Shown here: piece after piece, positions 1 to 64,000 of the stretch | Layout: the number at the start of each line of letters is the position of its first letter | How positions within the stretch are numbered: position 1 is the first letter of the stretch | Source: Candidatus Bathyarchaeota archaeon | Lineage (GTDB): Archaea > Thermoproteota > Bathyarchaeia > Bathyarchaeales > Bathycorpusculaceae | Length of the DNA: 64,000 bases | NCBI GenBank assembly: GCA_022865885.1 | Contig: JALHSQ010000127.1 | Location: forward strand, 1 to 64,000 | Direction: 5' to 3' | The notes under the pieces: model-generated | Databases searched by the model: none | The model's input: only the letters and a program-made list of their open reading frames with translations | Told to the model about the DNA's origin: nothing | Made by a program: the position numbers and the translations under genes

Positions 1-396
1 AAGGATGTCAAGAATTCCATACCCAAGAAAGTCCCTCTTTACATAGTAACTGAATTTCCCTAGCGAATCGTTCGTAATCTTGAGACCATAGATTTTGACA
101 GCTCGTCTGACTTGGTCAGTTAAGTAAGAATCAGAGAGAGTCTCATCTCTAAGGACGGATAATGGAACGTTAGCTTCTTCCTTCAGCAAAGATTTCAGTC
201 GTGCTAGTGTTTGCTTCTCTTCCTCTGTCATTGTTGGTTCGATAGTCAAGTAACCAAGTCTGCCTGTTCCCCTTTCAATGCTGATTCCAACGTAGCCGAA
301 GGGTTCGTTGACGGGATAGAACTCCTTGAAGTTTAGCTGCTGTTCCTTGCTGATTTCTTCTTGGTCGACGATCTGAATCTTCTGTGCTTCGATCAT
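1..396 (-). CDS. Type II/IV secretion (pilus/archaellum-type) ATPase, N-terminal part only
   Basis: The first 132 codons of a minus-strand gene that runs off the left edge of the window. The visible protein (start MIEAQKIQIV) has the N-terminal pattern of archaeal GspE/FlaI/TadA-type ATPases: an FGYVGISIE strand, a YLTIEPTMTEEEK stretch and a conserved FSYYVKRDFLGYGILD segment just before the catalytic core. This family hydrolyses ATP at the cytoplasmic membrane to assemble pili or archaella. The Walker motifs lie outside the window. The ATG at 394-396 overlaps the TAA stop of the upstream small membrane gene by one base, and three pilin-like genes lie further upstream, so this should be the motor of that pilus. 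FlaI, TadA or another paralogue cannot be told apart from this part. Confidence 0.82.
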   Translation of the reverse strand, partial: MIEAQKIQIVDQEEISKEQQLNFKEFYPVNEPFGYVGISIERGTGRLGYLTIEPTMTEEEKQTLARLKSLLKEEANVPLSVLRDETLSDSYLTDQVRRAVKIYGLKITNDSLGKFSYYVKRDFLGYGILDIL

Positions 397-683
397 TATT
401 GCGCCACCTGAGTTGTCACCTTCTTGTTGGACTGCAGTTCTTGCAGCCGTCCACAAGGCATAGTCGTAAAGAATCTCCGTCGTCCGTCGATGTACAGAGA
501 GCGCACACTGACAGCCTCGAAATGCCTGTTCATCGTTGTCGCAATGAACGGTACAGCAACCGTAATAGGGAAGCCTATCCACGCACCGGCTCCAAACAGA
601 AGCTGATTTGTTATGTCAAACAACATGAACACACCCATCACATTTAGGACGTGACTGACGAAAGCAACACATAACACATCCAA
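396..683 (-). CDS. Small membrane protein of the pilus cluster
   Basis: A 95-residue protein with two hydrophobic segments (about residues 3-23 and 29-48) and a polar, basic C-terminal tail (residues about 52-95) likely to be cytoplasmic. I do not recognise a family. It is supported as a real gene by position: its first 40 bases overlap the end of the collagen-bearing pilin gene, and its stop overlaps the start of the secretion ATPase (TAATG). It may be an accessory or anchoring subunit of the pilus machine; that role is inferred from context only. Confidence 0.6.
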   Translation of the reverse strand: MDVLCVAFVSHVLNVMGVFMLFDITNQLLFGAGAWIGFPITVAVPFIATTMNRHFEAVSVRSLYIDGRRRFFTTMPCGRLQELQSNKKVTTQVAQ

Positions 684-1984
684 CCTCCAACAGTCTTAGT
701 TACCAATGAAGGGGTTATGCTCGCTGGCAGGGCACCGCCAGACGTTGAAACAGATCCCCAGCTTGGCAGAGTGGCTGCTCCAATACCGGGAGTCACCGTA
801 TAAGCGGCAGTACTACTACTCACACCGTTGTTTGTTGTTCCAAAATGATACGTTCCGGATGCGAGAGTGATAGATATTCCGGTTACAGTTATCCATCCTG
901 TGGCAACAGTACTTAAAGCGTTACTTGCATACAATCTTGTTCCTGCACTATCATAAATGCCGACCCGCAGGCAATTGCTTATGGCTGCATTTGATCGGAT
1001 GTATATGGCGGTTACGGTGATGTTGCGGTCAATTTCAAATGGATAAACAAGACAGGTGGAAGCACCTAAAGTAGTTGGAGTCAAAGTTGTCGGCGTGCCT
1101 CCGAAAGGATAATTGCGTATTAGATTAACGTAAGTCGCGTTAGTTGAGAACCCTGGTGGTCCCTGCGGTCCTGCTGGACCAGTAGGACCTGCGTTACCTG
1201 CTAGAATATCCAGGCTTGCTAGGGCATAGGCGCCGATAGGTGCCTGATTGTACGTACCGTTAAAAACAACAGCGCCTACACTCGTTGCATTGTAGAGCCA
1301 CCAGAAGAAGGCGGTTGTTCCTTGTGATAAGCCGCTCACGGAAAGTGGTGAATTGCCAACCAATTGCACCAGATTAGATGGCGTCGCGTTGAGGGCCACC
1401 GTCAGGCTTTGAACCGAGTCTACTCCCGTGTCATTAGGAGTTACTGTGAACAGCACCGTAACATTGTTGCCCTGATAAGCAGTCGGCGGTGTCACTATCA
1501 GAGTGAGTGCACAGCTGACAAAACTAGCTGGGTAGAACTTGCTTTCTACGGCATTCCCCAGTTCCGTTACCAGCTGCACAACATATTTATTTCCCCACGC
1601 GACGGTGAAGCTAGAGATTATTACATCTATTTCACCGGGTTTGATGAATTCGTTCAGTGCTTGGTACGTCTGATTCTCCGGAGTTGCTGTCTGGTTGAAT
1701 AGACCCAGCCAAATTAGGTGAGATTGAACAGATCCATCATTCTCCGTGGTTACGTTCAGCTTGTTTGTGCTCGTTATCTGCACTTGTTTGATTACGATGT
1801 TTTCTTGGCTGCGGTCCCAATCCTTGTCGTTCATGGAACTTATAGTGTTGTTATAGTGTTGGGTGACGTCTTGATTGACGGCGTAAAAGGCGAAACCAGA
1901 CAACAGGATCAAAGTTACAAATACTGCTCCGATTATCGAACCCACTCCATGATCGTGCGTCTTAAGCTTTCCAATCAATGGCAT
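644..1984 (-). CDS. Large pilin-like surface protein with a collagen-like GXY segment
   Basis: 446 residues. A short charged leader ends in HDHGVGSII and is followed by a hydrophobic helix (about 14-36), the layout of archaeal class III (PibD-type) prepilin signals. Residues about 40-260 are Asn/Thr-rich with many N-X-S/T sites and an Ig-like beta pattern. Residues 266-278 (GPTGPAGPQGPPG; DNA 1151-1189) form a collagen-like Gly-X-Y run with prolines. The last 165 residues form a separate Ser/Thr/Gly-rich beta domain resembling trimeric fibre heads. The likely role is a minor pilin or tip adhesin outside the cell. It overlaps the upstream pilin gene by 23 bases and the downstream small gene by 40, so it sits inside the operon. 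The adhesin role and trimerisation are inference. Confidence 0.78.
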   Translation of the reverse strand: MPLIGKLKTHDHGVGSIIGAVFVTLILLSGFAFYAVNQDVTQHYNNTISSMNDKDWDRSQENIVIKQVQITSTNKLNVTTENDGSVQSHLIWLGLFNQTATPENQTYQALNEFIKPGEIDVIISSFTVAWGNKYVVQLVTELGNAVESKFYPASFVSCALTLIVTPPTAYQGNNVTVLFTVTPNDTGVDSVQSLTVALNATPSNLVQLVGNSPLSVSGLSQGTTAFFWWLYNATSVGAVVFNGTYNQAPIGAYALASLDILAGNAGPTGPAGPQGPPGFSTNATYVNLIRNYPFGGTPTTLTPTTLGASTCLVYPFEIDRNITVTAIYIRSNAAISNCLRVGIYDSAGTRLYASNALSTVATGWITVTGISITLASGTYHFGTTNNGVSSSTAAYTVTPGIGAATLPSWGSVSTSGGALPASITPSLVTKTVGGWMCYVLLSSVTS

Positions 1985-2417
1985 TTCTGCTTCCCCTGTT
2001 ACTGACTACAACTATGTTGTAAATGGATCCTGATTGGATCGTGATCGGCGAAGTGAAGCATACTTGAATCAGTACTCCTTTTCCAATGGCTCTATCTATT
2101 CCTCCCAGATAGCTTGTGACTGACGTCGAGTTGATGTAAACTGCATCTATGGTAAGGTCTATTTGCCCGTAGTTCAACACGGTCAGATTTAATCGGTTTG
2201 GCTGATTTGACCAGACGGCGATAACAGCGAATCTTTCTTGAACTCGATTTTCTTTCGAGTTTGTGTCCAATTGAAAAAAGCTGGTAGTAGAAGAAAGAGC
2301 ACCCGTACTGTAAGAGTATACCGCGACTCCTGCTACCGAGACAATCAGGAGCATTATCACACTAGAGATTATCTCGCTAACTCCTCGCTTGTCATGAACA
2401 AAGGAGCTAGTTTTCAA
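1962..2417 (-). CDS. Archaeal type IV pilin-like protein
   Basis: 151 residues. The N-terminus shows a basic leader ending in DKR followed by GVSEIISSVIMLLIVSVAGV, the classic archaeal pilin class III signal with cleavage expected after the basic residues. The helix (about 12-35) is followed by a beta-rich head with NLTVLNYGQIDLTIDAVYIN, a pattern shared by archaeal pilins and archaellins. Length is normal for a pilin. It lies 50 bases downstream of another pilin and overlaps the collagen-bearing pilin gene. It is expected to be a structural or minor filament subunit after processing by a prepilin peptidase, for which no gene is visible here. Confidence 0.8.
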   Translation of the reverse strand: MKTSSFVHDKRGVSEIISSVIMLLIVSVAGVAVYSYSTGALSSTTSFFQLDTNSKENRVQERFAVIAVWSNQPNRLNLTVLNYGQIDLTIDAVYINSTSVTSYLGGIDRAIGKGVLIQVCFTSPITIQSGSIYNIVVVSNRGSRNAIDWKA

Positions 2418-2467
2418 ATATCATTCCTCCCCTGTTCAAAGGCGCTCTTTACCTGCGAGACGGACGC

Positions 2468-2926
2468 TTATTGGGCTTGAACTGCTTGGCTTATTATTGT
2501 ACCGTCTTTGCAAGCTACTTGCACAGTGTAGAAAGTACCCGTTGTCATGCCGGTGTATTTGATAACCAAGGTAGCTACCGCTTGTGTGGCAAGAGAGTAG
2601 CCTGTACCTGGAATCGCAATGTTAAGTATTGTACAGTTGGCTGTCAAATCAACTCCTTGAATATACACTTTGTCAATTAGAAGATTGGTTCCACCTACGT
2701 TTCTAACTGCAATGCTTATGTTGCCGGTAGTAACAGATGCCCATGTACTGTCGAATGACAAGTGACCCGTCTGCCTTGGGTTTGTTGTTGCCCCTCCGAT
2801 CCATCCCATTACGTAAGCATACACCACGACTCCCGCAGCAACTGCGAGGAGCATTAGAATCAAAGATGCAATGACTGCAGAGAACGCCCTTTTGACGTAA
2901 TCATTTTCCTTAACTTCATGTATCAT
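2468..2926 (-). CDS. Archaeal pilin/archaellin-like protein
   Basis: 152 residues. A leader ending in YVKR precedes AFSAVIASLILMLLAVAAGVVVYAYV, a class III signal and hydrophobic assembly helix. The head domain contains NISIAVRNVGGTNLLIDKVYI, the hydrophobic strand pattern found in archaellin-like subunits, and several N-X-T sites. It is the first gene of the minus-strand pilus operon. A weak TATA-like element (minus strand CATTATAATC) lies about 30-40 bases upstream, near 2955-2965. It is likely the major filament subunit; whether the filament is an archaellum or an adhesive pilus is not decided by the sequence. Confidence 0.8.
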   Translation of the reverse strand: MIHEVKENDYVKRAFSAVIASLILMLLAVAAGVVVYAYVMGWIGGATTNPRQTGHLSFDSTWASVTTGNISIAVRNVGGTNLLIDKVYIQGVDLTANCTILNIAIPGTGYSLATQAVATLVIKYTGMTTGTFYTVQVACKDGTIISQAVQAQ

Positions 2927-3138
2927 TCACCTTGTCTCAGAAATGAGGCATTTACGATTATAATGGTTATGAAGGGAGAATATGAATCACAGATACATAG
3001 AAGAAGCGACCTGAGCCTACTGGAAGTAGACTCTTCACAGCCATCAGACAAGTGTCAACAGAGTACATATGATAAAAGCATGATCGGCAAACCACTGATG
3101 ATAACAAAGCAAACCGAAACGGCGCAAGCATGTTCTCT

Positions 3139-3146
3139 TTTATAAA
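3139..3146 (+). promoter_or_regulatory. TATA box of the dehydrogenase-pxp operon
   Basis: TTTATAAA lies 41 bases before the ATG at 3187, putting transcription start near 3165-3170. An in-frame ATG at 3130 would lie upstream of this box and therefore outside the transcript, which is why 3187 was chosen as the start. Confidence 0.6.
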
Positions 3147-3186
3147 GCTAAACATGCCAATCAGTGGAAATAGAGGAATCACTAAG

Positions 3187-4248
3187 ATGAGAAAAGTGAA
3201 GATAGCCCTCTATGGAGTAGGTGCTGTTGGCAGTCTGATTGCGAAGTTCCTGCTGGAAAAAGAAGGAGCAGACATTGTAAGCGCAATTGACGTAGCCAAA
3301 CACAAAGTCGGCAAAGACTTGGGTGAAGTTCTCGGCTTAGAAAAACAACTGGGAATAAAAGTCTCAGCCGATGCAAACTCACAACTGTCAAAGACAAATC
3401 CGGACATAGCCATTCACGCAACCTCATCTTTTCTGAAAGACACATACCCGCAAATAGCCTCCATCATCGAAAACAACGTCAACGTTGTATCCACATGCGA
3501 GGAACTCGTGTACCCAAAAACCACAGGACCCAAACTCGCAAAGAAGCTAGACACATTAGCTAAGAAACACGACGTAACGGTGCTGGGCACAGGCATAAAC
3601 CCTGGCTTCCTAATGGACACCCTCGTAATAACACTGACTGCACCCTGCCAGAAGATAGAGAAAATCAAAGCAACGAGAGTCATGAACGCTGCAACGAGGC
3701 GATTACCATTCCAGAAAAAAGTAGGCGCAGGCCTAAGCATCAAAGAGTTCAAACAGAAAATCGAGAACAAAGAAATCACAGGACATGTTGGACTTGAACA
3801 GTCCATCACGATGATAGCTGATGCTTTGGCCTGGCGACTTGACAAGGTAGTAATTGAACCGGCCAAACCAGTAGTTGCCAAGAAGGATGTTGAAAGTGAA
3901 TACCTAAAAACAAAGGCTGGAGATGTTGCTGGCCTGCAGCAGAAGGCGGAAGGCATCATGAAAGGTAGAGAGGTCATAGTTCTGGATTTTCAAGCATACG
4001 TTGGTGCTGAGGAAGAATATGATGACATCACGATCATGGGCGTCCCAAACATCAGGCAAAAAATTCAACCATGTGTTCACGGTGACATCGGCACGATAGC
4101 GATGGTTGTCAACGCAATTCCAAAGGTGATTAACGCGCCTGCTGGCCTCCTTACCATGAGAGACTTGCCAGTTCCATCAGCCACAATCGGAGACATGAGA
4201 AAATACATCACAGCCTACAACCAACCGCAAAGTAGGAGATCACATTGA
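3187..4248 (+). CDS. Dihydrodipicolinate reductase-like / 2,4-diaminopentanoate dehydrogenase-like oxidoreductase
   Basis: 353 residues from the ATG at 3187. It starts with MRKVKIALYGVGAVGS, a Rossmann GXGXXG nucleotide-binding loop at residues 10-15, followed by the KVGKDLGEVLGL segment typical of the 2,4-diaminopentanoate dehydrogenase (Ord) branch of the DapB-like fold. A GTGINPGFLMD motif lies mid-protein. Relatives oxidatively deaminate amino acids with NAD(P)+. The stop TGA overlaps the TTG start of pxpA, so it is co-translated with the 5-oxoprolinase genes. The substrate is unknown; a link to amino-acid or cyclic-amide catabolism is inferred from the operon. Confidence 0.8.
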   Translation: MRKVKIALYGVGAVGSLIAKFLLEKEGADIVSAIDVAKHKVGKDLGEVLGLEKQLGIKVSADANSQLSKTNPDIAIHATSSFLKDTYPQIASIIENNVNVVSTCEELVYPKTTGPKLAKKLDTLAKKHDVTVLGTGINPGFLMDTLVITLTAPCQKIEKIKATRVMNAATRRLPFQKKVGAGLSIKEFKQKIENKEITGHVGLEQSITMIADALAWRLDKVVIEPAKPVVAKKDVESEYLKTKAGDVAGLQQKAEGIMKGREVIVLDFQAYVGAEEEYDDITIMGVPNIRQKIQPCVHGDIGTIAMVVNAIPKVINAPAGLLTMRDLPVPSATIGDMRKYITAYNQPQSRRSH

Positions 4249-5018
4249 AAACACAAGTCGACATAAACTGTGACCTAGGCGAAAGCTACGGACCGTTCAC
4301 AGTTGGAAACGACTCGAAAGTAATGCCCCACATAACCTCCGCAAACATCGCCTGCGGATACCATGCTGGCGACCCGAATACAATATCGAAAACAATCAAA
4401 CTAGCCAAGAGCCACAACGTTGCCATCGGTGCACATCCAGGCCTCCCTGATCTAATGGGCTTCGGAAGAAGAGAAATGCAAGTAACAACAGAAGAAGCCA
4501 CGAACTACACGATCTATCAAGTGAGCGCAATCCAAGGATTTGCCAAAGCAGCCGGTGTCAGCCTTCAACACGTAAAACCGCATGGAGCACTCTACAATAT
4601 GGCAGCAAAAGATGAAAAGCTCTCCAAGGCGATAGTGGAAGCCTCACGTATATTGAAAGATGATCTTATAATCTTCGCGCCGCCAAAATCAGCGTTAGCC
4701 AAGGCTAGCATAAGGACGGGCTTGCGGGTGGCAAACGAGTTTTTCGCAGACAGAGCCTATGACAATGATGGAAGCCTCGTGCCAAGAACGCAAACAGACT
4801 CAATTATCCAAGAGCCACGGAAAGTCGTTGAGCGGGCAATCAGGGCAGTCAGAGAAGGGCAAGTCTTGTCTGTCAAGAACGAAACTGTGGAGTTGGGAGA
4901 ACTGCATACAATATGTGTACACGGAGATACTCCTGCAGCCGCAAGACTTGTCGAAGTATTAAGAAAAGGTCTAGCAACGGCAAACATTAAGGTTGAACCC
5001 GTAAGCAGATTCATCTAA
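4245..5018 (+). CDS. pxpA: 5-oxoprolinase subunit A (LamB/YcsF family)
   Basis: 257 residues starting at a TTG that overlaps the previous stop (TTGA). The family signature is clear: DINCDLGES at 6-14, ANIACGYHAGDP at 33-44, an IGAHPGLPD stretch near 80 and HVKPHGALYN near 108. With PxpB and PxpC this protein makes the ATP-dependent 5-oxoprolinase that opens pyroglutamate, a spontaneous damage product of glutamine and glutamate, to glutamate in the cytoplasm. The next two genes are pxpB and pxpC in the usual order, which makes the assignment firm. Confidence 0.93.
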   Translation: MKTQVDINCDLGESYGPFTVGNDSKVMPHITSANIACGYHAGDPNTISKTIKLAKSHNVAIGAHPGLPDLMGFGRREMQVTTEEATNYTIYQVSAIQGFAKAAGVSLQHVKPHGALYNMAAKDEKLSKAIVEASRILKDDLIIFAPPKSALAKASIRTGLRVANEFFADRAYDNDGSLVPRTQTDSIIQEPRKVVERAIRAVREGQVLSVKNETVELGELHTICVHGDTPAAARLVEVLRKGLATANIKVEPVSRFI

Positions 5019-5038
5019 CCACGTTCTGGGTCCCAGTT

Positions 5039-5743
5039 ATGAAGAACGAACGGCACATGTCTGCACGATACAAATCCTTCGGCGACAACGCCTTGCTCGT
5101 CGAGTTTGGCAACACGATAGATTTGGAGACTAATAAGAAAGTTATCGCATTTGACAACGCAATCGCGACGTTGAGAATTCAGGGAATTGAAGAACTCGTT
5201 CCATCTTACCGATCATTGCTCATACGTTACAATCCAATGAAACTCGGCTATGAGCAACTTGCATCGTGTCTTGAGAATGTCGAGAAAACGCTGGAAGAAT
5301 GGGTTGAGAAAACAGAAGGAAGAGAAGTAACCATACCAGTCGTTTATGGTGAAGCATATGGACCAGACCTCGAATATGTCGCCAGATACCATGGGCTGAC
5401 AGAAGAACGAGTAATTAGATTACATTCAGAGAGAGAATATCGAGTCTACATGATCGGATTTGTTGCCGGCTTCCCCTATCTAGGCAAGGTCGCAGATGAA
5501 ATCGCCACGTCACGACTTGAAACACCACGCCTGAAGGTACCAGCCGGCTCAGTAGGCATAGCTGAAAGCCAAACCGGCATATACCCGTGCGAAGCACCTG
5601 GCGGATGGCGAATAATAGGAAGAACACCTGTCAAACTGTTCGATCCATTACAGGAGCCGCCAGCTTTTCTCAGACCTGGAGACACTGTCAGATTCAAGCC
5701 AATTCCCGAGACTGAATACGAAATGATGCGCAAAGAAAAGTGA
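5039..5743 (+). CDS. pxpB: 5-oxoprolinase subunit B (KipI/AHS1 family)
   Basis: 234 residues. It has the KipI-family motifs IGFVAGFPYLG at 139-149, a PRLKVPAGSVGIA segment, and PGGWRIIGRTP followed by LFDP near the C-terminus. It forms a complex with PxpC, the ATP-dependent part of 5-oxoprolinase. It lies 20 bases after pxpA and 4 bases before pxpC. A second in-frame ATG at 5057 (MSARYKSFGD) is an equally possible start because family members usually begin close to this block. Confidence 0.92.
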   Translation: MKNERHMSARYKSFGDNALLVEFGNTIDLETNKKVIAFDNAIATLRIQGIEELVPSYRSLLIRYNPMKLGYEQLASCLENVEKTLEEWVEKTEGREVTIPVVYGEAYGPDLEYVARYHGLTEERVIRLHSEREYRVYMIGFVAGFPYLGKVADEIATSRLETPRLKVPAGSVGIAESQTGIYPCEAPGGWRIIGRTPVKLFDPLQEPPAFLRPGDTVRFKPIPETEYEMMRKEK

Positions 5744-5747
5744 AGAA

Positions 5748-6698
5748 ATGAAAGTATTCCACGTATTAAGATCGGGACTTTTCACAACGGTTCAAGACAT
5801 GGGAAGACACGGCTATCTCAAGTATGGGGTCCCAGTCTCTGGTGCCATGGACAAGTTCTCGTTGGTGGCAGCGAATAGCTTAGTTGGAAACGAAATGGGT
5901 CAAGCCATGCTTGAAATGACGCTCATCGGCCCGGAACTCCAAGCATTGACGAAGACACAGATCGCGGTGACTGGTGGAAGCATCCCTTTGACAATTAATG
6001 AACAGGATGTTCCAATGTGGCGGACTTTGAGCATACAAAAAGACGATGTGGTCTCCTTTGGAAAAGTCGAAAGTGGATGCAGAGCTTATCTTTCGATAAG
6101 AGGAGGATTGAACACGCCTATGGTTCTTGGAAGCAGATCAACCTACACTCGTGGCGGTTTTGGCGGAATAAGCGGTAGGCAATTGAGAGTCGGTGATATA
6201 ATTGAAGGGATTGAAGTCTCACCTCTCAAGTCCGAGTGCTTAATGCCATGCAATCTGATTCCAAGATTCACTGAAAGTGTAGAAATAGACGTGACATTAG
6301 GTCCACAATACGACATGTTTACAGAAGAAGGGATTAACACATTCTTCTCCAACCAATACAAGATCACGCCAGAATCAGACCGCATGGGATATCGCCTCGA
6401 CGGGCCCAAGATAGAGCACAAAGGTAAAACTGACATTGTCTCGGACGGACTTCTACCAGGAGCGATCCAAGTTCCAAAAAATGGAAAACCAATTGTATTA
6501 ATGCAAGACGCGCAAACGACTGGTGGATACCCAAAGATTACCGTAGTAACCACCCCTGACATTGACATACTTGGACAAGCGAAACCGGGCAACACGATAA
6601 GATTCGCTCAAGTTACAGTCCAACAAGCGCATACAAAAATACTCGAATACTGCAAAATGCTCAACAATTTAAGCGAGATGCTTATAAGAAAAGAATGA
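5748..6698 (+). CDS. pxpC: 5-oxoprolinase subunit C (KipA/AHS2 family)
   Basis: 316 residues, full length for the family. It begins with a FTTVQDMGRHGYLKYGVPVSG block (split here as residues 12-20 and 21-32), then contains GCRAYLSIRGG, the family GSRSTYTRGGFGG segment, a PESDRMGYRLDG motif and GGYPKI near the C-terminus, all typical of the biotin-dependent-carboxylase-like AHS2 domain. It partners PxpB. The intact A-B-C set implies a working 5-oxoprolinase. Confidence 0.93.
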   Translation: MKVFHVLRSGLFTTVQDMGRHGYLKYGVPVSGAMDKFSLVAANSLVGNEMGQAMLEMTLIGPELQALTKTQIAVTGGSIPLTINEQDVPMWRTLSIQKDDVVSFGKVESGCRAYLSIRGGLNTPMVLGSRSTYTRGGFGGISGRQLRVGDIIEGIEVSPLKSECLMPCNLIPRFTESVEIDVTLGPQYDMFTEEGINTFFSNQYKITPESDRMGYRLDGPKIEHKGKTDIVSDGLLPGAIQVPKNGKPIVLMQDAQTTGGYPKITVVTTPDIDILGQAKPGNTIRFAQVTVQQAHTKILEYCKMLNNLSEMLIRKE

Positions 6699-6744
6699 GG
6701 CCAGTCAGAATTCCCAAACACGCGCACTGAATGAAACCCTACAG

Positions 6745-7221
6745 GTGACCAATATAGTAACTCAAGCAGGAGTCCACGAAAAAGGAAAATACTCTCTGTC
6801 TGACTTGATAGACAGCATAAAGAATAAGGAAGATTACCAGAAGGCTGGCGCGATTGCCTCGTTCATTGGCGTCGTTCGTGGAGAAGATGAAAGCGGAGAA
6901 AAAATCCAAAAGCTAACGTTGGAAGCATATGAGGAGAAAGCTAACGAGGTATTAGCGCGAATTTGCGACGATCTGAAGAAGAAACAGGGCATAGTTGACG
7001 TCCAAATCCACCATCTACTCGGCGAATTCACCGCTGGTGAAGAGCTTGTATACGTCGCAGTTGCAGGCTCCCACCGCCAGAATGTATTTCCAGTCTTGGA
7101 AGAGGCTGTGGAGAGATACAAAAAAGAAGCACCCATCTTCAAGAAAGAACAAATGACAACAAGGAAAGGCGAGACAAAGACCCATTGGGTTATGGAACAC
7201 AACAACTGCTCTGAAATCTAA
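6745..7221 (+). CDS. moaE: Molybdopterin synthase catalytic subunit
   Basis: 158 residues from a GTG start. MoaE landmarks are GAIASFIGVVRG (35-46), HHLLGEFTAGEE (89-100), VAGSHRQNVF (106-115) and the lysine-bearing APIFKKEQ segment (129-136). The protein transfers sulfur from thiocarboxylated MoaD to precursor Z to make molybdopterin for tungsten or molybdenum enzymes. No moaD, moaA or moaC is in the window. It follows pxpC by 46 bases in the same direction, so co-transcription is likely but a functional tie to 5-oxoprolinase is not evident. The 30-residue stretch before the core is longer than in bacterial MoaE. Confidence 0.9.
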   Translation: MTNIVTQAGVHEKGKYSLSDLIDSIKNKEDYQKAGAIASFIGVVRGEDESGEKIQKLTLEAYEEKANEVLARICDDLKKKQGIVDVQIHHLLGEFTAGEELVYVAVAGSHRQNVFPVLEEAVERYKKEAPIFKKEQMTTRKGETKTHWVMEHNNCSEI

Positions 7222-7271
7222 GAGTTATAAGTAAACACCATCTAAAATAATGTTAACAGGAGAATAGCAAG

Positions 7272-7940
7272 TTGGAAAAGAGAAGCTACACTTGGTTCGA
7301 AAGAAGACGAAGAACGAAAGCATTGGACTTAGCTCAGGAGCAGATAACAAAGGCCCTGGACACGGTAACCCTGCTTAACCAAGCAACCAAGAGCATATCG
7401 GAAGGCAAAGATAAGGAAGCAACACAGCGTATTGAAATCCTCTTTAAAACAGAAGAAGAAGTAGACAGATTGCGGATGGAGGTTTTCAAGGAACTGTCCA
7501 AAGGCGCAGCCCTATTTGCCGACTACCGCGAAGACTTACTTCACCTTGTAAAAAGACTTGATACTCTAGCCGACCACGTAAAGGATGCAGCCAGATGTAT
7601 AGAAATGCTTGCTCACACCCAGCTTCCCAAAGAGCTATCTGAAAACACTATGCGCATGACAGCGATGCTTGTCGACTGCGCCCAAGTCCTACGCAGCAGC
7701 ATTGAGAAACTGTCATTGAACTCAATCCAAGCGGTAGAAGACGCGAAGAAAGTCAACGTGATTGAACATGAAATTGACATCATATACCTCAAAACCAAAG
7801 CATCATTCATCAAATACGGAGAACAGATGAACTGTGGCGCCATGGTTATATTTGACGACCTTATCGAATTCGTCGAACAGGCCGCAGACATGTGCGCCGA
7901 CACTGCTGACTACATAGTGATACTTGCCAGCAGAGAATAG
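7272..7940 (+). CDS. DUF47 / PhoU-like regulator
   Basis: 222 residues from a TTG start. It is helix-rich with acidic, regularly spaced motifs (EEEVDRLRMEVFKELS; LADHVKDAARCIEML; LIEFVEQAADMCADTADYI) typical of the DUF47 (TIGR00153, PhoU-like) family, which bind metal ions through Glu/Asp clusters and normally regulate PiT phosphate transporters. No transporter gene is adjacent here. It lies 50 bases after moaE and is probably the last intact gene of this transcription unit, since the next reading frame is broken. Confidence 0.85.
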   Translation: MEKRSYTWFERRRRTKALDLAQEQITKALDTVTLLNQATKSISEGKDKEATQRIEILFKTEEEVDRLRMEVFKELSKGAALFADYREDLLHLVKRLDTLADHVKDAARCIEMLAHTQLPKELSENTMRMTAMLVDCAQVLRSSIEKLSLNSIQAVEDAKKVNVIEHEIDIIYLKTKASFIKYGEQMNCGAMVIFDDLIEFVEQAADMCADTADYIVILASRE

Positions 7941-7943
7941 AAA

Positions 7944-8209
7944 ATGCTCCTAGCACATATTTCAGATGCCCACTACGGTCCAATGTTCAACAGAGAGATC
8001 TTTGAAGCGGCAGTCATGGAAATCAATAAGATAAGTCCAGACGTGGTAGTGGTCACAGGCGATCTGACAGAGAACGGCTTAGCGCGCGCGTCGACGCAAA
8101 ACTGAAAATAGTTAACGGAGACCGCGTAGACTTCGATGAGATCGTAAAAAGAAGAGAGATCCTACAAGCATCAGACATATCACAACATAACGATTCGCTT
8201 GCGCGTTAG
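7944..8209 (+). pseudogene. Metallophosphoesterase remnant with internal deletion
   Basis: The first 53 codons encode a calcineurin-like phosphoesterase start: MLLAHISDAHYGP (metal-binding D and H) and PDVVVVTGDLTENGL (the GD metal motif). The frame then ends at a TGA (8103-8105). From about 8090 a different frame continues with KIVNGDRVDFDEIV and KRREILQASD, ending at TAG 8207-8209, which looks like a C-terminal tail. The catalytic GNHD and GHxH parts between these pieces are missing, so most of the middle was deleted. The ATG lies 3 bases after the DUF47 stop, suggesting the ancestral gene was in that operon. Confidence 0.7.
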
Positions 8210-8475
8210 AGAGAGAATAGCCTTTGGCGCATCTTGCTGACGAATGAACTCTTGGCAATGAATCCATTATGCACAGCATGAGAAAAGTGTAAAGTCTCCA
8301 TCTGCATTGTGAGTTTTCAGTACCGTGCTCTCATCGGGGTCAGATGCCTACCAATCAGTCTTTCAGGACGCATTAACGGAATTCGATGCGAACCTAATGG
8401 GTGTTAGAACCTAGGACGCGTTTCCCACGTCTCGTTCTCTCCCAAGCTCCAGCAGTCAAAACCTTTGTACAGGTC
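8210..8475. other. Non-coding stretch, possible gene debris
   Basis: No intact gene. On the plus strand 8313-8411 is an open 33-codon stretch ending at TAG 8412-8414 with a protein-like reading (includes GSDAYQSVF and EFDANLMGVRT) but no start codon at its 5' end; it may be a fragment of another decayed gene. I could not assign a family. Confidence 0.3.
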
Positions 8476-10077
8476 TCAACATTTTCCTTTTAAGGCCCAG
8501 CTATACTTGTTTCTCAAAGCCTTCGGATAGAACTTATCCAAACAAAACTCCACTTTATCAGCCCATCTCACGTACACTCTTGGGTCGATGTAGGATTTAA
8601 GAGAAGTACCCAAGTTGTACTCTTTTGTCACTTTCGTCAACTCTAAGTCAATTCTCGTTTTCTCCAGTCTCTTGAGAAGTGAATCGGTTTTCTTTCCTTG
8701 CTTCACTTTTTCTTTCAACTGAGCATCAAGATCCTCGAGTTTTGCCTCCTTCTTAGCCAAGCGTTCGTCAAAATTCTCGGGAATTTTGCGCTTATGATTT
8801 GCTACGCGAGCCGCTTCCAAATTGGCCATCTTAGCATGGTACAACTTCACGTGTTCAGGATCCTCTTTTCTGTCTTCAGTTTTTGCCAAGCGCTCCTTCA
8901 CCGTCTTGCTGCATCTCCAAGTTCTGAAAACTTTGGCGGTTAGTCCTGGCATCTTCTCATTGAGAAATCGCGATACTTTTTTGGAATCAATTCCTTCAAA
9001 AAGATATTCTTTGCATGTTGCAGAAAAATGTCTGATGTTTGCAATCACATTGGAAGGAGTTTTCACCTGTTTGATCCATCTTACGGCATCTTTGCCTAAG
9101 AAGTCGAAGTGCAGGGTGTCATTCTCGACTCTTACGTGTTCAGGTCTCAGTGTTATGGCTCCAACCGTGTCAGCCTCGCCGGGATCTTTTTCATCGCCGA
9201 CTCTCATGTTGACTTCTAGAATGAGCCAACTGACTGTGGCTACCTTCTTTCTGTCACCATCGTCACTTTCAAGATTATTCATAATGTGTTCCGTGATCTT
9301 TGGGATCTTATCGCCCAGTTTCTCGGCTTTGTCAAATTTCTCCTTCTCTCTACTCTGTTTTAGAAAAGCAGAGTCAGAGAACCAAACATACTTCATTTTG
9401 CCTGCAAGCTTGTCTCGCCAGCTTGCGATATACATTCTGTCTGGTTCCCAAACAACATCCATCCACTTTCCTGGAGGGTTCTGAGCGCCGGTGAGATTCA
9501 GGATAATGTCTTCTTCCGCTGGTCCTTTCTTCCACTTTCCGCGTTTTGGATGATTTCCTCTTCCAGCAAAAATACATGATGGTTCCGCTGTCCAGTTGGC
9601 TATCTCTATTCTTTTTCCGTCAACCGTAGCATACCCATAATGCTCTTTAAGAGCTTCCCTTCTGATCTTCCTTTCCTGCGCAAGTTTTTTCTTTTCCTCT
9701 TTAGACGTGGCCTGTTTGTTCTGTTGCTCCTTCAGCACGTACTGTCTAATCTCTGAAAAATCGACTTCCATATTCTCTCTGGGTTTACCATTGACCAATG
9801 GGTCAATGTCATCCCTAATCTTCACGTTTGATAACAGATTCAGGGAAGGGTTTTCGGATTTCAGAGCAGCCATGAAATCTTCCATGAAATTCTTGTGAAA
9901 GATCCTATCCGGAGGGGATGCCTTTGACAGTTCTTTTCTCACCCACGCAACAGCCATCTGCTCAGTCTCTAGGCCTAGCTTTATAGGAATATTCCGGATT
10001 TTCACGGAGAAACCCTTGTAATCGTAAGGAGGAACATAAATCCCATTGTGCCTCAGACTTTGCATCCGGTACTTCAT
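8476..10077 (-). CDS. DNA topoisomerase IB, eukaryote type
   Basis: 533 residues, covering the core and C-terminal domains of eukaryotic topoisomerase I. All five active-site positions are visible: Arg in NMRVGDEKDPGEADTVG, Lys in FDFLGKDAVRW, Arg in VFRTWRCSKT, His in VANHKRK, and the catalytic Tyr in LGTSLKSYIDPRVYVRW. Between His and Tyr is a charged coiled coil (about residues 415-475) equivalent to the eukaryotic linker domain. The enzyme relaxes positive and negative supercoils by a 3'-phosphotyrosine intermediate. In archaea this form is known mainly from Thaumarchaeota and relatives. Its ATG directly follows the TAG stop of the upstream zincin gene, so the two are co-transcribed. Confidence 0.95.
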   Translation of the reverse strand: MKYRMQSLRHNGIYVPPYDYKGFSVKIRNIPIKLGLETEQMAVAWVRKELSKASPPDRIFHKNFMEDFMAALKSENPSLNLLSNVKIRDDIDPLVNGKPRENMEVDFSEIRQYVLKEQQNKQATSKEEKKKLAQERKIRREALKEHYGYATVDGKRIEIANWTAEPSCIFAGRGNHPKRGKWKKGPAEEDIILNLTGAQNPPGKWMDVVWEPDRMYIASWRDKLAGKMKYVWFSDSAFLKQSREKEKFDKAEKLGDKIPKITEHIMNNLESDDGDRKKVATVSWLILEVNMRVGDEKDPGEADTVGAITLRPEHVRVENDTLHFDFLGKDAVRWIKQVKTPSNVIANIRHFSATCKEYLFEGIDSKKVSRFLNEKMPGLTAKVFRTWRCSKTVKERLAKTEDRKEDPEHVKLYHAKMANLEAARVANHKRKIPENFDERLAKKEAKLEDLDAQLKEKVKQGKKTDSLLKRLEKTRIDLELTKVTKEYNLGTSLKSYIDPRVYVRWADKVEFCLDKFYPKALRNKYSWALKGKC

Positions 10078-10488
10078 CTAACTATGATCACTCGCACCTG
10101 TTTTCCTAGCCGCTCTCTGTTCCTGCAATGCTCTATATAATCGTTCCACAATTCCCCGGTCAATATAGCCCTTATGAGGGCGGAAGCCGCCAGCGAACCC
10201 ATGCGGAATATGCAAAAGCTCGTGAATAATGGTTTTCTCTTTATCCGTCTCACTCAGCCGATCATACCTTTCCGAAATGACCTCTATCACATAGGATGGT
10301 GGAAGACTGAGAGCTTCTTGCCAGATCCTGCCTAACCCGTGGATGCGGGCAATCGTGCGCGAAGACAAAGAGCCTTTGCTTCTGTAACAGTGCACGAATT
10401 GAGGAACAACGTGGAAGAGACTCAAACAATCAATAATCTCCTCCGCAAGCAGCTTCACGTCAGGAGCCTCAACGTAGATGATCGGCAT
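10078..10488 (-). CDS. Small putative zinc metallopeptidase (HExxH)
   Basis: 136 residues from the ATG at 10488. It carries IIHELLHIPHGFAGGFRPH: the zincin HExxH motif plus further histidines that could supply the third ligand. The protein is compact with no signal peptide. A TATA-like element (minus strand GTTTAAGAG, 10508-10516) places transcription start near 10488, supporting this ATG over a GTG 12 bases upstream. It abuts the topoisomerase IB gene without a gap. It resembles the short predicted metallopeptidases related to phage and SprT-like zincins; a role in DNA-protein crosslink or topoisomerase turnover is only a guess from the pairing. Confidence 0.75.
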   Translation of the reverse strand: MPIIYVEAPDVKLLAEEIIDCLSLFHVVPQFVHCYRSKGSLSSRTIARIHGLGRIWQEALSLPPSYVIEVISERYDRLSETDKEKTIIHELLHIPHGFAGGFRPHKGYIDRGIVERLYRALQEQRAARKTGASDHS

Positions 10489-10564
10489 AGCCACTAGCAC
10501 CTTAAGTACTCTTAAACAAGTTGAACGTAATTGCTATTTAACAATCTTCGCAGAGGGACAATGC

Positions 10565-10792
10565 TTACTTCTGAAATCGCTTCTTCTTAGGCTCAGGCTC
10601 AATTTCAGGCATGTCTGCACCGAGGAGGATTCTCAGCGATTTGACTTCTTCTCTCAACATACTCACTTCGTTCTCAAGCGTTTCAGCTTTTGAATCAGCC
10701 ATCTTCTTAAGCTCTTCAATCTCCAGCAAAAGGTTCCTACGCTCGGATTCCAAGGCTTTGAGCTTGTCAACCATGCTCTTGAAATTACTCAT
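10565..10792 (-). CDS. Small coiled-coil protein
   Basis: 75 residues from the ATG at 10792 (MSNFKSMVDKLKALESERR). Residues about 7-55 form a continuous Leu/Glu/Lys heptad coiled coil, followed by LRILLGADMPEIEPEPKKKRF, an acidic-proline then basic tail. An upstream in-frame ATG at 10837 would add 15 hydrophobic residues that fit poorly. There is no recognisable domain. It may be a DNA- or chromatin-associated accessory, but this cannot be shown. Confidence 0.55.
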   Translation of the reverse strand: MSNFKSMVDKLKALESERRNLLLEIEELKKMADSKAETLENEVSMLREEVKSLRILLGADMPEIEPEPKKKRFQK

Positions 10793-10837
10793 AAACTCAT
10801 GCACGCCTAGCCTAACAGCTAGTAATAGCTGCCGCAT

Positions 10838-11167
10838 GACATTTAAGATTTTTTGTTATACAAAGCAACACAATTGGCGAAAGTCAAGTTGCCAGTCTAC
10901 AAGCAGAGCAGATTGGAGCAGTATGTATGGCAAGGTGTACAACCATGCCCTGACAACCTGTTATACAGTATGAATGTGAAGCTTTGAGGCTGATCGGTGG
11001 TAGTCATTTCTAGGAGGTTGGCACAACACTCACCTGATTCGGTGATAATATCAACTGTTGCCCAAAAACAGGTACATGAAAATTGACGAAGGATCTTGTA
11101 TTCGATTTCTCATAAAAAGAAAGGCGAATAGTTCGCCATTGAAACTTTGCTCAGCAATGTTTTTCCA
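10838..11167. other. Intergenic stretch with one possible short ORF
   Basis: No recognised gene. On the plus strand 10874-10987 is a 37-codon frame from TTG to TGA (begins AKVKLPVYKQSRLEQ) with a weak TATA-like CATTTAAGA near 10840. It could be a tiny gene or debris. The remainder shows nothing I can name. Confidence 0.25.
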
Positions 11168-11455
11168 CTATCTAGTCAATATTATTTCCATTGTAGAAAC
11201 CATTCTTGACCTGTCGCCCTCGCCCTCTCTCGGTTGTATCTCTTCTGTCCCTATGGTGATCTTGCCTACTTTTAGATCCTTTAGGAAGCGGCTTCTTGTT
11301 ATTTCAGCTACGTCAACAGCTGTCGTAATTGCTTGTCCGCGTGCTTTCAGTGTAATCTCTTTGGCGTTGGATGACGAGAGGCTTGTGATTATCGCTAGAA
11401 CATAACTCATTGCTGGTTTCCTGCCAACGAAAACAATTCCTGAATTTTCCGCCAT
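11168..11455 (-). CDS. albA: DNA/RNA-binding protein Alba
   Basis: 95 residues, normal length. It begins with IVFVGRKPAMSYVLAIITSL, the first strand and helix of the Alba fold with the conserved lysine (Lys13) that can be acetylated or methylated. KEITLKARGQAITTAVDVAE and the C-terminal MEIILTR strand complete the fold. Alba dimers coat chromosomal DNA and bind RNA. It is encoded alone, 114 bases downstream of the DEAD-box helicase gene in the same direction; the shared RNA link makes co-expression plausible. Confidence 0.95.
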   Translation of the reverse strand: MAENSGIVFVGRKPAMSYVLAIITSLSSSNAKEITLKARGQAITTAVDVAEITRSRFLKDLKVGKITIGTEEIQPREGEGDRSRMVSTMEIILTR

Positions 11456-11569
11456 TTTTCTTCACTCCTTTTCTTGTTGATTGGCTTGTGTAACGTTGCT
11501 GCATCTATTCGTCTCTCAGCGAGACAACGCTACTGCTAAGCCAATTTACATCGTCCTTAATAAACGCAA

Positions 11570-12745
11570 TCAAAGTGGACGGTGTTCCTCATAGGGTGAA
11601 CAACCCAAGACTTCGTCCCACTCCAATTCCTGCATCGTTGTCCGCGTTAACGCCTTTATGTTATCTAGTTCTCCCATTTCTCCATAACCAACAAGCGTTA
11701 TCGCTGTTCCATCGCGACCCATTCGGGCAGTTCGCCCTATTCTATGGAAATACACCAAAGCGTCTAATGGAAGATCATAGTTTATTATGTGGGTTATTCC
11801 ATCAATGTCCAGCCCTCTTGCCGCAACATCTGTTGCCACTAATAGTTTCAGCCTTCCCTCCCTGAAGGACTTAACAACAAGTTCTCTTTGTGCCTGTGTG
11901 AAACCAGCGTGCAATGGTTTTGCATCGTACCCTCTGGTTCTCAACCTGTTTGCCAACACGTCTACGCTTGACCGCGTTTTGCAGAATATGATGGCTCGTC
12001 CAACATGATTTTTATTCAACACGCTACATAGAACTTCCAGCTTGTTTGCAGGATTCACAACCATGTAGTATTGGCTTATCTGGGTGAGAGTTATCTCGTC
12101 CTTGCTCACTAGTATTTTTTCTGGATTTCTCATGTATTTGTTGCACAAGTCCATCACGGTCTTGTCGATTGTTGCTGAGAAAAGGCTGGTCTGTCTATTT
12201 CTTGGTACTCTCGAAAGGATGTAACTCACGTCATCTATGAAACCCATGTCAAGCATCCGATCTGCCTCGTCGAGAACAACGACTTTGACAGAAGCAAGGT
12301 TCAGTGTTCCGCGTTCCAAGTGATCAATTATGCGCCCGGGCGTACCTACGACGACATGGACGTTTTTCAGTTCGTATATCTGTTTCTGGACAGATTCTCC
12401 GCCATAGACAGGTAGGACCCTTATGGATGCGTACTTGCCAAGGCGTCTTATGTGTTCTGCAACTTGTACGGCAAGTTCACGTGTTGGTTCCAAGATCAAA
12501 CCTTGAACCCTGCAGACTTTTGGATCTATGCGCTCGATCAGTGGAACCCCAAAAGCCGCCGTTTTGCCTGTTCCAGTATGGGCTTGTCCGATAACGTCTT
12601 TTCCTTCCAGCAAGGGAGTTATTGCTTGAGCTTGAATTGGGAAGAGATCCCTGAATCCGAGCTCTTCGATACCTTTCATGATTTCTGGACTTAAAGGTAA
12701 GTCCTTAAAGTATTGCATTTGCATATGTTTCATTTCTCCTGCCAC
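11570..12745 (-). CDS. DEAD-box RNA helicase
   Basis: 391 residues, minimal helicase core. Motifs in order: Q motif (GFRDLFPIQAQAI), motif I HTGTGKT (about 55-61), PTRELAVQ, TPGRIIDHL, VLDEADRMLD, LFSATI, then in domain 2 AIIFCKTR, TDVAARGLDIDGI and HRIGRTARMG. It is an ATP-dependent RNA chaperone/unwindase probably acting in ribosome assembly or mRNA turnover. No long basic C-terminal tail is present. A TATA box lies at 12832-12843, so the 5' leader is about 60 bases. Confidence 0.95.
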   Translation of the reverse strand: MAGEMKHMQMQYFKDLPLSPEIMKGIEELGFRDLFPIQAQAITPLLEGKDVIGQAHTGTGKTAAFGVPLIERIDPKVCRVQGLILEPTRELAVQVAEHIRRLGKYASIRVLPVYGGESVQKQIYELKNVHVVVGTPGRIIDHLERGTLNLASVKVVVLDEADRMLDMGFIDDVSYILSRVPRNRQTSLFSATIDKTVMDLCNKYMRNPEKILVSKDEITLTQISQYYMVVNPANKLEVLCSVLNKNHVGRAIIFCKTRSSVDVLANRLRTRGYDAKPLHAGFTQAQRELVVKSFREGRLKLLVATDVAARGLDIDGITHIINYDLPLDALVYFHRIGRTARMGRDGTAITLVGYGEMGELDNIKALTRTTMQELEWDEVLGCSPYEEHRPL

Positions 12746-12831
12746 AAAAATTCGCGTGACTCTACAGAAGCCATCAGAAGCTTTCTCGATTCAAGCATGA
12801 GTTAATGTGACAGTGGAATAGGGCCACACTC

Positions 12832-12843
12832 TTATATAAAAAC
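12832..12843 (-). promoter_or_regulatory. TATA box of the DEAD-box helicase gene
   Basis: On the minus strand this reads GTTTTTATATAA, a strong archaeal TATA box, about 85 bases before the helicase ATG. A purine-rich BRE-like stretch is not obvious upstream. No coding sequence is supported between here and 13017. Confidence 0.55.
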
Positions 12844-13017
12844 GTTTAGAATCCTCGTCAAAGCTTTTCTTGGATGCTGCCCTCTGGCACAGAACAGACA
12901 CCTGACTTGAGACATCTCATTCACGAGGTAACGATGACTTTCCTCTTCTGCTTGCCGAGTATGATCTGTCAGATTGCGAACACCAAGCGATTCACAGAAA
13001 CCAGCCAAACACGGATG

Positions 13018-13026
13018 TTTTAAATA
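13018..13026 (+). promoter_or_regulatory. TATA box of the zinc-ribbon membrane protein gene
   Basis: TTTTAAATA lies 34 bases before the GTG at 13060; transcription would start at about 13045-13050, giving a very short leader. Confidence 0.5.
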
Positions 13027-13059
13027 CGAAATGTACTCAAATAAGACCAAGTCGCAAAG

Positions 13060-13446
13060 GTGGAAAATGTGTTGCGCTGTCCAAAATGTGGCAATGAAAC
13101 AACTGAAGAAATGGCCTTTTGTCCGAAATGCGGAGCCTCTCTAAGAAACGAACAGGTTTCATCAAGCCGCGCGAGTCCTCCTCACTACAGGAATGAGAAG
13201 ACAGAGAAAGAAGAGAAACACGAAAAAAGAGAAAAACACGAGAAAGGCGAACATGCTCGCACACGTGCCCTATTAATTGGCGGTCTCGTCTTGATCTTTC
13301 TAGGTACGACATCACTCCTTAAGAGGATGGGATACATGAATAATACGTTATCAGGAGCCATGTTCGCCATCGTTGTTGGGGCGGCGATAATAATCGGGGC
13401 ACTTTATGGCGCGCTGCTAGCTTCGCGGCGACATCCGAGAACCTAG
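13060..13446 (+). CDS. Zinc-ribbon membrane protein
   Basis: 128 residues from a GTG start. An N-terminal zinc ribbon (CPKCGNETTEEMAFCPKCGA, residues 7-26, four Cys) is followed by a highly charged Lys/Glu/His linker with KHEKREKHEK-type repeats (about 45-67), then two transmembrane helices (about 70-86 and 96-118). This zinc-ribbon plus membrane-anchor design is common in archaea but has no settled function. The gene ends convergently with the GH3-like gene, overlapping it by 4 bases. Confidence 0.7.
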   Translation: MENVLRCPKCGNETTEEMAFCPKCGASLRNEQVSSSRASPPHYRNEKTEKEEKHEKREKHEKGEHARTRALLIGGLVLIFLGTTSLLKRMGYMNNTLSGAMFAIVVGAAIIIGALYGALLASRRHPRT

Positions 13447-14603
13447 ATCAACCAGCCGAAGAAGAGCCTGTAAAGCTGATGTTCCAAAAGCGTTGAAAGA
13501 TTGTTTCTCCCAACTACCCGAAAGTAGTTCTCGCCAGCTGATTCTATAATGTCTCCAATGTCATATCTGGGAAACATGCAAGAGGATACAACTAGCTTGC
13601 CCCATTCACCACGCTTGAGTTCATGCAGCATTTTTACGCCGTGGCTTGTCACAACCTCAAAGAGGTACTTATCGTAGTTAGGCGAAACATACGGTAAGTC
13701 GTCAAGTTGTTGGGCGAAAACACCCTCAGTTGCACTATAGATCTCGACCACTGGGACCTGACCGAAATACTTCCTAAGCACTGGCGCATATTTGAACTGA
13801 ATCTTACGCACACTCGTACAAAACAAAGCCCTGAAATTCCAAAGGTCCTTCGGTTTTTTCCCATGCATTTGGCTGATGTACCTAGCAAAAGATAGGATAA
13901 CTGGGGTAACCCCCATTGTGGCAACAACGTTCTCTTCAATCGCTTGCTGATAAGCCAGTTCAAACCTTTTTTCCCAGTCTTGTCTAGTGATCCCTGAACC
14001 TAAGGCATCTATTGATTCCTGTTGAGGCACAAGGCTAATCTTATTCAAAGCGGGATTAAGACGCGCATACGTTCCAGAACTGTAGCCGTATGTTATGGTT
14101 TGACCGTTTCTATCTATGGTGTGGACGCTAGACGGGAAATTCAGGTTGAGAATTTTCCCTGCAAGGAAACCTGAGTCTCTATGCCTCATTGCATAGTTTA
14201 TGAGAGCCCTTGCGCCACACATGAGAATCTGCTCAAGATGTGTCTTCGTCGTAGGCAACACTTTCGCTGGACCTGTTGAACCACGGGTCATTACCCAACA
14301 CAAAAGAGGTTCAGGAAGAAGAACGCTATGGTTGCCGTTGCTTATCTCAGCAAGATAAGGCCTCATTCTCTCGTAGGTCAAGAGCGGGAAACGGGTTCTG
14401 AAATCAGCGATTTCTTGAATTTCAGATACATTGTGATCTCGCCCATAGCCAGTTTTCGCATATGCTCCAACCAAATCTACAAGAGTTTGTTTTTGTGATG
14501 CCTGAGGATTCTTTAGGGATTCATACCAAGGATCTACAAAGTATTGAAGGAATCTAACACTGTCCTCTTTCTGGAACATTGCTGGTATAGGAATGAAGGA
14601 CAC
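13443..14603 (-). CDS. GH3-like acyl-adenylating enzyme, short form
   Basis: 386 residues. It shows the GH3/firefly-luciferase-like adenylation signatures: MTRGSTGPAKVLPTT (phosphate loop), VVEIYSATEGVFAQQ (A5-type YSATEG) and FPRYDIGDIIE followed by FRVVGRNN (A7/A8 region). GH3 proteins activate carboxylic acids as acyl-adenylates and join them to amino acids in plants; archaeal relatives have unknown substrates. After VVGRNNLSTL the chain ends about 20 residues later, so the usual C-terminal lid domain of a 550-residue GH3 is missing. It may act alone on a small acid or be a truncated form. No operon partner. Confidence 0.75.
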   Translation of the reverse strand: MSFIPIPAMFQKEDSVRFLQYFVDPWYESLKNPQASQKQTLVDLVGAYAKTGYGRDHNVSEIQEIADFRTRFPLLTYERMRPYLAEISNGNHSVLLPEPLLCWVMTRGSTGPAKVLPTTKTHLEQILMCGARALINYAMRHRDSGFLAGKILNLNFPSSVHTIDRNGQTITYGYSSGTYARLNPALNKISLVPQQESIDALGSGITRQDWEKRFELAYQQAIEENVVATMGVTPVILSFARYISQMHGKKPKDLWNFRALFCTSVRKIQFKYAPVLRKYFGQVPVVEIYSATEGVFAQQLDDLPYVSPNYDKYLFEVVTSHGVKMLHELKRGEWGKLVVSSCMFPRYDIGDIIESAGENYFRVVGRNNLSTLLEHQLYRLFFGWLI

Positions 14604-14874
14604 CTTATTTGCCTTACCGTTGAGGAGTATCTATTGAATATGTATTCTGAACAGAAAAAGCATGGGATTCTTGGATGCTGCACACAAAGATGCAAGAACC
14701 ATTCAGAGGTCAATCAAAAGATTGAGCACTAGGTGAATGCGAAAAAGGGCAACGGGACGAGTTAGCTTCCGTCTAGAAACGTCTCGTTCTAAGCATGTTC
14801 AACTGGCCGGAAAAGGGAGAAAAGGTGAAAGCGATAGCAAGGAATTTTGAACGCGACAAACACGCATGATTCAA

Positions 14875-15285
14875 TCAGTGTCGAGTGAAATGCGTACCCA
14901 CCGTGATTGTGGGTATGTCCTCTGTGTTCTCAAGCTTTCTTTGGTCACGACCCAACAAAATCTCCTGCAACACATAATATTGCCTTAGAAAGGCCAGACC
15001 CTTCTCTCCAGATCTATACAGAATCTGATTACCTCCTAGTTCGATTTCAACCATACCCATCTCAACCAAGAATCTCAAGTATTTCTTAAGCTGTGTATGA
15101 TTGACGTTTGTGTGTCGCATAATCAGATAAGGAGAGACACTCCTACTGGTCAAGGATTTCAAGATTAAAGCAATTATCTCGAAATGACTTCGATTCTTCT
15201 TGTGCAAAGGCGAATCGCACAGTATTTGTACATCTATCGAAGACAGCCCTCTGGAATAACTTGCCATAGCCTTCTCCCTTGACAT
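14875..15285 (-). CDS. Winged-helix transcriptional regulator
   Basis: 136 residues. Residues about 31-100 form a winged helix: SHFEIIALILKSL, then HTQLKKYLRFLVEMGMVEIE (recognition helix and wing) and YRSGEKGLAFLRQYY, the pattern of archaeal DUF-type HTH_45 regulators. A following helix (about 100-116) may dimerise. No ligand domain. It faces away from the neighbouring membrane-protein gene across a 160-base spacer, a position from which it could regulate either itself or that gene. Confidence 0.7.
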   Translation of the reverse strand: MSREKAMASYSRGLSSIDVQILCDSPLHKKNRSHFEIIALILKSLTSRSVSPYLIMRHTNVNHTQLKKYLRFLVEMGMVEIELGGNQILYRSGEKGLAFLRQYYVLQEILLGRDQRKLENTEDIPTITVGTHFTRH

Positions 15286-15444
15286 ATTATGGGTTCTTGA
15301 ATAACTTAGGAGTTTCTTCTGTAGACTCAGTTGAAGAAAGAGACTTTGTGCAAATCTAACAGTTGAAATAATTGAAAACCCACGTACTTGTCCGAAGCAT
15401 TTATTATTCTGATTTCAATTGAAAATATTGAATCGGGCGAAACA

Positions 15445-16077
15445 ATGTCTCAAAGCGAACTGACGACAAGCGAAGCAAGATTCCTGCAGGAGACGTTGAG
15501 GGCAGACCACAAGATTGGTGCAATCCGACTGCGGGAAGGCGAGTATCAGTATGATCTTGCCAAGACGATAGCCTCATTTCAGCTTGAACTGCGCTTTCCG
15601 AACGTCAGAGATGTGACAACGAGAAGGTACGGAGAGGAAAGGGCAAACGACCTCCCATTTGTTCGGAAAATCCAGACCATCTTAAAGAAAATGGAAAAGA
15701 GCAATATCGTCTTGATTCTTCCAAAGAAAAAACCGTGGGAAATGCAGAAATATGTGCTCTCAAGTTTCAGGTTTCTCGATGCGGACAACAAGCTTGTGGT
15801 CTTTGCTACGCCGGAAGAAATACAGCAATCAGAGAACCTATTGCATTCTACATCCAAACGGCAGAAAACAGCAACATCCAAGCTGAAAGATGTGAGAATC
15901 AAGGCCTTTGTTTTTGCATCCGGAGCTATTATGCTATATGTTGCAAGCGCATGGGCCGTCATCGAACCCACTGCTGGACCCATAGTTTTCCTCATCGCGT
16001 TTTCGCTATCTGTCTTGTCTACTCTCTTACTGGGAAGAGTGCTTTCGCAAAGGCAGTTGCACCATGACCCACCTTAA
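15445..16077 (+). CDS. Hypothetical protein with C-terminal membrane hairpin
   Basis: 210 residues from the ATG at 15445 (MSQSELTTSEARF). I chose this over an in-frame ATG at 15388 because the only TATA-like element (CATTTATTAT, 15399-15408) lies between them. Residues about 1-120 are soluble and predicted mixed alpha/beta, with a ARFLQETLRAD helix and a KKMEKSNIVLILPKKKPWE block that resembles a winged helix. Two transmembrane helices lie near 155-175 and 178-198. No family recognised; a membrane-bound regulator is possible. Confidence 0.6.
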   Translation: MSQSELTTSEARFLQETLRADHKIGAIRLREGEYQYDLAKTIASFQLELRFPNVRDVTTRRYGEERANDLPFVRKIQTILKKMEKSNIVLILPKKKPWEMQKYVLSSFRFLDADNKLVVFATPEEIQQSENLLHSTSKRQKTATSKLKDVRIKAFVFASGAIMLYVASAWAVIEPTAGPIVFLIAFSLSVLSTLLLGRVLSQRQLHHDPP

Positions 16078-16110
16078 CACTTAATACACATATTTGGCAT
16101 AGAAAAGACG

Positions 16111-17619
16111 GTGTTTCACTTGAAGAAAGCGAATTCAGCTTCACTCATAATTGCTTTCTTGCTAGTAGTATCCTTCTTGGCGAGCGGTCGAGTCGTTGTT
16201 AAAGGGAACCAAGCAACGTGGGTTGTAGATGCTGGCGGAAAAGGCAACTTTAGCACTATTCAAGAAGCCATAAACGCTGCAAACCCAGGAGACACGATCT
16301 TTGTACTTAAGGGAGTATATTACGAAAGCGTCAATTTGAACAAGCCCATTCTGTTGATAGGAGAAGATGTGGACTCCACGATCCTAGACGGCAACAGAAC
16401 AGGCAACGTCATAGACTTAACCGCTAACAACACGAGGATCAACGGGTTCACCATAAGGGGAAGCAGAATATACCCATCCTATTCTGCGATACGAATAGAA
16501 CATGCCAGCAACACTTCCGTAAGCGGCAACAAGATAACCTTGAACTACTGTGGTATCAGCCTCTACTCATCCTACAACAACACAATATCTAACAACGTTA
16601 TTTCATATAGTTCAGTGGACGGCATTAGCTTCTACTCGTCGATAAACAACACTATATCAAACAACACGATCTCCAACAACTACGTTGACGGCATTAGCTT
16701 CTACTCATCAAATAATAACACAGTCACGGGGAACTCCATCATAAACAACCAAGTTAACGGTATGATTCTTTCGATTTACAGCAATCATAACACTATCTAC
16801 CACAACAATTTCGATAATGAACAGCAGGTATGGAACGACGCAACTAGCACTTGCTCGTGGAGCTATGACCAAGAAGGCAACAATTGGAATGACTACGTCG
16901 GAAAAGACCTGAATGAAGACGGAACAGGAGATAACACCTACCTAATAGATGCAAATAATCAAGACGACTACCCACTAATGGGAAAATTCACCATTTTCGA
17001 TGCTTCCTTCAACAAAACAACATACGACATCACTGTGATAAGCAACGCCACGATAGCGGCTTTCAGATTTGAGTACAATCCCGAAACAGGAAACAAAATC
17101 ATTCTTCTCAATGCTACTGCTACAGGCAGCGCTTTCACTTTTTGCAGGATAAGAATTCCAACGGAAATGATGGATCGACCGTTCACCGTGTTAACAGGTG
17201 AAGAGGAAATTACACCAACGCTGCTAACCATTTCAAACAGAACCTACTCCCACCTGTACTTCACGTATGTGGATGGTCAACAGGCAGTCAGAATAATGTC
17301 ATCAGAAAGTCTGCGTCTATACGTTGAGCTTCTTGATAAATTCACACAGCTACAGAGTGATGTTCATAGCATCAACGTAACATACTACGACCTAAAGAGC
17401 AATTATACTTCGCTTCTTGATGACTATAATCGGCTTCAGGAGAACTACCGCGAATTGAACAGCTCTTATCAAGAGCACTTGTTAGAGTTTAATGGGAGCG
17501 AGCAGAACCTCCGTAGCTTGACGTACATCTTCGTTTTCGCGATGGCAGTACTAATTGCAGTCACCGGCTACCTGTCGAGCACGCGCACACGGCCCACCGT
17601 GACGACGAAAGCCAAGTGA
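16111..17619 (+). CDS. Secreted beta-helix (NosD/right-handed helix) surface protein
   Basis: 502 residues from a GTG start. Signal peptide about 1-32; FSTIQEAINAANPGDTIFVLKG (residues 48-69, in two parts) opens the right-handed parallel beta-helix fold. The helix runs to about 245 with short repeats such as GISFYSSINNTISNN and GISFYSSNNNTVTGN. A second beta domain spans 290-400, a coiled coil about 405-460 (LQENYRELNSSYQEHL), and a C-terminal transmembrane helix about 466-485 with a basic tail anchors it. Many N-X-S/T sites suggest heavy glycosylation. The fold is used for polysaccharide binding or cleavage; the substrate is unknown. Confidence 0.8.
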   Translation: MFHLKKANSASLIIAFLLVVSFLASGRVVVKGNQATWVVDAGGKGNFSTIQEAINAANPGDTIFVLKGVYYESVNLNKPILLIGEDVDSTILDGNRTGNVIDLTANNTRINGFTIRGSRIYPSYSAIRIEHASNTSVSGNKITLNYCGISLYSSYNNTISNNVISYSSVDGISFYSSINNTISNNTISNNYVDGISFYSSNNNTVTGNSIINNQVNGMILSIYSNHNTIYHNNFDNEQQVWNDATSTCSWSYDQEGNNWNDYVGKDLNEDGTGDNTYLIDANNQDDYPLMGKFTIFDASFNKTTYDITVISNATIAAFRFEYNPETGNKIILLNATATGSAFTFCRIRIPTEMMDRPFTVLTGEEEITPTLLTISNRTYSHLYFTYVDGQQAVRIMSSESLRLYVELLDKFTQLQSDVHSINVTYYDLKSNYTSLLDDYNRLQENYRELNSSYQEHLLEFNGSEQNLRSLTYIFVFAMAVLIAVTGYLSSTRTRPTVTTKAK

Positions 17620-17725
17620 AAGAGGACATCACCCCTTGGGCCGACGGAACCCAAGATAGGATCTGCTTTCAGTAAACACGGCAGCCATACACTTGCCTCC
17701 ACTGAAAAACGCATTACACCACGAT

Positions 17726-17813
17726 TGGTGCGGGGGGTGGGATTTGAACCCACGAACCTCTACAGGATAGGCGCCTCAGGCCTACGCCTTTAGCCATGCT
17801 TGGCAACCCCCGC
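17726..17813 (-). tRNA. tRNA-Leu (anticodon GAG)
   Basis: Read on the minus strand: acceptor GCGGGGG at 17807-17813 pairs with CCCCCGC at 17730-17736, discriminator A, then an encoded CCA at 17726-17728. The anticodon stem TAGGC/GCCTA holds the loop CTGAGGC, giving anticodon GAG. The long variable arm is typical of tRNA-Leu and the T loop is TTCAAAT. No intron is visible. Confidence 0.93.
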
Positions 17814-18054
17814 CCACAAGCCACCCGTCTATTTCTCTGACCTATTGTTGAAATTAAGTCTTACCATGCCAAAACAAAAGGATTTGATATAAGATAGCTG
17901 CCCGCGTTGTGCACAAGTCCTCTTCATGTTCGCGGCATAATATCGTGTATGTGCTCTCTCTATGCCAAGAACAGGCTAAGGCACCTTATTAACTCGCTTG
18001 GTTCTCTCCCGGTTCCCAGACTGGCAGCATCGACACGACCATGCAGGCCAATTC
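17814..18054. other. Intergenic stretch
   Basis: Between the tRNA 5' end and the creatininase-family gene. A TATA-like GATTTGATATAAG near 17881-17893 could not be tied to a gene. No coding sequence supported. The 17620-17725 stretch on the other side of the tRNA is also empty. Confidence 0.4.
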
Positions 18055-18831
18055 TCAGTGTTTCAAATCCTCAATCAGTTTTATCACTTCTTTCAGAATG
18101 TACCTGTTTATCATCCGCCCCTTTTCGGCCGAAGCGATAGTCGGATCGCCGATTATCCCACTTAGGAAAAAGCTTTCTGGATTTGCGACAATCTCGAATC
18201 TTGGCAGCTTCGGATAGTTTTTCTTACCCTTAGTCTTCACCAAATCTGGTCTTATAGCCATCACTCTAGAAGTCTCAATCGTGCCGGCATGACCGTCTCT
18301 ATCGCTAAAGTGTTTCCCTCGCAGTTCATAGGCAAAATCGTAGTCTGAGCAGACCATTATTCTTGGCCTCTTCTCAGGGTTTTCTCCCTCGTGATGCCAA
18401 ACGACTTCCTGAGCTGCTAGTCTGAGTGCGGCCATGTGAGACTGACCAGCATGGCCACTCAGCACCAGTATTCTGGTAAATCCATTGCGAACAAACTCCT
18501 CAAGGATGTCCAGCGTAATCCTGTACAACGATTTGAACCCTATTGAAATCGTGCCCGGAAAACCACGAGTCGAATTGCAGACGCCATATCTCAATGGAGG
18601 CGCAACGAGACATTTCGTCTTTCTGGCTGCTTCCAGTGCCACATATTCAGGTTGGAGGCTATCCGTGCAAAGCGGAAGGTGGTTACCATGCTCCTCAACG
18701 CTTCCGACAGGAACTATAACGACTTTTCTTGTTTTGGCGTATTCTTCCACTTCTTTCATGCTAAGTTCATCGAACCATAGCCTCTCCGGTTTCCCAGAAA
18801 CACTCCCACGAGACTTAGCTCTCACATTCAT
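18055..18831 (-). CDS. Creatininase-family amidohydrolase
   Basis: 258 residues. Family metal ligands are visible: VPVGSVEEHGNHLPLCTD (Glu, His, Asp; residues about 41-58), VLSGHAGQSH (His) and GHAGTIETS (Glu). Family members are binuclear metal amidohydrolases that include creatininase, the archaeal FAPy deformylase ArfB of riboflavin/F420 synthesis, and mycofactocin protease MftE. Which one this is cannot be decided; in archaea ArfB-like activity is a real possibility, but the flanking genes give no support. The promoter is a TATA box at 18883-18894. Confidence 0.82.
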   Translation of the reverse strand: MNVRAKSRGSVSGKPERLWFDELSMKEVEEYAKTRKVVIVPVGSVEEHGNHLPLCTDSLQPEYVALEAARKTKCLVAPPLRYGVCNSTRGFPGTISIGFKSLYRITLDILEEFVRNGFTRILVLSGHAGQSHMAALRLAAQEVVWHHEGENPEKRPRIMVCSDYDFAYELRGKHFSDRDGHAGTIETSRVMAIRPDLVKTKGKKNYPKLPRFEIVANPESFFLSGIIGDPTIASAEKGRMINRYILKEVIKLIEDLKH

Positions 18832-18882
18832 ACATTAACACCTTCAAATCAACCAGTCAAATCCAAGTATTTCGGCGATTTA

Positions 18883-18894
18883 GCTTATAAAGCT
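18883..18894 (-). promoter_or_regulatory. TATA box of the creatininase-family gene
   Basis: Minus strand AGCTTTATAAGC, about 52 bases before the ATG at 18831. The 18895-19138 spacer beyond it has a second TATA-like CGTTTTATCA (19084-19093) on the plus strand that could serve the nucleotidyltransferase gene; no other feature is seen there. Confidence 0.5.
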
Positions 18895-19138
18895 CTAGAT
18901 GAATCCGCCGATTCTCCGCACAGCAAACACCTCACCTGCATTAAACAATGGGTCTCTTGCAGGAACTACTCGTTCCAAGCCAAATCGCCTTTTGACTTGT
19001 TGGCGAAGTCAGCAGGTAATTCCTCGGTCAGAGACTTTGCGTCAACCTTTGTTAAACATCAACAGTCCCAGAATTCACGAAACCGTTTTATCAAGCCTGA
19101 TTAGATAGAAGCGTACAGTTTGGAGACAGTGAAAATCT

Positions 19139-20227
19139 TTGAAGGCTTTGATTCTGGCAGGAGGCGTTGGCACAAGGTTGAGACCACTGAGTTGCACAAG
19201 ACCGAAAAGCCTCTTCCCCATAGTTAACAAACCCCTCCTGCAATGGACTTTCGAGAGACTTGCCAAACACGGAATAAGCGATGTCATACTTGCCGTCAAC
19301 TATCAAACTGAAGCTGCAATAAAACAACATAGAATCCCAAAGTACGGTATACACACGACATATTCGAGAGACCCGTTGAAAAAGCCGTTGGGAACAGGCG
19401 GCCCGATAAAGAAAACTGAAAAGCAAATCGGCCACAGTGAACCTTTCCTTGTACTTAATGGAGACATATTCTCTGACGTGAACTACACAGAACTCTTGAA
19501 AACCCACAATGAGAAGGAAGCCATAGCGACGATTGCTCTTCACTGCGTTGAAGATCCAAGCAGATATGGAGTAGCGGAATTAATGCAGAATGGCCGAATA
19601 AGCAGGTTTATCGAGAAGCCTCCCCGAGAGTCTGCCCAGTCCAACCTGATTAATGCAGGCACGTATGTTCTCAGTCCCGGGATTTTTGAATACATTCCGA
19701 AAGGGCAGCAAGTCTCGATTGAACGCGACGTTTTCCCCAAGCTGGCAGAAGAAAAAGCCCTTTATGGGTACGTCTACGGCGGCTTGTGGATCGACATCGG
19801 TAAACCGGAAGACTATCTGCAGATAAACGAAACTTTGCTAGACTCCTTTGCATACCGACAAGAAAACAAGACCGGAAGGAATAGTGTAGTCAGAGAACCT
19901 GTTGCATTCGACACTGGAGTCTCGATAGGAGAAAAATCAGTAATAGGACCATATGTGATACTGGGAAGAAACGTGGCTGTCGGCAATAACGTTCACATAC
20001 AACACTCTGTGATTCTCCCGGGAACATCAATATCTGACTCCTCATCAATAGACGGTGCCATACTAGGTGATAGCGTCATAATAGGGGAAAAAGCGAAAAT
20101 AGCAAAGAAGTGTATACTTGGCGACCACGTTAAAATAAGAGACAACGTAACGCTCGCGGAAGGGGTCTCAATCTGCCCTGCCAAGGAGGTAACTGAAAGC
20201 GTATTTACACGAGGAAATATATGCTAA
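19139..20227 (+). CDS. Sugar-1-phosphate nucleotidyltransferase (mannose-1-P guanylyltransferase-like)
   Basis: 362 residues from a TTG start. Nucleotide-binding LAGGVGTRLRPLS (6-18) and RPKSLFPIVNKP lead the catalytic domain; VLNGDIFSD carries the metal-binding Asp, and GLWIDIGKPEDYL closes it. From about 262 to 345 short hexapeptide repeats (VSIGEKSVIGPYVILGRN and similar) form a left-handed beta helix. The domain set matches GMPP/GlmU-like enzymes that make GDP-mannose or UDP-GlcNAc. It is followed 17 bases later by a phosphohexomutase, so the pair makes an activated sugar for surface glycans. Confidence 0.85.
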   Translation: MKALILAGGVGTRLRPLSCTRPKSLFPIVNKPLLQWTFERLAKHGISDVILAVNYQTEAAIKQHRIPKYGIHTTYSRDPLKKPLGTGGPIKKTEKQIGHSEPFLVLNGDIFSDVNYTELLKTHNEKEAIATIALHCVEDPSRYGVAELMQNGRISRFIEKPPRESAQSNLINAGTYVLSPGIFEYIPKGQQVSIERDVFPKLAEEKALYGYVYGGLWIDIGKPEDYLQINETLLDSFAYRQENKTGRNSVVREPVAFDTGVSIGEKSVIGPYVILGRNVAVGNNVHIQHSVILPGTSISDSSSIDGAILGDSVIIGEKAKIAKKCILGDHVKIRDNVTLAEGVSICPAKEVTESVFTRGNIC

Positions 20228-20243
20228 TGAAGGATGTGGTAGT

Positions 20244-21617
20244 ATGCCAAGCAAAGAGCGCCTTTTCGGGACAAACGGAATCCGCGGAGTTGTCAATAAG
20301 GAACTAACCCCGCAAATGGCCACAAGCATCGGAAGCGCCATAGGAACCTTCTTCAAACGTGAAAAGCTTATTGTAGGATATGATGCCAGAACAAGTGGCC
20401 CCATGCTTGCAATGGCAGTAATCTCTGGGATAAACGCTACCGGATGTGACACTTACTTCGCGGGAATGGCTCCCACGCCGGCATTGCAGTATGCCGTGAA
20501 GAATCATAAGATGGCGGGAGCAGTCATCATAACAGCATCTCACAATCCTCCAGAATATAATGGAATCAAAGTCATATGGAAAGACGGGATAGAACTCTCC
20601 CACGAACAGGAAATGGAAGTAGAAAGAATATACTTCAAAGGAAAAACAGAATATGCAGAATGGAATCAGCTAGGGACGAAACACGAACTCCTTGAAACGA
20701 TTAGCGAGTACATACAAGCAATAAAGAAACACGTGGACACCGCTCAGATAGAGAAAAAGAAATACCATGTCGTGGTTGACGCTGCAAACAGTGTCGGCGG
20801 CTTAGCAGCACCATTTTTGTTAAGAGAACTAGGCTGCAAAGTCACAACTGTAAACGCAAACATTGATGGATCATTTCCTGGTAGACCTCCCGAGCCCCGC
20901 CCAGAGAACCTTGAAGAATTAGCTTCAATCGTAAGAGCAGTCAAAGCAGACATAGGCGTGGCGTTTGATGGAGACGCCGACCGCTCCGTCTTCGTCGACG
21001 AAAAAGGCGCAGTCCATTGGGGAGACAAAACCTTCGCCCTAGTCGAAAAGCATTTCTTGAAAAAGAACAGGGGCGAAATAATCGTAACACCGGTAAGTTC
21101 CTCAACATTGATAAAAGACATAGCAGACGCACATGGCGGAGAAATCGTCTGGACAAAGGTGGGAAGCGTAACAGTCTCCCACACAATGAAGAAAACACAT
21201 GCAAAACTCGGCGGGGAAGAAAACGGCGGAATATTCTACGGACCACACAACGCAGTAAGAGACGGAGCTATGGCAACCGCCCTGATCTTGAACATAATTG
21301 CCGAAACAGGCGAAAAACTCTCAAACCTGCTCGCGGAACTGCCGAAGTATTTCATCGAAAAGAGCAAAATAGAATGCCCAGAAGAAATCAAAGAAGAAGT
21401 CCTACGCACACTGATCCAGCAACTCAGAGGCCTAAACGTAAACACCATCGATGGCGCCAAAATTTGGTTCGAAGACGGAAGCGCCATTTTGATAAGACCC
21501 AGCGGCACAGAGCCAATCTATCGATTATATGCAGAATCCAAAACTGAAGAAACGGCTGCAAAGCTGATTAAAGAATACAGCCTTAAACTGAAGAGAATCA
21601 TCGCCACTTCAAGGTAA
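20244..21617 (+). CDS. glmM: Phosphohexomutase (phosphoglucosamine/phosphomannomutase)
   Basis: 457 residues. Begins with RLFGTNGIRGVVN; catalytic phosphoserine loop TASHNPPEYNG (about 98-108), metal loop FDGDADRSVF, sugar loop GGEENGG and the C-terminal phosphate-binding RPSGTEPIYRLYAE. Converts hexose-6-phosphate to hexose-1-phosphate. Archaeal members often act on both glucosamine and mannose phosphates, so the symbol is tentative. It lies between the nucleotidyltransferase and the sugar dehydrogenase homologue in one operon. Confidence 0.9.
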   Translation: MPSKERLFGTNGIRGVVNKELTPQMATSIGSAIGTFFKREKLIVGYDARTSGPMLAMAVISGINATGCDTYFAGMAPTPALQYAVKNHKMAGAVIITASHNPPEYNGIKVIWKDGIELSHEQEMEVERIYFKGKTEYAEWNQLGTKHELLETISEYIQAIKKHVDTAQIEKKKYHVVVDAANSVGGLAAPFLLRELGCKVTTVNANIDGSFPGRPPEPRPENLEELASIVRAVKADIGVAFDGDADRSVFVDEKGAVHWGDKTFALVEKHFLKKNRGEIIVTPVSSSTLIKDIADAHGGEIVWTKVGSVTVSHTMKKTHAKLGGEENGGIFYGPHNAVRDGAMATALILNIIAETGEKLSNLLAELPKYFIEKSKIECPEEIKEEVLRTLIQQLRGLNVNTIDGAKIWFEDGSAILIRPSGTEPIYRLYAESKTEETAAKLIKEYSLKLKRIIATSR

Positions 21618-21653
21618 AGCAAGTCAACAAACCCATTATCACGGAGACCCTTA

Positions 21654-23036
21654 ATGTCAACGTCAACGATCCTTCACATAAAACCCGAAGAACTTGAGAG
21701 CAGCGAAAAAAGAGGAATATACACAATCACAATCGTAGGCTGCGAACCTACCGGAGTGCTTCACGCGTATCTCTTCGCCGAAGCCGGCTTCAAAGTCATA
21801 TGGGCAGAACCTGATCAAACGGTGGTAGATCTCCTAACAAAGAAGAAAATGCTTTTCTCAAATCGCGAAACTGATACCAAGTTTTGGAAGCACACAAGAA
21901 ACGGCCGCCTAAGCATTACGGGCAACATTAAGACAGCGGTGGTTCAAAGCGACGTAATAGGAATATCGACGCCCATAAACATTGACGAAAGAAGGAAGCC
22001 TAATCATTCAAACCTAGAGAGGATCTGCAAACTCGTAGGTTCAAACATACGAAAAGGCTCGTTAATAATCATGATGGCAATCACTGGGCTTGGCACCATG
22101 GAAGATGTTCTCAGGCCAATTGTAGAAAACACGTCAGGACTCAAAATTGGTACCGACATCGGCCTCGCCTACAGTCCAATGCGAATCTCCGACGAGCAAA
22201 CACTAGAAGCTGCAGTGGCACAGGAAAGAATCGTCGCTGCAACCGACAAAAACAGTCTGAGCGCAGCTTCAACAATCTTGAAGACAATCTCAAGAAATGA
22301 AATAAAAAAGACAAACAACGTCAAATTAGCAGAAGCGGTTTTCCTCTTCGAAACGGTGCAGCGAGACACAAGAGCCGCCCTTGCTAACGAACTCGCACTT
22401 TTCTGCGAGAAAGCAAACATAGATTACTTGGAAGCCCAGGAATTCATGAATAAAAACGCCTCATGTGAAACTTTAGCTCCCACGATTGCAGTGGGAAGCC
22501 CCCAAGAAGAACCATATCTGTTGCTGGAAAATGCTGAGAATCTGAACGCAAAATTGAGAATTACCTTGATGGCGAGAGAAACAAACGAAGAAATGGTTAA
22601 ACATGCAGTCAACCTGACTAGAGACGCATTAGGCCACTGTGGAAAAACACTAAAACGTTCCAAGATCTCTCTGCTAGGAGTATCACAGAGACTAAATGAA
22701 AAAAACTCTCCAAGAAAAGTGCTTAAGGAATTGGCAAGGATGCTGGAAGCAAGGGGCGCTAAACTCAACCTTTACGATCCGCATTCTTCAAACAACGAAA
22801 CAACTGAAATGCAGCACCACCTCAAAGGAAGCTTAAACGAAGCTGTCGATGGCGCCGACTGCGTATTAATAGTAACTAAACACGATCAGTTTAAGCGTCT
22901 AAACTTGAGAAAACTGAAAATCATGATGCGGTCGCCTTCAGCGATTGTCGACCTGGAAGGAGTTCTTGATCCTCACAAAGTTGAAAAGGAAGGCATCATA
23001 TATCGAGGATTAGGCAGAGGCGTTTGGACAAAATGA
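21654..23036 (+). CDS. UDP-sugar dehydrogenase homologue lacking catalytic residues
   Basis: 460 residues with the full three-domain layout of UDP-glucose/UDP-ManNAc dehydrogenases: Rossmann start ITIVGCEPTGV, STPIN, YSPMRISD, RDTRAALANELALFCE, and the C-terminal ISLLGVSQRLNEKNSPRKVL and LYDPHSS. The key residues are altered. The GXGXXG loop reads GCEPTG. The lysine and asparagine of the usual AExxKLxxN helix are Phe and Thr (AEAVFLFET). The GGHCxxxDP loop with the nucleophilic cysteine is reduced to VGSPQEEP. The gene is intact and overlaps the next by 4 bases, so it looks maintained. A binding or regulatory role is inferred. Confidence 0.8.
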   Translation: MSTSTILHIKPEELESSEKRGIYTITIVGCEPTGVLHAYLFAEAGFKVIWAEPDQTVVDLLTKKKMLFSNRETDTKFWKHTRNGRLSITGNIKTAVVQSDVIGISTPINIDERRKPNHSNLERICKLVGSNIRKGSLIIMMAITGLGTMEDVLRPIVENTSGLKIGTDIGLAYSPMRISDEQTLEAAVAQERIVAATDKNSLSAASTILKTISRNEIKKTNNVKLAEAVFLFETVQRDTRAALANELALFCEKANIDYLEAQEFMNKNASCETLAPTIAVGSPQEEPYLLLENAENLNAKLRITLMARETNEEMVKHAVNLTRDALGHCGKTLKRSKISLLGVSQRLNEKNSPRKVLKELARMLEARGAKLNLYDPHSSNNETTEMQHHLKGSLNEAVDGADCVLIVTKHDQFKRLNLRKLKIMMRSPSAIVDLEGVLDPHKVEKEGIIYRGLGRGVWTK

Positions 23037-23983
23037 AGAAACTCGGCGTAGCAGTAATAGGAACAGGTTTCTGGGGCAAGAACCATGCACGAATCTTCAG
23101 GGAATTACCGGAAACGGAGCTTCTGGCTATCTGCGACATAAATGCTGAGAGAGCAAAAGCTGCAGCCCATCAGTTTGGGGTGAAACCGTTTAAAGATGCT
23201 GGAAGAATGCTGAAAGATGAAAGTATCGAAGCAGTTAGCGTTTGTACGTGGTCGACAAGCTTAGCGAAAGAGGCATTAAAGGCTCTAAGAGCTGGGAAGC
23301 ATGTTCTGGTGGAAAAACCCATGGCGACAAATACTACACAGGCGAAAAAACTGCTGGAAACTGCAGACAAAGAAGGATTGCATCTCACAGTTGGTTTATT
23401 GATGCGCTTTATACCGGGAGTGCAGTATATCAGAAATGCAGTTGAAAACAAAAACGTCGGTAATCCAGTGTGCGCAACTGCAAAAAGGGTTGCTCAATGG
23501 CCTGAGAGAATAGGCGATGTTGGAGTAGTTAAAGACACCGCAATTCATGATCTTGACGTAATGAGATACATCTTCAATGAAGATCCCATAGCAGTATATG
23601 CGAAAACAGGTAGCATGAGAAACAGAAAATTCGAAGATTACGCCCAGATCATGCTTACGTTTGAAGGTGACAAGAGCGCCTTCATCGAGTCCAACTGGCT
23701 GACACCTTACAAGACGCGAATGCTGATAATGACGGGAAGCGAAGCTATAGTGAAATTAGACTATATTACTCAGGAGCTAACGATTGAGAACGCCAAGGAA
23801 ACAGTTCAGCCAAGATGTATCCCACAAGAACCGCTCAAGCTTGAACTTCAACACTTTGCGAAATGTATCACTAGAAAAGAGAAGCCAATGGTCACAGGAA
23901 TGGACGGTTTGAGAGCCCTACAGATAGCGGAAGCAGCCCTGAGATCCTCAGCAACCAATAGAGTTGTGAAGCTTAGAGACTAG
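23033..23983 (+). CDS. Gfo/Idh/MocA-family sugar oxidoreductase
   Basis: 316 residues from the ATG at 23033, which overlaps the previous stop (ATGA); a TTG 9 bases upstream is less likely. Rossmann loop VIGTGFWGKNH, the family EKP motif in VLVEKPMAT and the IHDLDVMRYIF substrate-domain helix (Asp and His of the active site) are all present, and unlike its upstream neighbour it looks catalytically complete. WlbA-type relatives oxidise UDP-GlcNAc(A) at C3 during synthesis of amino sugars for glycans, which fits the operon. The 3' end overlaps the convergent Trm112-like gene by 11 bases. Confidence 0.87.
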   Translation: MKKLGVAVIGTGFWGKNHARIFRELPETELLAICDINAERAKAAAHQFGVKPFKDAGRMLKDESIEAVSVCTWSTSLAKEALKALRAGKHVLVEKPMATNTTQAKKLLETADKEGLHLTVGLLMRFIPGVQYIRNAVENKNVGNPVCATAKRVAQWPERIGDVGVVKDTAIHDLDVMRYIFNEDPIAVYAKTGSMRNRKFEDYAQIMLTFEGDKSAFIESNWLTPYKTRMLIMTGSEAIVKLDYITQELTIENAKETVQPRCIPQEPLKLELQHFAKCITRKEKPMVTGMDGLRALQIAEAALRSSATNRVVKLRD

Positions 23984-24281
23984 GAAAACTACCGTTCTCC
24001 TTGCCTCTGGTAGTTGCCAATCTGAATGGTCTTCCTTCCACCAAGATTTTCTCCGGTACTCTTTCTCTCCATTTCTTCAAAAAAGGCAAATCCTCTGCTT
24101 CTCTCCGCAGTTCATCAGGTAGCATCTCTGGGATTTCGTCGCGAATCGGATACCATCGCAAGCATTTTGGACAGACAATAAGGCCCTCTGCTATCTCTTC
24201 CTTCTCTTCGAAAACATGCAACTCAAGTGGATGATGTTTGTCGATTGGGCAAGCCAGTATGTCCATCAGTTTTTTCTTCAT
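23973..24281 (-). CDS. Trm112-like zinc-binding protein
   Basis: 102 residues. MKKKLMDILACPIDKHHPLEL and IVCPKCLRWYPIRDEIPEMLPDELR form the Trm112/YbaR zinc-ribbon fold; three of the four usual Cys are clear (C11, C37, C40). Trm112 is a small activator that stabilises several methyltransferases of tRNA, rRNA and release factor in eukaryotes and archaea. A tRNA methyltransferase gene lies 50 bases upstream in the same direction, and a METTL5-like methyltransferase, a known class of Trm112 partner, lies at 58439-59134. Confidence 0.82.
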   Translation of the reverse strand: MKKKLMDILACPIDKHHPLELHVFEEKEEIAEGLIVCPKCLRWYPIRDEIPEMLPDELRREAEDLPFLKKWRERVPEKILVEGRPFRLATTRGKENGSFPSL

Positions 24282-24330
24282 TCCTTCAACTTCTCAAAAG
24301 CAAGTATCGAAGGACAGCTTATTAAACTTG

Positions 24331-25185
24331 TTAAACCAATCTAACAGCAATATCCAAGACAACCTGAAACCATCTGGGACCAACTGATCTAACGACGCGA
24401 CCGAAGGAAACCTTGTTATCTATGTTCATGGTCGCAAGCTTCTCAGCCACTTTAAGCATGGTTTTCTCAACAGCATTCCCACTTCTGCCAGCGTGCTCAA
24501 TATCATAGTAATGGATCCAACCCTCACCACTCTTTAAGGCAAGTAAAGCAAGTGACAAATACTCCAGTGCTTTTTGCGGCAGGGGCATAAGAACCCTGTG
24601 TGCAACATGGCAAAGTCTCTTCTCAATGATCTCCTTTGCGTCACCAAGAACAGGGAAAATCCTCCCGTAAGATCCATTAGCCCTGATGTTTTCCTGCATA
24701 AATTGAAAAGCTAATGGATTAACGTCAATCGAATATGTTCGCGAGGCGTTTGAGTGTTTGGCAATAATCAAGGAGAGACAACCTACTCCAGCGAACATGT
24801 TCAGAACCGTCTCTCCATCCTTGACTTGCTTCGCAATGCGGGTTCGCTCATATGAAAGTCTAGGTGAGAAATAGCAGGCGTCAAGATATACGGAGAATGA
24901 GCAACCTGATTCCACATGAGTCGTGACAGTCTTGCGCTCGCCAGCTATGTGCTTCAGTCCACGGACTCGGAAATCCCCATAAACAGGACCCGCCGGAACT
25001 AGCACCGTTCTAGCATTTCTGTGAATGCTCATTATTGCCTCTGCGAGTACTTTGTCGTGTTTTTTGGGCATTTCATGCAAACGGATGAACACGATGTCTC
25101 CAATGACCTTATAAGAGTTGCAGACGTACGATGACGAAGACAGCGACAAGACCTCTGCAATGATTCCCTTTAGTCGCTTTTTCAA
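24331..25185 (-). CDS. trm5: tRNA (guanine-37 N1)-methyltransferase, Trm5 family
   Basis: 284 residues from a TTG at 25185 (LKKRLKGIIAEVL); the longer open frame upstream would run through the TATA region and was rejected. Small N-terminal D1 domain (KVIGDIVFIRL), D2 part with EGxFRVR-like GDFRVRGLKHIAGER, then YFSPRLSYERTRIAKQV and the SAM loop VLNMFAGVGCLSLIIA. Catalytic-loop region reads RVLMPLPQKALEYL, where most Trm5 have NLP rather than PLP. Trm5 makes m1G37, the first step of wyosine formation, which connects to the decayed Taw1 gene at 29448. A Taw2-like paralogue is a weaker alternative. Confidence 0.85.
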   Translation of the reverse strand: MKKRLKGIIAEVLSLSSSSYVCNSYKVIGDIVFIRLHEMPKKHDKVLAEAIMSIHRNARTVLVPAGPVYGDFRVRGLKHIAGERKTVTTHVESGCSFSVYLDACYFSPRLSYERTRIAKQVKDGETVLNMFAGVGCLSLIIAKHSNASRTYSIDVNPLAFQFMQENIRANGSYGRIFPVLGDAKEIIEKRLCHVAHRVLMPLPQKALEYLSLALLALKSGEGWIHYYDIEHAGRSGNAVEKTMLKVAEKLATMNIDNKVSFGRVVRSVGPRWFQVVLDIAVRLV

Positions 25186-25225
25186 ACCACACCCAACCGG
25201 TACAAAGCATAACAATTCCCGGAAA

Positions 25226-25235
25226 CATTTAAATG
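25226..25235. promoter_or_regulatory. Palindromic TATA element between trm5 and rpoP
   Basis: CATTTAAATG is a perfect palindrome lying 41 bases from the trm5 start and 37 bases from the rpoP ATG. In either direction the spacing suits an archaeal TATA box, so it may drive both genes divergently. Confidence 0.5.
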
Positions 25236-25271
25236 CGAAATGGTTTTCCTCTGTATGAAGAGGACAGTCAA

Positions 25272-25439
25272 ATGGAAAAAGCATCTTCTGGAATCGTCTA
25301 TGAATGCGTAAGATGCGGAGCGAAAGTGCCTTCTGAGGAGCTGGAGATGCGCGGTGGGGAAATAAAATGCATAATCTGCGGTTACAGAATACTGAAAAAG
25401 ATAAAACCGCCGGTCGTCAAGCGTATACCTGCCAGATAG
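25272..25439 (+). CDS. rpoP: RNA polymerase subunit Rpo12 (P)
   Basis: 55 residues from the ATG at 25272. IVYECVRCGAKV and EIKCIICGYRILKKIKPP give the zinc ribbon of Rpb12/Rpo12 (CxxC pairs), ending in the conserved basic VVKRIPAR tail. It is an essential small subunit of archaeal RNA polymerase at the Rpo3/Rpo10/Rpo11 platform. The in-frame ATG at 25233 was rejected because it overlaps the TATA element. Confidence 0.92.
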   Translation: MEKASSGIVYECVRCGAKVPSEELEMRGGEIKCIICGYRILKKIKPPVVKRIPAR

Positions 25440-25511
25440 TAACGGAAAAAAGGGTAAACCAGTCAATCCAATAATCCTTTGTTGTTCGGGAATCGAGACA
25501 CATAGTGGCTG

Positions 25512-25853
25512 CTAGAAGATTTCTTTTTCCCCAACCTTGCGGAGAGTTCTTCCTCGGAGCTTTACCGTTGGCCCAATGACTTCGTCAGGCTGTTTCTCAA
25601 CAGTCTTTCTCTTTATGGTTTCGCCGCATATTCCCTTTGGCAACAGTCGCCGCTTCACACAGATGGCGCACGTGCAGTTTGCGACGCCACACAATTCATC
25701 AGTCCACTTACACCATACTCCGTCTCCACGGTAAACGACGGCACTTTCTGTGCACTTAAAGGATTGACATCCTGGAGAGCAAGTTTTTACTTGATCCAAT
25801 ATATGCACGACCTTGATCTTCTTGTGTCCACAAAATCCAACTATTGCAGGCAA
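25512..25853 (-). CDS. Cysteine-rich hypothetical protein
   Basis: 113 residues from a TTG start. Ten cysteines fall between residues 8 and 76, including CSPGCQSFKC, CGVANCTCAIC and a final GICGETIKRK, suggesting zinc or iron-sulfur binding. The last 35 residues are basic and beta-like. A TATA box (minus AGCTTATATC, 25883-25892) sits 30 bases upstream, giving a near-leaderless transcript and supporting the gene. No family recognised. Confidence 0.6.
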   Translation of the reverse strand: MPAIVGFCGHKKIKVVHILDQVKTCSPGCQSFKCTESAVVYRGDGVWCKWTDELCGVANCTCAICVKRRLLPKGICGETIKRKTVEKQPDEVIGPTVKLRGRTLRKVGEKEIF

Positions 25854-25909
25854 TGCTTATGCTTACTATCTTGACGAAACGTGATATAAGCTTTTTTCCC
25901 TCAAACTCT

Positions 25910-28003
25910 TTATTTCAAGTCTATCTTACTCTTCGGTTGCCTAAGCCGTCTCCTTCTCAGAGTTTCAAGTCCAAGAATGAAAATCGCGGTTATCACGATC
26001 ACCATGACTGTTAACAATTGGCTAGTTTCAACAAGCATGCCGACCAGAAGGACGTATTTTTCGATCTTGACTGGTATCGTAGTTGAATTGTCTGCAAACA
26101 CCATTGTGGCGACGCAAGGCTCCGACTGCCCAGGCAAACGAACGGTAACCACGAAGCTTCCGCCGACGATATTAGTGAACGTTATTGTGCCGTCTGCCCC
26201 CGTAACACCCGACGCCTGCAGTTCGTCTCGCTGTAGTGTTACGTTAGTGTCACGTATTGGTTGATCGAAATAGTCGCTGATTCTAACTGAAATATTCAAA
26301 TCGTAGAGCTTGCAACTAATGGTAACTTCCACGATTGTCGTGTTCAAGATCACCGTAGTCTCGTTAAGCTTCCTCCCGATCGAGTCGTATACTCTCACAC
26401 TATAGTTGCCAAGAATGCAGTTGAATGTCGCAACACCGTCAATCGTGGAATTTCCATAGTATAGCCCACCAATCACTTCCTGAACTGTCACTGACGCGTT
26501 GTTGATAGGTTGGCCGTTTGCATTTGGATTGTTCACAAAGACCTTGAGCGTGAATGCTGGACAGATAATCTTGACATCAAACCAGTCTTTTGGAACCGTG
26601 TTGTCCAGCAAACTTGGGAAGGTGGTAGTGTCAAACAATGAGCCGTAACGCGAAGCATTGAATGAATAAGAAAAATTCGGCAGCATTGAATGAAAGATCG
26701 CTGTCCCATTAATATCTGTAGTAACCGATTGATTCAGCGGTTGGGAAACCAACTGTATTCCGACATCCGGAATGCGTACCTCGACTTCATCTTTGAACCC
26801 TACGACGAGAATTCGCAAATTCGTGAGGTTGCACATAAGATCAAAGGATGACGCATTGGTGACCTCAATCCACTTCTCGCCAATTCTCTGATCAGACACA
26901 ATTGCCAAAGACGCATTGCAGAAATAAGTGCCGAGTTCAAGCGTGAAATACACTGTCCCATTGGAGTCTGCAGTTCCGCTTGCAGCGGTATTGTTATCTT
27001 GGAAAGTTTTGAGAAGGACGTTCGAAACGGGTTCCCCAGCAAGGTTTTTCGCTGTAATATTAACGCTGAAACCAGGAATGCTAAACGTTTGTGTATCCGG
27101 CAACTCTTTCTTGGTTACGTTTGATAGAGAGGTCACGTTCAACGTATAAACGCCTATCGAAGCGTTTGACAGGACGCCTTGATTTGTATAGTGAATCGTG
27201 CCTGTAGCTTCCGCTGTCAAGTTCACTGAATAGTTTAGGTTGTTTCCGGTTATCGTTAGGGTCAGATTCTCTTCAGGTGCATAACCTGCTGTTCTGACAT
27301 CCAACGTGTCGTTCCTATGATATTCAGTGGAATTTGTCAATCCCACGGTGAAGGATTTTGTAGCAAGTGTGGTGTTAAAGAGCACGCTATACTTGCCTGT
27401 AAGATTAGTGCTGGCGCCAGTTTGGAAACTCCCGGCATAGTTGATGGTTGCGTTGCCGTTTCCAACGCTAGAGACGTTGATGCTTGGCAGACCAGCATGA
27501 GATGCGTTACTTGGAGTTTGAACCGTAATGTTGGCAACATAGGTTATTGTCGGATCACCACCCTTTACGGTTACGTTAATTGGAACAGAATCACCTTCTT
27601 GAAGCTGCTGAGGCAGTGTAGGTCCACCAACATCCAAGTAGAAAGAGGGAACAACCGTAAAGACTGATGTAGCATTTTCCCCTGTAGCAACATCGATTAT
27701 TGTAACATTATGACTGCCCGCGGCACTATCAACAATCGTGAATGAAGCGTTCACGTCATTGCCAACAGCAACGCCTCCTGGCAAGCTTGTCTCATCAAAA
27801 TTGAGTGCATAAGATCCGTTCACGCTGGTTATGTTGGCTCTCACATTGACAGTTGACCCGACGTTTCCTGATGTGGGATCAACATAGATTATCACAGTCA
27901 CCGCTTTCGCATGAGGTAAGAATGATAGAGCAAACAATGCTGATGCCAGAATTAGGATGACACACCCTACCGATTTGACCTTTCTAAATGGAAACTCCGT
28001 CAA
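25910..28003 (-). CDS. Large membrane-anchored surface protein with repeated beta-sandwich domains
   Basis: 697 residues. Signal peptide about 10-34 ending in PHAKA. The body is a chain of Ig-like and carboxypeptidase-regulatory-like beta domains: PTSGNVGSTVNVRANIT early on, then repeats of the type NVLLKTFQDNNTAASGTADSNGTVYF, QPLNQSVTTDINGTAIF and NNASVTVQEVIGG with GXVTGADGTITF-like turns. More than thirty N-X-S/T sites. A transmembrane helix about 655-677 is followed by RRRRLRQ, a cytoplasmic stop-transfer. The promoter is TATA-like CATTTTAAACTT at 28057-28068 (reads AAGTTTAAAATG on the minus strand). Likely a glycosylated cell-wall or adhesion protein. Confidence 0.78.
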   Translation of the reverse strand: MTEFPFRKVKSVGCVILILASALFALSFLPHAKAVTVIIYVDPTSGNVGSTVNVRANITSVNGSYALNFDETSLPGGVAVGNDVNASFTIVDSAAGSHNVTIIDVATGENATSVFTVVPSFYLDVGGPTLPQQLQEGDSVPINVTVKGGDPTITYVANITVQTPSNASHAGLPSINVSSVGNGNATINYAGSFQTGASTNLTGKYSVLFNTTLATKSFTVGLTNSTEYHRNDTLDVRTAGYAPEENLTLTITGNNLNYSVNLTAEATGTIHYTNQGVLSNASIGVYTLNVTSLSNVTKKELPDTQTFSIPGFSVNITAKNLAGEPVSNVLLKTFQDNNTAASGTADSNGTVYFTLELGTYFCNASLAIVSDQRIGEKWIEVTNASSFDLMCNLTNLRILVVGFKDEVEVRIPDVGIQLVSQPLNQSVTTDINGTAIFHSMLPNFSYSFNASRYGSLFDTTTFPSLLDNTVPKDWFDVKIICPAFTLKVFVNNPNANGQPINNASVTVQEVIGGLYYGNSTIDGVATFNCILGNYSVRVYDSIGRKLNETTVILNTTIVEVTISCKLYDLNISVRISDYFDQPIRDTNVTLQRDELQASGVTGADGTITFTNIVGGSFVVTVRLPGQSEPCVATMVFADNSTTIPVKIEKYVLLVGMLVETSQLLTVMVIVITAIFILGLETLRRRRLRQPKSKIDLK

Positions 28004-28217
28004 ACATTTTCCCTCGCAACTAGCATGAAGATTGTGAACACATCTAACGCTGGGGGCATTTTAAACTTTACCATTTGTTGTACAGAGACGGTTGGGTTTA
28101 GAAGCAATAAAAGAACGTTTTGCGCCACTTTGACAACATTGCAGATTCTCTCCTTCCAAAGAAAAGCGACTTAAGTGTGAGTGCGAAGTACTGCTCAAGG
28201 CACGGCCGTGTTGAAGA

Positions 28218-29399
28218 ATGATCAATGAACTTATGGCCTTGGTTACAAAGCACGAGGAATGGCGTGGAACAGAATGCTTGAACCTAATTCCTTCTGAAAA
28301 CATTATGAGTCCTGCAGTCCGAAGACTCCTTTCTTCTGACCTTGCGCATCGGTACACCGCTAGAGACAGATTCTATATGGGGACACGATTCACTGACGAA
28401 ATCGAACAATACGGAGAAAAATTGGCAAGGGAAGTATTCAAAACGGAAGCTGCAGACCTGCGCCCACTCTCTGGACACATAGCGGACCTCATCATCCTAG
28501 CCAACTACACAAAACCCGGTGACACACTTATGTGCGTCTCTCCTCAAGACGGAGGTTACCCGGGAATGTGGAATGAAGGCCTAGCTGGACTTCTCAAACT
28601 CAAGACCAATGCCTTCCCCTTCTCAAAGCAAAATTGGAACATCAAACCTGAAGACGCCGAAGAGATCATAATGAACGTCAAACCCAAAGCTGTAATCTTT
28701 GGTGCAAGCCTGATTGTTTTCCCCCACCCAGTGAAGGAACTGGCAAAAGTTGCACGTGAAAACGGTGCCTTCGTAGGATTCGACGGCTCACACGTCATGG
28801 GTCTCATTGCTGGAGAACAGTTCCAAGACCCACTAAGGGAGGGTGCACATGCCCTCTTTGGCTCAACCCACAAGTCATTTTTCGGACCACAAGGAGGTAT
28901 AATATTGGCAGACAAGGAGCATGGCGAATTTCTTAAAGAAAGGATTTACCCTGCGTTTGTCGACAATGCTCATTGGAATCGTATAGCAGCGTTAGCCTTG
29001 GCGTTGGCAGAGATAAAACAGTTCGGCAAAGCCTATGCAACTCAGATCGTCCGAAACTCACAAGCATTAGCTAAAGCCTTAAGTGATTATAACTTTCCCG
29101 TTATTTGCCAACCTAGGGGATTCACTCGTTCACATCAGGTAATTGTAGATTGGGGCGACTACGATAGAGGTAGAGCTATCGCTGAAAGAGTCCAACGTGC
29201 AAACATAATTGTTGATTGCGTGGTTAGGATAGGTACTTGTGAGGTTACCAGACGCGGAATGAAAGAAAACGAAATGCTAAGAATAGCCGAATTTCTCAAA
29301 AGGTTAGTTGTTGACGAAGAACAACCTAACATGGTTAGAAAGGAAGTGACTAGACTAGGCTCTGAATTCCAGAAGATTGAATATTGCTTTGCAGAATAA
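28218..29399 (+). CDS. glyA: Serine hydroxymethyltransferase
   Basis: 393 residues. Starts MINELMALVTKHEEWR, with LNLIPSENIMSPAVR, HRYTARDRFYMGTRF, the cofactor Asp and His in FVGFDGSHVMGLIAG and the PLP-binding Lys219 in FGSTHKSFFGPQGG. It interconverts serine and glycine with a C1 carrier, tetrahydromethanopterin in many archaea. It is shorter than bacterial GlyA, as is usual for archaeal forms. No operon partner; the gene downstream is the decayed taw1. Confidence 0.9.
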   Translation: MINELMALVTKHEEWRGTECLNLIPSENIMSPAVRRLLSSDLAHRYTARDRFYMGTRFTDEIEQYGEKLAREVFKTEAADLRPLSGHIADLIILANYTKPGDTLMCVSPQDGGYPGMWNEGLAGLLKLKTNAFPFSKQNWNIKPEDAEEIIMNVKPKAVIFGASLIVFPHPVKELAKVARENGAFVGFDGSHVMGLIAGEQFQDPLREGAHALFGSTHKSFFGPQGGIILADKEHGEFLKERIYPAFVDNAHWNRIAALALALAEIKQFGKAYATQIVRNSQALAKALSDYNFPVICQPRGFTRSHQVIVDWGDYDRGRAIAERVQRANIIVDCVVRIGTCEVTRRGMKENEMLRIAEFLKRLVVDEEQPNMVRKEVTRLGSEFQKIEYCFAE

Positions 29400-29447
29400 A
29401 CTAAGTCAACAGTTCTTAACATTTGCTCACTGATGTAGATTTGACGC

Positions 29448-30419
29448 GTGGAAGCAAGCCAAATGGAAAACCTTGTCCCATCATCGCTAATAGAAACGTT
29501 GAAAAAACAGAAGTATCATCTCATTGGCCGTCACTCAGCTGTCAAAAGATGCAGATGGCTACATGAGACATTAGTGCATGATAGACCGTGCTACAAGCAG
29601 AAATTCTACGGAATCAAAACGCGTCAATGCATCTAAATGACCCCAGCTCTCTTTTGCTGTGCACAACAATGTACGTTCTGTTGGAGAGCCCAGAGCGGTG
29701 ACCTCCAATTGACTTGGGACGAACTGAGATTACCAACATGGGACTCACCTGAAGACATTGTTGAAGAATGCATCAAAACAGAATTAGCAATATTAACAGG
29801 GTACAAAGCTAACCCTAAAACAGACTCTCAAAAACTCGAAGAAGCTCTTACCCCTAAACAGGCAGCAATAAGCCTTACAGGCGAACCAACTCTCTACGAT
29901 CAGATAGGAGAACTAATCCACACATTTCACAGAAACAGGTTCACAACGTTTCTAGTATCCAATGGCACCGTACCCTCTACCTTAGCAAAACGGAGTGAGG
30001 AACCAACACAGCTCTACATTTCAGCTTGCGCTCCAAACAGAAAGACTTACGATCGGATATGCCGTCCGCAGATTCCGAAGGCATGGGAAAGATTAAGCGA
30101 AACCCTTGCGCTCTTGCCAAGTTACAAATGCCCAACTGTCATCCGCATAACGTTAGTCAACGGTCTAAACATGGACGACATAAAATGATACGCCAAGATT
30201 ATCGAAAGATCAAACCCTGTCTACGTTGAACCCAAAGCGTACATGCATGTTGGATTCTCCAGACGCCGTTTAGGTTTCGGAAACATGCCAAGCCATGAAG
30301 ACATACGCAGATTCACCCAGCAACTAGCAAAGGAAACTAACTATAGCATCGTTGACGAGGCAATCGAGAGTCGAGTTGTACTATTGAGCAAACACAGATC
30401 TCAAAAGGAGAGACCATAG
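29448..30419 (+). pseudogene. taw1: Taw1 (4-demethylwyosine synthase) with two in-frame stops
   Basis: One continuous frame of 324 codons encodes a full TYW1/Taw1-like radical SAM protein but is broken by TAA at 29634-29636 and TGA at 30186-30188. The first stop falls in the conserved block GIKTRQCI-stop-MTPALF just before the CX3CX2C cluster (CAQQCTFCWR); relatives usually have Gln there, so CAA to TAA is likely. The second sits before YAKIIERSNPVYVEPKAYMHVG. LTGEPTLYD, the QLYISACAPN region and the C-terminal FSRRRLGFGNMPSHED block are otherwise normal. Taw1 builds the tricyclic base on m1G37. No frameshift exists, so decay is recent, or the stops are sequencing errors or read through. Confidence 0.8.
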
Positions 30420-30500
30420 ATCAGCCGATCGCCTTTCTGTTTTTCATGCATGACAAGACACTTATCCCTCAATATCCTAGAATGACGCAGGCGTACGTAT

Positions 30501-31157
30501 ATGCTGACCTTGAAATCGATCTTGCTGAAAATAAGAAAAGAACTTGAAGAGAGAGAAAAAGTGCGGGAAAGCAGTCAGGACAAGGAACGAAAGGCTACTA
30601 GACTGGCTAAACAAGCGATACTTCTTATGCACCAAAAGAAGGTCAAAGAAGCTGAGAAACTCATCGAGAACGCGAAAGAACTCATTCAGGAACTATATGA
30701 GGCTTCTAGGGCACACCCAGAAATAGTCTATGGTGGTATGTTTAGTGCTGCACTTCAAGAGTATTCTGAGGCAAACATATTCTTTAGGCTTGTTGAGAGG
30801 TCAGAGTTCGTAACACCTCACGAAATCGGAGTGCCCTCAGCTGATTACATACTAGGATTGGCAGATGTGATAGGTGAGTACAGACGTTTGACGCTGGACG
30901 CCCTGCGTGAGGGAGACGCAGAGAGAGGGGAGAAATGCTTGCGTATGATGGATGAGATCTACACCGAGCTTATGGCTTTGGATGAAGCTTACATGCTGGT
31001 TTCCGGACTTCGAAGAAAGTGTGACGTTGCCAGGAAAATCATTGAAATCACGCGTGGGGACGTGACTCAGGAAATCAGGAGAAGCTCTCTTGAGAAGCAG
31101 CTAGAGCATTTCGAAAGATCAATTAAGAACAAATCGCAGGACAACCGTGCTCGCTGA
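30501..31157 (+). CDS. Translin-family protein
   Basis: 218 residues, all-helical. Features of archaeal translin: RESSQDKERKATRLAKQAI, the FFRLVERSEFVTPHEIGVPSADYILGL region (in two parts) and GEYRRLTLDALREGD, YTELMALDEAYMLVSGLRRKCDVARKI. Eukaryotic translin/TRAX form the C3PO ribonuclease; archaeal homologues are octameric RNA-binding proteins or RNases that trim precursor tRNA leftovers. The gene is intact although the genes on both sides are broken. It is 82 bases after the taw1 remnant. Confidence 0.83.
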   Translation: MLTLKSILLKIRKELEEREKVRESSQDKERKATRLAKQAILLMHQKKVKEAEKLIENAKELIQELYEASRAHPEIVYGGMFSAALQEYSEANIFFRLVERSEFVTPHEIGVPSADYILGLADVIGEYRRLTLDALREGDAERGEKCLRMMDEIYTELMALDEAYMLVSGLRRKCDVARKIIEITRGDVTQEIRRSSLEKQLEHFERSIKNKSQDNRAR

Positions 31158-31205
31158 GTAGCGTGCCATGGAATCCTCTTGCAAGCCCACTTCTTTCATC
31201 AATAA

Positions 31206-31822
31206 GGCCCATGGAACACAAAGAAGATTCACTTAGTCGCTGGCGTTGACGTCGCCTACCACGAGGCTACTTCTGTTGGTGTAGTAGCAGCACTGGCTAC
31301 TAATTCTCTAAAGCTTGTGGAATCACAAACGGCACTTTGCACCACGCGTCTGTCATACATGTCCACATTGCTTTCTTTCAGAGAAATACCGCCAATAATA
31401 CGAAGCATCAAGAAATTACAGGTGCAACCGAATCTTTTCCTAGTTGACGGTCAAGGTTTTGCAGATCCCTATCGCTGCGGACTCGCAAACCATCTAGGTC
31501 TAATGCGAGGCAAGCCAATCATTGGCGTTGCAAAAAGCAAGTTGTTTGTGAAGTTGAGATAGAGAAAATCGGCGACCGCCTTCTCAGGCATGAACGTGAG
31601 ATCCTCGGGGCAGAAGTAGTGACGAAACCTAGAAGCAAGCCTGTCTATGTTAGTGTCGGACATATGATCTCGTTGAAAACTGCAATCAGGATCGTTAAAC
31701 AATGCACGCATAATACGAGAATACCAGAACCTATTCTAGAAGCGCATAAGATAGCAACAGCCGAGGTACGAAAACAGATCGCCAACTGGCAGAGCGTCGA
31801 AAAGGAGTCTTGGAAAGCTTAA
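31206..31822 (+). pseudogene. nfi: Endonuclease V, frameshifted and missing its start
   Basis: The reading LVAGVDVAYHEATSVGV (catalytic Asp), SFREIPPI (Glu of the FRE motif) and LFLVDGQGFADPYRCGLANHLGL (second Asp) is endonuclease V. The frame ends at TAG 31560-31562 after VAKSKLF; removing the effect of one missing G near 31550 restores EVEIEKIGDRLLRHE, GAEVVTKPRSKPVYVSVGH and the C-terminal helix to 31822. Upstream, TAA at 31203-31205 is in frame and the first 20 or so residues of the family are not recognisable. Endonuclease V nicks DNA or RNA at inosine. Function is presumably lost. Confidence 0.8.
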
Positions 31823-31861
31823 TAGTTATCCGACGCGAATTGAAGAAACGGTGCGTCGATT

Positions 31862-32188
31862 ATGGAAATACCATTTGAAGAGTTTCAGAAGCTGGATTTG
31901 CGCATTGGAAAGATTTTGGAGGCAAATCAAATATCTGGCTCTCGAAATCTCATTCGTATGATTGTAGATTTTGGAACTGAAAAGAGGCAGGCTGTTGCAG
32001 GCTTATTGCAGTACTACACGCCTGAAAGTCTTGTAGGCAGGAAATGTGCCTTTATCCTTAATCTCCAAAGACGGAAACTGATGGGCATAGAGAGCCAGTG
32101 TATGATTTTCGCTGCGGAAGACGATAAAGGCAACGTTGTGATCTTACAGCCAGAAAGAGATGTTGCTAAAGGAAGCAGAATACACTAA
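31862..32188 (+). CDS. tRNA-binding-domain protein (methionyl-tRNA synthetase beta-like)
   Basis: 108 residues. EFQKLDLRIGKILEANQISGSRNLIRMIVDFG, followed by RQAVAGLLQYYTPESLVGRKC and LMGIESQCMIFAA, is the OB-fold tRNA-binding domain found at the C-terminus of MetG or as a free protein (MetG-beta, Arc1p/EMAPII-like, CsaA-like). In archaea the free form dimerises or binds MetRS to raise tRNA affinity. It stands alone, ending convergently 18 bases from rfcL. No MetRS gene is in the window. Confidence 0.88.
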   Translation: MEIPFEEFQKLDLRIGKILEANQISGSRNLIRMIVDFGTEKRQAVAGLLQYYTPESLVGRKCAFILNLQRRKLMGIESQCMIFAAEDDKGNVVILQPERDVAKGSRIH

Positions 32189-32205
32189 ACTCTTGCTTTC
32201 AGCTT

Positions 32206-33474
32206 CTAACACAATAGTCTAGTTATAGCTTCAGCTTTGTCCTCGCTCCCAGCAATGTATTCGATCATTTCTGGATCCAAGTCAAGCCACTTTGCAAGAC
32301 CAACAGCCATTTCAGTATTATTCTCAAAAATGATTCTCAAATATGGAAGAACCTCTTTTGAAGCTCTCACTGCTGAAACGTGGCATCTGTGCTTGATCTT
32401 CTTTCCTATGTTCAGTCGAGTTGCACGCTCAGCCCTAGATCGTGATAGCATTTGAATGCGACTTGGAAACTTGAACGGTATCCAACCAGATACTTCCGAG
32501 TTCTGCCTCGCCATTGCCACACCCGCGGTCATATAGTCGACCACATAACGCATCAAACTCCAGTCTCGGGTAACTCTAATCCTGCCCCGATAGATGTCAG
32601 CTATTGAAAGCGCATCTAATGCCATGGCCAAGTCATGCTGATCTGTAAGATGATCAGGAATGTTTTCGTATATCCACTCGAAAAGCATGTCAACATCTAC
32701 ATCCGACATGTTCGCTGCCTGTCTTGCACTATTACAGGTCTTACCATAGATGATCATCCTCAGCACGTTGAAAACAGTGTCCTGCCTGTCTCGGTAGCCC
32801 AACCAAGAAACATCCTCGTACTTCAGTTTCTCTTTACCTTGGGCTAGCGCTTGAAGATCCGTCACAGCAGATCGAACATCGCCTTGAGAGCGTTGAGCAA
32901 TGAATTTCAGCGTGGTCTCGTCAGCCTGGATTCTCTCGTTTTCGCTGATACCCTTCAGATGTTCTGCAATCTCTCCAACGGGAAGTTTCTTGAACTCCAA
33001 AAGAAGACAATAATTGCGAAGATTTGTAAACTTTGGATCATAGGCGCTATTGGCCGTTAGTATTATTGGGCATTGAGCGGTCTTCAGAACATCAGTTATT
33101 GCCTTTACTCCGCCCCTATCTGCAGTTCCTGTTAGCCCGTCTATCTCATCAAGTAACACTATTCTCTTTCCGCCGAATAATGATCCGAACTGTGAGGCCA
33201 GACCTGCAAAACGGTTTATAGCATCCTCTGTTCGGTAATCGCTTGCATTTTTCTCGACAAGCTCCATCTGAAAGTCTTGAGCCAAAGCTTCAACAGTGGA
33301 TGTTTTTCCAACCCCTGGCGGGCCATAGAGAAACGCAGCTTTTTTCTTTGGCACTCCCTGATCCCAAGACTTGACCCAATCAACAAGTTTCTGTATGGTT
33401 TCTTTGTTGCCGATGACTTTGGCCAGGGATTTCGGCCTGTATTTGACAGCCCAAGCGGCTAGCAATACACACAC
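32206..33474 (-). CDS. rfcL: Replication factor C large subunit
   Basis: 422 residues. AAA+ clamp loader: Walker A GPPGVGKTS (51-59), Walker B IVLLDEIDG (105-113), sensor ILTANSAYDP, then the RFC-box SQGDVRSAVTDLQALAQ and a long C-terminal collar domain. Together with RFC-S it loads PCNA onto primer ends. The protein ends in SEDKAEAITRLLC, without the C-terminal QxxLxxFF PCNA-binding box that ends many archaeal large subunits. Its start directly follows the rfcS stop. The first residues before WAVKYRPKS are uncertain. Confidence 0.93.
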   Translation of the reverse strand: MCVLLAAWAVKYRPKSLAKVIGNKETIQKLVDWVKSWDQGVPKKKAAFLYGPPGVGKTSTVEALAQDFQMELVEKNASDYRTEDAINRFAGLASQFGSLFGGKRIVLLDEIDGLTGTADRGGVKAITDVLKTAQCPIILTANSAYDPKFTNLRNYCLLLEFKKLPVGEIAEHLKGISENERIQADETTLKFIAQRSQGDVRSAVTDLQALAQGKEKLKYEDVSWLGYRDRQDTVFNVLRMIIYGKTCNSARQAANMSDVDVDMLFEWIYENIPDHLTDQHDLAMALDALSIADIYRGRIRVTRDWSLMRYVVDYMTAGVAMARQNSEVSGWIPFKFPSRIQMLSRSRAERATRLNIGKKIKHRCHVSAVRASKEVLPYLRIIFENNTEMAVGLAKWLDLDPEMIEYIAGSEDKAEAITRLLC

Positions 33475-34446
33475 CTAATTCGTCTTCTTCAGTTCGTTAC
33501 CAGCTTCAACAAGTCTAGCTAACAGTGCACTTAGTTGAACCTCTTCATCTGCGCCTTCTATGAGCCTAAAATCCACCTCGCCCACAATGCCAGCCAATCT
33601 TATTCTTAGCGGCTCCGGCATTTCCGCTTTGAATATTTCTGAGTGAATTTGGCGAATAATGTCACTACCAGCCACTCCATACTTCTGGATCATCTCGCGT
33701 AACTGCTTCCTCGATTCCATGAAGTTGCCTTCTATAGCAGTTTTGAGCGTTTTTTGCACGTCGGCAGGGCTGGCTTTTCCAGCAATCGAAAAGACTGATT
33801 TCGCATCTATTGGTTTGCCTAGCGATGCTGCTGCCTGCAGAGTGTTGATGGCTTTTCTCAGGTCTCCGTTACACACTTCATAAATCGCGTCCAAGCCATC
33901 ATCCATTATCTTGAACCGTTCCTTTTCGCCTATATGACTTAGATAGGCGTCGTGGTCTTTTCTGGGCAAATGTGTGAAGCGGAAAGGTGCGCATCTAGAT
34001 TGAATTGGCTCTATTATTCTTCCACTGTAGTTGGCACACATAATGAATCGGCATGTTCCGGTGTATCTTTCCATCGTTCGCCTCAAGGCTTGTTGAGCAT
34101 CAGAAGTCATATTGTCCGCTTCATCTAGAATCATTACTCTATACGGGATTCCACCAATGGATTTTGCCCTTGCGAAAGTTTTCACAGTCTCTCGAACCAC
34201 ATCAATCCCTCTTTCGTCGCTAGCATTCAGTTCCAAAGTGTGTTCCCTGTACGTGTCTCCATAGAGATCTCTTGACAAGCAAAGCGCGGCAGTGGTTTTT
34301 CCAGTTCCAGGCGGGCCCGCAAAAATGCAGTGTGGAACGTTCTTGGACTTAACAAAGCTTCTTAGACGTTCAACGATTTCTCTTTGGTCAACGAGTTCTT
34401 CCAGTGATCTTGGTCGATACTTCTCTGACCACATTTCAAAGCCCAA
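33475..34446 (-). CDS. rfcS: Replication factor C small subunit
   Basis: 323 residues. MWSEKYRPRSLEELVDQ at the N-terminus, Walker A FAGPPGTGKTT (42-52), NASDERGIDVVRE, Walker B VMILDEADNM, the arginine-finger SRC motif in IEPIQSRCAPFRF, and sensor 2 GDLRKAINTLQ. Four copies with one large subunit form the pentameric archaeal clamp loader. First gene of the rfcS-rfcL pair, with 0 bases between. No intein. Confidence 0.96.
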   Translation of the reverse strand: MGFEMWSEKYRPRSLEELVDQREIVERLRSFVKSKNVPHCIFAGPPGTGKTTAALCLSRDLYGDTYREHTLELNASDERGIDVVRETVKTFARAKSIGGIPYRVMILDEADNMTSDAQQALRRTMERYTGTCRFIMCANYSGRIIEPIQSRCAPFRFTHLPRKDHDAYLSHIGEKERFKIMDDGLDAIYEVCNGDLRKAINTLQAAASLGKPIDAKSVFSIAGKASPADVQKTLKTAIEGNFMESRKQLREMIQKYGVAGSDIIRQIHSEIFKAEMPEPLRIRLAGIVGEVDFRLIEGADEEVQLSALLARLVEAGNELKKTN

Positions 34447-34573
34447 TGAACGATTCCCCTGATTACTCTACTGACAGGTTCGCTAATAAACTCTTACAGT
34501 GGGAAGCACGCAATCTAAGCTGCCTTAAGAAGGAGGCGATTTGGCTGGAATCGCTGAAAAAATGAAAGGGAAG

Positions 34574-35824
34574 TTAGATGCGACCCAATGCACTCATAGC
34601 ATCAACGATTTTCCTAACTGCTGTAACATAGGCGGCAGTTCTCATGTCTACTTTGCATTGCAAGTAAGTCTGGTAAACGTCATGGAAAGCTTCGTTCATA
34701 ACACGCTTCAATTTCTCATCAACTTCCTCGTTGCTCCAGTAGTATCCCATGCGGTTCTGAACCCATTCGAAATAGCTTACTGTGACTCCTCCAGCGTTGG
34801 CTAAGACGTCTGGGATCACAAAAACCCCTCTATCATGCAGGATTTTGTCTGCCTCCGGGGTCGTAGGCCCATTTGCCTCTTCAACCACAAGCTTCGCTTT
34901 GACCTTGTCCGCATTCTTCAAAGTTATCTGAGTCTCTAGAGCTGCAGGGATAAGTATGTCGCAATCCAAAGTAATCGGGTCTTCAGTGGTTATTGCCTTG
35001 GTTCCAGGGAATCCCTTAACGCTCTTTGTTTTGTTCTTGTGCTCTATTAGAGCTATTGGATTAATGCCATTTGCATTATACACACCCGCTGTGGAATCAC
35101 TTACTGCGACTATTTTGCTGCCTAGTTCATGAAGGTATTGAGCCATGGGTTGGGCCGCGTTGCCAAATCCTTGAATGGAAACACGAGCGCCTTTCAGGGA
35201 AATGTTCAAAGCCTTTACAGCTTCTAGGGTTGCGAAATATGCTCCTCGGCCAGTTGCTGTATCCCGCCCTTTTGAACCTCCTATGCTGAGTGACTTCGAA
35301 GTGATAACACCTGGGAGGTATTCGCCCATAATCTTGTAGTATTCGTCAGCTATCCAACCCATAATTTGAGCGGTTGTGTTGACGTCTGGTGCTGGAACGT
35401 CTTTGTCGACACCTATGAACCGCGCTATTCGGGCTGCGTAGCCTCTTGTCAATCGTTCGAGTTCGCCTATTGACAGCTCCTTTGGATTGCATGTGATCCC
35501 ACCTTTGCCACCGCCATAAGGAATGCCGACAACTGCGTTCTTGATGCTCATCCAGTACGATAGTGATTTGACTTCGTCCAAGCATACGCTGGGATGATAA
35601 CGAATGCCGCCTTTTGCTGGTCCTCTTGCAGTATTGTGTTGTGCGCGGTATCCTGTGAAAACCTTGATCTTGCCGTTGTCCATCTTTACTGGAATCGTAA
35701 CAGTCAAAATCCTTTCATGGCTGCTCAGGACTTCCACGACATCTGAACTCAGTTTCAATATTGCTGCTGCATTTTTGAGTGGTTTCAGTGATTCTTCAAA
35801 GAGACTTGTTTTCTTTTCAGACAT
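34574..35824 (-). CDS. gdhA: Glutamate dehydrogenase
   Basis: 416 residues. Substrate and catalytic motifs GPAKGGIRYHP and IPYGGGKGGI (catalytic Lys), PAPDVNTTAQIMGW, nucleotide loop IQGFGNAAQP, and EEANGPTTPEAD and PDVLANAGGVTVSYFEW near the C-terminus. Interconverts glutamate and 2-oxoglutarate plus ammonia; the hexameric archaeal type. Cofactor preference cannot be judged with certainty. The promoter is a TATA box at 35878-35889 (minus CGCTTAAAAGCT), about 55 bases before the ATG. Its product glutamate links to the 5-oxoprolinase operon only metabolically. Confidence 0.96.
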   Translation of the reverse strand: MSEKKTSLFEESLKPLKNAAAILKLSSDVVEVLSSHERILTVTIPVKMDNGKIKVFTGYRAQHNTARGPAKGGIRYHPSVCLDEVKSLSYWMSIKNAVVGIPYGGGKGGITCNPKELSIGELERLTRGYAARIARFIGVDKDVPAPDVNTTAQIMGWIADEYYKIMGEYLPGVITSKSLSIGGSKGRDTATGRGAYFATLEAVKALNISLKGARVSIQGFGNAAQPMAQYLHELGSKIVAVSDSTAGVYNANGINPIALIEHKNKTKSVKGFPGTKAITTEDPITLDCDILIPAALETQITLKNADKVKAKLVVEEANGPTTPEADKILHDRGVFVIPDVLANAGGVTVSYFEWVQNRMGYYWSNEEVDEKLKRVMNEAFHDVYQTYLQCKVDMRTAAYVTAVRKIVDAMSALGRI

Positions 35825-36006
35825 TTTTCCTTCACCTTTACATTTGTAAACTAATTGAAGTGGAGAAAAACAGCACTAGCTTTTAAGCGTTGCTTCCAAT
35901 GCTTCAGGAATACCTCATGCAAATCGTTTTTTCAATAAGTCAAATATAGACCAGCTATTCTGGTCGAAATCCCTCCCAGTTCTCGATCACATTTGTCCAA
36001 TTACAG

Positions 36007-36016
36007 TTTTTATATC
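36007..36016 (+). promoter_or_regulatory. TATA box of the gins23-mcm operon
   Basis: TTTTTATATC, 27 bases before the ATG at 36043. Transcription would begin very near that ATG, so the gins23 message is leaderless or nearly so if 36043 is used. Confidence 0.55.
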
Positions 36017-36042
36017 TCCTGCGCACTAGCTAGCAATACGAA

Positions 36043-36627
36043 ATGGGGAGAAGTGGAATACAAATGAAGACTTTGACAGCAATCAAGAACTTGGATTTCA
36101 GCTTTGAAAACTCAACTGCCAGAATAATCGCAAATAGAAGCTGCCCTGAAATCAAGCTTGCAGGATTAAGTGTTGGACCTTTTGAAGAAGGAAATGAATA
36201 CGAGACGTATTATTGGGTCGCTTTCGAGTTAGATAGATCTGGAATTGCCCACTTTCGCGAAGGCGAGAGCATGAACATTTCCAAGCTCAGCAAAACTCAA
36301 TGGACGGAACGTGTCCAAGCAACTGGTCAGATACCCAGATTACCTGATGAGTTCTACCCGAAACTTCGAAGATGCCTTTCGGAGTCAAAAAGGAACTCTG
36401 CGAAGATTCCAGAGAAAATGCTGGAATATGAGAAGGCCATGCACTTAACGAGGGATATAATAAATTCAAGACTGAGGAAAATTGTCTCTATAGCTTCAGC
36501 GCCGGCTCAAACGGAGCAAGTGCTAAAGAACTTCTCAAAAGAGGAGAGGCTCCTTTACGATCAACTTTATGTGCTCATCAGTGAATGGCGAACGAGTATA
36601 TTGGAGTATGAAGAGGTAGAAAAATGA
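36043..36627 (+). CDS. gins23: GINS complex subunit, Gins23 type
   Basis: 194 residues (187 if the ATG at 36064, MKTLTAIKN, is used). The small beta domain comes first (ARIIANRSCPEIKL, GLSVGPFEEGNEYETYYWVAFELDRSGI in parts) and the helical A domain follows (DEFYPKLRRCLSE; KFSKEERLLYDQLYVLISEWR-like C-terminus). This B-then-A order marks the Psf2/Psf3-like Gins23 rather than Gins51. With Gins51 it forms the tetrameric GINS that joins MCM into the replicative CMG helicase. The gene overlaps mcm by 4 bases, a classic archaeal pairing. Confidence 0.85.
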   Translation: MGRSGIQMKTLTAIKNLDFSFENSTARIIANRSCPEIKLAGLSVGPFEEGNEYETYYWVAFELDRSGIAHFREGESMNISKLSKTQWTERVQATGQIPRLPDEFYPKLRRCLSESKRNSAKIPEKMLEYEKAMHLTRDIINSRLRKIVSIASAPAQTEQVLKNFSKEERLLYDQLYVLISEWRTSILEYEEVEK

Positions 36628-38666
36628 CAGAAGAACTAGAAGCAGCAGATCCGCAAGAGCAGATTCAGGAATTTCTGAAGACAGAGAAATATCGCCAAAG
36701 AATATCGCAGTTGGCAGTGTCTGGCAAAACGTCGGTGATGATTGATTTCGAGGATCTTCTAACATTCGATCAAAAACTTGCAGAAGGGTTGTTGGAGAAG
36801 CCTGATGAGTACTTGAGATATGCCAACAATGCGGCTCTTGAGCAACTGCGAATAGAAGATCCGGAATATGCCGAGAAAATAGAAGCAGAAAGAGTGACAG
36901 TGGGAATTGTAAGTCTGCTAGAAGCTGCACAACTGCGGAAACTTGGCTCAGACCATATCGGAAGGCTAGTCATGGTTGAAGGCATCGTTGTCCGTTCAAC
37001 ACCAGTTCGTCCAATGGTTATGCAAGCGGCATTCAAATGCAAAAGATGTGGTGAAATCACTCCAGTTAACCAAACAGGCCAATTCCTCAAGGCACCTTTC
37101 GTGTGCAGCAACCCCTCCTGCAGCGCCAAAGGGCCCTTCGACTTCGTTCAAGAAGAATCCACATTCATAGACTCCCAAGACCTTCGACTCCAAGAAAGAC
37201 CTGAAGACTTGCCACCCGGGCAACTTCCCCGAACGCTTAACGCAAAACTTGTGGGAAGAGAGATCGTTGACGTCGCTAGACCAGGCGATCATGTTTCCGT
37301 GACTGGCATTGTCCGCGCCTTTGCCCCCGCCCGCCCTGGAGTTGGAAAGTTACGCACTTTTATCTTATTTCTGGATGTCAATTCAATCGAAGTCTTAGGC
37401 AAAGAACCAGAGACATCAATGCCATCACCAGAAGAAGAAAAGCAGATTCTCGAACTTGCGAAAGATCCGTGGATTCACAGGAAAATCACGACTTCGATTG
37501 CACCATCAATCTATGGATACGACCACATCAAAGAAGCAATTATGTACCTTCTTTTTGGAGGTGTTCAGAAAATTTTACCAGACATTACTGTAAGAGGAGA
37601 GATAAACTCCCTGCTAGTTGGGGATCCAGGAACTGCAAAATCTCAGCTCCTGCAGTATGTAGCGAGAATTGCGCCGCGTGGACTTTACACTTCAGGCCGT
37701 GGCACAACTGCGGCCGGCTTGACGGCGGCAGTCATACGAGAAAGGGGAGGTGGAATGACTCTTGAAGCTGGAGCACTCGTCTTGGCGGACAAAGGAATAG
37801 CATGTATTGACGAAATGGACAAAATGAGACCAGATGATAGAGTGGCAATTCACGAGGCCATGGAGCAACACACGGTTTCAGTTGCGAAAGGCGGCATCGT
37901 CGCGACGCTCAACGCGAGAACCGCGATACTAGCAGCCTCCAACCCGACTCTGGGAAGATATGAACCGCATCGTACAGTAGCAGAAAATATCTCGTTACCC
38001 GTCACCATACTTTCTAGGTTTGATTTAATCTTCATTCTGAGAGATGTGCCGAACAAAGATTCAGACAGCAAAATGGCCGAACATATTCTCGAGATTCATA
38101 GAAGGGGATCAACCCCTGTGGAGCCACCAATCCAGATGGAACTACTGCGAAAATACATTACATATGCAAAAGGAGTCAAACCCGCATTGACCACGGAAGC
38201 AATACAGCGCCTTAAAGATTTCTACTTGGCAATGCGGTCAGCAAGTGAAACTGAGGGTTCCCCCGTAGCAATAACTGCACGACAACTTGAATCACTCGTT
38301 CGTGTGGCGGAAGCAAGAGCCCGTTCATGTCTTAGAAAAGAAGTGACGGCCGAAGATGCAGAGGCAGCCATCGCCATAATGGACAAGTCGCTCGAAGAAG
38401 TCGGAATAGATATGTCCTCATACAAGAGAGACATAGACATAATAATGACTGGAAAGCCCAAGAGCATGAGAGACAGGCTACAAATCATTCTTTCAACACT
38501 AATGGCGTTGGAAAGGGAAACGGGGTTAGTCGAGAAGACAACGCTACTAAACGAGTTAGACACCAAATACAAGGTTTCAAGAGGAGAAGCAGAACGACTG
38601 ATCGGACAGCTACTGCGTGAAGGAACAATCTACGAACCTAGAGAAGGGTACCTGAAAAAGACTTAG
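36624..38666 (+). CDS. mcm: MCM replicative helicase
   Basis: 680 residues. N-terminal domain with a zinc finger (Cys139, 142, 161, 166), the AAA+ domain with Walker A GDPGTAKSQLL (333-343), Walker B ACIDEMDKM (393-401), sensor 1 ILAASNP, arginine-finger LSRFDLIF, and a C-terminal winged helix (about 600-680). Hexameric 3'-5' helicase of chromosomal replication. No intein. The start overlaps the end of gins23 (ATGA). Confidence 0.97.
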   Translation: MTEELEAADPQEQIQEFLKTEKYRQRISQLAVSGKTSVMIDFEDLLTFDQKLAEGLLEKPDEYLRYANNAALEQLRIEDPEYAEKIEAERVTVGIVSLLEAAQLRKLGSDHIGRLVMVEGIVVRSTPVRPMVMQAAFKCKRCGEITPVNQTGQFLKAPFVCSNPSCSAKGPFDFVQEESTFIDSQDLRLQERPEDLPPGQLPRTLNAKLVGREIVDVARPGDHVSVTGIVRAFAPARPGVGKLRTFILFLDVNSIEVLGKEPETSMPSPEEEKQILELAKDPWIHRKITTSIAPSIYGYDHIKEAIMYLLFGGVQKILPDITVRGEINSLLVGDPGTAKSQLLQYVARIAPRGLYTSGRGTTAAGLTAAVIRERGGGMTLEAGALVLADKGIACIDEMDKMRPDDRVAIHEAMEQHTVSVAKGGIVATLNARTAILAASNPTLGRYEPHRTVAENISLPVTILSRFDLIFILRDVPNKDSDSKMAEHILEIHRRGSTPVEPPIQMELLRKYITYAKGVKPALTTEAIQRLKDFYLAMRSASETEGSPVAITARQLESLVRVAEARARSCLRKEVTAEDAEAAIAIMDKSLEEVGIDMSSYKRDIDIIMTGKPKSMRDRLQIILSTLMALERETGLVEKTTLLNELDTKYKVSRGEAERLIGQLLREGTIYEPREGYLKKT

Positions 38667-38811
38667 CGACACAGCAATCTTGAACCCTTAAGCGTTGAGA
38701 AGAATGTTCCGCTAAGACTGAATGTTTGAACGCAACTTATCAATGAAGCCATAGAGGAAAGCGGCTGAGAGAATAGTTGGAATAATCAAGTAAGAAGCTT
38801 GTTCGCAAGTT

Positions 38812-39585
38812 TTACGAAATGTACGTGGTTTTCTTGTCTTCTTCTTTCCTAGTCTCTTCTGCTTGCAATGCTCTTCTTTCCTCGATTTTCTGCAGGCGCG
38901 TAACCATTTTCTCTGCCTTGCCGATTTCCTCATTAAGAGCAGCCAAGTTAACGTCCAGTTTGAGCATTGTCTGCAGTACTTCTAAGACGCTCTTGGCAGC
39001 TTCAGGATCTGGCAGATATCCTCGCGTCTCGCCCAAGAGGCACATGGCTCGAATCTTCTTGAAGCGAGCCATGCCTAAGATCAGACCGGCAGTGCCGACT
39101 ATCGGGCTTGCGGTAGAGCTGACTAAGGCGCCAGCTTTCAACGCTGTGTCTAATACTTCTTGATGTGTTGATGCCGCTATGACTTTTGGCTTTTCCTTGG
39201 CTTCCATTCGATAGCCACCTACTGTGATGATTAGTCTTACGTTATGATTCTTGGCGAAATCTAGCAGGCAATCAGAAAGCTCGTATTGCCCTTCAGCCGT
39301 TTGTGCCTGATTGTCGCCGGTGAAAAGCATAAGATCGTTTTTCCCATTCTTGCTTTTCCAGAAGTAGAATGACCCGTTCAGTAACCTGACAGCTCCTTTC
39401 TTGCTGACAAGGACGAAATATGGGAAGTGTGGTGAATAGAGAGTTGCGAATCTTTTCGCTCCTAGTTGTTTGATCAGGTGGCGTACGGCAATCTTGCCAA
39501 CCAGTCCTAGGCCTGGAAGGCCTTCTATTAGCACAGGATCGCTTAACTCGATCTTCAAGTTTTCCTTGATGACGGTTTCTTTCAC
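38812..39585 (-). CDS. PAC2-family protein (proteasome assembly chaperone-like)
   Basis: 257 residues. DPVLIEGLPGLGLVGKIAVRHLI and SPIVGTAGLILGMARFKKIRAMCLLGETRGYLPDPEAAKSVLEVL (seen in pieces) define the archaeal PAC2/COG2047 group. The C-terminal 50 residues are a charged coiled coil. Relatives resemble eukaryotic Pac2 proteasome assembly factors; the archaeal role is unproven. Last gene of the L44e-S27e-aIF2alpha-Nop10 operon, overlapping nop10 by 4 bases. Confidence 0.85.
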   Translation of the reverse strand: MKETVIKENLKIELSDPVLIEGLPGLGLVGKIAVRHLIKQLGAKRFATLYSPHFPYFVLVSKKGAVRLLNGSFYFWKSKNGKNDLMLFTGDNQAQTAEGQYELSDCLLDFAKNHNVRLIITVGGYRMEAKEKPKVIAASTHQEVLDTALKAGALVSSTASPIVGTAGLILGMARFKKIRAMCLLGETRGYLPDPEAAKSVLEVLQTMLKLDVNLAALNEEIGKAEKMVTRLQKIEERRALQAEETRKEEDKKTTYIS

Positions 39586-39752
39586 GTCGTCTGCCTCTTC
39601 TGCTTTAAAGCCATTCTGTACTTGAGGTATTTGTCATCTGGCGAAAACCTTGGTGGATGTGGCACTCGAACTCTCCCGGCACAACATCCACATATGTCAC
39701 TCTTCAAGGTGTACTTCAAGCATTTCTCGCATTTTCTTAGGAGCCAAACCAT
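39582..39752 (-). CDS. nop10: H/ACA RNP protein Nop10
   Basis: 56 residues from the ATG at 39752. WLLRKCEKCLKYTLKSDICGCCAGRVRVPHPPRFSPDDKY (split: zinc ribbon Cys at 8, 11, 20 and 22/23, then the PHPPRFSPDDKY motif) is Nop10. It binds Cbf5 in the H/ACA pseudouridylation particle. The longer open frame upstream overlaps aIF2alpha and is not used; the true start is one base after that gene's stop. Confidence 0.92.
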   Translation of the reverse strand: MVWLLRKCEKCLKYTLKSDICGCCAGRVRVPHPPRFSPDDKYLKYRMALKQKRQTT

Positions 39753-39753
39753 T

Positions 39754-40554
39754 CTACTTCTCCCTTCTGAAGACGCCGTGCCCGCCGGCCTTTTCGATGC
39801 TTGAAACAACGTTTTGTGTGACTTTTTGTAGGACGTCTTCAGCACGTTTGTAATTGTCCGCTAGCACCTCGATGCAGTATTTGGGTGCGGCGATGACGTA
39901 GAATCGGAATTTCGCGTCTCGATATTTCTCCGCTTTTTTCGCATTCATGAAAGCTTCCTTGATTACTTTGACACCATCCGGTTTGCTGCAACTTACTTCA
40001 ACCACGCCTTTTACTTTGACCATCGGTACATGTATTCTTTCTCGAGCGACCTCGGCGAAAGCCCCTGCAATGTTCTCAGGCACTCCGATCTTCGTCAGGA
40101 TTTCTGGGCCTTCCTTCACTGCTCTTTCGAAGCCTTCATACAATCCGTATTCTTTGTCTATGGCTCCAACGGCTTTTTCGTAGATTTCGTCGAGTTGTAG
40201 GCCCGTTTTTTCAGCGACACTTCGAAGTAAAGCTTCAGCTTTTCGCTCCTTCTTCCAAGATAGCATCTTTTCGATTTTTTCCCTTTTCGTGACTCTTCGA
40301 AGCGACAGGTCTATGTGTCTCTTTTCTGTGTCTACTCGCAGGACCTTCAAAACGGCTTTTTGTCCTTCCCGTACAAAGTCACGGATGTTCCGAATCCAAG
40401 AAGAAGAGATTTCAGAGATGTGCAAAAGCCCTTGCTGGTCGTATTCATCCAGTTTTGCATATGCGCCATAATCGGTGACGTTTTGTATTGTTGCGATTAC
40501 CAAGTCGCCGGCTTCTGGCCACTCCTGTTTTCGTGTCGCCATTGCCGTAGTCAT
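39754..40554 (-). CDS. Translation initiation factor aIF2 alpha subunit
   Basis: 266 residues. N-terminal S1/OB domain: PEAGDLVIATIQNVTDYGAY, GLLHISEISSSWIRNIRDFVREG (two parts) and DLSLRRVTKREK. The helical middle and the C-terminal alpha-beta domain that binds the gamma subunit (VKGVVEVSCSKPDGVKVIKEA) follow. As part of aIF2 it brings initiator tRNA to the ribosome. Second start MATRKQEW is possible. It lies between rps27e and nop10. Confidence 0.93.
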   Translation of the reverse strand: MTTAMATRKQEWPEAGDLVIATIQNVTDYGAYAKLDEYDQQGLLHISEISSSWIRNIRDFVREGQKAVLKVLRVDTEKRHIDLSLRRVTKREKIEKMLSWKKERKAEALLRSVAEKTGLQLDEIYEKAVGAIDKEYGLYEGFERAVKEGPEILTKIGVPENIAGAFAEVARERIHVPMVKVKGVVEVSCSKPDGVKVIKEAFMNAKKAEKYRDAKFRFYVIAAPKYCIEVLADNYKRAEDVLQKVTQNVVSSIEKAGGHGVFRREK

Positions 40555-40556
40555 CT

Positions 40557-40754
40557 CTATTCAAAGACCGCTACTATTTCGCCTTTGATCTTTGCTTTTC
40601 CACCTGACGGTGCAGCAAGCTCGGTTCCACACACGTTGCAGTTGACCTTGTTTGTAGCGTTTCCAAAGATTGTTTGTTCATTTCCACATTTTAGACATTT
40701 CACGCTGATAAAACTGCTTCTTGGTCTTGGTATGAGTCTTTCCCATTCGGACAT
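40557..40754 (-). CDS. rps27e: Ribosomal protein S27e
   Basis: 65 residues from the ATG at 40754 (MSEWERLIPRPRSSF), preceded by a GGAGG ribosome-binding site 9 bases upstream; the ATG eight codons earlier overlaps rpl44e and would precede that site. Zinc ribbon CLKCGNEQ and CNVCGTELA with the conserved GGKAKIKGEIV tail. Small-subunit protein. Confidence 0.94.
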   Translation of the reverse strand: MSEWERLIPRPRSSFISVKCLKCGNEQTIFGNATNKVNCNVCGTELAAPSGGKAKIKGEIVAVFE

Positions 40755-40770
40755 AACATCAACCTCCAGT

Positions 40771-41046
40771 TTAGGCAATCACCAGTTTTCTTAATCGAAT
40801 GCCATCCTTATGTCTTGCATAACCGCAGACCTTGCATTTCAGTTTAAGAGTCTGCTTCTTAGTTGTTTTGGAAAACTCCCTTTGAAGAGGGTACTTCTGT
40901 CCACCGTAACCACGCTTTTCTCTATCATGATGACGTTCACCTTTAGCTAGGGCTCTCCTCTTTCCGGGCTTGTAAAGAGAAACCGAATGAACCTGATGCT
41001 TCCTGCATTTAGGGCAATAAGTCGTAACTTCTTTCTTAACGTTCAC
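40771..41046 (-). CDS. rpl44e: Ribosomal protein L44e
   Basis: 91 residues from a GTG at 41046 (NVKKEVTTYCPKCRKHQVH), giving the usual ten-residue lead before the first Cys; a GTG at 41055 is an alternative. Zinc ligands CPKC and CKVC, middle EKRGYGGQKYPLQREFSKTTKKQTLKL (in parts) and C-terminal HKDGIRLRKL are typical. It binds near the large-subunit E site. First gene of the operon; TATA at 41088-41099. Confidence 0.94.
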   Translation of the reverse strand: MNVKKEVTTYCPKCRKHQVHSVSLYKPGKRRALAKGERHHDREKRGYGGQKYPLQREFSKTTKKQTLKLKCKVCGYARHKDGIRLRKLVIA

Positions 41047-41087
41047 TCTAAACACTACCGGCTTTCCATAAAGAAAACACACACGTT

Positions 41088-41099
41088 CTTATACTTTTT
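41088..41099 (-). promoter_or_regulatory. TATA box of the rpl44e operon
   Basis: Minus strand AAAAAGTATAAG, about 42 bases before the chosen rpl44e start; it would serve rpl44e, rps27e, aIF2alpha, nop10 and the PAC2-family gene. Confidence 0.5.
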
Positions 41100-41253
41100 C
41101 GCTATTCTCCAAAACATACCTAGCGCAGTCGGTGTCTCCGAAACCTGATCTACCACCCTTGGGCAAAAAAACGGCTACTCATAAATATCGCCTCATGCTG
41201 AACTGATACATACATCAAACACACTGGAAATGCAGAGCAGGAATCGTTAAGCA

Positions 41254-42252
41254 ATGAAAGATACACAGAAAACCAGATACATCGAAATTATCAGGAGAAC
41301 CTTACCATTTCTAGCCTTTGCCATACCATTCATTATGCTGTACCTATTGTACCCAAGCTCTTTTGAAGCTACATGGAAAGGCAGAACGTACTATCTTTTC
41401 TTTCTATGGTTATTCTTGCTAGAAATGATAATGAGTTCAGCGAAGCCCGAACACATGGAAAAGAAACGGTGGTTTCTGAAAGCCATTTTTGCTCTTTCGC
41501 TGCTTCTTCCTACCATATGTGTTGTCACTGCCAACTATCTTGGACTCAACACGATGATTGTAAATGAGGCTGGAAGGCTTGGTGTCGGTTGGCCAAGCTT
41601 AATGCCTCTTTCGACGGAGTATCTAGTCTTCGCGGTGCTTTTTGTATCAATAGTCTCTCTGAGCTACGGGATCAGTAATCTTGTGGATTTTCCGATTTCA
41701 ATATTCTTCTTGGGAACGATAGGAGCAATATATACGATTGATAACCTATACCCGTATGGAAATTTCACCCCATTTCAACTCATAGTCCCCACGACCGCGT
41801 TTCTAGCAATGGGTGTTCTGAACCTAATGGGGTACCACACGGTTGCATTGCCAATAGATGCTAAAGTGCCTTATTTTATCGCTTCGAACGCACAAGGGCA
41901 GATCTCACAGCCTCTTGGAATTGCCTGGGCTTGCTCCGGTGTTGAAAGCCTCATAATATATACAATTACGATATTGCTGTTCCTTAGAAGAAGCACCTTC
42001 TCATATGCAGCCAGAGCAATTTACTTCGTGATTGGAGCCGTCATTACCTATTTTATCAATATCCTAAGAATTGCCACTTTGTTCATAATCTCAGTACAAG
42101 GTGGTGATATTGGTCCATTTCATGATTACTATGGTCAACTTTATTCCATTTCTTGGATATTGTCCTACCCATTGATCATGATCGGAAGTCAACTCTTGTG
42201 GAGCAAGATTACAAAACCTTCAAAAGACCACAAGGATTCAAAGAAACTCTAA
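41254..42252 (+). CDS. Archaeosortase/exosortase-family protein
   Basis: 332 residues, about eight to nine transmembrane helices. The catalytic triad of archaeosortases is visible: Cys227 in AWACSGVESL, Arg272 in FINILRIATLF and His290 in PFHDYYGQLY, each at the outer end of a helix. These enzymes cut C-terminal tripartite sorting signals of surface proteins and attach them to membrane lipid. The architecture and ACSGVES motif are closest to the thaumarchaeal-type branch as I recall it. TATA-like CATAAATATC at 41180-41189. A monocistronic gene; surface proteins in this window end in a plain transmembrane helix without an obvious PGF-type motif. Confidence 0.85.
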   Translation: MKDTQKTRYIEIIRRTLPFLAFAIPFIMLYLLYPSSFEATWKGRTYYLFFLWLFLLEMIMSSAKPEHMEKKRWFLKAIFALSLLLPTICVVTANYLGLNTMIVNEAGRLGVGWPSLMPLSTEYLVFAVLFVSIVSLSYGISNLVDFPISIFFLGTIGAIYTIDNLYPYGNFTPFQLIVPTTAFLAMGVLNLMGYHTVALPIDAKVPYFIASNAQGQISQPLGIAWACSGVESLIIYTITILLFLRRSTFSYAARAIYFVIGAVITYFINILRIATLFIISVQGGDIGPFHDYYGQLYSISWILSYPLIMIGSQLLWSKITKPSKDHKDSKKL

Positions 42253-42272
42253 TTGACACCTATTTCCATCGC

Positions 42273-42821
42273 CTAGTTGGCCTCGACAGTCTCGGTCAAA
42301 CCTTGTTTGCATAAAACCGTGGCGTTCTCAGCAGGTAAGGAAGCCACGTCCTCAACTTTGAATGGACCATAAGGGTTCATATCTGCGCCAATAATCTCCG
42401 GAACATCCTTGAGAAAGCGAACGACGACATTCTTACGCTTGCATTCAACATTCACAGGTTTCAAATGCCCTTCAAGAAGATTTCTAGTGAAAGCCTGATA
42501 AGCCTCAGATATAGGTAAGATCGTCGTTTGAAGCTTTTCTTCCTCAATTGTCAGAGTTTCGATTGAAGCCTTTTCACCCTGAGTCGCTATCTTGACTAGT
42601 TTTCTATAACGCACCCGAACTAACTCATGAAGCATACGTCTCGCGTTTCGAACCTCACTCTTGAGGAGCTGCGCTTTTGCTGTCCTTTTGTCGAGCATTC
42701 GACCTTCTTCTTTAAGCTTCTGCATGTATTCAGCAGCTCTAGAGTAGAAGTCCGTAGGAAGCTTCTCAAGTTTGACACTTTGAAATTCGCGTTCCCATGT
42801 TTCATACAGTTCGTGATACAT
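42273..42821 (-). CDS. gins51: GINS complex subunit, Gins51 type
   Basis: 182 residues. Helical A domain first (YETWEREFQSVKLEKLPTDFY; EVRNARRMLHELVRVRYRKLVKIA in parts), then the small beta domain at the C-terminus (NVVVRFLKDVPEIIGADMNPYGPF). A-then-B order identifies the Sld5/Psf1-like Gins51. It overlaps the end of priS by 20 bases, the conserved archaeal primase-GINS arrangement, and together with the Gins23 gene at 36043 completes the GINS set. Confidence 0.88.
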   Translation of the reverse strand: MYHELYETWEREFQSVKLEKLPTDFYSRAAEYMQKLKEEGRMLDKRTAKAQLLKSEVRNARRMLHELVRVRYRKLVKIATQGEKASIETLTIEEEKLQTTILPISEAYQAFTRNLLEGHLKPVNVECKRKNVVVRFLKDVPEIIGADMNPYGPFKVEDVASLPAENATVLCKQGLTETVEAN

Positions 42822-44109
42822 CTCCAGCTATTACCTCCGCTCTTTTCTTGCAAACAAGTAATATGGCCGCGGCTGTTGGTAACTCCACTTTCTGATTTCT
42901 ATAAGGGCCAAATTCTTCGCCACCAAGTCTGAATCTAGGCGCGTCGGAAGCGTAAACTACTGCAGTTCCTTTTCTAAAAGCTATCGCACTCTTAAATGGA
43001 TCGAATACCTCAACATCCGACACTGGAAATTCAACCTTCTTCAAACCAGTCTTCCCATGTAATGTGCCATTCATTCTGATCAGACGGTGAATGTCCGTGG
43101 TAACAACAGTGTCTATCTTAGAAAACAGAGATGCGACATGTAAATCAATGATTTTTCTCCACGTCTCGACTCCTACTCCTTTGACGGCAAGAAATGGCCC
43201 TACATCTTCCCAACTTTTCAGGAGCACATTCTTGTTCTGCATGATTTTCTCAACTATGTGTTTCTTCAGTCCTATTCTTATGTAATCTTCTTGTCGCGCG
43301 TTGAGAATGAAGTTACAAATAGCCTTCGCAAGGCGCCCACGCCAGCCTGGATCAGTCAAGTGAGGTGTTCTTGGAAAGCGGGTTTTACCTGCTTTTTTCT
43401 CATCCAAACCGAAAAAGCTTAGATCCAAACCCAGTCCAGAAACGTAACTTACGATCTCGCTACGTGCGACGGCATCAAGCGTTCTAATGATTTCGCTCTC
43501 AACATAAACATGGTAGCCTCTGTGGCCGGAGAAGAATACACGTATTTCATTGCCAGAAAAACCAAAATCGTGCATCAACATATTCAACAGTTTGGCTGTC
43601 TCATTTCTCGCTGAATTCAGACATTCTTCACATGGCCAAGTCTTAATGTCAAATCTCTCCCCACCACATATGGGACACTTTTCAGGTATACCTTTTCCAA
43701 TAAAACCGCAGGTTATACAAGACCATTCATCATGGATCTTGTTGCACGGAGTGGGAATGTGATCGGCATCGATGTCAAATATCAAGTCGGCGCCCTGCCA
43801 ACCTTTCTTATCCATATCTGCCGTTGGGTCTGCATAGTAAGCGCAAGAGTGATAAGCGTCTAAAGGAACGGTGTATCCTAAGTATCGAATCAGCTCATCT
43901 TGATTCTTGAAACCCTTGTGTCTTAGCATTATCCGCTCTTTAAACAGTGAGAAGGCGAATTCGCGCTTTTCCATGGCACTTGGCGGTTCAAAGATCTTAG
44001 CAACCGTCTTGTAATACTGAGAGAAGTTATCGTAGACATACTGCAAAGAAGTGTTTCCTTGATTATCTAGATTCATTTCGAACTCGGACCATGAGTCTTG
44101 TCGTTTCAA
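42802..44109 (-). CDS. priS: DNA primase small (catalytic) subunit
   Basis: 435 residues. Catalytic acidic motif DLIFDIDAD (109-116), a structural zinc site (Cys131, 134, 145, 148), FFSGHRGYHVYV (the SGxxGxHV nucleotide-binding motif) and the third acid near VVTTDIHRLIRM. It makes RNA/DNA primers together with PriL, whose gene is at 50924. It extends about 60-90 residues beyond small archaeal PriS proteins. Start at 44109 accepted; a second Met at residue 12 is possible. Co-transcribed with gins51. Confidence 0.94.
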   Translation of the reverse strand: MKRQDSWSEFEMNLDNQGNTSLQYVYDNFSQYYKTVAKIFEPPSAMEKREFAFSLFKERIMLRHKGFKNQDELIRYLGYTVPLDAYHSCAYYADPTADMDKKGWQGADLIFDIDADHIPTPCNKIHDEWSCITCGFIGKGIPEKCPICGGERFDIKTWPCEECLNSARNETAKLLNMLMHDFGFSGNEIRVFFSGHRGYHVYVESEIIRTLDAVARSEIVSYVSGLGLDLSFFGLDEKKAGKTRFPRTPHLTDPGWRGRLAKAICNFILNARQEDYIRIGLKKHIVEKIMQNKNVLLKSWEDVGPFLAVKGVGVETWRKIIDLHVASLFSKIDTVVTTDIHRLIRMNGTLHGKTGLKKVEFPVSDVEVFDPFKSAIAFRKGTAVVYASDAPRFRLGGEEFGPYRNQKVELPTAAAILLVCKKRAEVIAGDVSRTV

Positions 44110-44167
44110 GACAAAGGCCTTTTAACTTGACAGAGTTATTAAGGAGTTCTAGCCTGACTCACGAAAA

Positions 44168-44177
44168 GGATTTAAAC
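44168..44177 (+). promoter_or_regulatory. TATA box of the glycan operon
   Basis: GGATTTAAAC about 45 bases before the ATG at 44221; the six following plus-strand genes to 50927 are tightly spaced or overlapping and probably share it. Confidence 0.45.
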
Positions 44178-44220
44178 AAATCTCTGAGACACATATACGA
44201 CCTAAAGGGTATGAAACTGC

Positions 44221-44643
44221 ATGAAACCGGAACAAGTCAACATAACTTGCCACACTGACGATAGAGGAGTTCTCTATCAGATATATGGCAGTTACAAGTT
44301 TCCGGAATTGAAAAGGATTTACGTCGTTGGAAATTTTGGTAGAGGGACAATAAGAGGCTTTCATAGACATGAGGAAGAATGGAAAGGATATTTCGTGACT
44401 AACGGCTCAGCTAAGTTTGTTGTCGCAGATGAAGACAGGAATTTGTCGACCTACGTATTGAGTTCTAAGAACCCGACAGTGTTGATAATTCCTCCTAGGT
44501 ACGATCAAGGATGGATTTCTTTAGAGGAGAACACGGTGCTGATAGGGATCTCGAATAAGAGTCTGGAAGAGTCTCTTAAGGATGATATAAGAACTGATCC
44601 TTTCACTTATGGAAGAGAAGTATGGAATGTGAAAGCAAGATGA
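44221..44643 (+). CDS. Cupin sugar-modifying enzyme (RmlC/FdtA-like)
   Basis: 140 residues. A single RmlC-type cupin: DDRGVLYQIYG, the metal-free sugar-epimerase/isomerase pattern GTIRGFHRHEEEWKGYFV and IPPRYDQGWISLEENTVLI. Homologues are dTDP-sugar 3,4-ketoisomerases or 3,5-epimerases. First gene of the glycan operon; the next start overlaps its stop (ATGA). The exact sugar product is not predictable. Confidence 0.78.
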   Translation: MKPEQVNITCHTDDRGVLYQIYGSYKFPELKRIYVVGNFGRGTIRGFHRHEEEWKGYFVTNGSAKFVVADEDRNLSTYVLSSKNPTVLIIPPRYDQGWISLEENTVLIGISNKSLEESLKDDIRTDPFTYGREVWNVKAR

Positions 44644-45632
44644 AAGTGCTAATCACAGGCGGATTGGGCTACCTAGGATCTGTCATGATAGGAAAGCTGC
44701 TAGACAAAGGCCACAAGGTGAGGGTTCTGGACTCATCGATATACGGCAACTTCCTTGGCTTGGCCGGAAAACAGGTTGAACTAGTAGAAGGAGACATAAG
44801 AGATCGCAGGCAATTACTTAACGCTACGTCAGATGTTGACGCCATCATTCATTTGGCAGGCATCATAGGTGATGCTGCAGCGAATTTGGACAAGGAGTTG
44901 ACCATAAGAGCTAACTGTTTGGCAACTAAACGTTTGGCTGAGTTATGCAGTAGGAAAGGATTGAGGTTCCTTTTCTCCTCAACTTGCTCCGTTTATGGAG
45001 CCCGACCAAACGAGGTAATCAGGGAAAACTCTCAAATTGCACCATTATCGCTTTATGCGATGTCCAAGCTGATAGCAGAAGAATCTATCATGAAACGTTG
45101 CGATAACTATGTCATTTTCAGACTTGGAACCTTATTTGGACTGTCTCCTCGGATGCGATTTGACCTAGTAATAAACAAGTTCATTGCTCAAGCAATCCAA
45201 GATGCGAAAATAACGGTGTATGGAGGTCTTCAGCGCAGACCCTTTGTCCATGTGCAAGACGTGTCTGACACTTTTGTCAAAGCTTTGACCAGCGATGTGA
45301 AAGGCACGTACATCCTGGGAGGAACCAACTATAGAATCCAAGAGGCTGCTGAAGTCATAAAACAGCAAACTGGATGCAACGTTACTGTGCTCAATGGCAT
45401 GAAAGACCCGAGAGATTACGCGGTAGATTCCTCTCTTGCAGAAAAGGTTTTTGGGTTTAAGGACATAAAGAGAGTTGAGTACGCAGTAGACGAGACAAAG
45501 GACGCATATGCAAGAAAGGTAATTAGGGACTACAGAGAAAGCATCTTCAACAATGAAGAATGGTTGAAGAGCTATGGCGTCAAGAGTGTTGATCACTGGC
45601 TCGACAGGAAAATTGGGAAATGCACTTGTTAG
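44640..45632 (+). CDS. NAD-dependent nucleotide-sugar epimerase/dehydratase
   Basis: 330 residues from the ATG at 44640, overlapping the cupin stop. Extended SDR: MKVLITGGLGYLGS (GXXGXXG), VDAIIHLAGI, FSSTCSVYG (catalytic Ser/Thr) and YAMSKLIAE (YxxxK). RPFVHVQDVSD is the substrate-binding segment. Likely a GalE/RmlB-like enzyme in synthesis of a surface sugar. Its last 59 bases overlap the next gene in another frame. Confidence 0.88.
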   Translation: MKVLITGGLGYLGSVMIGKLLDKGHKVRVLDSSIYGNFLGLAGKQVELVEGDIRDRRQLLNATSDVDAIIHLAGIIGDAAANLDKELTIRANCLATKRLAELCSRKGLRFLFSSTCSVYGARPNEVIRENSQIAPLSLYAMSKLIAEESIMKRCDNYVIFRLGTLFGLSPRMRFDLVINKFIAQAIQDAKITVYGGLQRRPFVHVQDVSDTFVKALTSDVKGTYILGGTNYRIQEAAEVIKQQTGCNVTVLNGMKDPRDYAVDSSLAEKVFGFKDIKRVEYAVDETKDAYARKVIRDYRESIFNNEEWLKSYGVKSVDHWLDRKIGKCTC

Positions 45633-46305
45633 AATTTTTCCTGACGCACTTGCGCCTCCTCACAGGGAATTGGATGTAGCGGATAAAGAAGCAGTTCTTG
45701 ACTATATAGGAGAAAAGAAGCCAAAGATCATCATTCACTGCGCTGCCTTGACAGGCATCAGAGAATGCGAAGACAACAAGGAGAATGCTTGGGTGGTCAA
45801 TGTTGGCGGCACAGAGAATCTTGTCAAAGCATGTGAAAGTGTAGCTAACGACTGCTACTTTGTGTATGTGTCTACTGCATGTGTCTTCTCCGGCGACAGA
45901 GGCAATTACGTTGAAACGGACGTACCTTGTCCGAAAAATTACTATTCATTGACAAAGCTTCTGGGGGAATTCGTCGTCAAGTACTCCGCCCTGAAGAATT
46001 GGTTGATAGTAAGAACCAATTTTGTGGCGAGAGAAAGATGGCCATACGCGAAAGCGTTCGTGGACAGATATGGAACATACTTGTTCGCTGATGACTTAGC
46101 GAAGGGAATCAAGAAGGTGATAGACAAAGACGTGACAGGTGTGTTGCACGTATGTGGGAAAGACAAGATCTCCATGTTTGAGCTGGCAAGAATCACCACA
46201 CCAGAGGTCAAGCCCATGTGTCTTGCGGATTATGATGGCCCGCCGCTTACTGTTGACATGAGCCTAACCTCAACAAGATTAGAACCATTCAAGATTACAA
46301 GATGA
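45574..46305 (+). CDS. RmlD-like NAD(P)-dependent sugar reductase
   Basis: 243 residues. MASRVLITGSTGKLGN (GXXGXXG), RELDVADKEAV, IIHCAALTGIRECE, YVSTACVFSGDRGNYVETD and YYSLTKLLGE (YxxxK) match dTDP-4-dehydrorhamnose reductase-type SDRs. About 40 residues shorter than usual, missing part of the C-terminal substrate domain. Overlaps the preceding gene by 59 bases, so the first 19 residues share DNA with the C-terminus of the epimerase. Probably makes a deoxysugar with the two preceding gene products. Confidence 0.85.
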   Translation: MASRVLITGSTGKLGNALVRIFPDALAPPHRELDVADKEAVLDYIGEKKPKIIIHCAALTGIRECEDNKENAWVVNVGGTENLVKACESVANDCYFVYVSTACVFSGDRGNYVETDVPCPKNYYSLTKLLGEFVVKYSALKNWLIVRTNFVARERWPYAKAFVDRYGTYLFADDLAKGIKKVIDKDVTGVLHVCGKDKISMFELARITTPEVKPMCLADYDGPPLTVDMSLTSTRLEPFKITR

Positions 46306-46315
46306 GAAGAGGACC

Positions 46316-47050
46316 GTGACGATAATTGCCGAGGACCGCTTAACCCCAACGAAGCATCGCACTCTGTCTATCATAGTTCCAATTCATAATGAAGAAGAGA
46401 TCCTAGAAGAACAAGCATCGAAACTCGTCGCTTACGCGCGACAACTCACAGACGAATTCGAGATACTACTTTTGGAGAACGGAAGCACAGATAACACGGT
46501 GAACATAGCAAGGAAATTGCAAGAAAGGTTCAGTACTATTCGCGTCAAGAGACTTGAAAGAGCCGACTACTCAACTGCGGTTATTGAAGGTGTTAAGGCG
46601 GCAAATGGTGATTTTAGCATCGTCACGGGGATTGACTACGTTGATCTCGGCGTTCTAGGTCGATGCTTCCGTGCATTGAAAGACTCTGACGTAGTCATAT
46701 GCTCCAAGAATAAGGGACTAGACCAACGGTCGCTCCTGAGCAGACTAACAAATCGTTACTATAACGCCCTAGTAAGATTGCTATTTGGATTAAAGTACTC
46801 CGACGTCGAAGGTTACCATGGATACAATACCAAGAAGATTCGAACCATTGTCGCTGACATTGAGACCAAAGCGCATCTGTGCAATCTCTGGATACTGGTC
46901 AAGGCAAGAAAGGTCGGCTTGCGCGTGGCTGAGGTCCCCTTTGTTGTATATGAACGAAGGAAATCAAAGTTTATGAAGATTTCACGATTACCGTATCTGG
47001 CGACGATAAGTCTGGTGGAGTTCATAAAACTCAAACGCAAAGGGTATTAA
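46316..47050 (+). CDS. Family 2 glycosyltransferase
   Basis: 244 residues from a GTG start. GT-A fold: LSIIVPIHNEEEILEEQ, ILLLENGSTDNTVNIA, and ANGDFSIVTGIDYVDLG in place of the more usual DxD loop. Helices near the C-terminus (YLATISLVEFIKL) could lie on the membrane. Dolichol-phosphate sugar synthase-like; donor unknown. Sits 10 bases after the reductase gene. Confidence 0.85.
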   Translation: MTIIAEDRLTPTKHRTLSIIVPIHNEEEILEEQASKLVAYARQLTDEFEILLLENGSTDNTVNIARKLQERFSTIRVKRLERADYSTAVIEGVKAANGDFSIVTGIDYVDLGVLGRCFRALKDSDVVICSKNKGLDQRSLLSRLTNRYYNALVRLLFGLKYSDVEGYHGYNTKKIRTIVADIETKAHLCNLWILVKARKVGLRVAEVPFVVYERRKSKFMKISRLPYLATISLVEFIKLKRKGY

Positions 47051-47076
47051 TTCCCAACGAAAACGGAAATGAGACC

Positions 47077-48213
47077 ATGAAGATACTATTTATGACGAGC
47101 AGAGACATCACACATCCTGAATGGGCAGGCGGAGACGTTTATCATTTTGAAGTCTCCAGGAGATTGGCTCATGATGGCAACTGCGTTACTATGCTTTGCA
47201 GTAGGTACGATGGATGCCGAGACCAAGAGAAAATAGATGGTATCCAGATTATCAGGATCAGAGGGGGTATTCTTCGGGCTTTGTCGAATTTTCTCTTTTA
47301 CCGCAAGTATTTGAAGAGAGGGCAAGACATAATCGTGGAAGAAGCAGAAGGCCCAGCAGGACCACTATTTGCCTTCCTTTATGCGAAAGAGCCTGTTGTG
47401 ATAATGTGGCACCAGCTTGGAAGGACCATCTATTTTAACCAGTTTTCATACCCTATCGCCGTTAGTCTACTTGTCATGGAGAAAATCTATGTTGCGCTCG
47501 CTCGCAAGTGCCAGATAATAGTCCCCTCCAATGAAAGAGCCTTTGAGTTTATCAACATTGGCTTCCCAAAGGAAAAAGTGAACGTCGTATCACCGGCTTT
47601 CGCTCTAAGAAAAGACGCTAACCACGGCGGAGAGAAAACGTTTGACAAACCGTATTTCTTGATTCTGGGCAAATTAAGGAGATACAAAGCTTATCATCAT
47701 GCAGTAAGAGCGTTAAAACTATTAAGAGATGAACATGAGAACTGCATTTTGGTTATTGCGGGAAGAAGAGGGGAAGAGAAGTACTGTAAAGAACTGGAGA
47801 AACTGATCGCCAAGTGTAATCTGCAAGACTCTGTCATTATAAAACCGAATGTTAACGAAAATGAGAAGGCAACGCTACTGTCAAATGCGCGTGCTTTGAT
47901 CGTGACTTCGCCAATCGAAGGATTTAGCATAGTATCAGTGGAGGCAAATTCTCTTGGCGTACCGGTCATCGCCACAAACGGTGTCCCAAACGAGGTCATT
48001 GCGAATGGATTCAATGGAATAAAATACAGGTTTGGCGACATAGAAAACCTTGCCAATGCAATGTCCAAGATGTTGCACGATGATGCCCTACGAGAAAAGC
48101 TGTCAGCAAACTCGATAGAAAGCTCACACCGATTTTCGTGGAATTCTTCTGCCAAAACATTTAAAGAGGTTCTTCAAAAAGTGCTGAAGCAGACACCCCA
48201 CAAACAGTGGTAA
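47077..48213 (+). CDS. Family 4 glycosyltransferase
   Basis: 378 residues, GT-B fold. N-terminal glycine-rich GGDVYHFEVSRRLAHDG, and in the C-terminal half YFLILGKLRRYKAYHHAVRALK, LVIAGRRGEEKY and the retaining EX7E region SPIEGFSIVSVEANSLGVPVIA (in parts). Likely cytoplasmic, extending a lipid-linked glycan. Followed 5 bases later by the large membrane protein. Confidence 0.93.
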   Translation: MKILFMTSRDITHPEWAGGDVYHFEVSRRLAHDGNCVTMLCSRYDGCRDQEKIDGIQIIRIRGGILRALSNFLFYRKYLKRGQDIIVEEAEGPAGPLFAFLYAKEPVVIMWHQLGRTIYFNQFSYPIAVSLLVMEKIYVALARKCQIIVPSNERAFEFINIGFPKEKVNVVSPAFALRKDANHGGEKTFDKPYFLILGKLRRYKAYHHAVRALKLLRDEHENCILVIAGRRGEEKYCKELEKLIAKCNLQDSVIIKPNVNENEKATLLSNARALIVTSPIEGFSIVSVEANSLGVPVIATNGVPNEVIANGFNGIKYRFGDIENLANAMSKMLHDDALREKLSANSIESSHRFSWNSSAKTFKEVLQKVLKQTPHKQW

Positions 48214-48218
48214 CACAT

Positions 48219-50927
48219 ATGAAACGCCATACAAAGATAGCAACAATTCTGATTGCTATTTTGATCTATGGAAGCTTTATCGCACTCCTCAAAGGGCAAC
48301 TACCCAACCAAGACGCCAACATTGTAACCATCAAAGGTGAACAGACTTTATCATTGGTACCAAACGAGAACTCGACCTCTGTAAACTTATCACTTGGAAA
48401 TGAAAAGTGGCAAGTCACTCAGGGAGAAAACGTGTTGAAATCTAATGTTGATGGAAACTTGATTTTCTCAGGGAGCTATGATGCTACAAATGAAGCATTG
48501 CACTCGAACCAGACTGAGCCTTTTTTTTCCGCGCAACAAACTGGGCTTGAGTTAGACTTTTCAGCCAACCACCATTATCTTCACGTCATTCTCTCAAGCC
48601 AGCCAGATTCCCAAATAGGTTTTCTGGTGGGACGGAACAACTCAGAGCGAAACCTCACGGCGGGATTACGGGGGAGATACCCTGACGGAATCACCGAGAC
48701 AGATGACGCGAATGAGCTCATGTGGATAAACGTATCGAACCCGCATGGTGGGGGGAAATTGGATAACAACACCAGCTATGTGACTATTGATGTTGCTGAC
48801 AGGCTGGCGAAACTAGGTTTTGGCGAACTAGGTTTAAGCGGTCAGGTTTTCGTGGGGCTGCAGATCAGACAGTACTTAATTGGATCCCCCCCTCTTTACA
48901 AGAATTACTCGACTACGATTGAGTCTATTGGTCTGATCGAAGATCCACCTTATTACGCCGAGAATTCGGGAGGAAACAGCATCGCCCTTCCTGATGGATC
49001 AATAGCTCACATAATTGGGAACGTGACACCCCCGAACAATGCCACCCTATGGCCTTTCCTCCAAAGAGCGTACGTGTTATACAAGATGGATGCGCCCCAG
49101 GATTCTCTTTACACCGCCTTTCTGGTGTATAAGAAAGACGCCACACACTTGGAGTATGGCCGCTCAGGCTTTGTTTTCACACACACAAGTCTCTTGAACG
49201 AAGTTGGCACATACATTGATTGGAGAAGGATTTCTATTGAACTTGACTCTGATTTCGAGCCTCTAGGGACGCTCAACAGCGTAATGAACGAGGCAGATTA
49301 CGCCATCATCTTCACTCCAGTGCGAAACGATAGAGTTCACAGTGAAGTTCACAGTGTCAACATAACCAGTGTTGCACTGACCTTTTCGGAGCTTCTTTAC
49401 ATATACCCCAACGACCTGGACCCACTGCCAGACTACGCCGTCATAATATTCGCATTTGTTGTGCCGACTGTACTGATGTTTGCTTTATGTTACTTGTACA
49501 AAAATAGGACAGTAAGCAATAGCAAGCGGACAATCACATACTTAGTTCTTATTGGCTTAGGTTTACGTTTGATTTTGGCACCGATCTCGGCGCATTTGGA
49601 TGACACACAAATATTTTCTGAAATCGGTGCATTGTATTTCCAGAAAGGTTCGGGAGTGCTGGGGGCACAGTGGGTCAGCTTGCCTGGTTTTGTCTATTTG
49701 GAAACTGCTGCCTACTTTCCTTATGCTTTGTTGAGAACGATAGGTTTTCGAGAGGCTCCATTCTTGTCGCTGGATGTTTATCCTGTTGAATTGCTTTTCA
49801 CAAAGATACCTGCTATCCTCAGTGATATTGGCTCCTTCTACTTCATACTGAAAATTGCAGACAGATGCCAGCAACGCAACAAAGCGCTAATTGCCGGACT
49901 GTATTTGCTAAACCCTCTCACAGTGTACATATCTGGAACCCTTGGCCAGTTTGATTCGATCTTCACCTTCACATTGATAGCGTTTACCTATTACTTAGTT
50001 GCCGACTATAATGCCATCAAGGCCAGTTTGTTCTCAGGATTCTCAGCTGTTCTGAATCCTGTCGGCCTTGCAACCATCATTCCCTTCCTGTCAGCTGTTT
50101 CACTTAAGAAAGATTGGAAAGCAGTAGCCAAAGGCCTGCTTCTGATCGGAGGAATCTTTGGCATATCAATCGCACCGTTCTTTTTTGAGTCAAACTCGCC
50201 AGTTATCTTAACAAGCCTTGAAAGACTAATCGGCTCAGTACCCGGAGAAAGGTTCTACAGCAACAAGATAGATTTCCTCGCTTATGGAACGCAGGTTTCT
50301 TCATCAATTGGTTACGGTTTGACCTTCAGATTCTCGATAGAGGTAGCGGTAGGCCTCGGCTGGCTATCGGATGTTGACTGGCTCGGCCCGTGGTACTACC
50401 CGTTCACGGCAGGGCTGATCCTGTTGGCTTTTGTCGCCGCCTTCATTTACAAGACGCGAGAGGCCTGTAAGAAAGGTATACAAAGGTGTGTTCACGTCGG
50501 AACGTTCATGCTTGGAGTCGTTTGTCTTTTCCAGTTGACTTTTCCCTTAGTCTTTGAACAATTCGTAGTATGGGTCGCCGGGCTAATGCTTGTATCTTAC
50601 ATCTTGTATCAAAACAGAAAATTCTTTGCCATCTTCCTCTCGACATGCATCGCAGCAGGAATCTTCTATACTCTCAATTCATTATCGCGGATCGGCCTGT
50701 TATATGACTTCCTCACATATATACTTCGAATATTCGAAGTAAATTATCCAATAGACCCGCGCGACCTCATGAATTGGCTCTACGCCATTCTGGGGGTTAT
50801 CTATTCAGTCGTCGTGGCTGTGACTTTCGCAATCATGTGTGAAGTATGGTTTAAAGAGGAACTGGCAAGGCTTGCCCAACGAATCAGATTTAGGCTCAAG
50901 AAACACGAAAGAGCACAGTCCGTCTAG
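48219..50927 (+). CDS. Large multi-pass membrane protein, GT-C-like glycosyltransferase
   Basis: 902 residues from the ATG at 48219. A signal-anchor helix (about 5-24) is followed by roughly 375 residues of beta-rich extracytoplasmic sequence with many N-X-S/T sites, then about 12 transmembrane helices from residue 405 to 880. The first outside loop of the membrane part has LAPISAHLDDTQIFSEIGAL, an Asp-rich loop in the place of the GT-C catalytic motif, and IAGLYLLNPLTVYISGTLGQFDSIFT resembles the PIG-M/ALG mannosyltransferase pattern. It would use a lipid-linked sugar donor. The N-terminal domain order is unusual. The 3' end overlaps priL by 4 bases. Confidence 0.7.
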   Translation: MKRHTKIATILIAILIYGSFIALLKGQLPNQDANIVTIKGEQTLSLVPNENSTSVNLSLGNEKWQVTQGENVLKSNVDGNLIFSGSYDATNEALHSNQTEPFFSAQQTGLELDFSANHHYLHVILSSQPDSQIGFLVGRNNSERNLTAGLRGRYPDGITETDDANELMWINVSNPHGGGKLDNNTSYVTIDVADRLAKLGFGELGLSGQVFVGLQIRQYLIGSPPLYKNYSTTIESIGLIEDPPYYAENSGGNSIALPDGSIAHIIGNVTPPNNATLWPFLQRAYVLYKMDAPQDSLYTAFLVYKKDATHLEYGRSGFVFTHTSLLNEVGTYIDWRRISIELDSDFEPLGTLNSVMNEADYAIIFTPVRNDRVHSEVHSVNITSVALTFSELLYIYPNDLDPLPDYAVIIFAFVVPTVLMFALCYLYKNRTVSNSKRTITYLVLIGLGLRLILAPISAHLDDTQIFSEIGALYFQKGSGVLGAQWVSLPGFVYLETAAYFPYALLRTIGFREAPFLSLDVYPVELLFTKIPAILSDIGSFYFILKIADRCQQRNKALIAGLYLLNPLTVYISGTLGQFDSIFTFTLIAFTYYLVADYNAIKASLFSGFSAVLNPVGLATIIPFLSAVSLKKDWKAVAKGLLLIGGIFGISIAPFFFESNSPVILTSLERLIGSVPGERFYSNKIDFLAYGTQVSSSIGYGLTFRFSIEVAVGLGWLSDVDWLGPWYYPFTAGLILLAFVAAFIYKTREACKKGIQRCVHVGTFMLGVVCLFQLTFPLVFEQFVVWVAGLMLVSYILYQNRKFFAIFLSTCIAAGIFYTLNSLSRIGLLYDFLTYILRIFEVNYPIDPRDLMNWLYAILGVIYSVVVAVTFAIMCEVWFKEELARLAQRIRFRLKKHERAQSV

Positions 50928-51967
50928 GCTTTATATAGTGATCTATAGTAAGCCAAAGGGTGACGTATCCTTTGACAGGTTCTGTCAGGGTTCAAGCACA
51001 CACCGTGAGTTTTCAAAGTGTCACATTTTGGCGGAATATACCGTGTTCTGGAGCCTCTTTCGCCCGCTATATGTTCAACTTGGTAACGAGTCATTCTTTC
51101 GCTGTAGTCTGAGAAACTCTTAAACAATTCCACAACAGTTTCAGACGGCATTCCAATGCCTACTAGGAACGAAGTTAATGTGAACCGTCCTATATGTGAC
51201 AGGTGATGCCCTGACGAAAATGATTGAAACAGCGTTTGGATACATGGAGGAAAAACCTCTTGCTTTACTGCTCCATGAAACTCCTCAGCATCGATTTCGC
51301 CAATCTTTTCAACTGAAAGGCTCTTCAATTTCTCTGCGATTTCAGCTATCTTCGCAGGAAAGGTTGGGAGATCGCCTGCTTCTAGTCGCTTTTCAATGTA
51401 TTTGCGGACTTCCTCGCTTAGCAGTCTCGCAATTTCGCCTTTGTTTAGGGAAACGTTTCCATTTGCCAAGAGGCGATTAACGAGCTTCCATCTCTTGTCC
51501 CGCAAGTGCGTAGTGTTTCGAACATAATCTATGAAACCTAGTGAAAATCTCTGTGGTCCTTGCGAGCTGTCATTTGTTACGAGTTTCCAGTCGAAAGTTT
51601 GTGCAATCGTTTTGAGTCTTTCCTCTGATTCAAGCTTCAGGTCTTCGTAGACTTGTTTTGCTTCTGCAAGAGCATATCTTTTCTTGATGAACGAGCTTTT
51701 GGTGGCGATGGCCAATATCACTGCAATTGGAAAAGACAGGATTTCAACTTCATCATTCTGCTGTGTTCTGCTGACTAGGGCATAGAGGATTGAGTCTTCG
51801 ACTCTTTCTTGGGCACGTTCAATGATGTTGGCGAAGCTTGGATCTAGCAAGTCGTCAATTCTTAAGTCTAGTTTTTTCACGTAGTCTGTGGTTTCTTTGA
51901 GGAAAGGATATTTCGCCAGGTCGTTCTTTGTAAACCTGCTGCCAGCCATTGGCATCTTGTGTTTCAC
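50924..51967 (-). CDS. priL: DNA primase large subunit
   Basis: 347 residues from a GTG at 51967, two bases after the pcn stop; the open frame extends upstream into pcn and was cut there, and an ATG at 51955 is an alternative. N-terminal helical domain (DLAKYPFLKETTDYVK), then the 4Fe-4S domain with Cys in VFPPCIQTLF, YIPPKCDTLKTHGVC and PDRTCQRIRHPLAYY. It regulates PriS and hands over the primer. Translationally coupled to pcn. Confidence 0.92.
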   Translation of the reverse strand: MKHKMPMAGSRFTKNDLAKYPFLKETTDYVKKLDLRIDDLLDPSFANIIERAQERVEDSILYALVSRTQQNDEVEILSFPIAVILAIATKSSFIKKRYALAEAKQVYEDLKLESEERLKTIAQTFDWKLVTNDSSQGPQRFSLGFIDYVRNTTHLRDKRWKLVNRLLANGNVSLNKGEIARLLSEEVRKYIEKRLEAGDLPTFPAKIAEIAEKLKSLSVEKIGEIDAEEFHGAVKQEVFPPCIQTLFQSFSSGHHLSHIGRFTLTSFLVGIGMPSETVVELFKSFSDYSERMTRYQVEHIAGERGSRTRYIPPKCDTLKTHGVCLNPDRTCQRIRHPLAYYRSLYKA

Positions 51968-51968
51968 G

Positions 51969-52724
51969 TTATTCTGTTTCGATTCTTGGAGCCAAGTAGA
52001 ATACGAGGCGCCCTTCTTTCGGTTGTGGAAAGTCAAGCTTTACAGGCATGTCGGATGAGAATTCTAGCGTGGCTATGTCGGATGTCGCGGATGCTGATTT
52101 GATGATTTCTGTTAGGTAGCTTAGGCTGAAGGTTGCTTTGGATGGTTCTTTCACTTCCAAGTCCAGTAGAGTGTCGCTTCCTTTCTGGATTGTTATCGTG
52201 GCACCCATGAGGTCGCCTGCCGCGGTGAAAACAAGCTTTTCAGGATCTGCCTCAAGTCGGACATGGTCACTTACAAGTTGAGCGTCTTCAATTGCCCGGC
52301 TTAGCCCGTCTGTTGTGGCTTTGGCCTTGACGTTGAATGTGAGTTTGGGTGTAGGCACTTCTTCCTCTGATGCTTCAAGAGTCGGCATCGTAAAGTTTCG
52401 CTCGTATTTCCCCGTTATTCTTACCTGTAGGCGTGCAGTTTTTTCGTCGAGAGAGAGTTCCACTATTTCATCTTTGGTTGCCCTCTTAAGCAGCTTCAGC
52501 AGTTCGGTTATGTTTATGCACATTTTTGTCGGCGCTGTACACTCGTATTCCTCGAAAACGGTTTTAGACCACTCGAAGTCTATCATGGCGACACGTGAGG
52601 GATCCATTGCTCGGAGTTTTAGGCCTTCTTGATCGAGCTTGAATGTTCCTTCGTCAACGAGGATTGAGATGGATGCAATCATGTCTCTCAGGAGCTTGGC
52701 ATCCGCGACCTTGAGTTTGAACAT
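51969..52724 (-). CDS. pcn: Sliding clamp PCNA
   Basis: 251 residues from the ATG at 52724 (MFKLKVADAKLLRDM); a GGTG-type ribosome-binding site lies about 8 bases before it. Central LKLRAMDPSRVAMIDF and the interdomain LTFNVKAKATTDGLSRAIED; C-terminal LVFYLAPRIE. Trimeric ring that tethers polymerases and other PIP-box proteins to DNA. Only one PCNA gene is seen here. Encoded directly upstream of priL. Confidence 0.96.
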   Translation of the reverse strand: MFKLKVADAKLLRDMIASISILVDEGTFKLDQEGLKLRAMDPSRVAMIDFEWSKTVFEEYECTAPTKMCINITELLKLLKRATKDEIVELSLDEKTARLQVRITGKYERNFTMPTLEASEEEVPTPKLTFNVKAKATTDGLSRAIEDAQLVSDHVRLEADPEKLVFTAAGDLMGATITIQKGSDTLLDLEVKEPSKATFSLSYLTEIIKSASATSDIATLEFSSDMPVKLDFPQPKEGRLVFYLAPRIETE

Positions 52725-52757
52725 TGAGATCACCTTTCTAGTGGATATGTTCAGTAG

Positions 52758-52769
52758 TCTATAAAAGAC
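52758..52769 (-). promoter_or_regulatory. TATA box of pcn-priL
   Basis: Minus strand GTCTTTTATAGA, about 34 bases before the pcn ATG. Confidence 0.5.
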
Positions 52770-52965
52770 GTTACATATTAGCTTTCAGACCATGAACGAA
52801 ATACGATTACCATTAGCTCTCTTTGTACCGTATCTGAACAACAGTGAAATACCAAATAGGTTTCAAACAATGATTGCTTGGGAGTTCATGTCTAGACCGT
52901 AGCTAGAATCCAAGAAGAACTAGTTGGCAGTCGTAACAAGATTGCTGAAGACACACTTGATTACA
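52770..52965. other. Intergenic stretch with possible gene debris
   Basis: No intact gene. A plus-strand open stretch at 52896-52973 ends in TAG (52974-52976) and reads protein-like (ARIQEELVGSRNKIAEDT) but has a stop immediately upstream and no start. It could be the 3' end of a lost gene next to the direct repeat. Confidence 0.25.
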
Positions 52966-53094
52966 TTAGTGCATAGTTCTATGAGTATTCTCTGAATGGG
53001 TAGTTGCACTTCGTGCATCGCCGAGGCTTTCAGCCTCTTTTCTAATTTCAGTCATTTCCTGAACCTCTACGGCACATTTAGGGCATAATTTGGC
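52966..53094 (-). pseudogene. N-terminal half of a split integrase-like frame (candidate int(N))
   Basis: Minus-strand frame of 42 codons (AKLCPKCAVEVQEMTEIRK, then a THSENTHR stretch lying inside the 43-bp repeat, then a stop). A stop precedes it and no start codon is seen, so it is not a working gene. Its THSENTHR end is repeated in the same frame in the partner fragment at 55073-55295, which continues into an integrase-like core-binding domain. The CPKC pair suggests a zinc-binding N-terminus. Assignment rests on the arrangement, not on catalytic motifs. Confidence 0.45.
52978..53020. repeat. 43-bp direct repeat, candidate att site (distal copy)
   Basis: Matches 55253-55295 at 39 of 43 positions, with the first 21 bases identical. 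On the minus strand it encodes RCTKCNYPFREYS-stop, i.e. a second copy of the 3' end of the TFS gene; similarity to TFS stops exactly at the repeat edge (53020). Confidence 0.75.
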
Positions 53095-53204
53095 TTAAAA
53101 ATGTTTCTCTCCAGCTTCAAGCTGCAATACCCGCGGGACTAAACTTCTTCCACAAATGATAAATTCAGAGACAACTGAAGAGAACAACCAGAGTGGTGCA
53201 AGGA

Positions 53205-54020
53205 ATGAGATGTTACTATCACCCAAAAGAGGAAGCTGTAGCCCTCTGCATGTCGTGTGGAAAGGGGATATGTCAACAGTGCACAGTCCTTGTCGAAGGA
53301 AATAGCCACTGCAGAACATGCGTTGAAACGCGTGGTATCGCAAACCAGATGGCCCAAACTGCGATTCCAAAGCCAGCAGGGGTTCCGAGCAAGACACCGT
53401 TCATCATTGGCGGTGTTGGGGCAATCATAAGCGGAGTCGCAGCGGTTCTCTCGATCTTTGGAGGAATCGGATCACTCTGGCTGTTCGGGTTCTACGGTTT
53501 ATACTCCTCGATTGTATTTTTCAGCATGATAAGTGGTGTGTTACTGGCTGTTGGCTTGATTTTGGCGGGCATAGGATACAAAGGAATCAAGACCAACTAT
53601 GGTCTAAGTATAGGAACCGCAGGTTTTGCTCTGGGTATTGTGTCTTGCGTGTTCTTTCTAATTGAAAATGCGCTCGTCATTATAGCACGTTCTTCTAATT
53701 ACTATTATTACTCCTACAACCCATGGTACCTTGCCCCTCCCATAATTGCCATGATAGCGTTGGAGTTGTTTGCTGCGACGCAGATTCTCTGGGGAGTCGC
53801 TCACATTAACTCTCGGAAATACACCGGAAATGGCGGACTTGGAATGTCAGCTGGAATAATACTTATCATTTCAGGGGCGTTTACTGCTTCCCTACTACTA
53901 GCTTTTGTTGGCATGATAATGTTCCTTGTGGGCATGATTCTCGCGATGATAGTGTTTCAGACCTCAAAGATACCAAGAAGGGACTATGCGAAAGACACAC
54001 GACTTGCACCTCCTCCTTAA
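53205..54020 (+). CDS. B-box zinc-finger membrane protein
   Basis: 271 residues from the ATG at 53205 (a GTG at 53193 is an alternative). Residues about 1-45 are a B-box-type zinc finger (CYYHPKEEAVALCMSCGKGI, CQQC, HCRTC). After a Pro-rich linker come about six transmembrane helices (about 70-93, 98-125, 130-155, 178-200, 210-235, 238-255) and a short polar tail. A general protein-binding membrane module; function unknown. Lies inside the candidate integrated element, so it may be cargo. Confidence 0.68.
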   Translation: MRCYYHPKEEAVALCMSCGKGICQQCTVLVEGNSHCRTCVETRGIANQMAQTAIPKPAGVPSKTPFIIGGVGAIISGVAAVLSIFGGIGSLWLFGFYGLYSSIVFFSMISGVLLAVGLILAGIGYKGIKTNYGLSIGTAGFALGIVSCVFFLIENALVIIARSSNYYYYSYNPWYLAPPIIAMIALELFAATQILWGVAHINSRKYTGNGGLGMSAGIILIISGAFTASLLLAFVGMIMFLVGMILAMIVFQTSKIPRRDYAKDTRLAPPP

Positions 54021-54070
54021 CGCGTGCTCAGCTTATGCGCGCGCTTTTTAGCGTGACCTATCCCGAGCTT

Positions 54071-54166
54071 CGCTATGATGCGAATTGCGATGTCAATTAT
54101 GATCTGAAGATTGATATCAAAGACATCGCTATAGTTGCAAGACACTTCGGCGAGACAAGCCCATAG
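54071..54166 (+). pseudogene. Dockerin-like repeat remnant
   Basis: A 31-codon open stretch ending at TAG reads as a calcium-binding dockerin repeat: CDVNYDLKIDIKDIAIVARHF, with the Asp/Asn pattern and the IKDIAIVARHFG helix. Nothing upstream in this frame before 54071 has recognisable protein character, and it is not in frame with the B-box gene. It is likely the 3' end of a lost secreted dockerin protein. Confidence 0.5.
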
Positions 54167-54325
54167 CTTTAGACAAGCATGCACGACAAAGCAACCACAG
54201 GAAGTATATAGAAACGAACACAAGGCAAACGTTGCTATCTATGAAGCTAACAACGTGAGCGCAGTCTCTTGTTCTGCTCTCTTGCTTTGAAGACCTTAAA
54301 TCCGAGGTCTGACAATTTCATCTTG

Positions 54326-54790
54326 ATGAGCCAGACGAGAAGGCCCGGACGGCCACAAGAATGGGTTCTGAACGAAGAGATCATTGAAACACACAGGTTA
54401 TCGACTGAATTGAAGACGCAGAACCCTAGGGCACACTGGTCTGCCATCAAAGACCTGTTGAAAACTGAATTGGAGCAGACAGGGAGAAGAGACCTTCTTT
54501 CAAAGCTAGACAAGCTATGGGGTCTCGTGAAACAGGTCATCCCATTACCGCCGGAGTGCATCTGTGGAAATAGGGCATATTCTTACACTTACAGAAAGGT
54601 GGATGATGAGAGAGAGCATTACTGGGAGATCTTCGCTAGGTGCACAAATAGGAAGTGTCGTTATATGCGAAGATTCTTGCCCTCAGCAAGCTACAGCTGG
54701 TCACGGCCCAAATCCATCATTAGAGAGCTTGAGAAGATGCCCACTTTCTATGAGCTGGACGGTCAGAAGGTGGAAGGCGAGAGACGATAA
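54326..54790 (+). CDS. Hypothetical zinc-binding protein with AT-hook-like N-terminus
   Basis: 154 residues from the ATG at 54326 (MSQTRRPGRPQEWVLNEEI). RRPGRPQ resembles an AT-hook. A helical part (about 15-75) is followed by CICGNRAYSYTYRKVDDERE and EIFARCTNRKCRYMRRF, four Cys spaced as a zinc ribbon. Probably a nucleic-acid-binding protein; the family is not recognised. It is the second gene inside the repeat-flanked segment and a candidate element gene. A TATA-like AGTATATAGAAAC near 54202 lies about 120 bases upstream. Confidence 0.6.
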   Translation: MSQTRRPGRPQEWVLNEEIIETHRLSTELKTQNPRAHWSAIKDLLKTELEQTGRRDLLSKLDKLWGLVKQVIPLPPECICGNRAYSYTYRKVDDEREHYWEIFARCTNRKCRYMRRFLPSASYSWSRPKSIIRELEKMPTFYELDGQKVEGERR

Positions 54791-55072
54791 TTGTGTACTG
54801 TATTATTGAGAAGCATACCAGTTCTATAGGCTGAATTTGTGACAACGTGCTGTCCGATTTGAATTAGCACTGTTTATTGGGAAGCAATGCCGTGTTTACC
54901 ATTTACTGCATCATCGTGACGTTTTGGTTAGGTGTTGCTGGGAGCTCACGCTCGCAGAATTGTACGGTGTACTATAGAGAGCAATCTGCTGTTCAAACCT
55001 TTTCAAGCCAGCAAAAAGCTGGCGGAAGCTGATGACAAGACAAATCCGCAAAAAGTGAGACTCAAGGGCATT
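54791..55072. other. Intergenic stretch within the candidate element
   Basis: No gene supported. If the integrase fragment at 55073-55295 was once complete, its catalytic domain should lie here on the minus strand; I see several stops in all frames and no R...HxxR...Y motif, so that part seems lost. Confidence 0.4.
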
Positions 55073-55295
55073 CTAGGGGTCAATTCTGGCAGCTCTGAAT
55101 CTCAGAGAGTGGGACAAACTGGCAGCGCGCGCAACTCTCGAAGCGGCATGATTCAAAGCAGTAATCAGAGTCTTCAAGTAAGACTCAGAGTAGCCCCTGT
55201 TTCTAAGCTCAAAAGCTAGCTTGACGATCCTTCCCTTAGCAAATTCTGAAAGTCTATGAGTATTCTCTGAATGTGTAACTGCACTTTGTGCATCG
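55073..55295 (-). pseudogene. Integrase-like core-binding fragment (candidate int(C), truncated)
   Basis: From the repeat edge the minus-strand frame reads THSENTHRLSEFAKGRIVKL then AFELRNRGYSESYLKTLITA and ALNHAASRVARA, which matches the N-terminal SAM-like (core-binding) domain of tyrosine recombinases, where an RGYSExTxKxYxxAL pattern is usual. It stops at 55073-55075 without a catalytic domain. The same frame runs through the repeat into the TFS coding region on the other strand frame, so upstream reading here is TFS, not integrase. Confidence 0.45.
55253..55295. repeat. 43-bp direct repeat, candidate att site (TFS-proximal copy)
   Basis: Partner of 52978-53020. It supplies the last 13 codons and stop of the TFS gene (RCTKCSYTFREYS), so integration at this site would keep TFS intact. 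Confidence 0.75.
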
Positions 55296-55607
55296 AAGGA
55301 ACTGTGTTGATGATTCGTCTGCCCCTCTGGTCTGCACTTGCCAAACATAAGCCAGATTGTTCCCACACTTCGGGCACTCCATTCTGACTGTGGGCAACGT
55401 TCGCAGCTTCTGTTCTTCTTTGCCGATAACTGCCACAAATTGCCTAGGGTTTGGTTCGATTGTCTTAACAACCTTCGGTTCAACTTTCTCCCCGGGCGCC
55501 CTTTTCGTGTAGCCGCACTTCAGGCAAGTCATCACAAGTGTTGCGTCTTTGCCTGTCTTTGTCTTCTTAGGCACAAGGCGAGAACCACATTTTGGGCAAA
55601 ATTCCAT
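55254..55607 (-). CDS. tfs: Transcription elongation factor TFS
   Basis: 117 residues. N-terminal zinc ribbon MEFCPKCGSRLVPKK with CLKCGYTK, and C-terminal TFIIS-type ribbon MECPKCGNN, with the catalytic acidic hairpin RGADESSTQF and FLRCTKCSYTFREYS. Stimulates transcript cleavage by stalled RNA polymerase. Its 3' end coincides with a direct repeat duplicated 2.3 kb away, see the repeat entries. Confidence 0.94.
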   Translation of the reverse strand: MEFCPKCGSRLVPKKTKTGKDATLVMTCLKCGYTKRAPGEKVEPKVVKTIEPNPRQFVAVIGKEEQKLRTLPTVRMECPKCGNNLAYVWQVQTRGADESSTQFLRCTKCSYTFREYS

Positions 55608-55697
55608 GATTACACAACCCTATGTTTCCGTTTCTTTTCCCTTAGCTTAGTCTCTTTTAAACTTTTTCTTATGATGGTCAACACAACTGTAAATGGT

Positions 55698-56282
55698 CTA
55701 GACGCTGATTCCCGAAGCAATTAGATGCGCAACGCGCAAAGGTTCAGGAATGTTACTCCTTGTAGAAGTCAAAGTGACAATCTTCCGCGCATCCTTTTCC
55801 GAGATCCCAGCAATTTCCATGTACGCTGCAACAGGTTTTCCTTTGACGTGAACCTCAAATAGTTCCCCAGCATCTTGAACTGCTTTCCAACGCTCTTCAG
55901 CGTCAGGCAAATGCCTTAGAGCTGCGTGAATTTCTGCAAAGCTCGGCCTGTCACGAGATACAACAATGACGGGGAGACTTGTTTCTGCATTGAGTAGTTT
56001 GATGTTGACAACGTTGAAGCCTGCAAATGTCACACCGTTAAGCATTATGACTCTCAACTGCTTGTAATGAGGCGAATTAACTATCATGGAACCTATCTCT
56101 TCTGTCGCGTCCAACCCGTCAATCCGAATCTTCGCGTGCATCACGCCATCCAGCCAGTATCCTCCTCTGAAAACAACTCCCACAATAGGCGCGAAACCTT
56201 TTGTGCGAGGAGTGAATGCCCCATCATCGATTCCTAGGACCCGGATTTCAGGCTTGACAACGCGAAATCCCTTACTCGACAA
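55698..56282 (-). CDS. DUF99 family protein (endonuclease V-like fold)
   Basis: 194 residues. RVLGIDDGAFTPR carries the conserved Asp pair that corresponds to the endonuclease V GVDxAY site; VIMLNGVTFAGFNVVNI and LPVIVVSRDRPS follow as in other DUF99 members. DUF99 proteins are archaeal, related to endonuclease V, with unproven nuclease activity. Notably the classic endonuclease V gene at 31206 is broken. Short C-terminal helix PEPLRVAHLIASGI. Confidence 0.88.
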   Translation of the reverse strand: MSSKGFRVVKPEIRVLGIDDGAFTPRTKGFAPIVGVVFRGGYWLDGVMHAKIRIDGLDATEEIGSMIVNSPHYKQLRVIMLNGVTFAGFNVVNIKLLNAETSLPVIVVSRDRPSFAEIHAALRHLPDAEERWKAVQDAGELFEVHVKGKPVAAYMEIAGISEKDARKIVTLTSTRSNIPEPLRVAHLIASGISV

Positions 56283-56362
56283 ACAAGTACACCATGCTTC
56301 GACAGGAAATATGATTGGATTTAGACTTATAAAGCAGCAGATTGTGAATTAACTTGGTGCTG

Positions 56363-56983
56363 ATGGGAGAATTCACAGCTGTTTTTTTCATTGTATGTCT
56401 CAGCTGCTACTTCTTGGTCAATCTGGACAGCATTCTCAGAAAACACAAACAAGGAAAAGAAGCAGAATCCTATGCGGAGATCGAACCTCCATCAGGTTTC
56501 ATGATGAGCACAGCTGCTCTTGGAACCTTGATCTGCTTTATAGAAATGTTGCTTTACCCGATTCTCATATTCGCTAGTTTGTCTTCCTTGTTGGAGAACT
56601 TCGCCTACAATTTGATGCCGTTCATGTCGTATACACAATCTCTGGGTCTCTTCTTATTGGGAGTCGGATACGTCATCTCTATTTGGAGTGTTATTGCTCG
56701 TGGAAGATACGCGGTTTCTTGGGAAATGCGAAACAACCAAGTCCTTGTCACTTGGGGACCATATCGTTGTGTGCGCCATCCCTCTTATCTAGCCTATTTC
56801 CTGATGTTCATCGGGCTCTTTGCTTTATGGCCAAACCCGTTTACTCTAGTTCCACTGGTTGCAATCCCATGTTACTTTCACATTGCAGCTAGGGAAGAGC
56901 AACTCTTAGCCAAAAGATTCGGCAAAGAATACAGGGAATATCAGAAGAAAACAGGTCGCTTCGTTCTCAAGATTCGGAAGTGA
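56363..56983 (+). CDS. Isoprenylcysteine carboxyl methyltransferase-family membrane protein
   Basis: 206 residues from the ATG at 56363. Four to five transmembrane helices; C-terminal ICMT/PEMT signature GPYRCVRHPSYLAYFLMF (SAM-binding RHPxY) and AAREEQLLAKRFGKEYREY. Members methylate small lipids or isoprenyl groups; the archaeal substrate is unknown. TTG/GTG codons at 56354 and 56357 are less likely starts. Followed 24 bases later by an RNase III-like gene. Confidence 0.83.
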   Translation: MGEFTAVFFIVCLSCYFLVNLDSILRKHKQGKEAESYAEIEPPSGFMMSTAALGTLICFIEMLLYPILIFASLSSLLENFAYNLMPFMSYTQSLGLFLLGVGYVISIWSVIARGRYAVSWEMRNNQVLVTWGPYRCVRHPSYLAYFLMFIGLFALWPNPFTLVPLVAIPCYFHIAAREEQLLAKRFGKEYREYQKKTGRFVLKIRK

Positions 56984-57007
56984 TAGAAGGAGTGAGTGTA
57001 TACGCGC

Positions 57008-57403
57008 ATGACCAATAAACCCAGAAAGCTCCTCTCCATACAACCTAATAGAGAACTGAGAGGCGTATTAACAGATCATAAGTTAGCCTCTCCTGGTGAC
57101 TCATTCATAAACTTCGCTTACTCGTTAGCCTTGTCAAGCAAGAAGGGTTCGCCTTTAGGCATAAAAGTTAAAGGAAGCTTGCTTGCCGAAGCACTGAGAA
57201 GGGCAGGACTAAGAGAATATCTTCCAGCTAGAATGACAACTCACATACTTGCAGACGCAGCAGAAGCACTGATCGTATATGTATGGCTACTTGGTTTATT
57301 CTCACTAGAAGAAACTGTGGCAATACTTGAACAAAACGACGATCCAGTAGATAATCTGAGCAGACTGCTTGAAAAAATAAAAACCAGAATCAAGCATTCT
57401 TAA
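57008..57403 (+). CDS. Short RNase III-like protein
   Basis: 131 residues from the ATG at 57008. LASPGDSFINFAYSLALS, then KGSLLAEALRRAGLREYLP and ILADAAEALIVYVWLLG resemble the RNase III fold: the last carries the AEA(L/V) helix and a D/E pair, as in the reduced archaeal RNase III-family proteins and MRPL44-like forms. No dsRNA-binding domain. The usual ERLEFLGDA signature is not clear, so nuclease activity is uncertain. Convergent 14-base overlap with rpoL. Confidence 0.6.
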   Translation: MTNKPRKLLSIQPNRELRGVLTDHKLASPGDSFINFAYSLALSSKKGSPLGIKVKGSLLAEALRRAGLREYLPARMTTHILADAAEALIVYVWLLGLFSLEETVAILEQNDDPVDNLSRLLEKIKTRIKHS

Positions 57404-57674
57404 GGGCTTTTTCAAACTCTTTGCCAAATTCCTTGTTCAGTTCACGTGCCCTTCCAACAGCCTGTTTCAATACGTCCTCAGGCTTAGTCTTGCCCTTGGC
57501 TCGCACGTAAATTATGGCGCTTGATGACAGAGGATGAGGAACATCGTAGCCTGCCAAGTCCACATTTTCCTCCTCCAAGATCCTTTTCTGTAATAGATTG
57601 CAGAGAGTATGTCCGACATCTTCAACCTCTATTTTAAGCTCGTCTGACGTTTTCTTCAATACTTTTATCTTCAT
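57390..57674 (-). CDS. rpoL: RNA polymerase subunit Rpo11 (L)
   Basis: 94 residues from the ATG at 57674; a GGAGA site lies about 8 bases before it, which rules against the TTG two codons upstream. VEDVGHTLCNLLQKRILEE and VDLAGYDVPHPLSSSAIIYVRAKG are the Rpb11/alpha-like dimerisation motif. It pairs with Rpo3 at the assembly platform. Follows csl4 in a conserved archaeal cluster. Confidence 0.94.
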   Translation of the reverse strand: MKIKVLKKTSDELKIEVEDVGHTLCNLLQKRILEEENVDLAGYDVPHPLSSSAIIYVRAKGKTKPEDVLKQAVGRARELNKEFGKEFEKALKNA

Positions 57675-57695
57675 TTCCAAAATCTCCTTTTCGCA

Positions 57696-58277
57696 CTAAA
57701 CTAAGTCCTTACCATAATCAAAAGCGGTCTTGCGCTGCTCGACTCTTCCACATTTGGCACAGTGCATACCTTGCCGCTTCGATTCCAAAGCACCTCCGCA
57801 GTTAGAACAGAACGCATATGTCACACCCAATTCCTTCTCCTTCGTAGTCAAGTGAAAGACGTGATTCTTCTCGCTGATCACTTTAGCCCTGATTGTGTCT
57901 CCGACCTTGCAGATCTCGAACATGGTTTCAACGTACCTCATGTGCACGTCAGAGATGTGCAGAACACCCATGAAGACGCCTGTAAGCTGCTTCTCTCCTA
58001 TCTGAGAGATTCGCACCGCTGCATTTTCAGGCTGAACGCTTGAAACTTGCCCTACGACAGTGTCACCGACTTTCGGAACCATAATCGCGTGAACTAAACG
58101 GTAAATCGAAACGCGCTTGTTCGCCATGTCGACTAGAGCACGACCAACAATCATGGAGTATATGACGCCGTCTTGCACAAACGTGCCAGCATCCGGAACA
58201 AATTCCTCGATTACACCTAGACGATCGCCTGGCAATACAAGTTGACCACATTTCTGCTCAGCAGATTTTGAAGCCAT
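57696..58277 (-). CDS. csl4: Exosome subunit Csl4
   Basis: 193 residues from the ATG at 58277, preceded by GAGGTG 9 bases upstream; the GTG four codons earlier is part of that site. N-terminal domain VLPGDRLGVIEEFVPDAGTF, central S1 domain VGDTVVGQVSSVQPENAAV and C-terminal zinc ribbon CSNCGG...CAKCGRVEQRK. It forms the RNA-binding cap of the archaeal exosome. The S1 core exosome genes (rrp41, rrp42) are not in this window. Confidence 0.92.
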   Translation of the reverse strand: MASKSAEQKCGQLVLPGDRLGVIEEFVPDAGTFVQDGVIYSMIVGRALVDMANKRVSIYRLVHAIMVPKVGDTVVGQVSSVQPENAAVRISQIGEKQLTGVFMGVLHISDVHMRYVETMFEICKVGDTIRAKVISEKNHVFHLTTKEKELGVTYAFCSNCGGALESKRQGMHCAKCGRVEQRKTAFDYGKDLV

Positions 58278-58438
58278 TGTAACATACACCTCAAATCATC
58301 GTTTAAGCTTATGACTGCAAACGCATATGCATCATTTGACGCAATCGTTCGCTAACGACACAACTCTACTCATCCATGCCTCTCAATAAACCTTTTGATG
58401 TTGCCGCCCGGGAAGGGCGTGCTTCCTGATAGCCTAGT

Positions 58439-59134
58439 CTACGTTTCTCGTTTTCCTTCAATGGCGTAAAGATCGACTACAAACTCATGCTTAGTTTCAT
58501 TGTGAAAATCGAACATGTGTGGAACCGTCATAACCATCGCATAGACGGCTTTGATCTTCCCACCATTGCTCTCGATGAATTCTTCGAGGAAAGGAGACGG
58601 AGCAGTCGTCATGACGCTGGGTGAGCTGGCTTTGAGGCGCTTTACTCGAGTTTTCCCGCTATGCGGACTCTTGTGGAGAGAATAAACAGTTTTGCCCAAC
58701 TTCAAGGCTCTCTCTAGGAACGCTACGTCGGAACCACGTTTCTGTACCCCATATGGCGGATTCTGCAGAACAGTATCAAAACGCCCATGTACGATACCTA
58801 TGTCCGCGACGACCCACTGCAATTTCTTTCCCAGATTTATTTCTTGCGAGACTCTGTGCGCCTCGCTCACCGCGTTTCTATCTAGATCCACACCTACAAC
58901 CCATTCTGCTCCCAAGAAGGCAGCGCCCAAGGCTAGCCTACCAGTGCCGCACCCCAAATCCAAAACAGCCTTACCTACTATGTCGTTGTTTACGTATGCT
59001 GCGATGTAAAGCATCGTTGACGCGACATTTGCTGGGATCGTGTACTGTTCAAGGTTTGGTTTAGGAGATGGATTCGGCGGAACCCTTGAAAGCAGCATCT
59101 CCAGATCTAGCTTTCTAACAAGCCTTTTTTGCAT
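58439..59134 (-). CDS. METTL5-like rRNA adenine N6-methyltransferase
   Basis: 231 residues from the ATG at 59134, five bases after a GGAGG site; a TTG four codons upstream is not used. LEQYTIPANVAS, SAM motif VLDLGCGTGRLALGA (63-69) and catalytic NPPYG (129-133). This archaeal METTL5/RlmF-like group methylates small- or large-subunit rRNA and in eukaryotes depends on TRM112, a homologue of which is encoded at 23973-24281. Overlaps the end of dph2 by 28 bases. Confidence 0.88.
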   Translation of the reverse strand: MQKRLVRKLDLEMLLSRVPPNPSPKPNLEQYTIPANVASTMLYIAAYVNNDIVGKAVLDLGCGTGRLALGAAFLGAEWVVGVDLDRNAVSEAHRVSQEINLGKKLQWVVADIGIVHGRFDTVLQNPPYGVQKRGSDVAFLERALKLGKTVYSLHKSPHSGKTRVKRLKASSPSVMTTAPSPFLEEFIESNGGKIKAVYAMVMTVPHMFDFHNETKHEFVVDLYAIEGKRET

Positions 59135-60108
59135 AGCTCCTCCCAAGATAATTCGCCAACAACCACTAATGCCTCATTAGTAGTCAGCATTGGCCTTCTG
59201 AATCTAGCAGTATCATCGATCGCTATTCTCGGACAAGCTGTATTGACGTAGACGTCTATTGTCGGAAATTCCATAAGTGCCTCAGGCGTGATCTCGTTGA
59301 TCGCAAGAAGACAAACTGACTTATCTTTCTCCTCAAGCCTCCTCTTTGTCTGCAAAGCTTGCTCCAACCTCATCTGCCCAGCCTTCAATCCAACCAAAAC
59401 GGCAAATTCCTTCCCTCCTCGAGCTTCTTCTATGTTTGCCCACCTTTGCTTCATAACCCTCTCAGCTTCCTTTTCAACTGAGAACGCTCGTCCCTCATAA
59501 GGTTCAGCAACTATCGTTGGCTTCATAGTTGACAGCGCCACGCCCAATGCATGAAACAAACCGCCTCCCACAAATAGGAAAGCTTCAACATCCTTGGCTA
59601 TGGAGTGTACGTTGCTGTAGTCGCAACCGATCACTTGCCCAGCATAACTTAACCGGCCAGCATCACCTATCATAACGGTTTTCCCAGCGCGAATCAATAT
59701 CTCTCGGACGACATCAAGTGTTTGCACATGTTGCACTGTCGTAGCTAGCCCTATGTTGTGCCAGTGTTCCATCATAGACAAAGCTTTCTCGACAGTGCCA
59801 TCAACATTGACAGCTGCTCTGGCTTCAACATAGATTGTGGGCACACGTTCATGTTTCATCAGCTTTGAATGCCCATAATGAATAGTCATGTCTACCCCTA
59901 GACTCTCAGCTTCAGCGGTCGGCAGATCACATGCACCATAACACGGATCAGCAGAGATAATCGGTACGGCTCCCGTCTTTTCGACGATCTTCGCCAAACG
60001 TGGCGCTTCAGATTTCAGGCCTTCTGGAAACTGGAGGAGAACGCGTTTGGCTCCAAGTTTGAGTATTTCGTGTTTAACTCTTTCTTCTTCCAAGTCAAAA
60101 CTCTTCAC
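59107..60108 (-). CDS. dph2: Diphthamide synthase subunit Dph2
   Basis: 333 residues from a GTG. Three domains each with a cluster Cys: ADPCYGACDLP (Cys60), GQVIGCDYSN and VNTACPRIAID. Noncanonical radical SAM enzyme that adds the 3-amino-3-carboxypropyl group to a histidine of elongation factor 2. LLQFPEGLK near the N-terminus is typical. Leads the dph2-METTL5-csl4-rpoL cluster. Confidence 0.94.
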   Translation of the reverse strand: MKSFDLEEERVKHEILKLGAKRVLLQFPEGLKSEAPRLAKIVEKTGAVPIISADPCYGACDLPTAEAESLGVDMTIHYGHSKLMKHERVPTIYVEARAAVNVDGTVEKALSMMEHWHNIGLATTVQHVQTLDVVREILIRAGKTVMIGDAGRLSYAGQVIGCDYSNVHSIAKDVEAFLFVGGGLFHALGVALSTMKPTIVAEPYEGRAFSVEKEAERVMKQRWANIEEARGGKEFAVLVGLKAGQMRLEQALQTKRRLEEKDKSVCLLAINEITPEALMEFPTIDVYVNTACPRIAIDDTARFRRPMLTTNEALVVVGELSWEELCKKGLLES

Positions 60109-60177
60109 TCAGACACACCCTAGATGTGGGCAATTCTGTTTGAATATCAAGGTAGAGAAAAGAGAGCGTAACGACTA

Positions 60178-62628
60178 CTATTCTAGTGCCCATTCTAAGT
60201 CTTGCTTTGACTTTGTAAGTTGATGGTGTACAGCTCTCTCATGTTGTTCGGCAAGTTGCTCAAGCATTATTCTCCGCTCTATACTTGCGACAAGTCTCTT
60301 GGTGGAAATCACTGCGTCGTTGTTTACTGATATGCTGTCAATTCCAACTCTTACGAGAAACTCTGCGAAATCGGGCAGGTTTGAAGGCCCCTCGCCGCAT
60401 ATTGATACTGTTGCGCCATTCCCGTGAGCAATCTTGATCAAGTGAGCGATTATTCTTTCCACTGCCGGCTCTCTTTCATCGAAGTAGCCCATTTGTCCCA
60501 GACGCTCCGAGTCTCTGTCGATCATCAGGATGCCCTGAGTCAGGTCATTTGAACCAATAGAGAAGCCGTCGCAAAGTTTTGAGAATTCATCTGCCATAAT
60601 TGCAATTGACGGTGTCTCTGCCATGAACCATATTTTGAAGTCTTTTGATCTTTCCAAGCCTTCTTGTCGCATGATCTCCAGCACTTTCTTTGCTTCCCAG
60701 ACAGTACGCACAACTGGAAGCATGACCCACACGTTCTTCAGCCCCCACTCTCTGCGGCATTTCTGGATTGCTTGACATTCGAGCCTGTAAGCTTTTTCGT
60801 ACCATTGGCTTATGTAACGGCTGCATCCTCTCCAACCTAGCATAGGGTTGGCTTCAACTATCTCGTATTTGTCGCCGCCTTTCAGTTCACGGTATTCGTT
60901 AGTTTTGAAGTCGCTAAATCGGACAACGACTGGGCGTGGCATTATCGCTCTTGCAACAGTTGCAATCCCTTCAGCCAGCTTATCCACGAAAATCTGTGAT
61001 CGGCCAGTCTCGACGAAAGACATTGGATGCTCACCTATGTAGCTAGCCAAAATGAACTCCATACGCATCAGCCCTATGCCCTCAAAAGGCAGGTCCTTGT
61101 AGTCTTCCACTTTTTCAGGGACACCAAGGTTCATGTAGATTTTTGTCGCGGTCACAGGTACCGACTGGAACATACTCCCCAGAACTGTAGAGCTAGGTGC
61201 GGCATTTCCAGACGCGGAGGAAAGCTGCTGGGTCAATGCCTGCAACACGCCCTCGTATACGATGCCGCTTCTCGAATCAACCGTATACTCTTTCCCAGTA
61301 AACATTACCTTTGTAGCATTCTCTGTTCCAACAACGCAGGGTATGCCAAATTCACGGCTTACAATAGCTGCATGACATGTCACGCCGCCCTTGTTCGTAA
61401 CTATGGCGCCTGCGAGCCTCATAAAAGGCACATAGTCAGGGTTAGTCATGTCTGTAACAAGTACGTTGCCTTTCTGCATCAGTCTGCCAGCTTCTTCTGG
61501 GTTCAAGACGACTTTCGCAGTGCCTATACCATAGCTTCTCCTTCCTGCCGCGATTCCTCTAACAATGACGTTCAGCATCTCTGCGGGCTTAATTCCTTCA
61601 ACTTCGCTTTTCGGTGGAGCTTCAGTAGCCTTTTGACTCCAGACTGTTTCGGGCCTTGATTGCACTATGAACATGCTGGCCGGCAACTCGAGATCTCTGT
61701 CTATTGCCCACTCTATATCCTGCGCCTTTCCGTAGTGTTGTTCGATGTGTCTGGCAAGTTCTGCAAGCCTAGTAATTTCTTCATCAGTTATGCAGGGCTG
61801 CTCTTGTTTCTCAATAGGTACTTCTGCATGAACAGTTTTCCCAGTAGTTGGATCACGAATATACTGCACCGTCTTTTTCGCTAAGCGGCGCTCCACTATC
61901 GTCATGGTTTTCTTGTTGACGACAAAATTATCAGGCGTTACTGATCCAGAAACGACAGCTTCGCCTAAACCATGGTTGCCTTCAATAACAATCTGACTGT
62001 CGTCACCAGTCACTGGGTTTATTGTAAACATTACTCCGGCGGTTCTGGAGTTCACCATTTTCTGAACTCCAACGCTTATGAAGACTTTTTCATGGGCGAA
62101 GCCCTTTTCTGTACGATAGAATATTGCGCGTGGGGTAAAGAGGCTAGACCAGCATTTGACAGTATTTTCAAGCACTTCATTGGCGCCTCTGATGTTCAGA
62201 AAAGTTTCTTGTTGTCCAGCGAAGGATGCGTCCGCCAAGTCCTCGGCTGTTGCACTTGATCTTACGGCGACGAAAACATCACTCAGGTTGAGTTTCTTGC
62301 ATAGTTGCTCATATGTTGACTTTATGGTGTTCTCGATGTCCTTAGGCATTGGTGTTGCTTCAATCAATTCGCGGATCTTCTTTGAAGCAATCTCGTACTG
62401 TTTAGGGTCGTTCGGATTAGTTACTGTTTTCCTTATGATTTCATAGATTTTTGACGATATACCTGTCTCTTCAATGAACCTCTTATAGGAGTATGCAGTT
62501 ATAGCGAATCCTGGTGGAACAGGTATTCCAGCGGCTATCAATTCACCCAAGTTCGCATTCTTGCCGCCAACAGAAGGTATATCCGTCTTTCTCAAGTCTT
62601 CAAACCATATGACAATATCCTTGCGCAT
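60178..62628 (-). CDS. ppsA: Phosphoenolpyruvate synthase
   Basis: 816 residues from the ATG at 62628, just after the L10e stop (TGAGATG). N-terminal ATP-grasp: WFEDLRKTDIPSVGGKNANLGEL, RSSATAEDLADASFAGQQET, then the phospho-His domain GGVTCHAAIVSREFGIPCVVGT (seen in parts) and the C-terminal PEP-binding barrel with SIGSNDLTQGILMIDRDS. Makes PEP from pyruvate and ATP, for gluconeogenesis. Closely follows rpl10e, so shared transcription is likely. Confidence 0.95.
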   Translation of the reverse strand: MRKDIVIWFEDLRKTDIPSVGGKNANLGELIAAGIPVPPGFAITAYSYKRFIEETGISSKIYEIIRKTVTNPNDPKQYEIASKKIRELIEATPMPKDIENTIKSTYEQLCKKLNLSDVFVAVRSSATAEDLADASFAGQQETFLNIRGANEVLENTVKCWSSLFTPRAIFYRTEKGFAHEKVFISVGVQKMVNSRTAGVMFTINPVTGDDSQIVIEGNHGLGEAVVSGSVTPDNFVVNKKTMTIVERRLAKKTVQYIRDPTTGKTVHAEVPIEKQEQPCITDEEITRLAELARHIEQHYGKAQDIEWAIDRDLELPASMFIVQSRPETVWSQKATEAPPKSEVEGIKPAEMLNVIVRGIAAGRRSYGIGTAKVVLNPEEAGRLMQKGNVLVTDMTNPDYVPFMRLAGAIVTNKGGVTCHAAIVSREFGIPCVVGTENATKVMFTGKEYTVDSRSGIVYEGVLQALTQQLSSASGNAAPSSTVLGSMFQSVPVTATKIYMNLGVPEKVEDYKDLPFEGIGLMRMEFILASYIGEHPMSFVETGRSQIFVDKLAEGIATVARAIMPRPVVVRFSDFKTNEYRELKGGDKYEIVEANPMLGWRGCSRYISQWYEKAYRLECQAIQKCRREWGLKNVWVMLPVVRTVWEAKKVLEIMRQEGLERSKDFKIWFMAETPSIAIMADEFSKLCDGFSIGSNDLTQGILMIDRDSERLGQMGYFDEREPAVERIIAHLIKIAHGNGATVSICGEGPSNLPDFAEFLVRVGIDSISVNNDAVISTKRLVASIERRIMLEQLAEQHERAVHHQLTKSKQDLEWALE

Positions 62629-62629
62629 C

Positions 62630-63148
62630 TCAGCCAACTACTTTCGCCTCTTCACTTTGCACTTTATCAACGGTTATCCGACATGGAATGCAAAGTTTAG
62701 CGCTTCCGCGTTTCAAAGCCACTTTCGCGGTTTCAACGCCTTCTGCATTGACATGAACAGTGATTATCGTTTGATCAGCCTTCACTCTCGCAGCAGTTCC
62801 AATCGGTCTTCCAAAAGATCCACGCATGCCTTGTTGAAGACGATCAGCATGCGCACCAAAAATCATTTTATTCTCCCTAAGGATGTTATGCGGGTAAGGA
62901 TGAACATCCAAACGATAGCTATTTACAAGCTTATCCATCAAAATACGGTTTGACGCCACACGAGCAGCTTCCAAAGAGTTATGACGAATTTGCGCATGCT
63001 CCAAAGCAATAAGCTTTGCCTCATATGCAAACTCGGTCTTCGTATCCCCCATTGTGAACTTGGTTATTTTTGAAGGTGGAAATCCTTTCACGAATTCTCT
63101 TCTCGTGTAGGATTGACCCTTAACAGGTCTGTAATTTTTAGCATGCAT
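62630..63148 (-). CDS. rpl10e: Ribosomal protein L10e (L16 family)
   Basis: 172 residues. Starts MHAKNYRPVKGQSYTRREF; then KITKFTMGDTKTEFAYEA, ALEHAQIRHNSLEAARVASN, HPYPHNILRENKMIFGAHADRLQQGMRGSFG (in parts). Binds near the large-subunit A site and central protuberance. TATA box 63180-63190. The stop TGA is followed one base later by the ppsA ATG. Confidence 0.95.
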   Translation of the reverse strand: MHAKNYRPVKGQSYTRREFVKGFPPSKITKFTMGDTKTEFAYEAKLIALEHAQIRHNSLEAARVASNRILMDKLVNSYRLDVHPYPHNILRENKMIFGAHADRLQQGMRGSFGRPIGTAARVKADQTIITVHVNAEGVETAKVALKRGSAKLCIPCRITVDKVQSEEAKVVG

Positions 63149-63179
63149 TTCTAGTTCCCCTTCTGCATACCATGACCGT

Positions 63180-63190
63180 GATATTTAAGC
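63180..63190 (-). promoter_or_regulatory. TATA box of rpl10e-ppsA
   Basis: Minus strand GCTTAAATATC, about 32 bases before the L10e ATG. Confidence 0.55.
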
Positions 63191-64000
63191 ATTCTACGCG
63201 CAAACCAAGGTATACTTTCAGAATCGTTGATGTACTTTCCGGTTTAATAATACACATTCAGTATTCACATAAGACGTAACCAACATTCACCGCTCTAAGC
63301 CCAGAATACTCTTTACACATCGCCGAATCGTCTAGTAATCGAATTGATCTCACGACTCAAAACAGAGAATCACCAAAGCACGAATAGCTGCACAATTGGA
63401 TCTGTGGAAAGATCTCGCGTAGAGGAAATTGAAAGGTTGACCTTAAAGCCATGTTTGACGGGTTAAGTCTGCTGGCTTTTGACGCATGGTAAAGACGGTC
63501 AGGAAGAAACTGAAAAACAGCTTTAGGCCCTAGAGGACAAAGGTATAGATTGCTTGTTTGGAATTATGCGAAAAACAGGTACGTCAATTCAAGCCAGCGT
63601 TTTCCGAGATGCATGGGGGAAGGAGTAGGGTCGGAATTGGGCTGGAAAAGGCTTTCCAGAAGCATTGATCATTGCAATATCCCTCCTAAAACTAGCCTTA
63701 GATCTTATGATTAGGAAGGGCAGGGAAGAGTCAAAATGACTGCTAAAGAGACATGATAATGCATTGATGCGCGGCTCGCATGCTGTAGCACTTTGAAAAT
63801 TGAAAACCTGTCCCAAGTCTGATTCCTCCGAGTGGCTGAAGTCGACCAGAGTTGCAACTTGCAGCCACAAAGGAACACGAAGCGAAAGAGATTAAATGCG
63901 CAACGCTGAAAACCCATATTGTAGAACTGAAAATTCGTTTTCTTATCGCTGTATGCTATAACTGATTCTCCAGTGGCAGAGTTCGAGATAAATGCATACA
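63191..64000. other. Stretch with no supportable gene
   Basis: About 0.8 kb. Open frames of 68-93 codons exist on the minus strand near 63589-63917 but lack any domain, ribosome-binding site or promoter at the right place. A plus-strand 63512-63710 stretch reads open without a start. No tRNA, repeat or structured element recognised. Likely intergenic or decayed sequence. Confidence 0.45.

Follow-up and report, generated by a model that had tools for sequence, protein, structure and literature searches.

Suicidal (type I) integrases, such as those of SSV1/SSV2, pTN3 and pT26-2, are described as PF16795 enzymes and have been traced to a single event of origin (Badel et al., 2021 review, PMC8371274). 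In these systems the integrase gene carries attP within it and is split upon integration, and the 3′ end of the target is restored. The element described here, inserted at the 3′ end of the gene for transcription factor S (tfs) in Bathyarchaeia, has all three properties. It differs in its enzyme, which is XerA-like and falls in PF00589; in the position of attP, which lies in the first 10–25 codons of the integrase rather than at about codon 64 as annotated in SSV1 D-335; and in its target, which is the protein-coding tfs, unlike those of the SSV-type systems compared.

Protein-coding 3′ ends do serve thaumarchaeal integrated elements, among them EF-2, a Zn-finger gene, an AsnC regulator and others, and there too the coding sequence is restored by element-borne sequence (PMC6563490). 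TFS is not among the targets listed. In the section on these genes none of the protein-coding targets is described with a split integrase, and the one SSV1-like split integrase mentioned, that of NitEve-E3, is treated in a separate section. The first-pass annotation of this locus had taken tRNA genes as the usual targets and tfs as an unusual one. The att of the element is indeed the tfs 3′ end and not a tRNA gene, whereas sister clades use tRNA genes, but the assumption of tRNA genes alone was too strong in view of the protein-coding targets already known for other archaeal integrated elements (PMC6563490). The closest solved relatives of the integrase are XerA of Thermoplasma acidophilum (5hxy) and of Pyrococcus abyssi (4a8e). 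XerA is a chromosomal dif recombinase and is not split, whereas the integrase studied here is split and carries YxxR in place of HxxR.

The insert between tfs and PCNA

The window, meaning the whole stretch of 64,000 nt analysed, lies on contig C72 of G000, a MAG of 2.64 Mb with 7.6% contamination. An insert of 2,275 bp, measured between equivalent points of two 43-nt direct repeats, separates tfs from PCNA (Table 1). The repeats are identical at 39 of 43 positions (91%) and differ at four, and their terminal 21 bases (CATTCAGAGAATACTCATAGA; 55253–55273 in the TFS-proximal copy) are the same in both copies. A search of the 2.64-Mb genome with the 43-bp repeat gave no matches beyond the two copies, the second being found at E 8.6e-11. 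Since the complete tfs lies at 55254–55607 on the minus strand, the copy at 55253–55295 is the TFS-proximal one and that at 52978–53020 is the far one, beside PCNA. The first-pass annotation had reported the coordinates and the identity of the repeats correctly, and its description of one copy as the end of tfs (13 codons and stop) is true of the copy at 55253–55295.

Table 1. Positions of the insert, its repeats and the neighbouring genes in the window
Feature	Position	Strand	Description
PCNA	51969..52733	-	PF00705/PF02747; directly after TFS at relatives' empty site
attR, far repeat	52978..53020	-	flank is PCNA-side host DNA
int(N) fragment MTEIRKEAESLGDARSATTHSENTHR	52978..53055	-	ATG at 53055; end inside attR; aligned to G024 N-half MTETTKEPLGVAAQSATTHSKNT
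B-box cargo gene	53193..54020	+	275 aa; B-box zinc finger and membrane helices; PF00643 0.00096, below cut-off
dockerin-like short frame	54035..54166	+	43 aa; PF00404 E 0.0044, 17.6 vs 22.9 bits cut-off; membership in element not established
zinc/AT-hook cargo gene	54326..54790	+	154 aa; PGRP (AT-hook-like) N-terminus and CxC...C-x4-C zinc motif
int(C) remnant	55073..55252	-	core-binding domain start, recognisable to about 55151; stop at 55073; catalytic domain lost
attL, TFS-proximal repeat	55253..55295	-	last 13 codons and stop of TFS; comparable attL/attB in G050/G145
tfs, transcription factor S	55254..55607	-	complete, 117 aa; PF01096 3.4e-18 and PF02150; integration target

The gene tfs is present in 54 of 61 relatives, and among 133 TFS loci of relatives surveyed across the class, 72 have PCNA 66–378 bp after TFS. 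Because the two genes are adjacent at these loci and are separated by the insert in the window, the ancestral site was clearly empty, with the order TFS–PCNA. It had been proposed at first pass that the idea of an integrated element would fail if relatives without the segment lacked an uninterrupted TFS 3′ end, or if the joined integrase frame showed no integrase similarity. Relatives that lack the segment do have one uninterrupted 3′ end of TFS, and PCNA comes next; with the integrase similarity given below, neither point refuted the idea.

The split integrase and the exchange interval

An element of 1,818 bp occupies the same TFS codons in G050, a genome of another family. There, an intact C-half (292 residues after the att) is followed by an HNH-like ORF, a short N-half, the second att and PCNA. 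The half-frames join at the repeat into one frame of 306 aa with a TTG start, and attP thus lies inside the integrase frame. The joined protein is a tyrosine recombinase (PF00589, 7.2e-23). In G145, of the same genus, the site is uninterrupted; its TFS is 98.5% identical to that of G050 over 344 bp, and the sequence following attR in G050, with PCNA, is 93.8% identical over 2,208 bp. G145 is therefore a precise and near-identical empty site for G050. The att sequences of this pair are attB ACATTCAGAGAGTATTCATAGATATT, attL ACATTCAGAGAGTATTCGTAAACC and attR ACATTTAGAGAGTATTCATAGATATT, all of which contain AGAGAGTATTC. The T/C marker before it and the G/A marker after it switch partners, which places the strand exchange inside these 11 bp of AGAGAGTATTC, at the 3′ end of TFS. 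The last bases and stop of the G050 TFS (TCG TAA) derive from the element. A restored target with an empty site, as expected of suicidal (type I) integration, is hence met by G145 against G050 and by the 72 direct TFS–PCNA neighbours. The pair also offers a ready set of attB, attL and attR, in which the crossover is confined to 11 bp and the whole integrase sequence is at hand.

The G050 element (locus L075) carries little else beside its integrase in 1.8 kb. The HNH-like nuclease ORF lies at 2887–3354 (PHROG HNH endonuclease, 1.1e-6). After integration the int(C) frame, at 1532–2590, extends open for 61 codons into tfs, out of phase with it, and includes an ATG there, so that translation starting within tfs might still yield a near-complete integrase.

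In the window the same layout survives in decayed form. THSENTHR is encoded on the minus strand, in a frame other than that of tfs, by both repeat copies. In the far copy it is preceded by MTEIRKEAESLGDARSAT, with an ATG at 53055 and CPKC just upstream; in the TFS-proximal copy the frame runs on into LSEFAKGRIVKLAFELRNRGYSESYLKTLITALNHAASRV. The shared frame, the N-half at the far repeat and the C-half beside TFS had all been recognised in the first reading of the sequence, as had the loss of the catalytic domain: joined at the repeat, the half-frames give 85 codons and then a stop, so that this domain is absent. The proposed HMM search of the joined frame gave no direct integrase match, and the similarity was instead obtained through homologues. 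G024, a genome of another genus of the family, has an integrase at the same TFS site, and the joined frame matches its core-binding domain with E 4e-13. The int(C) remnant matches G024 with E 5e-13 and G050 with E 7e-8, and the G024 integrase matches that of G050, the full tyrosine recombinase, with E 5e-20. Since only about 60 codons are left and no HMM matches them directly, the identity of the window frame as an integrase rests on these homologues.

From the window alone, with frames that are short and have no HMM support, the repeat could pass for a tfs tail copied by segmental duplication, and the integrase halves for chance open frames. This reading is refuted, and we give it practically no credence, as other genera and another family have a real integrase at these codons to which the halves are homologous, and as an intact joined gene (G050) and a precise empty site (G145) exist. 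With the repeats, both half-frames, the empty sites, the G145/G050 pair, the joined integrase of 306 aa and the 11-bp exchange interval all observed, we conclude with high confidence that 52978–55295 is a decayed remnant of a small integrative element that split its own integrase. A circular form, which is inferred, would have carried a copy of the last tfs codons within the first codons of its integrase gene. The integrase, whose own catalysis is likewise inferred, would have carried out the exchange between this attP and the 3′ end of the host tfs. A complete tfs was thereby restored and a second copy of the tail left as attR. The integrase gene was cut in the process, its C-part ending up beside tfs and its N-part at the far end, and an element whose integrase gene is split in two would be unable to excise itself. 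Later the C-part in the window lost its catalytic domain, with the zinc-protein gene retained under purifying selection.

The enzyme family and its targets

The arrangement in which C- and N-parts stand at opposite ends, each overlapping an att, is met in the window, in G024, in G050 and in relatives at tRNA and RNase P RNA genes, and it resembles that of SSV, where attP is in the N-terminal part of the integrase and the gene is split after integration. In SSV1 the annotated integration site lies inside ORF D-335, and genuine PF16795 integrases occur in the class, so that membership of the element in the SSV integrase family (PF16795, Phage_integr_3), as a fusellovirus-like provirus, had to be weighed. 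We regard it as very improbable. PF00589 was matched by 14 of 14 family members and PF16795 by none of the 14 even at E 10, while the positive control, D-335 from the SSV1 database record, matched PF16795 at 1.5e-61. Profile comparison of the family with D-335 detected no relation (probability 4.5%), and a profile search of the PDB gave XerA first with no SSV1 integrase among the results. G050 and G044 are absent among the genomes listed with PF16795 matches, and the element has no capsid or AAA+ gene. The description 'SSV-type' in the first-pass annotation thus stands for arrangement and mechanism and fails for the enzyme family, which is XerA-like PF00589. Judged by these comparisons, the enzyme is a lineage distinct from the known self-splitting integrases, and what it represents is SSV-type (suicidal) integration at a protein-coding gene, brought about by a second lineage of recombinases, with the catalysis of attP × attB recombination inferred.

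XerA 5hxy and 4a8e are the nearest solved structures to the G050 integrase both by sequence and by fold, and NCBIfam XerA_Arch matches it at 1.7e-32, under the model's own cut-off. A structure model of the G050 integrase (pLDDT 87.9, pTM 0.64) superposes on XerA with a whole-chain TM-score of only about 0.5 and a large rmsd, the two domains probably being placed differently. The catalytic set R, K, R, H, Y aligns with that of XerA; in the alignment, nearly all family members have YxxR where HxxR is expected.

The frames of the nearest relatives run out of the 3′ ends of tRNA-Ala, -Thr, -Gln, -Leu or -Cys genes or of archaeal RNase P RNA. At the 3′ end of RNase P RNA (Rfam RF00373), relatives start inside or just after the gene in eight loci (L084, L095, L101, L103, L223, L227, L228 and L229). 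Relatives are likewise seen at this end in L388 and L389. Four loci are demonstrably split, each having a second 27-bp att copy with a short N-half: at tRNA-Ala in Ca. Bathyarchaeum tardum (L219), at tRNA-Thr in two loci (L220 and L224), and at RNase P RNA in L223, where the second copy and the N-half lie 5 kb on. As L223 is split there and several relatives share the position, RNase P RNA is a repeated target of a split integrase. These relatives resemble the TFS type in clade, short N-half and splitting; they differ in having RNA genes as targets and 27-bp shared ends, against the protein-coding tfs.

In a tree built without the att codons, the TFS integrases form one clade (support 100/99), and the RNase P and tRNA types cluster apart. 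All three fall within one group of 36 rows (100/100), apart from integrases with a long N-terminal part, although some tRNA-adjacent short integrases fall with the latter, outside the group. The long-N sister group (L239–L299) has 370–490 aa with a long extra N-terminal part, zinc-ribbon-like in L035, L036 and L107. Its members appear unsplit, and several copies occur in many genomes of the class.

We consider it likely that self-splitting arose at least twice, with Bathyarchaeia holding the second family, XerA-like PF00589 enzymes with attP in the first codons whose targets diversified from tRNA to RNase P RNA and tfs. That splitting arose independently is an inference from membership of the two families, without a rooted superfamily tree, and PF00589 and PF16795 share the tyrosine-recombinase fold. 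If true, a second origin would contradict the single-origin view of the 2021 review (PMC8371274). With a split XerA-like family, self-splitting would become an evolutionary outcome that can recur, and there would be an independent system in which to ask what favours it. As the clades sort by target (tRNA, RNase P RNA, TFS), closely related enzymes are available for direct tests of target switching, which has long been debated.

In the literature searched, neither TFS nor RNase P RNA was found as an archaeal target, nor was a suicidal family of PF00589. These two core genes as targets were thus not found described, which is weak evidence since subscription papers are poorly covered. No relative was found in IMG/VR with the G050 integrase as query, no TFS-type integrase in intact unintegrated form or as a free circle was found in IMG/VR or the genome contigs, and annotated phage records yielded just remote integrases of <28% identity among the best matches listed. 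A profile search of IMG/VR returned one viral contig (L296, IMGVR_UViG_3300032070_000415) with a family integrase at 49–1017 overlapping tRNA-Gln, which links the integrase family to a predicted virus.

Other tfs loci and the cargo

G024, whose copy is also decayed, is arranged as the window is, with repeat copies alike at 31 of 39 positions, a C-half with a recognisable core-binding domain, and an N-half that begins MTETTKEPLG. Its outer att (L040, contig C188) lies about 1,033 bp past TFS and has beyond it another core-binding start (KHCAFEGRVLTAVLKLTERGYSEA), which suggests tandem or repeated integration at one site. G044 has decayed C-half sequence at TFS with PCNA beyond. G029 and G152 have possible C-half starts at TFS, with a score that comes mostly from the TFS alternative frame, and G108 was rejected because it has that frame only. 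The other TFS–PCNA gaps of 0.8–2.5 kb (besides G050 and G044) contain no integrase and no second repeat of >=27/42, and were left uncounted.

The zinc-protein gene is also present in the G024 element, 80% identical and in the same place and orientation. With a dN/dS of about 0.09 between G000 and G024, it is under purifying selection between the two. The copies in G000 and G024 may represent a single old insertion, since inherited and domesticated for the zinc gene, and not separate insertions: the internal order is the same, the zinc gene is as similar as TFS itself (80%), its dN/dS is low, and the C-half DNA aligns straight on from TFS. Against this, G061, a congener of G024, has an empty site with 381 bp to PCNA, and the zinc gene stands at unrelated loci in four other genomes and so can move separately. 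A single inherited insertion remains a serious possibility, to which we give slightly less than an even chance; the choice bears on the history of the element and leaves its mechanism untouched.

Of the cargo named at first pass, the B-box membrane protein and the zinc/AT-hook protein are real ORFs, and the dockerin remnant is a sub-threshold match not to be relied on. For the B-box protein, a search of 90 other genomes in the family at E 1e-10 gave no homologue, and it was rejected as conserved cargo. The zinc protein has no Pfam, PHROG, NCBIfam or fold match; from its PGRP motif and zinc ligands we can only guess at a DNA-binding regulator, and the function of the cargo is unknown. Among 257 genomes of the class, 6 carry the zinc-protein gene, and outside TFS elements it is found at unrelated loci. 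With its own flanks it recurs at such loci in a few genomes of the family (L212, L214, L215, L216 and L217), like a mobile single-gene cassette. In G024 (L040), the 6 kb after the second core-binding start hold UDP-sugar dehydrogenase/epimerase-like and glycosyltransferase-like genes, and PCNA lies 7 kb after TFS.
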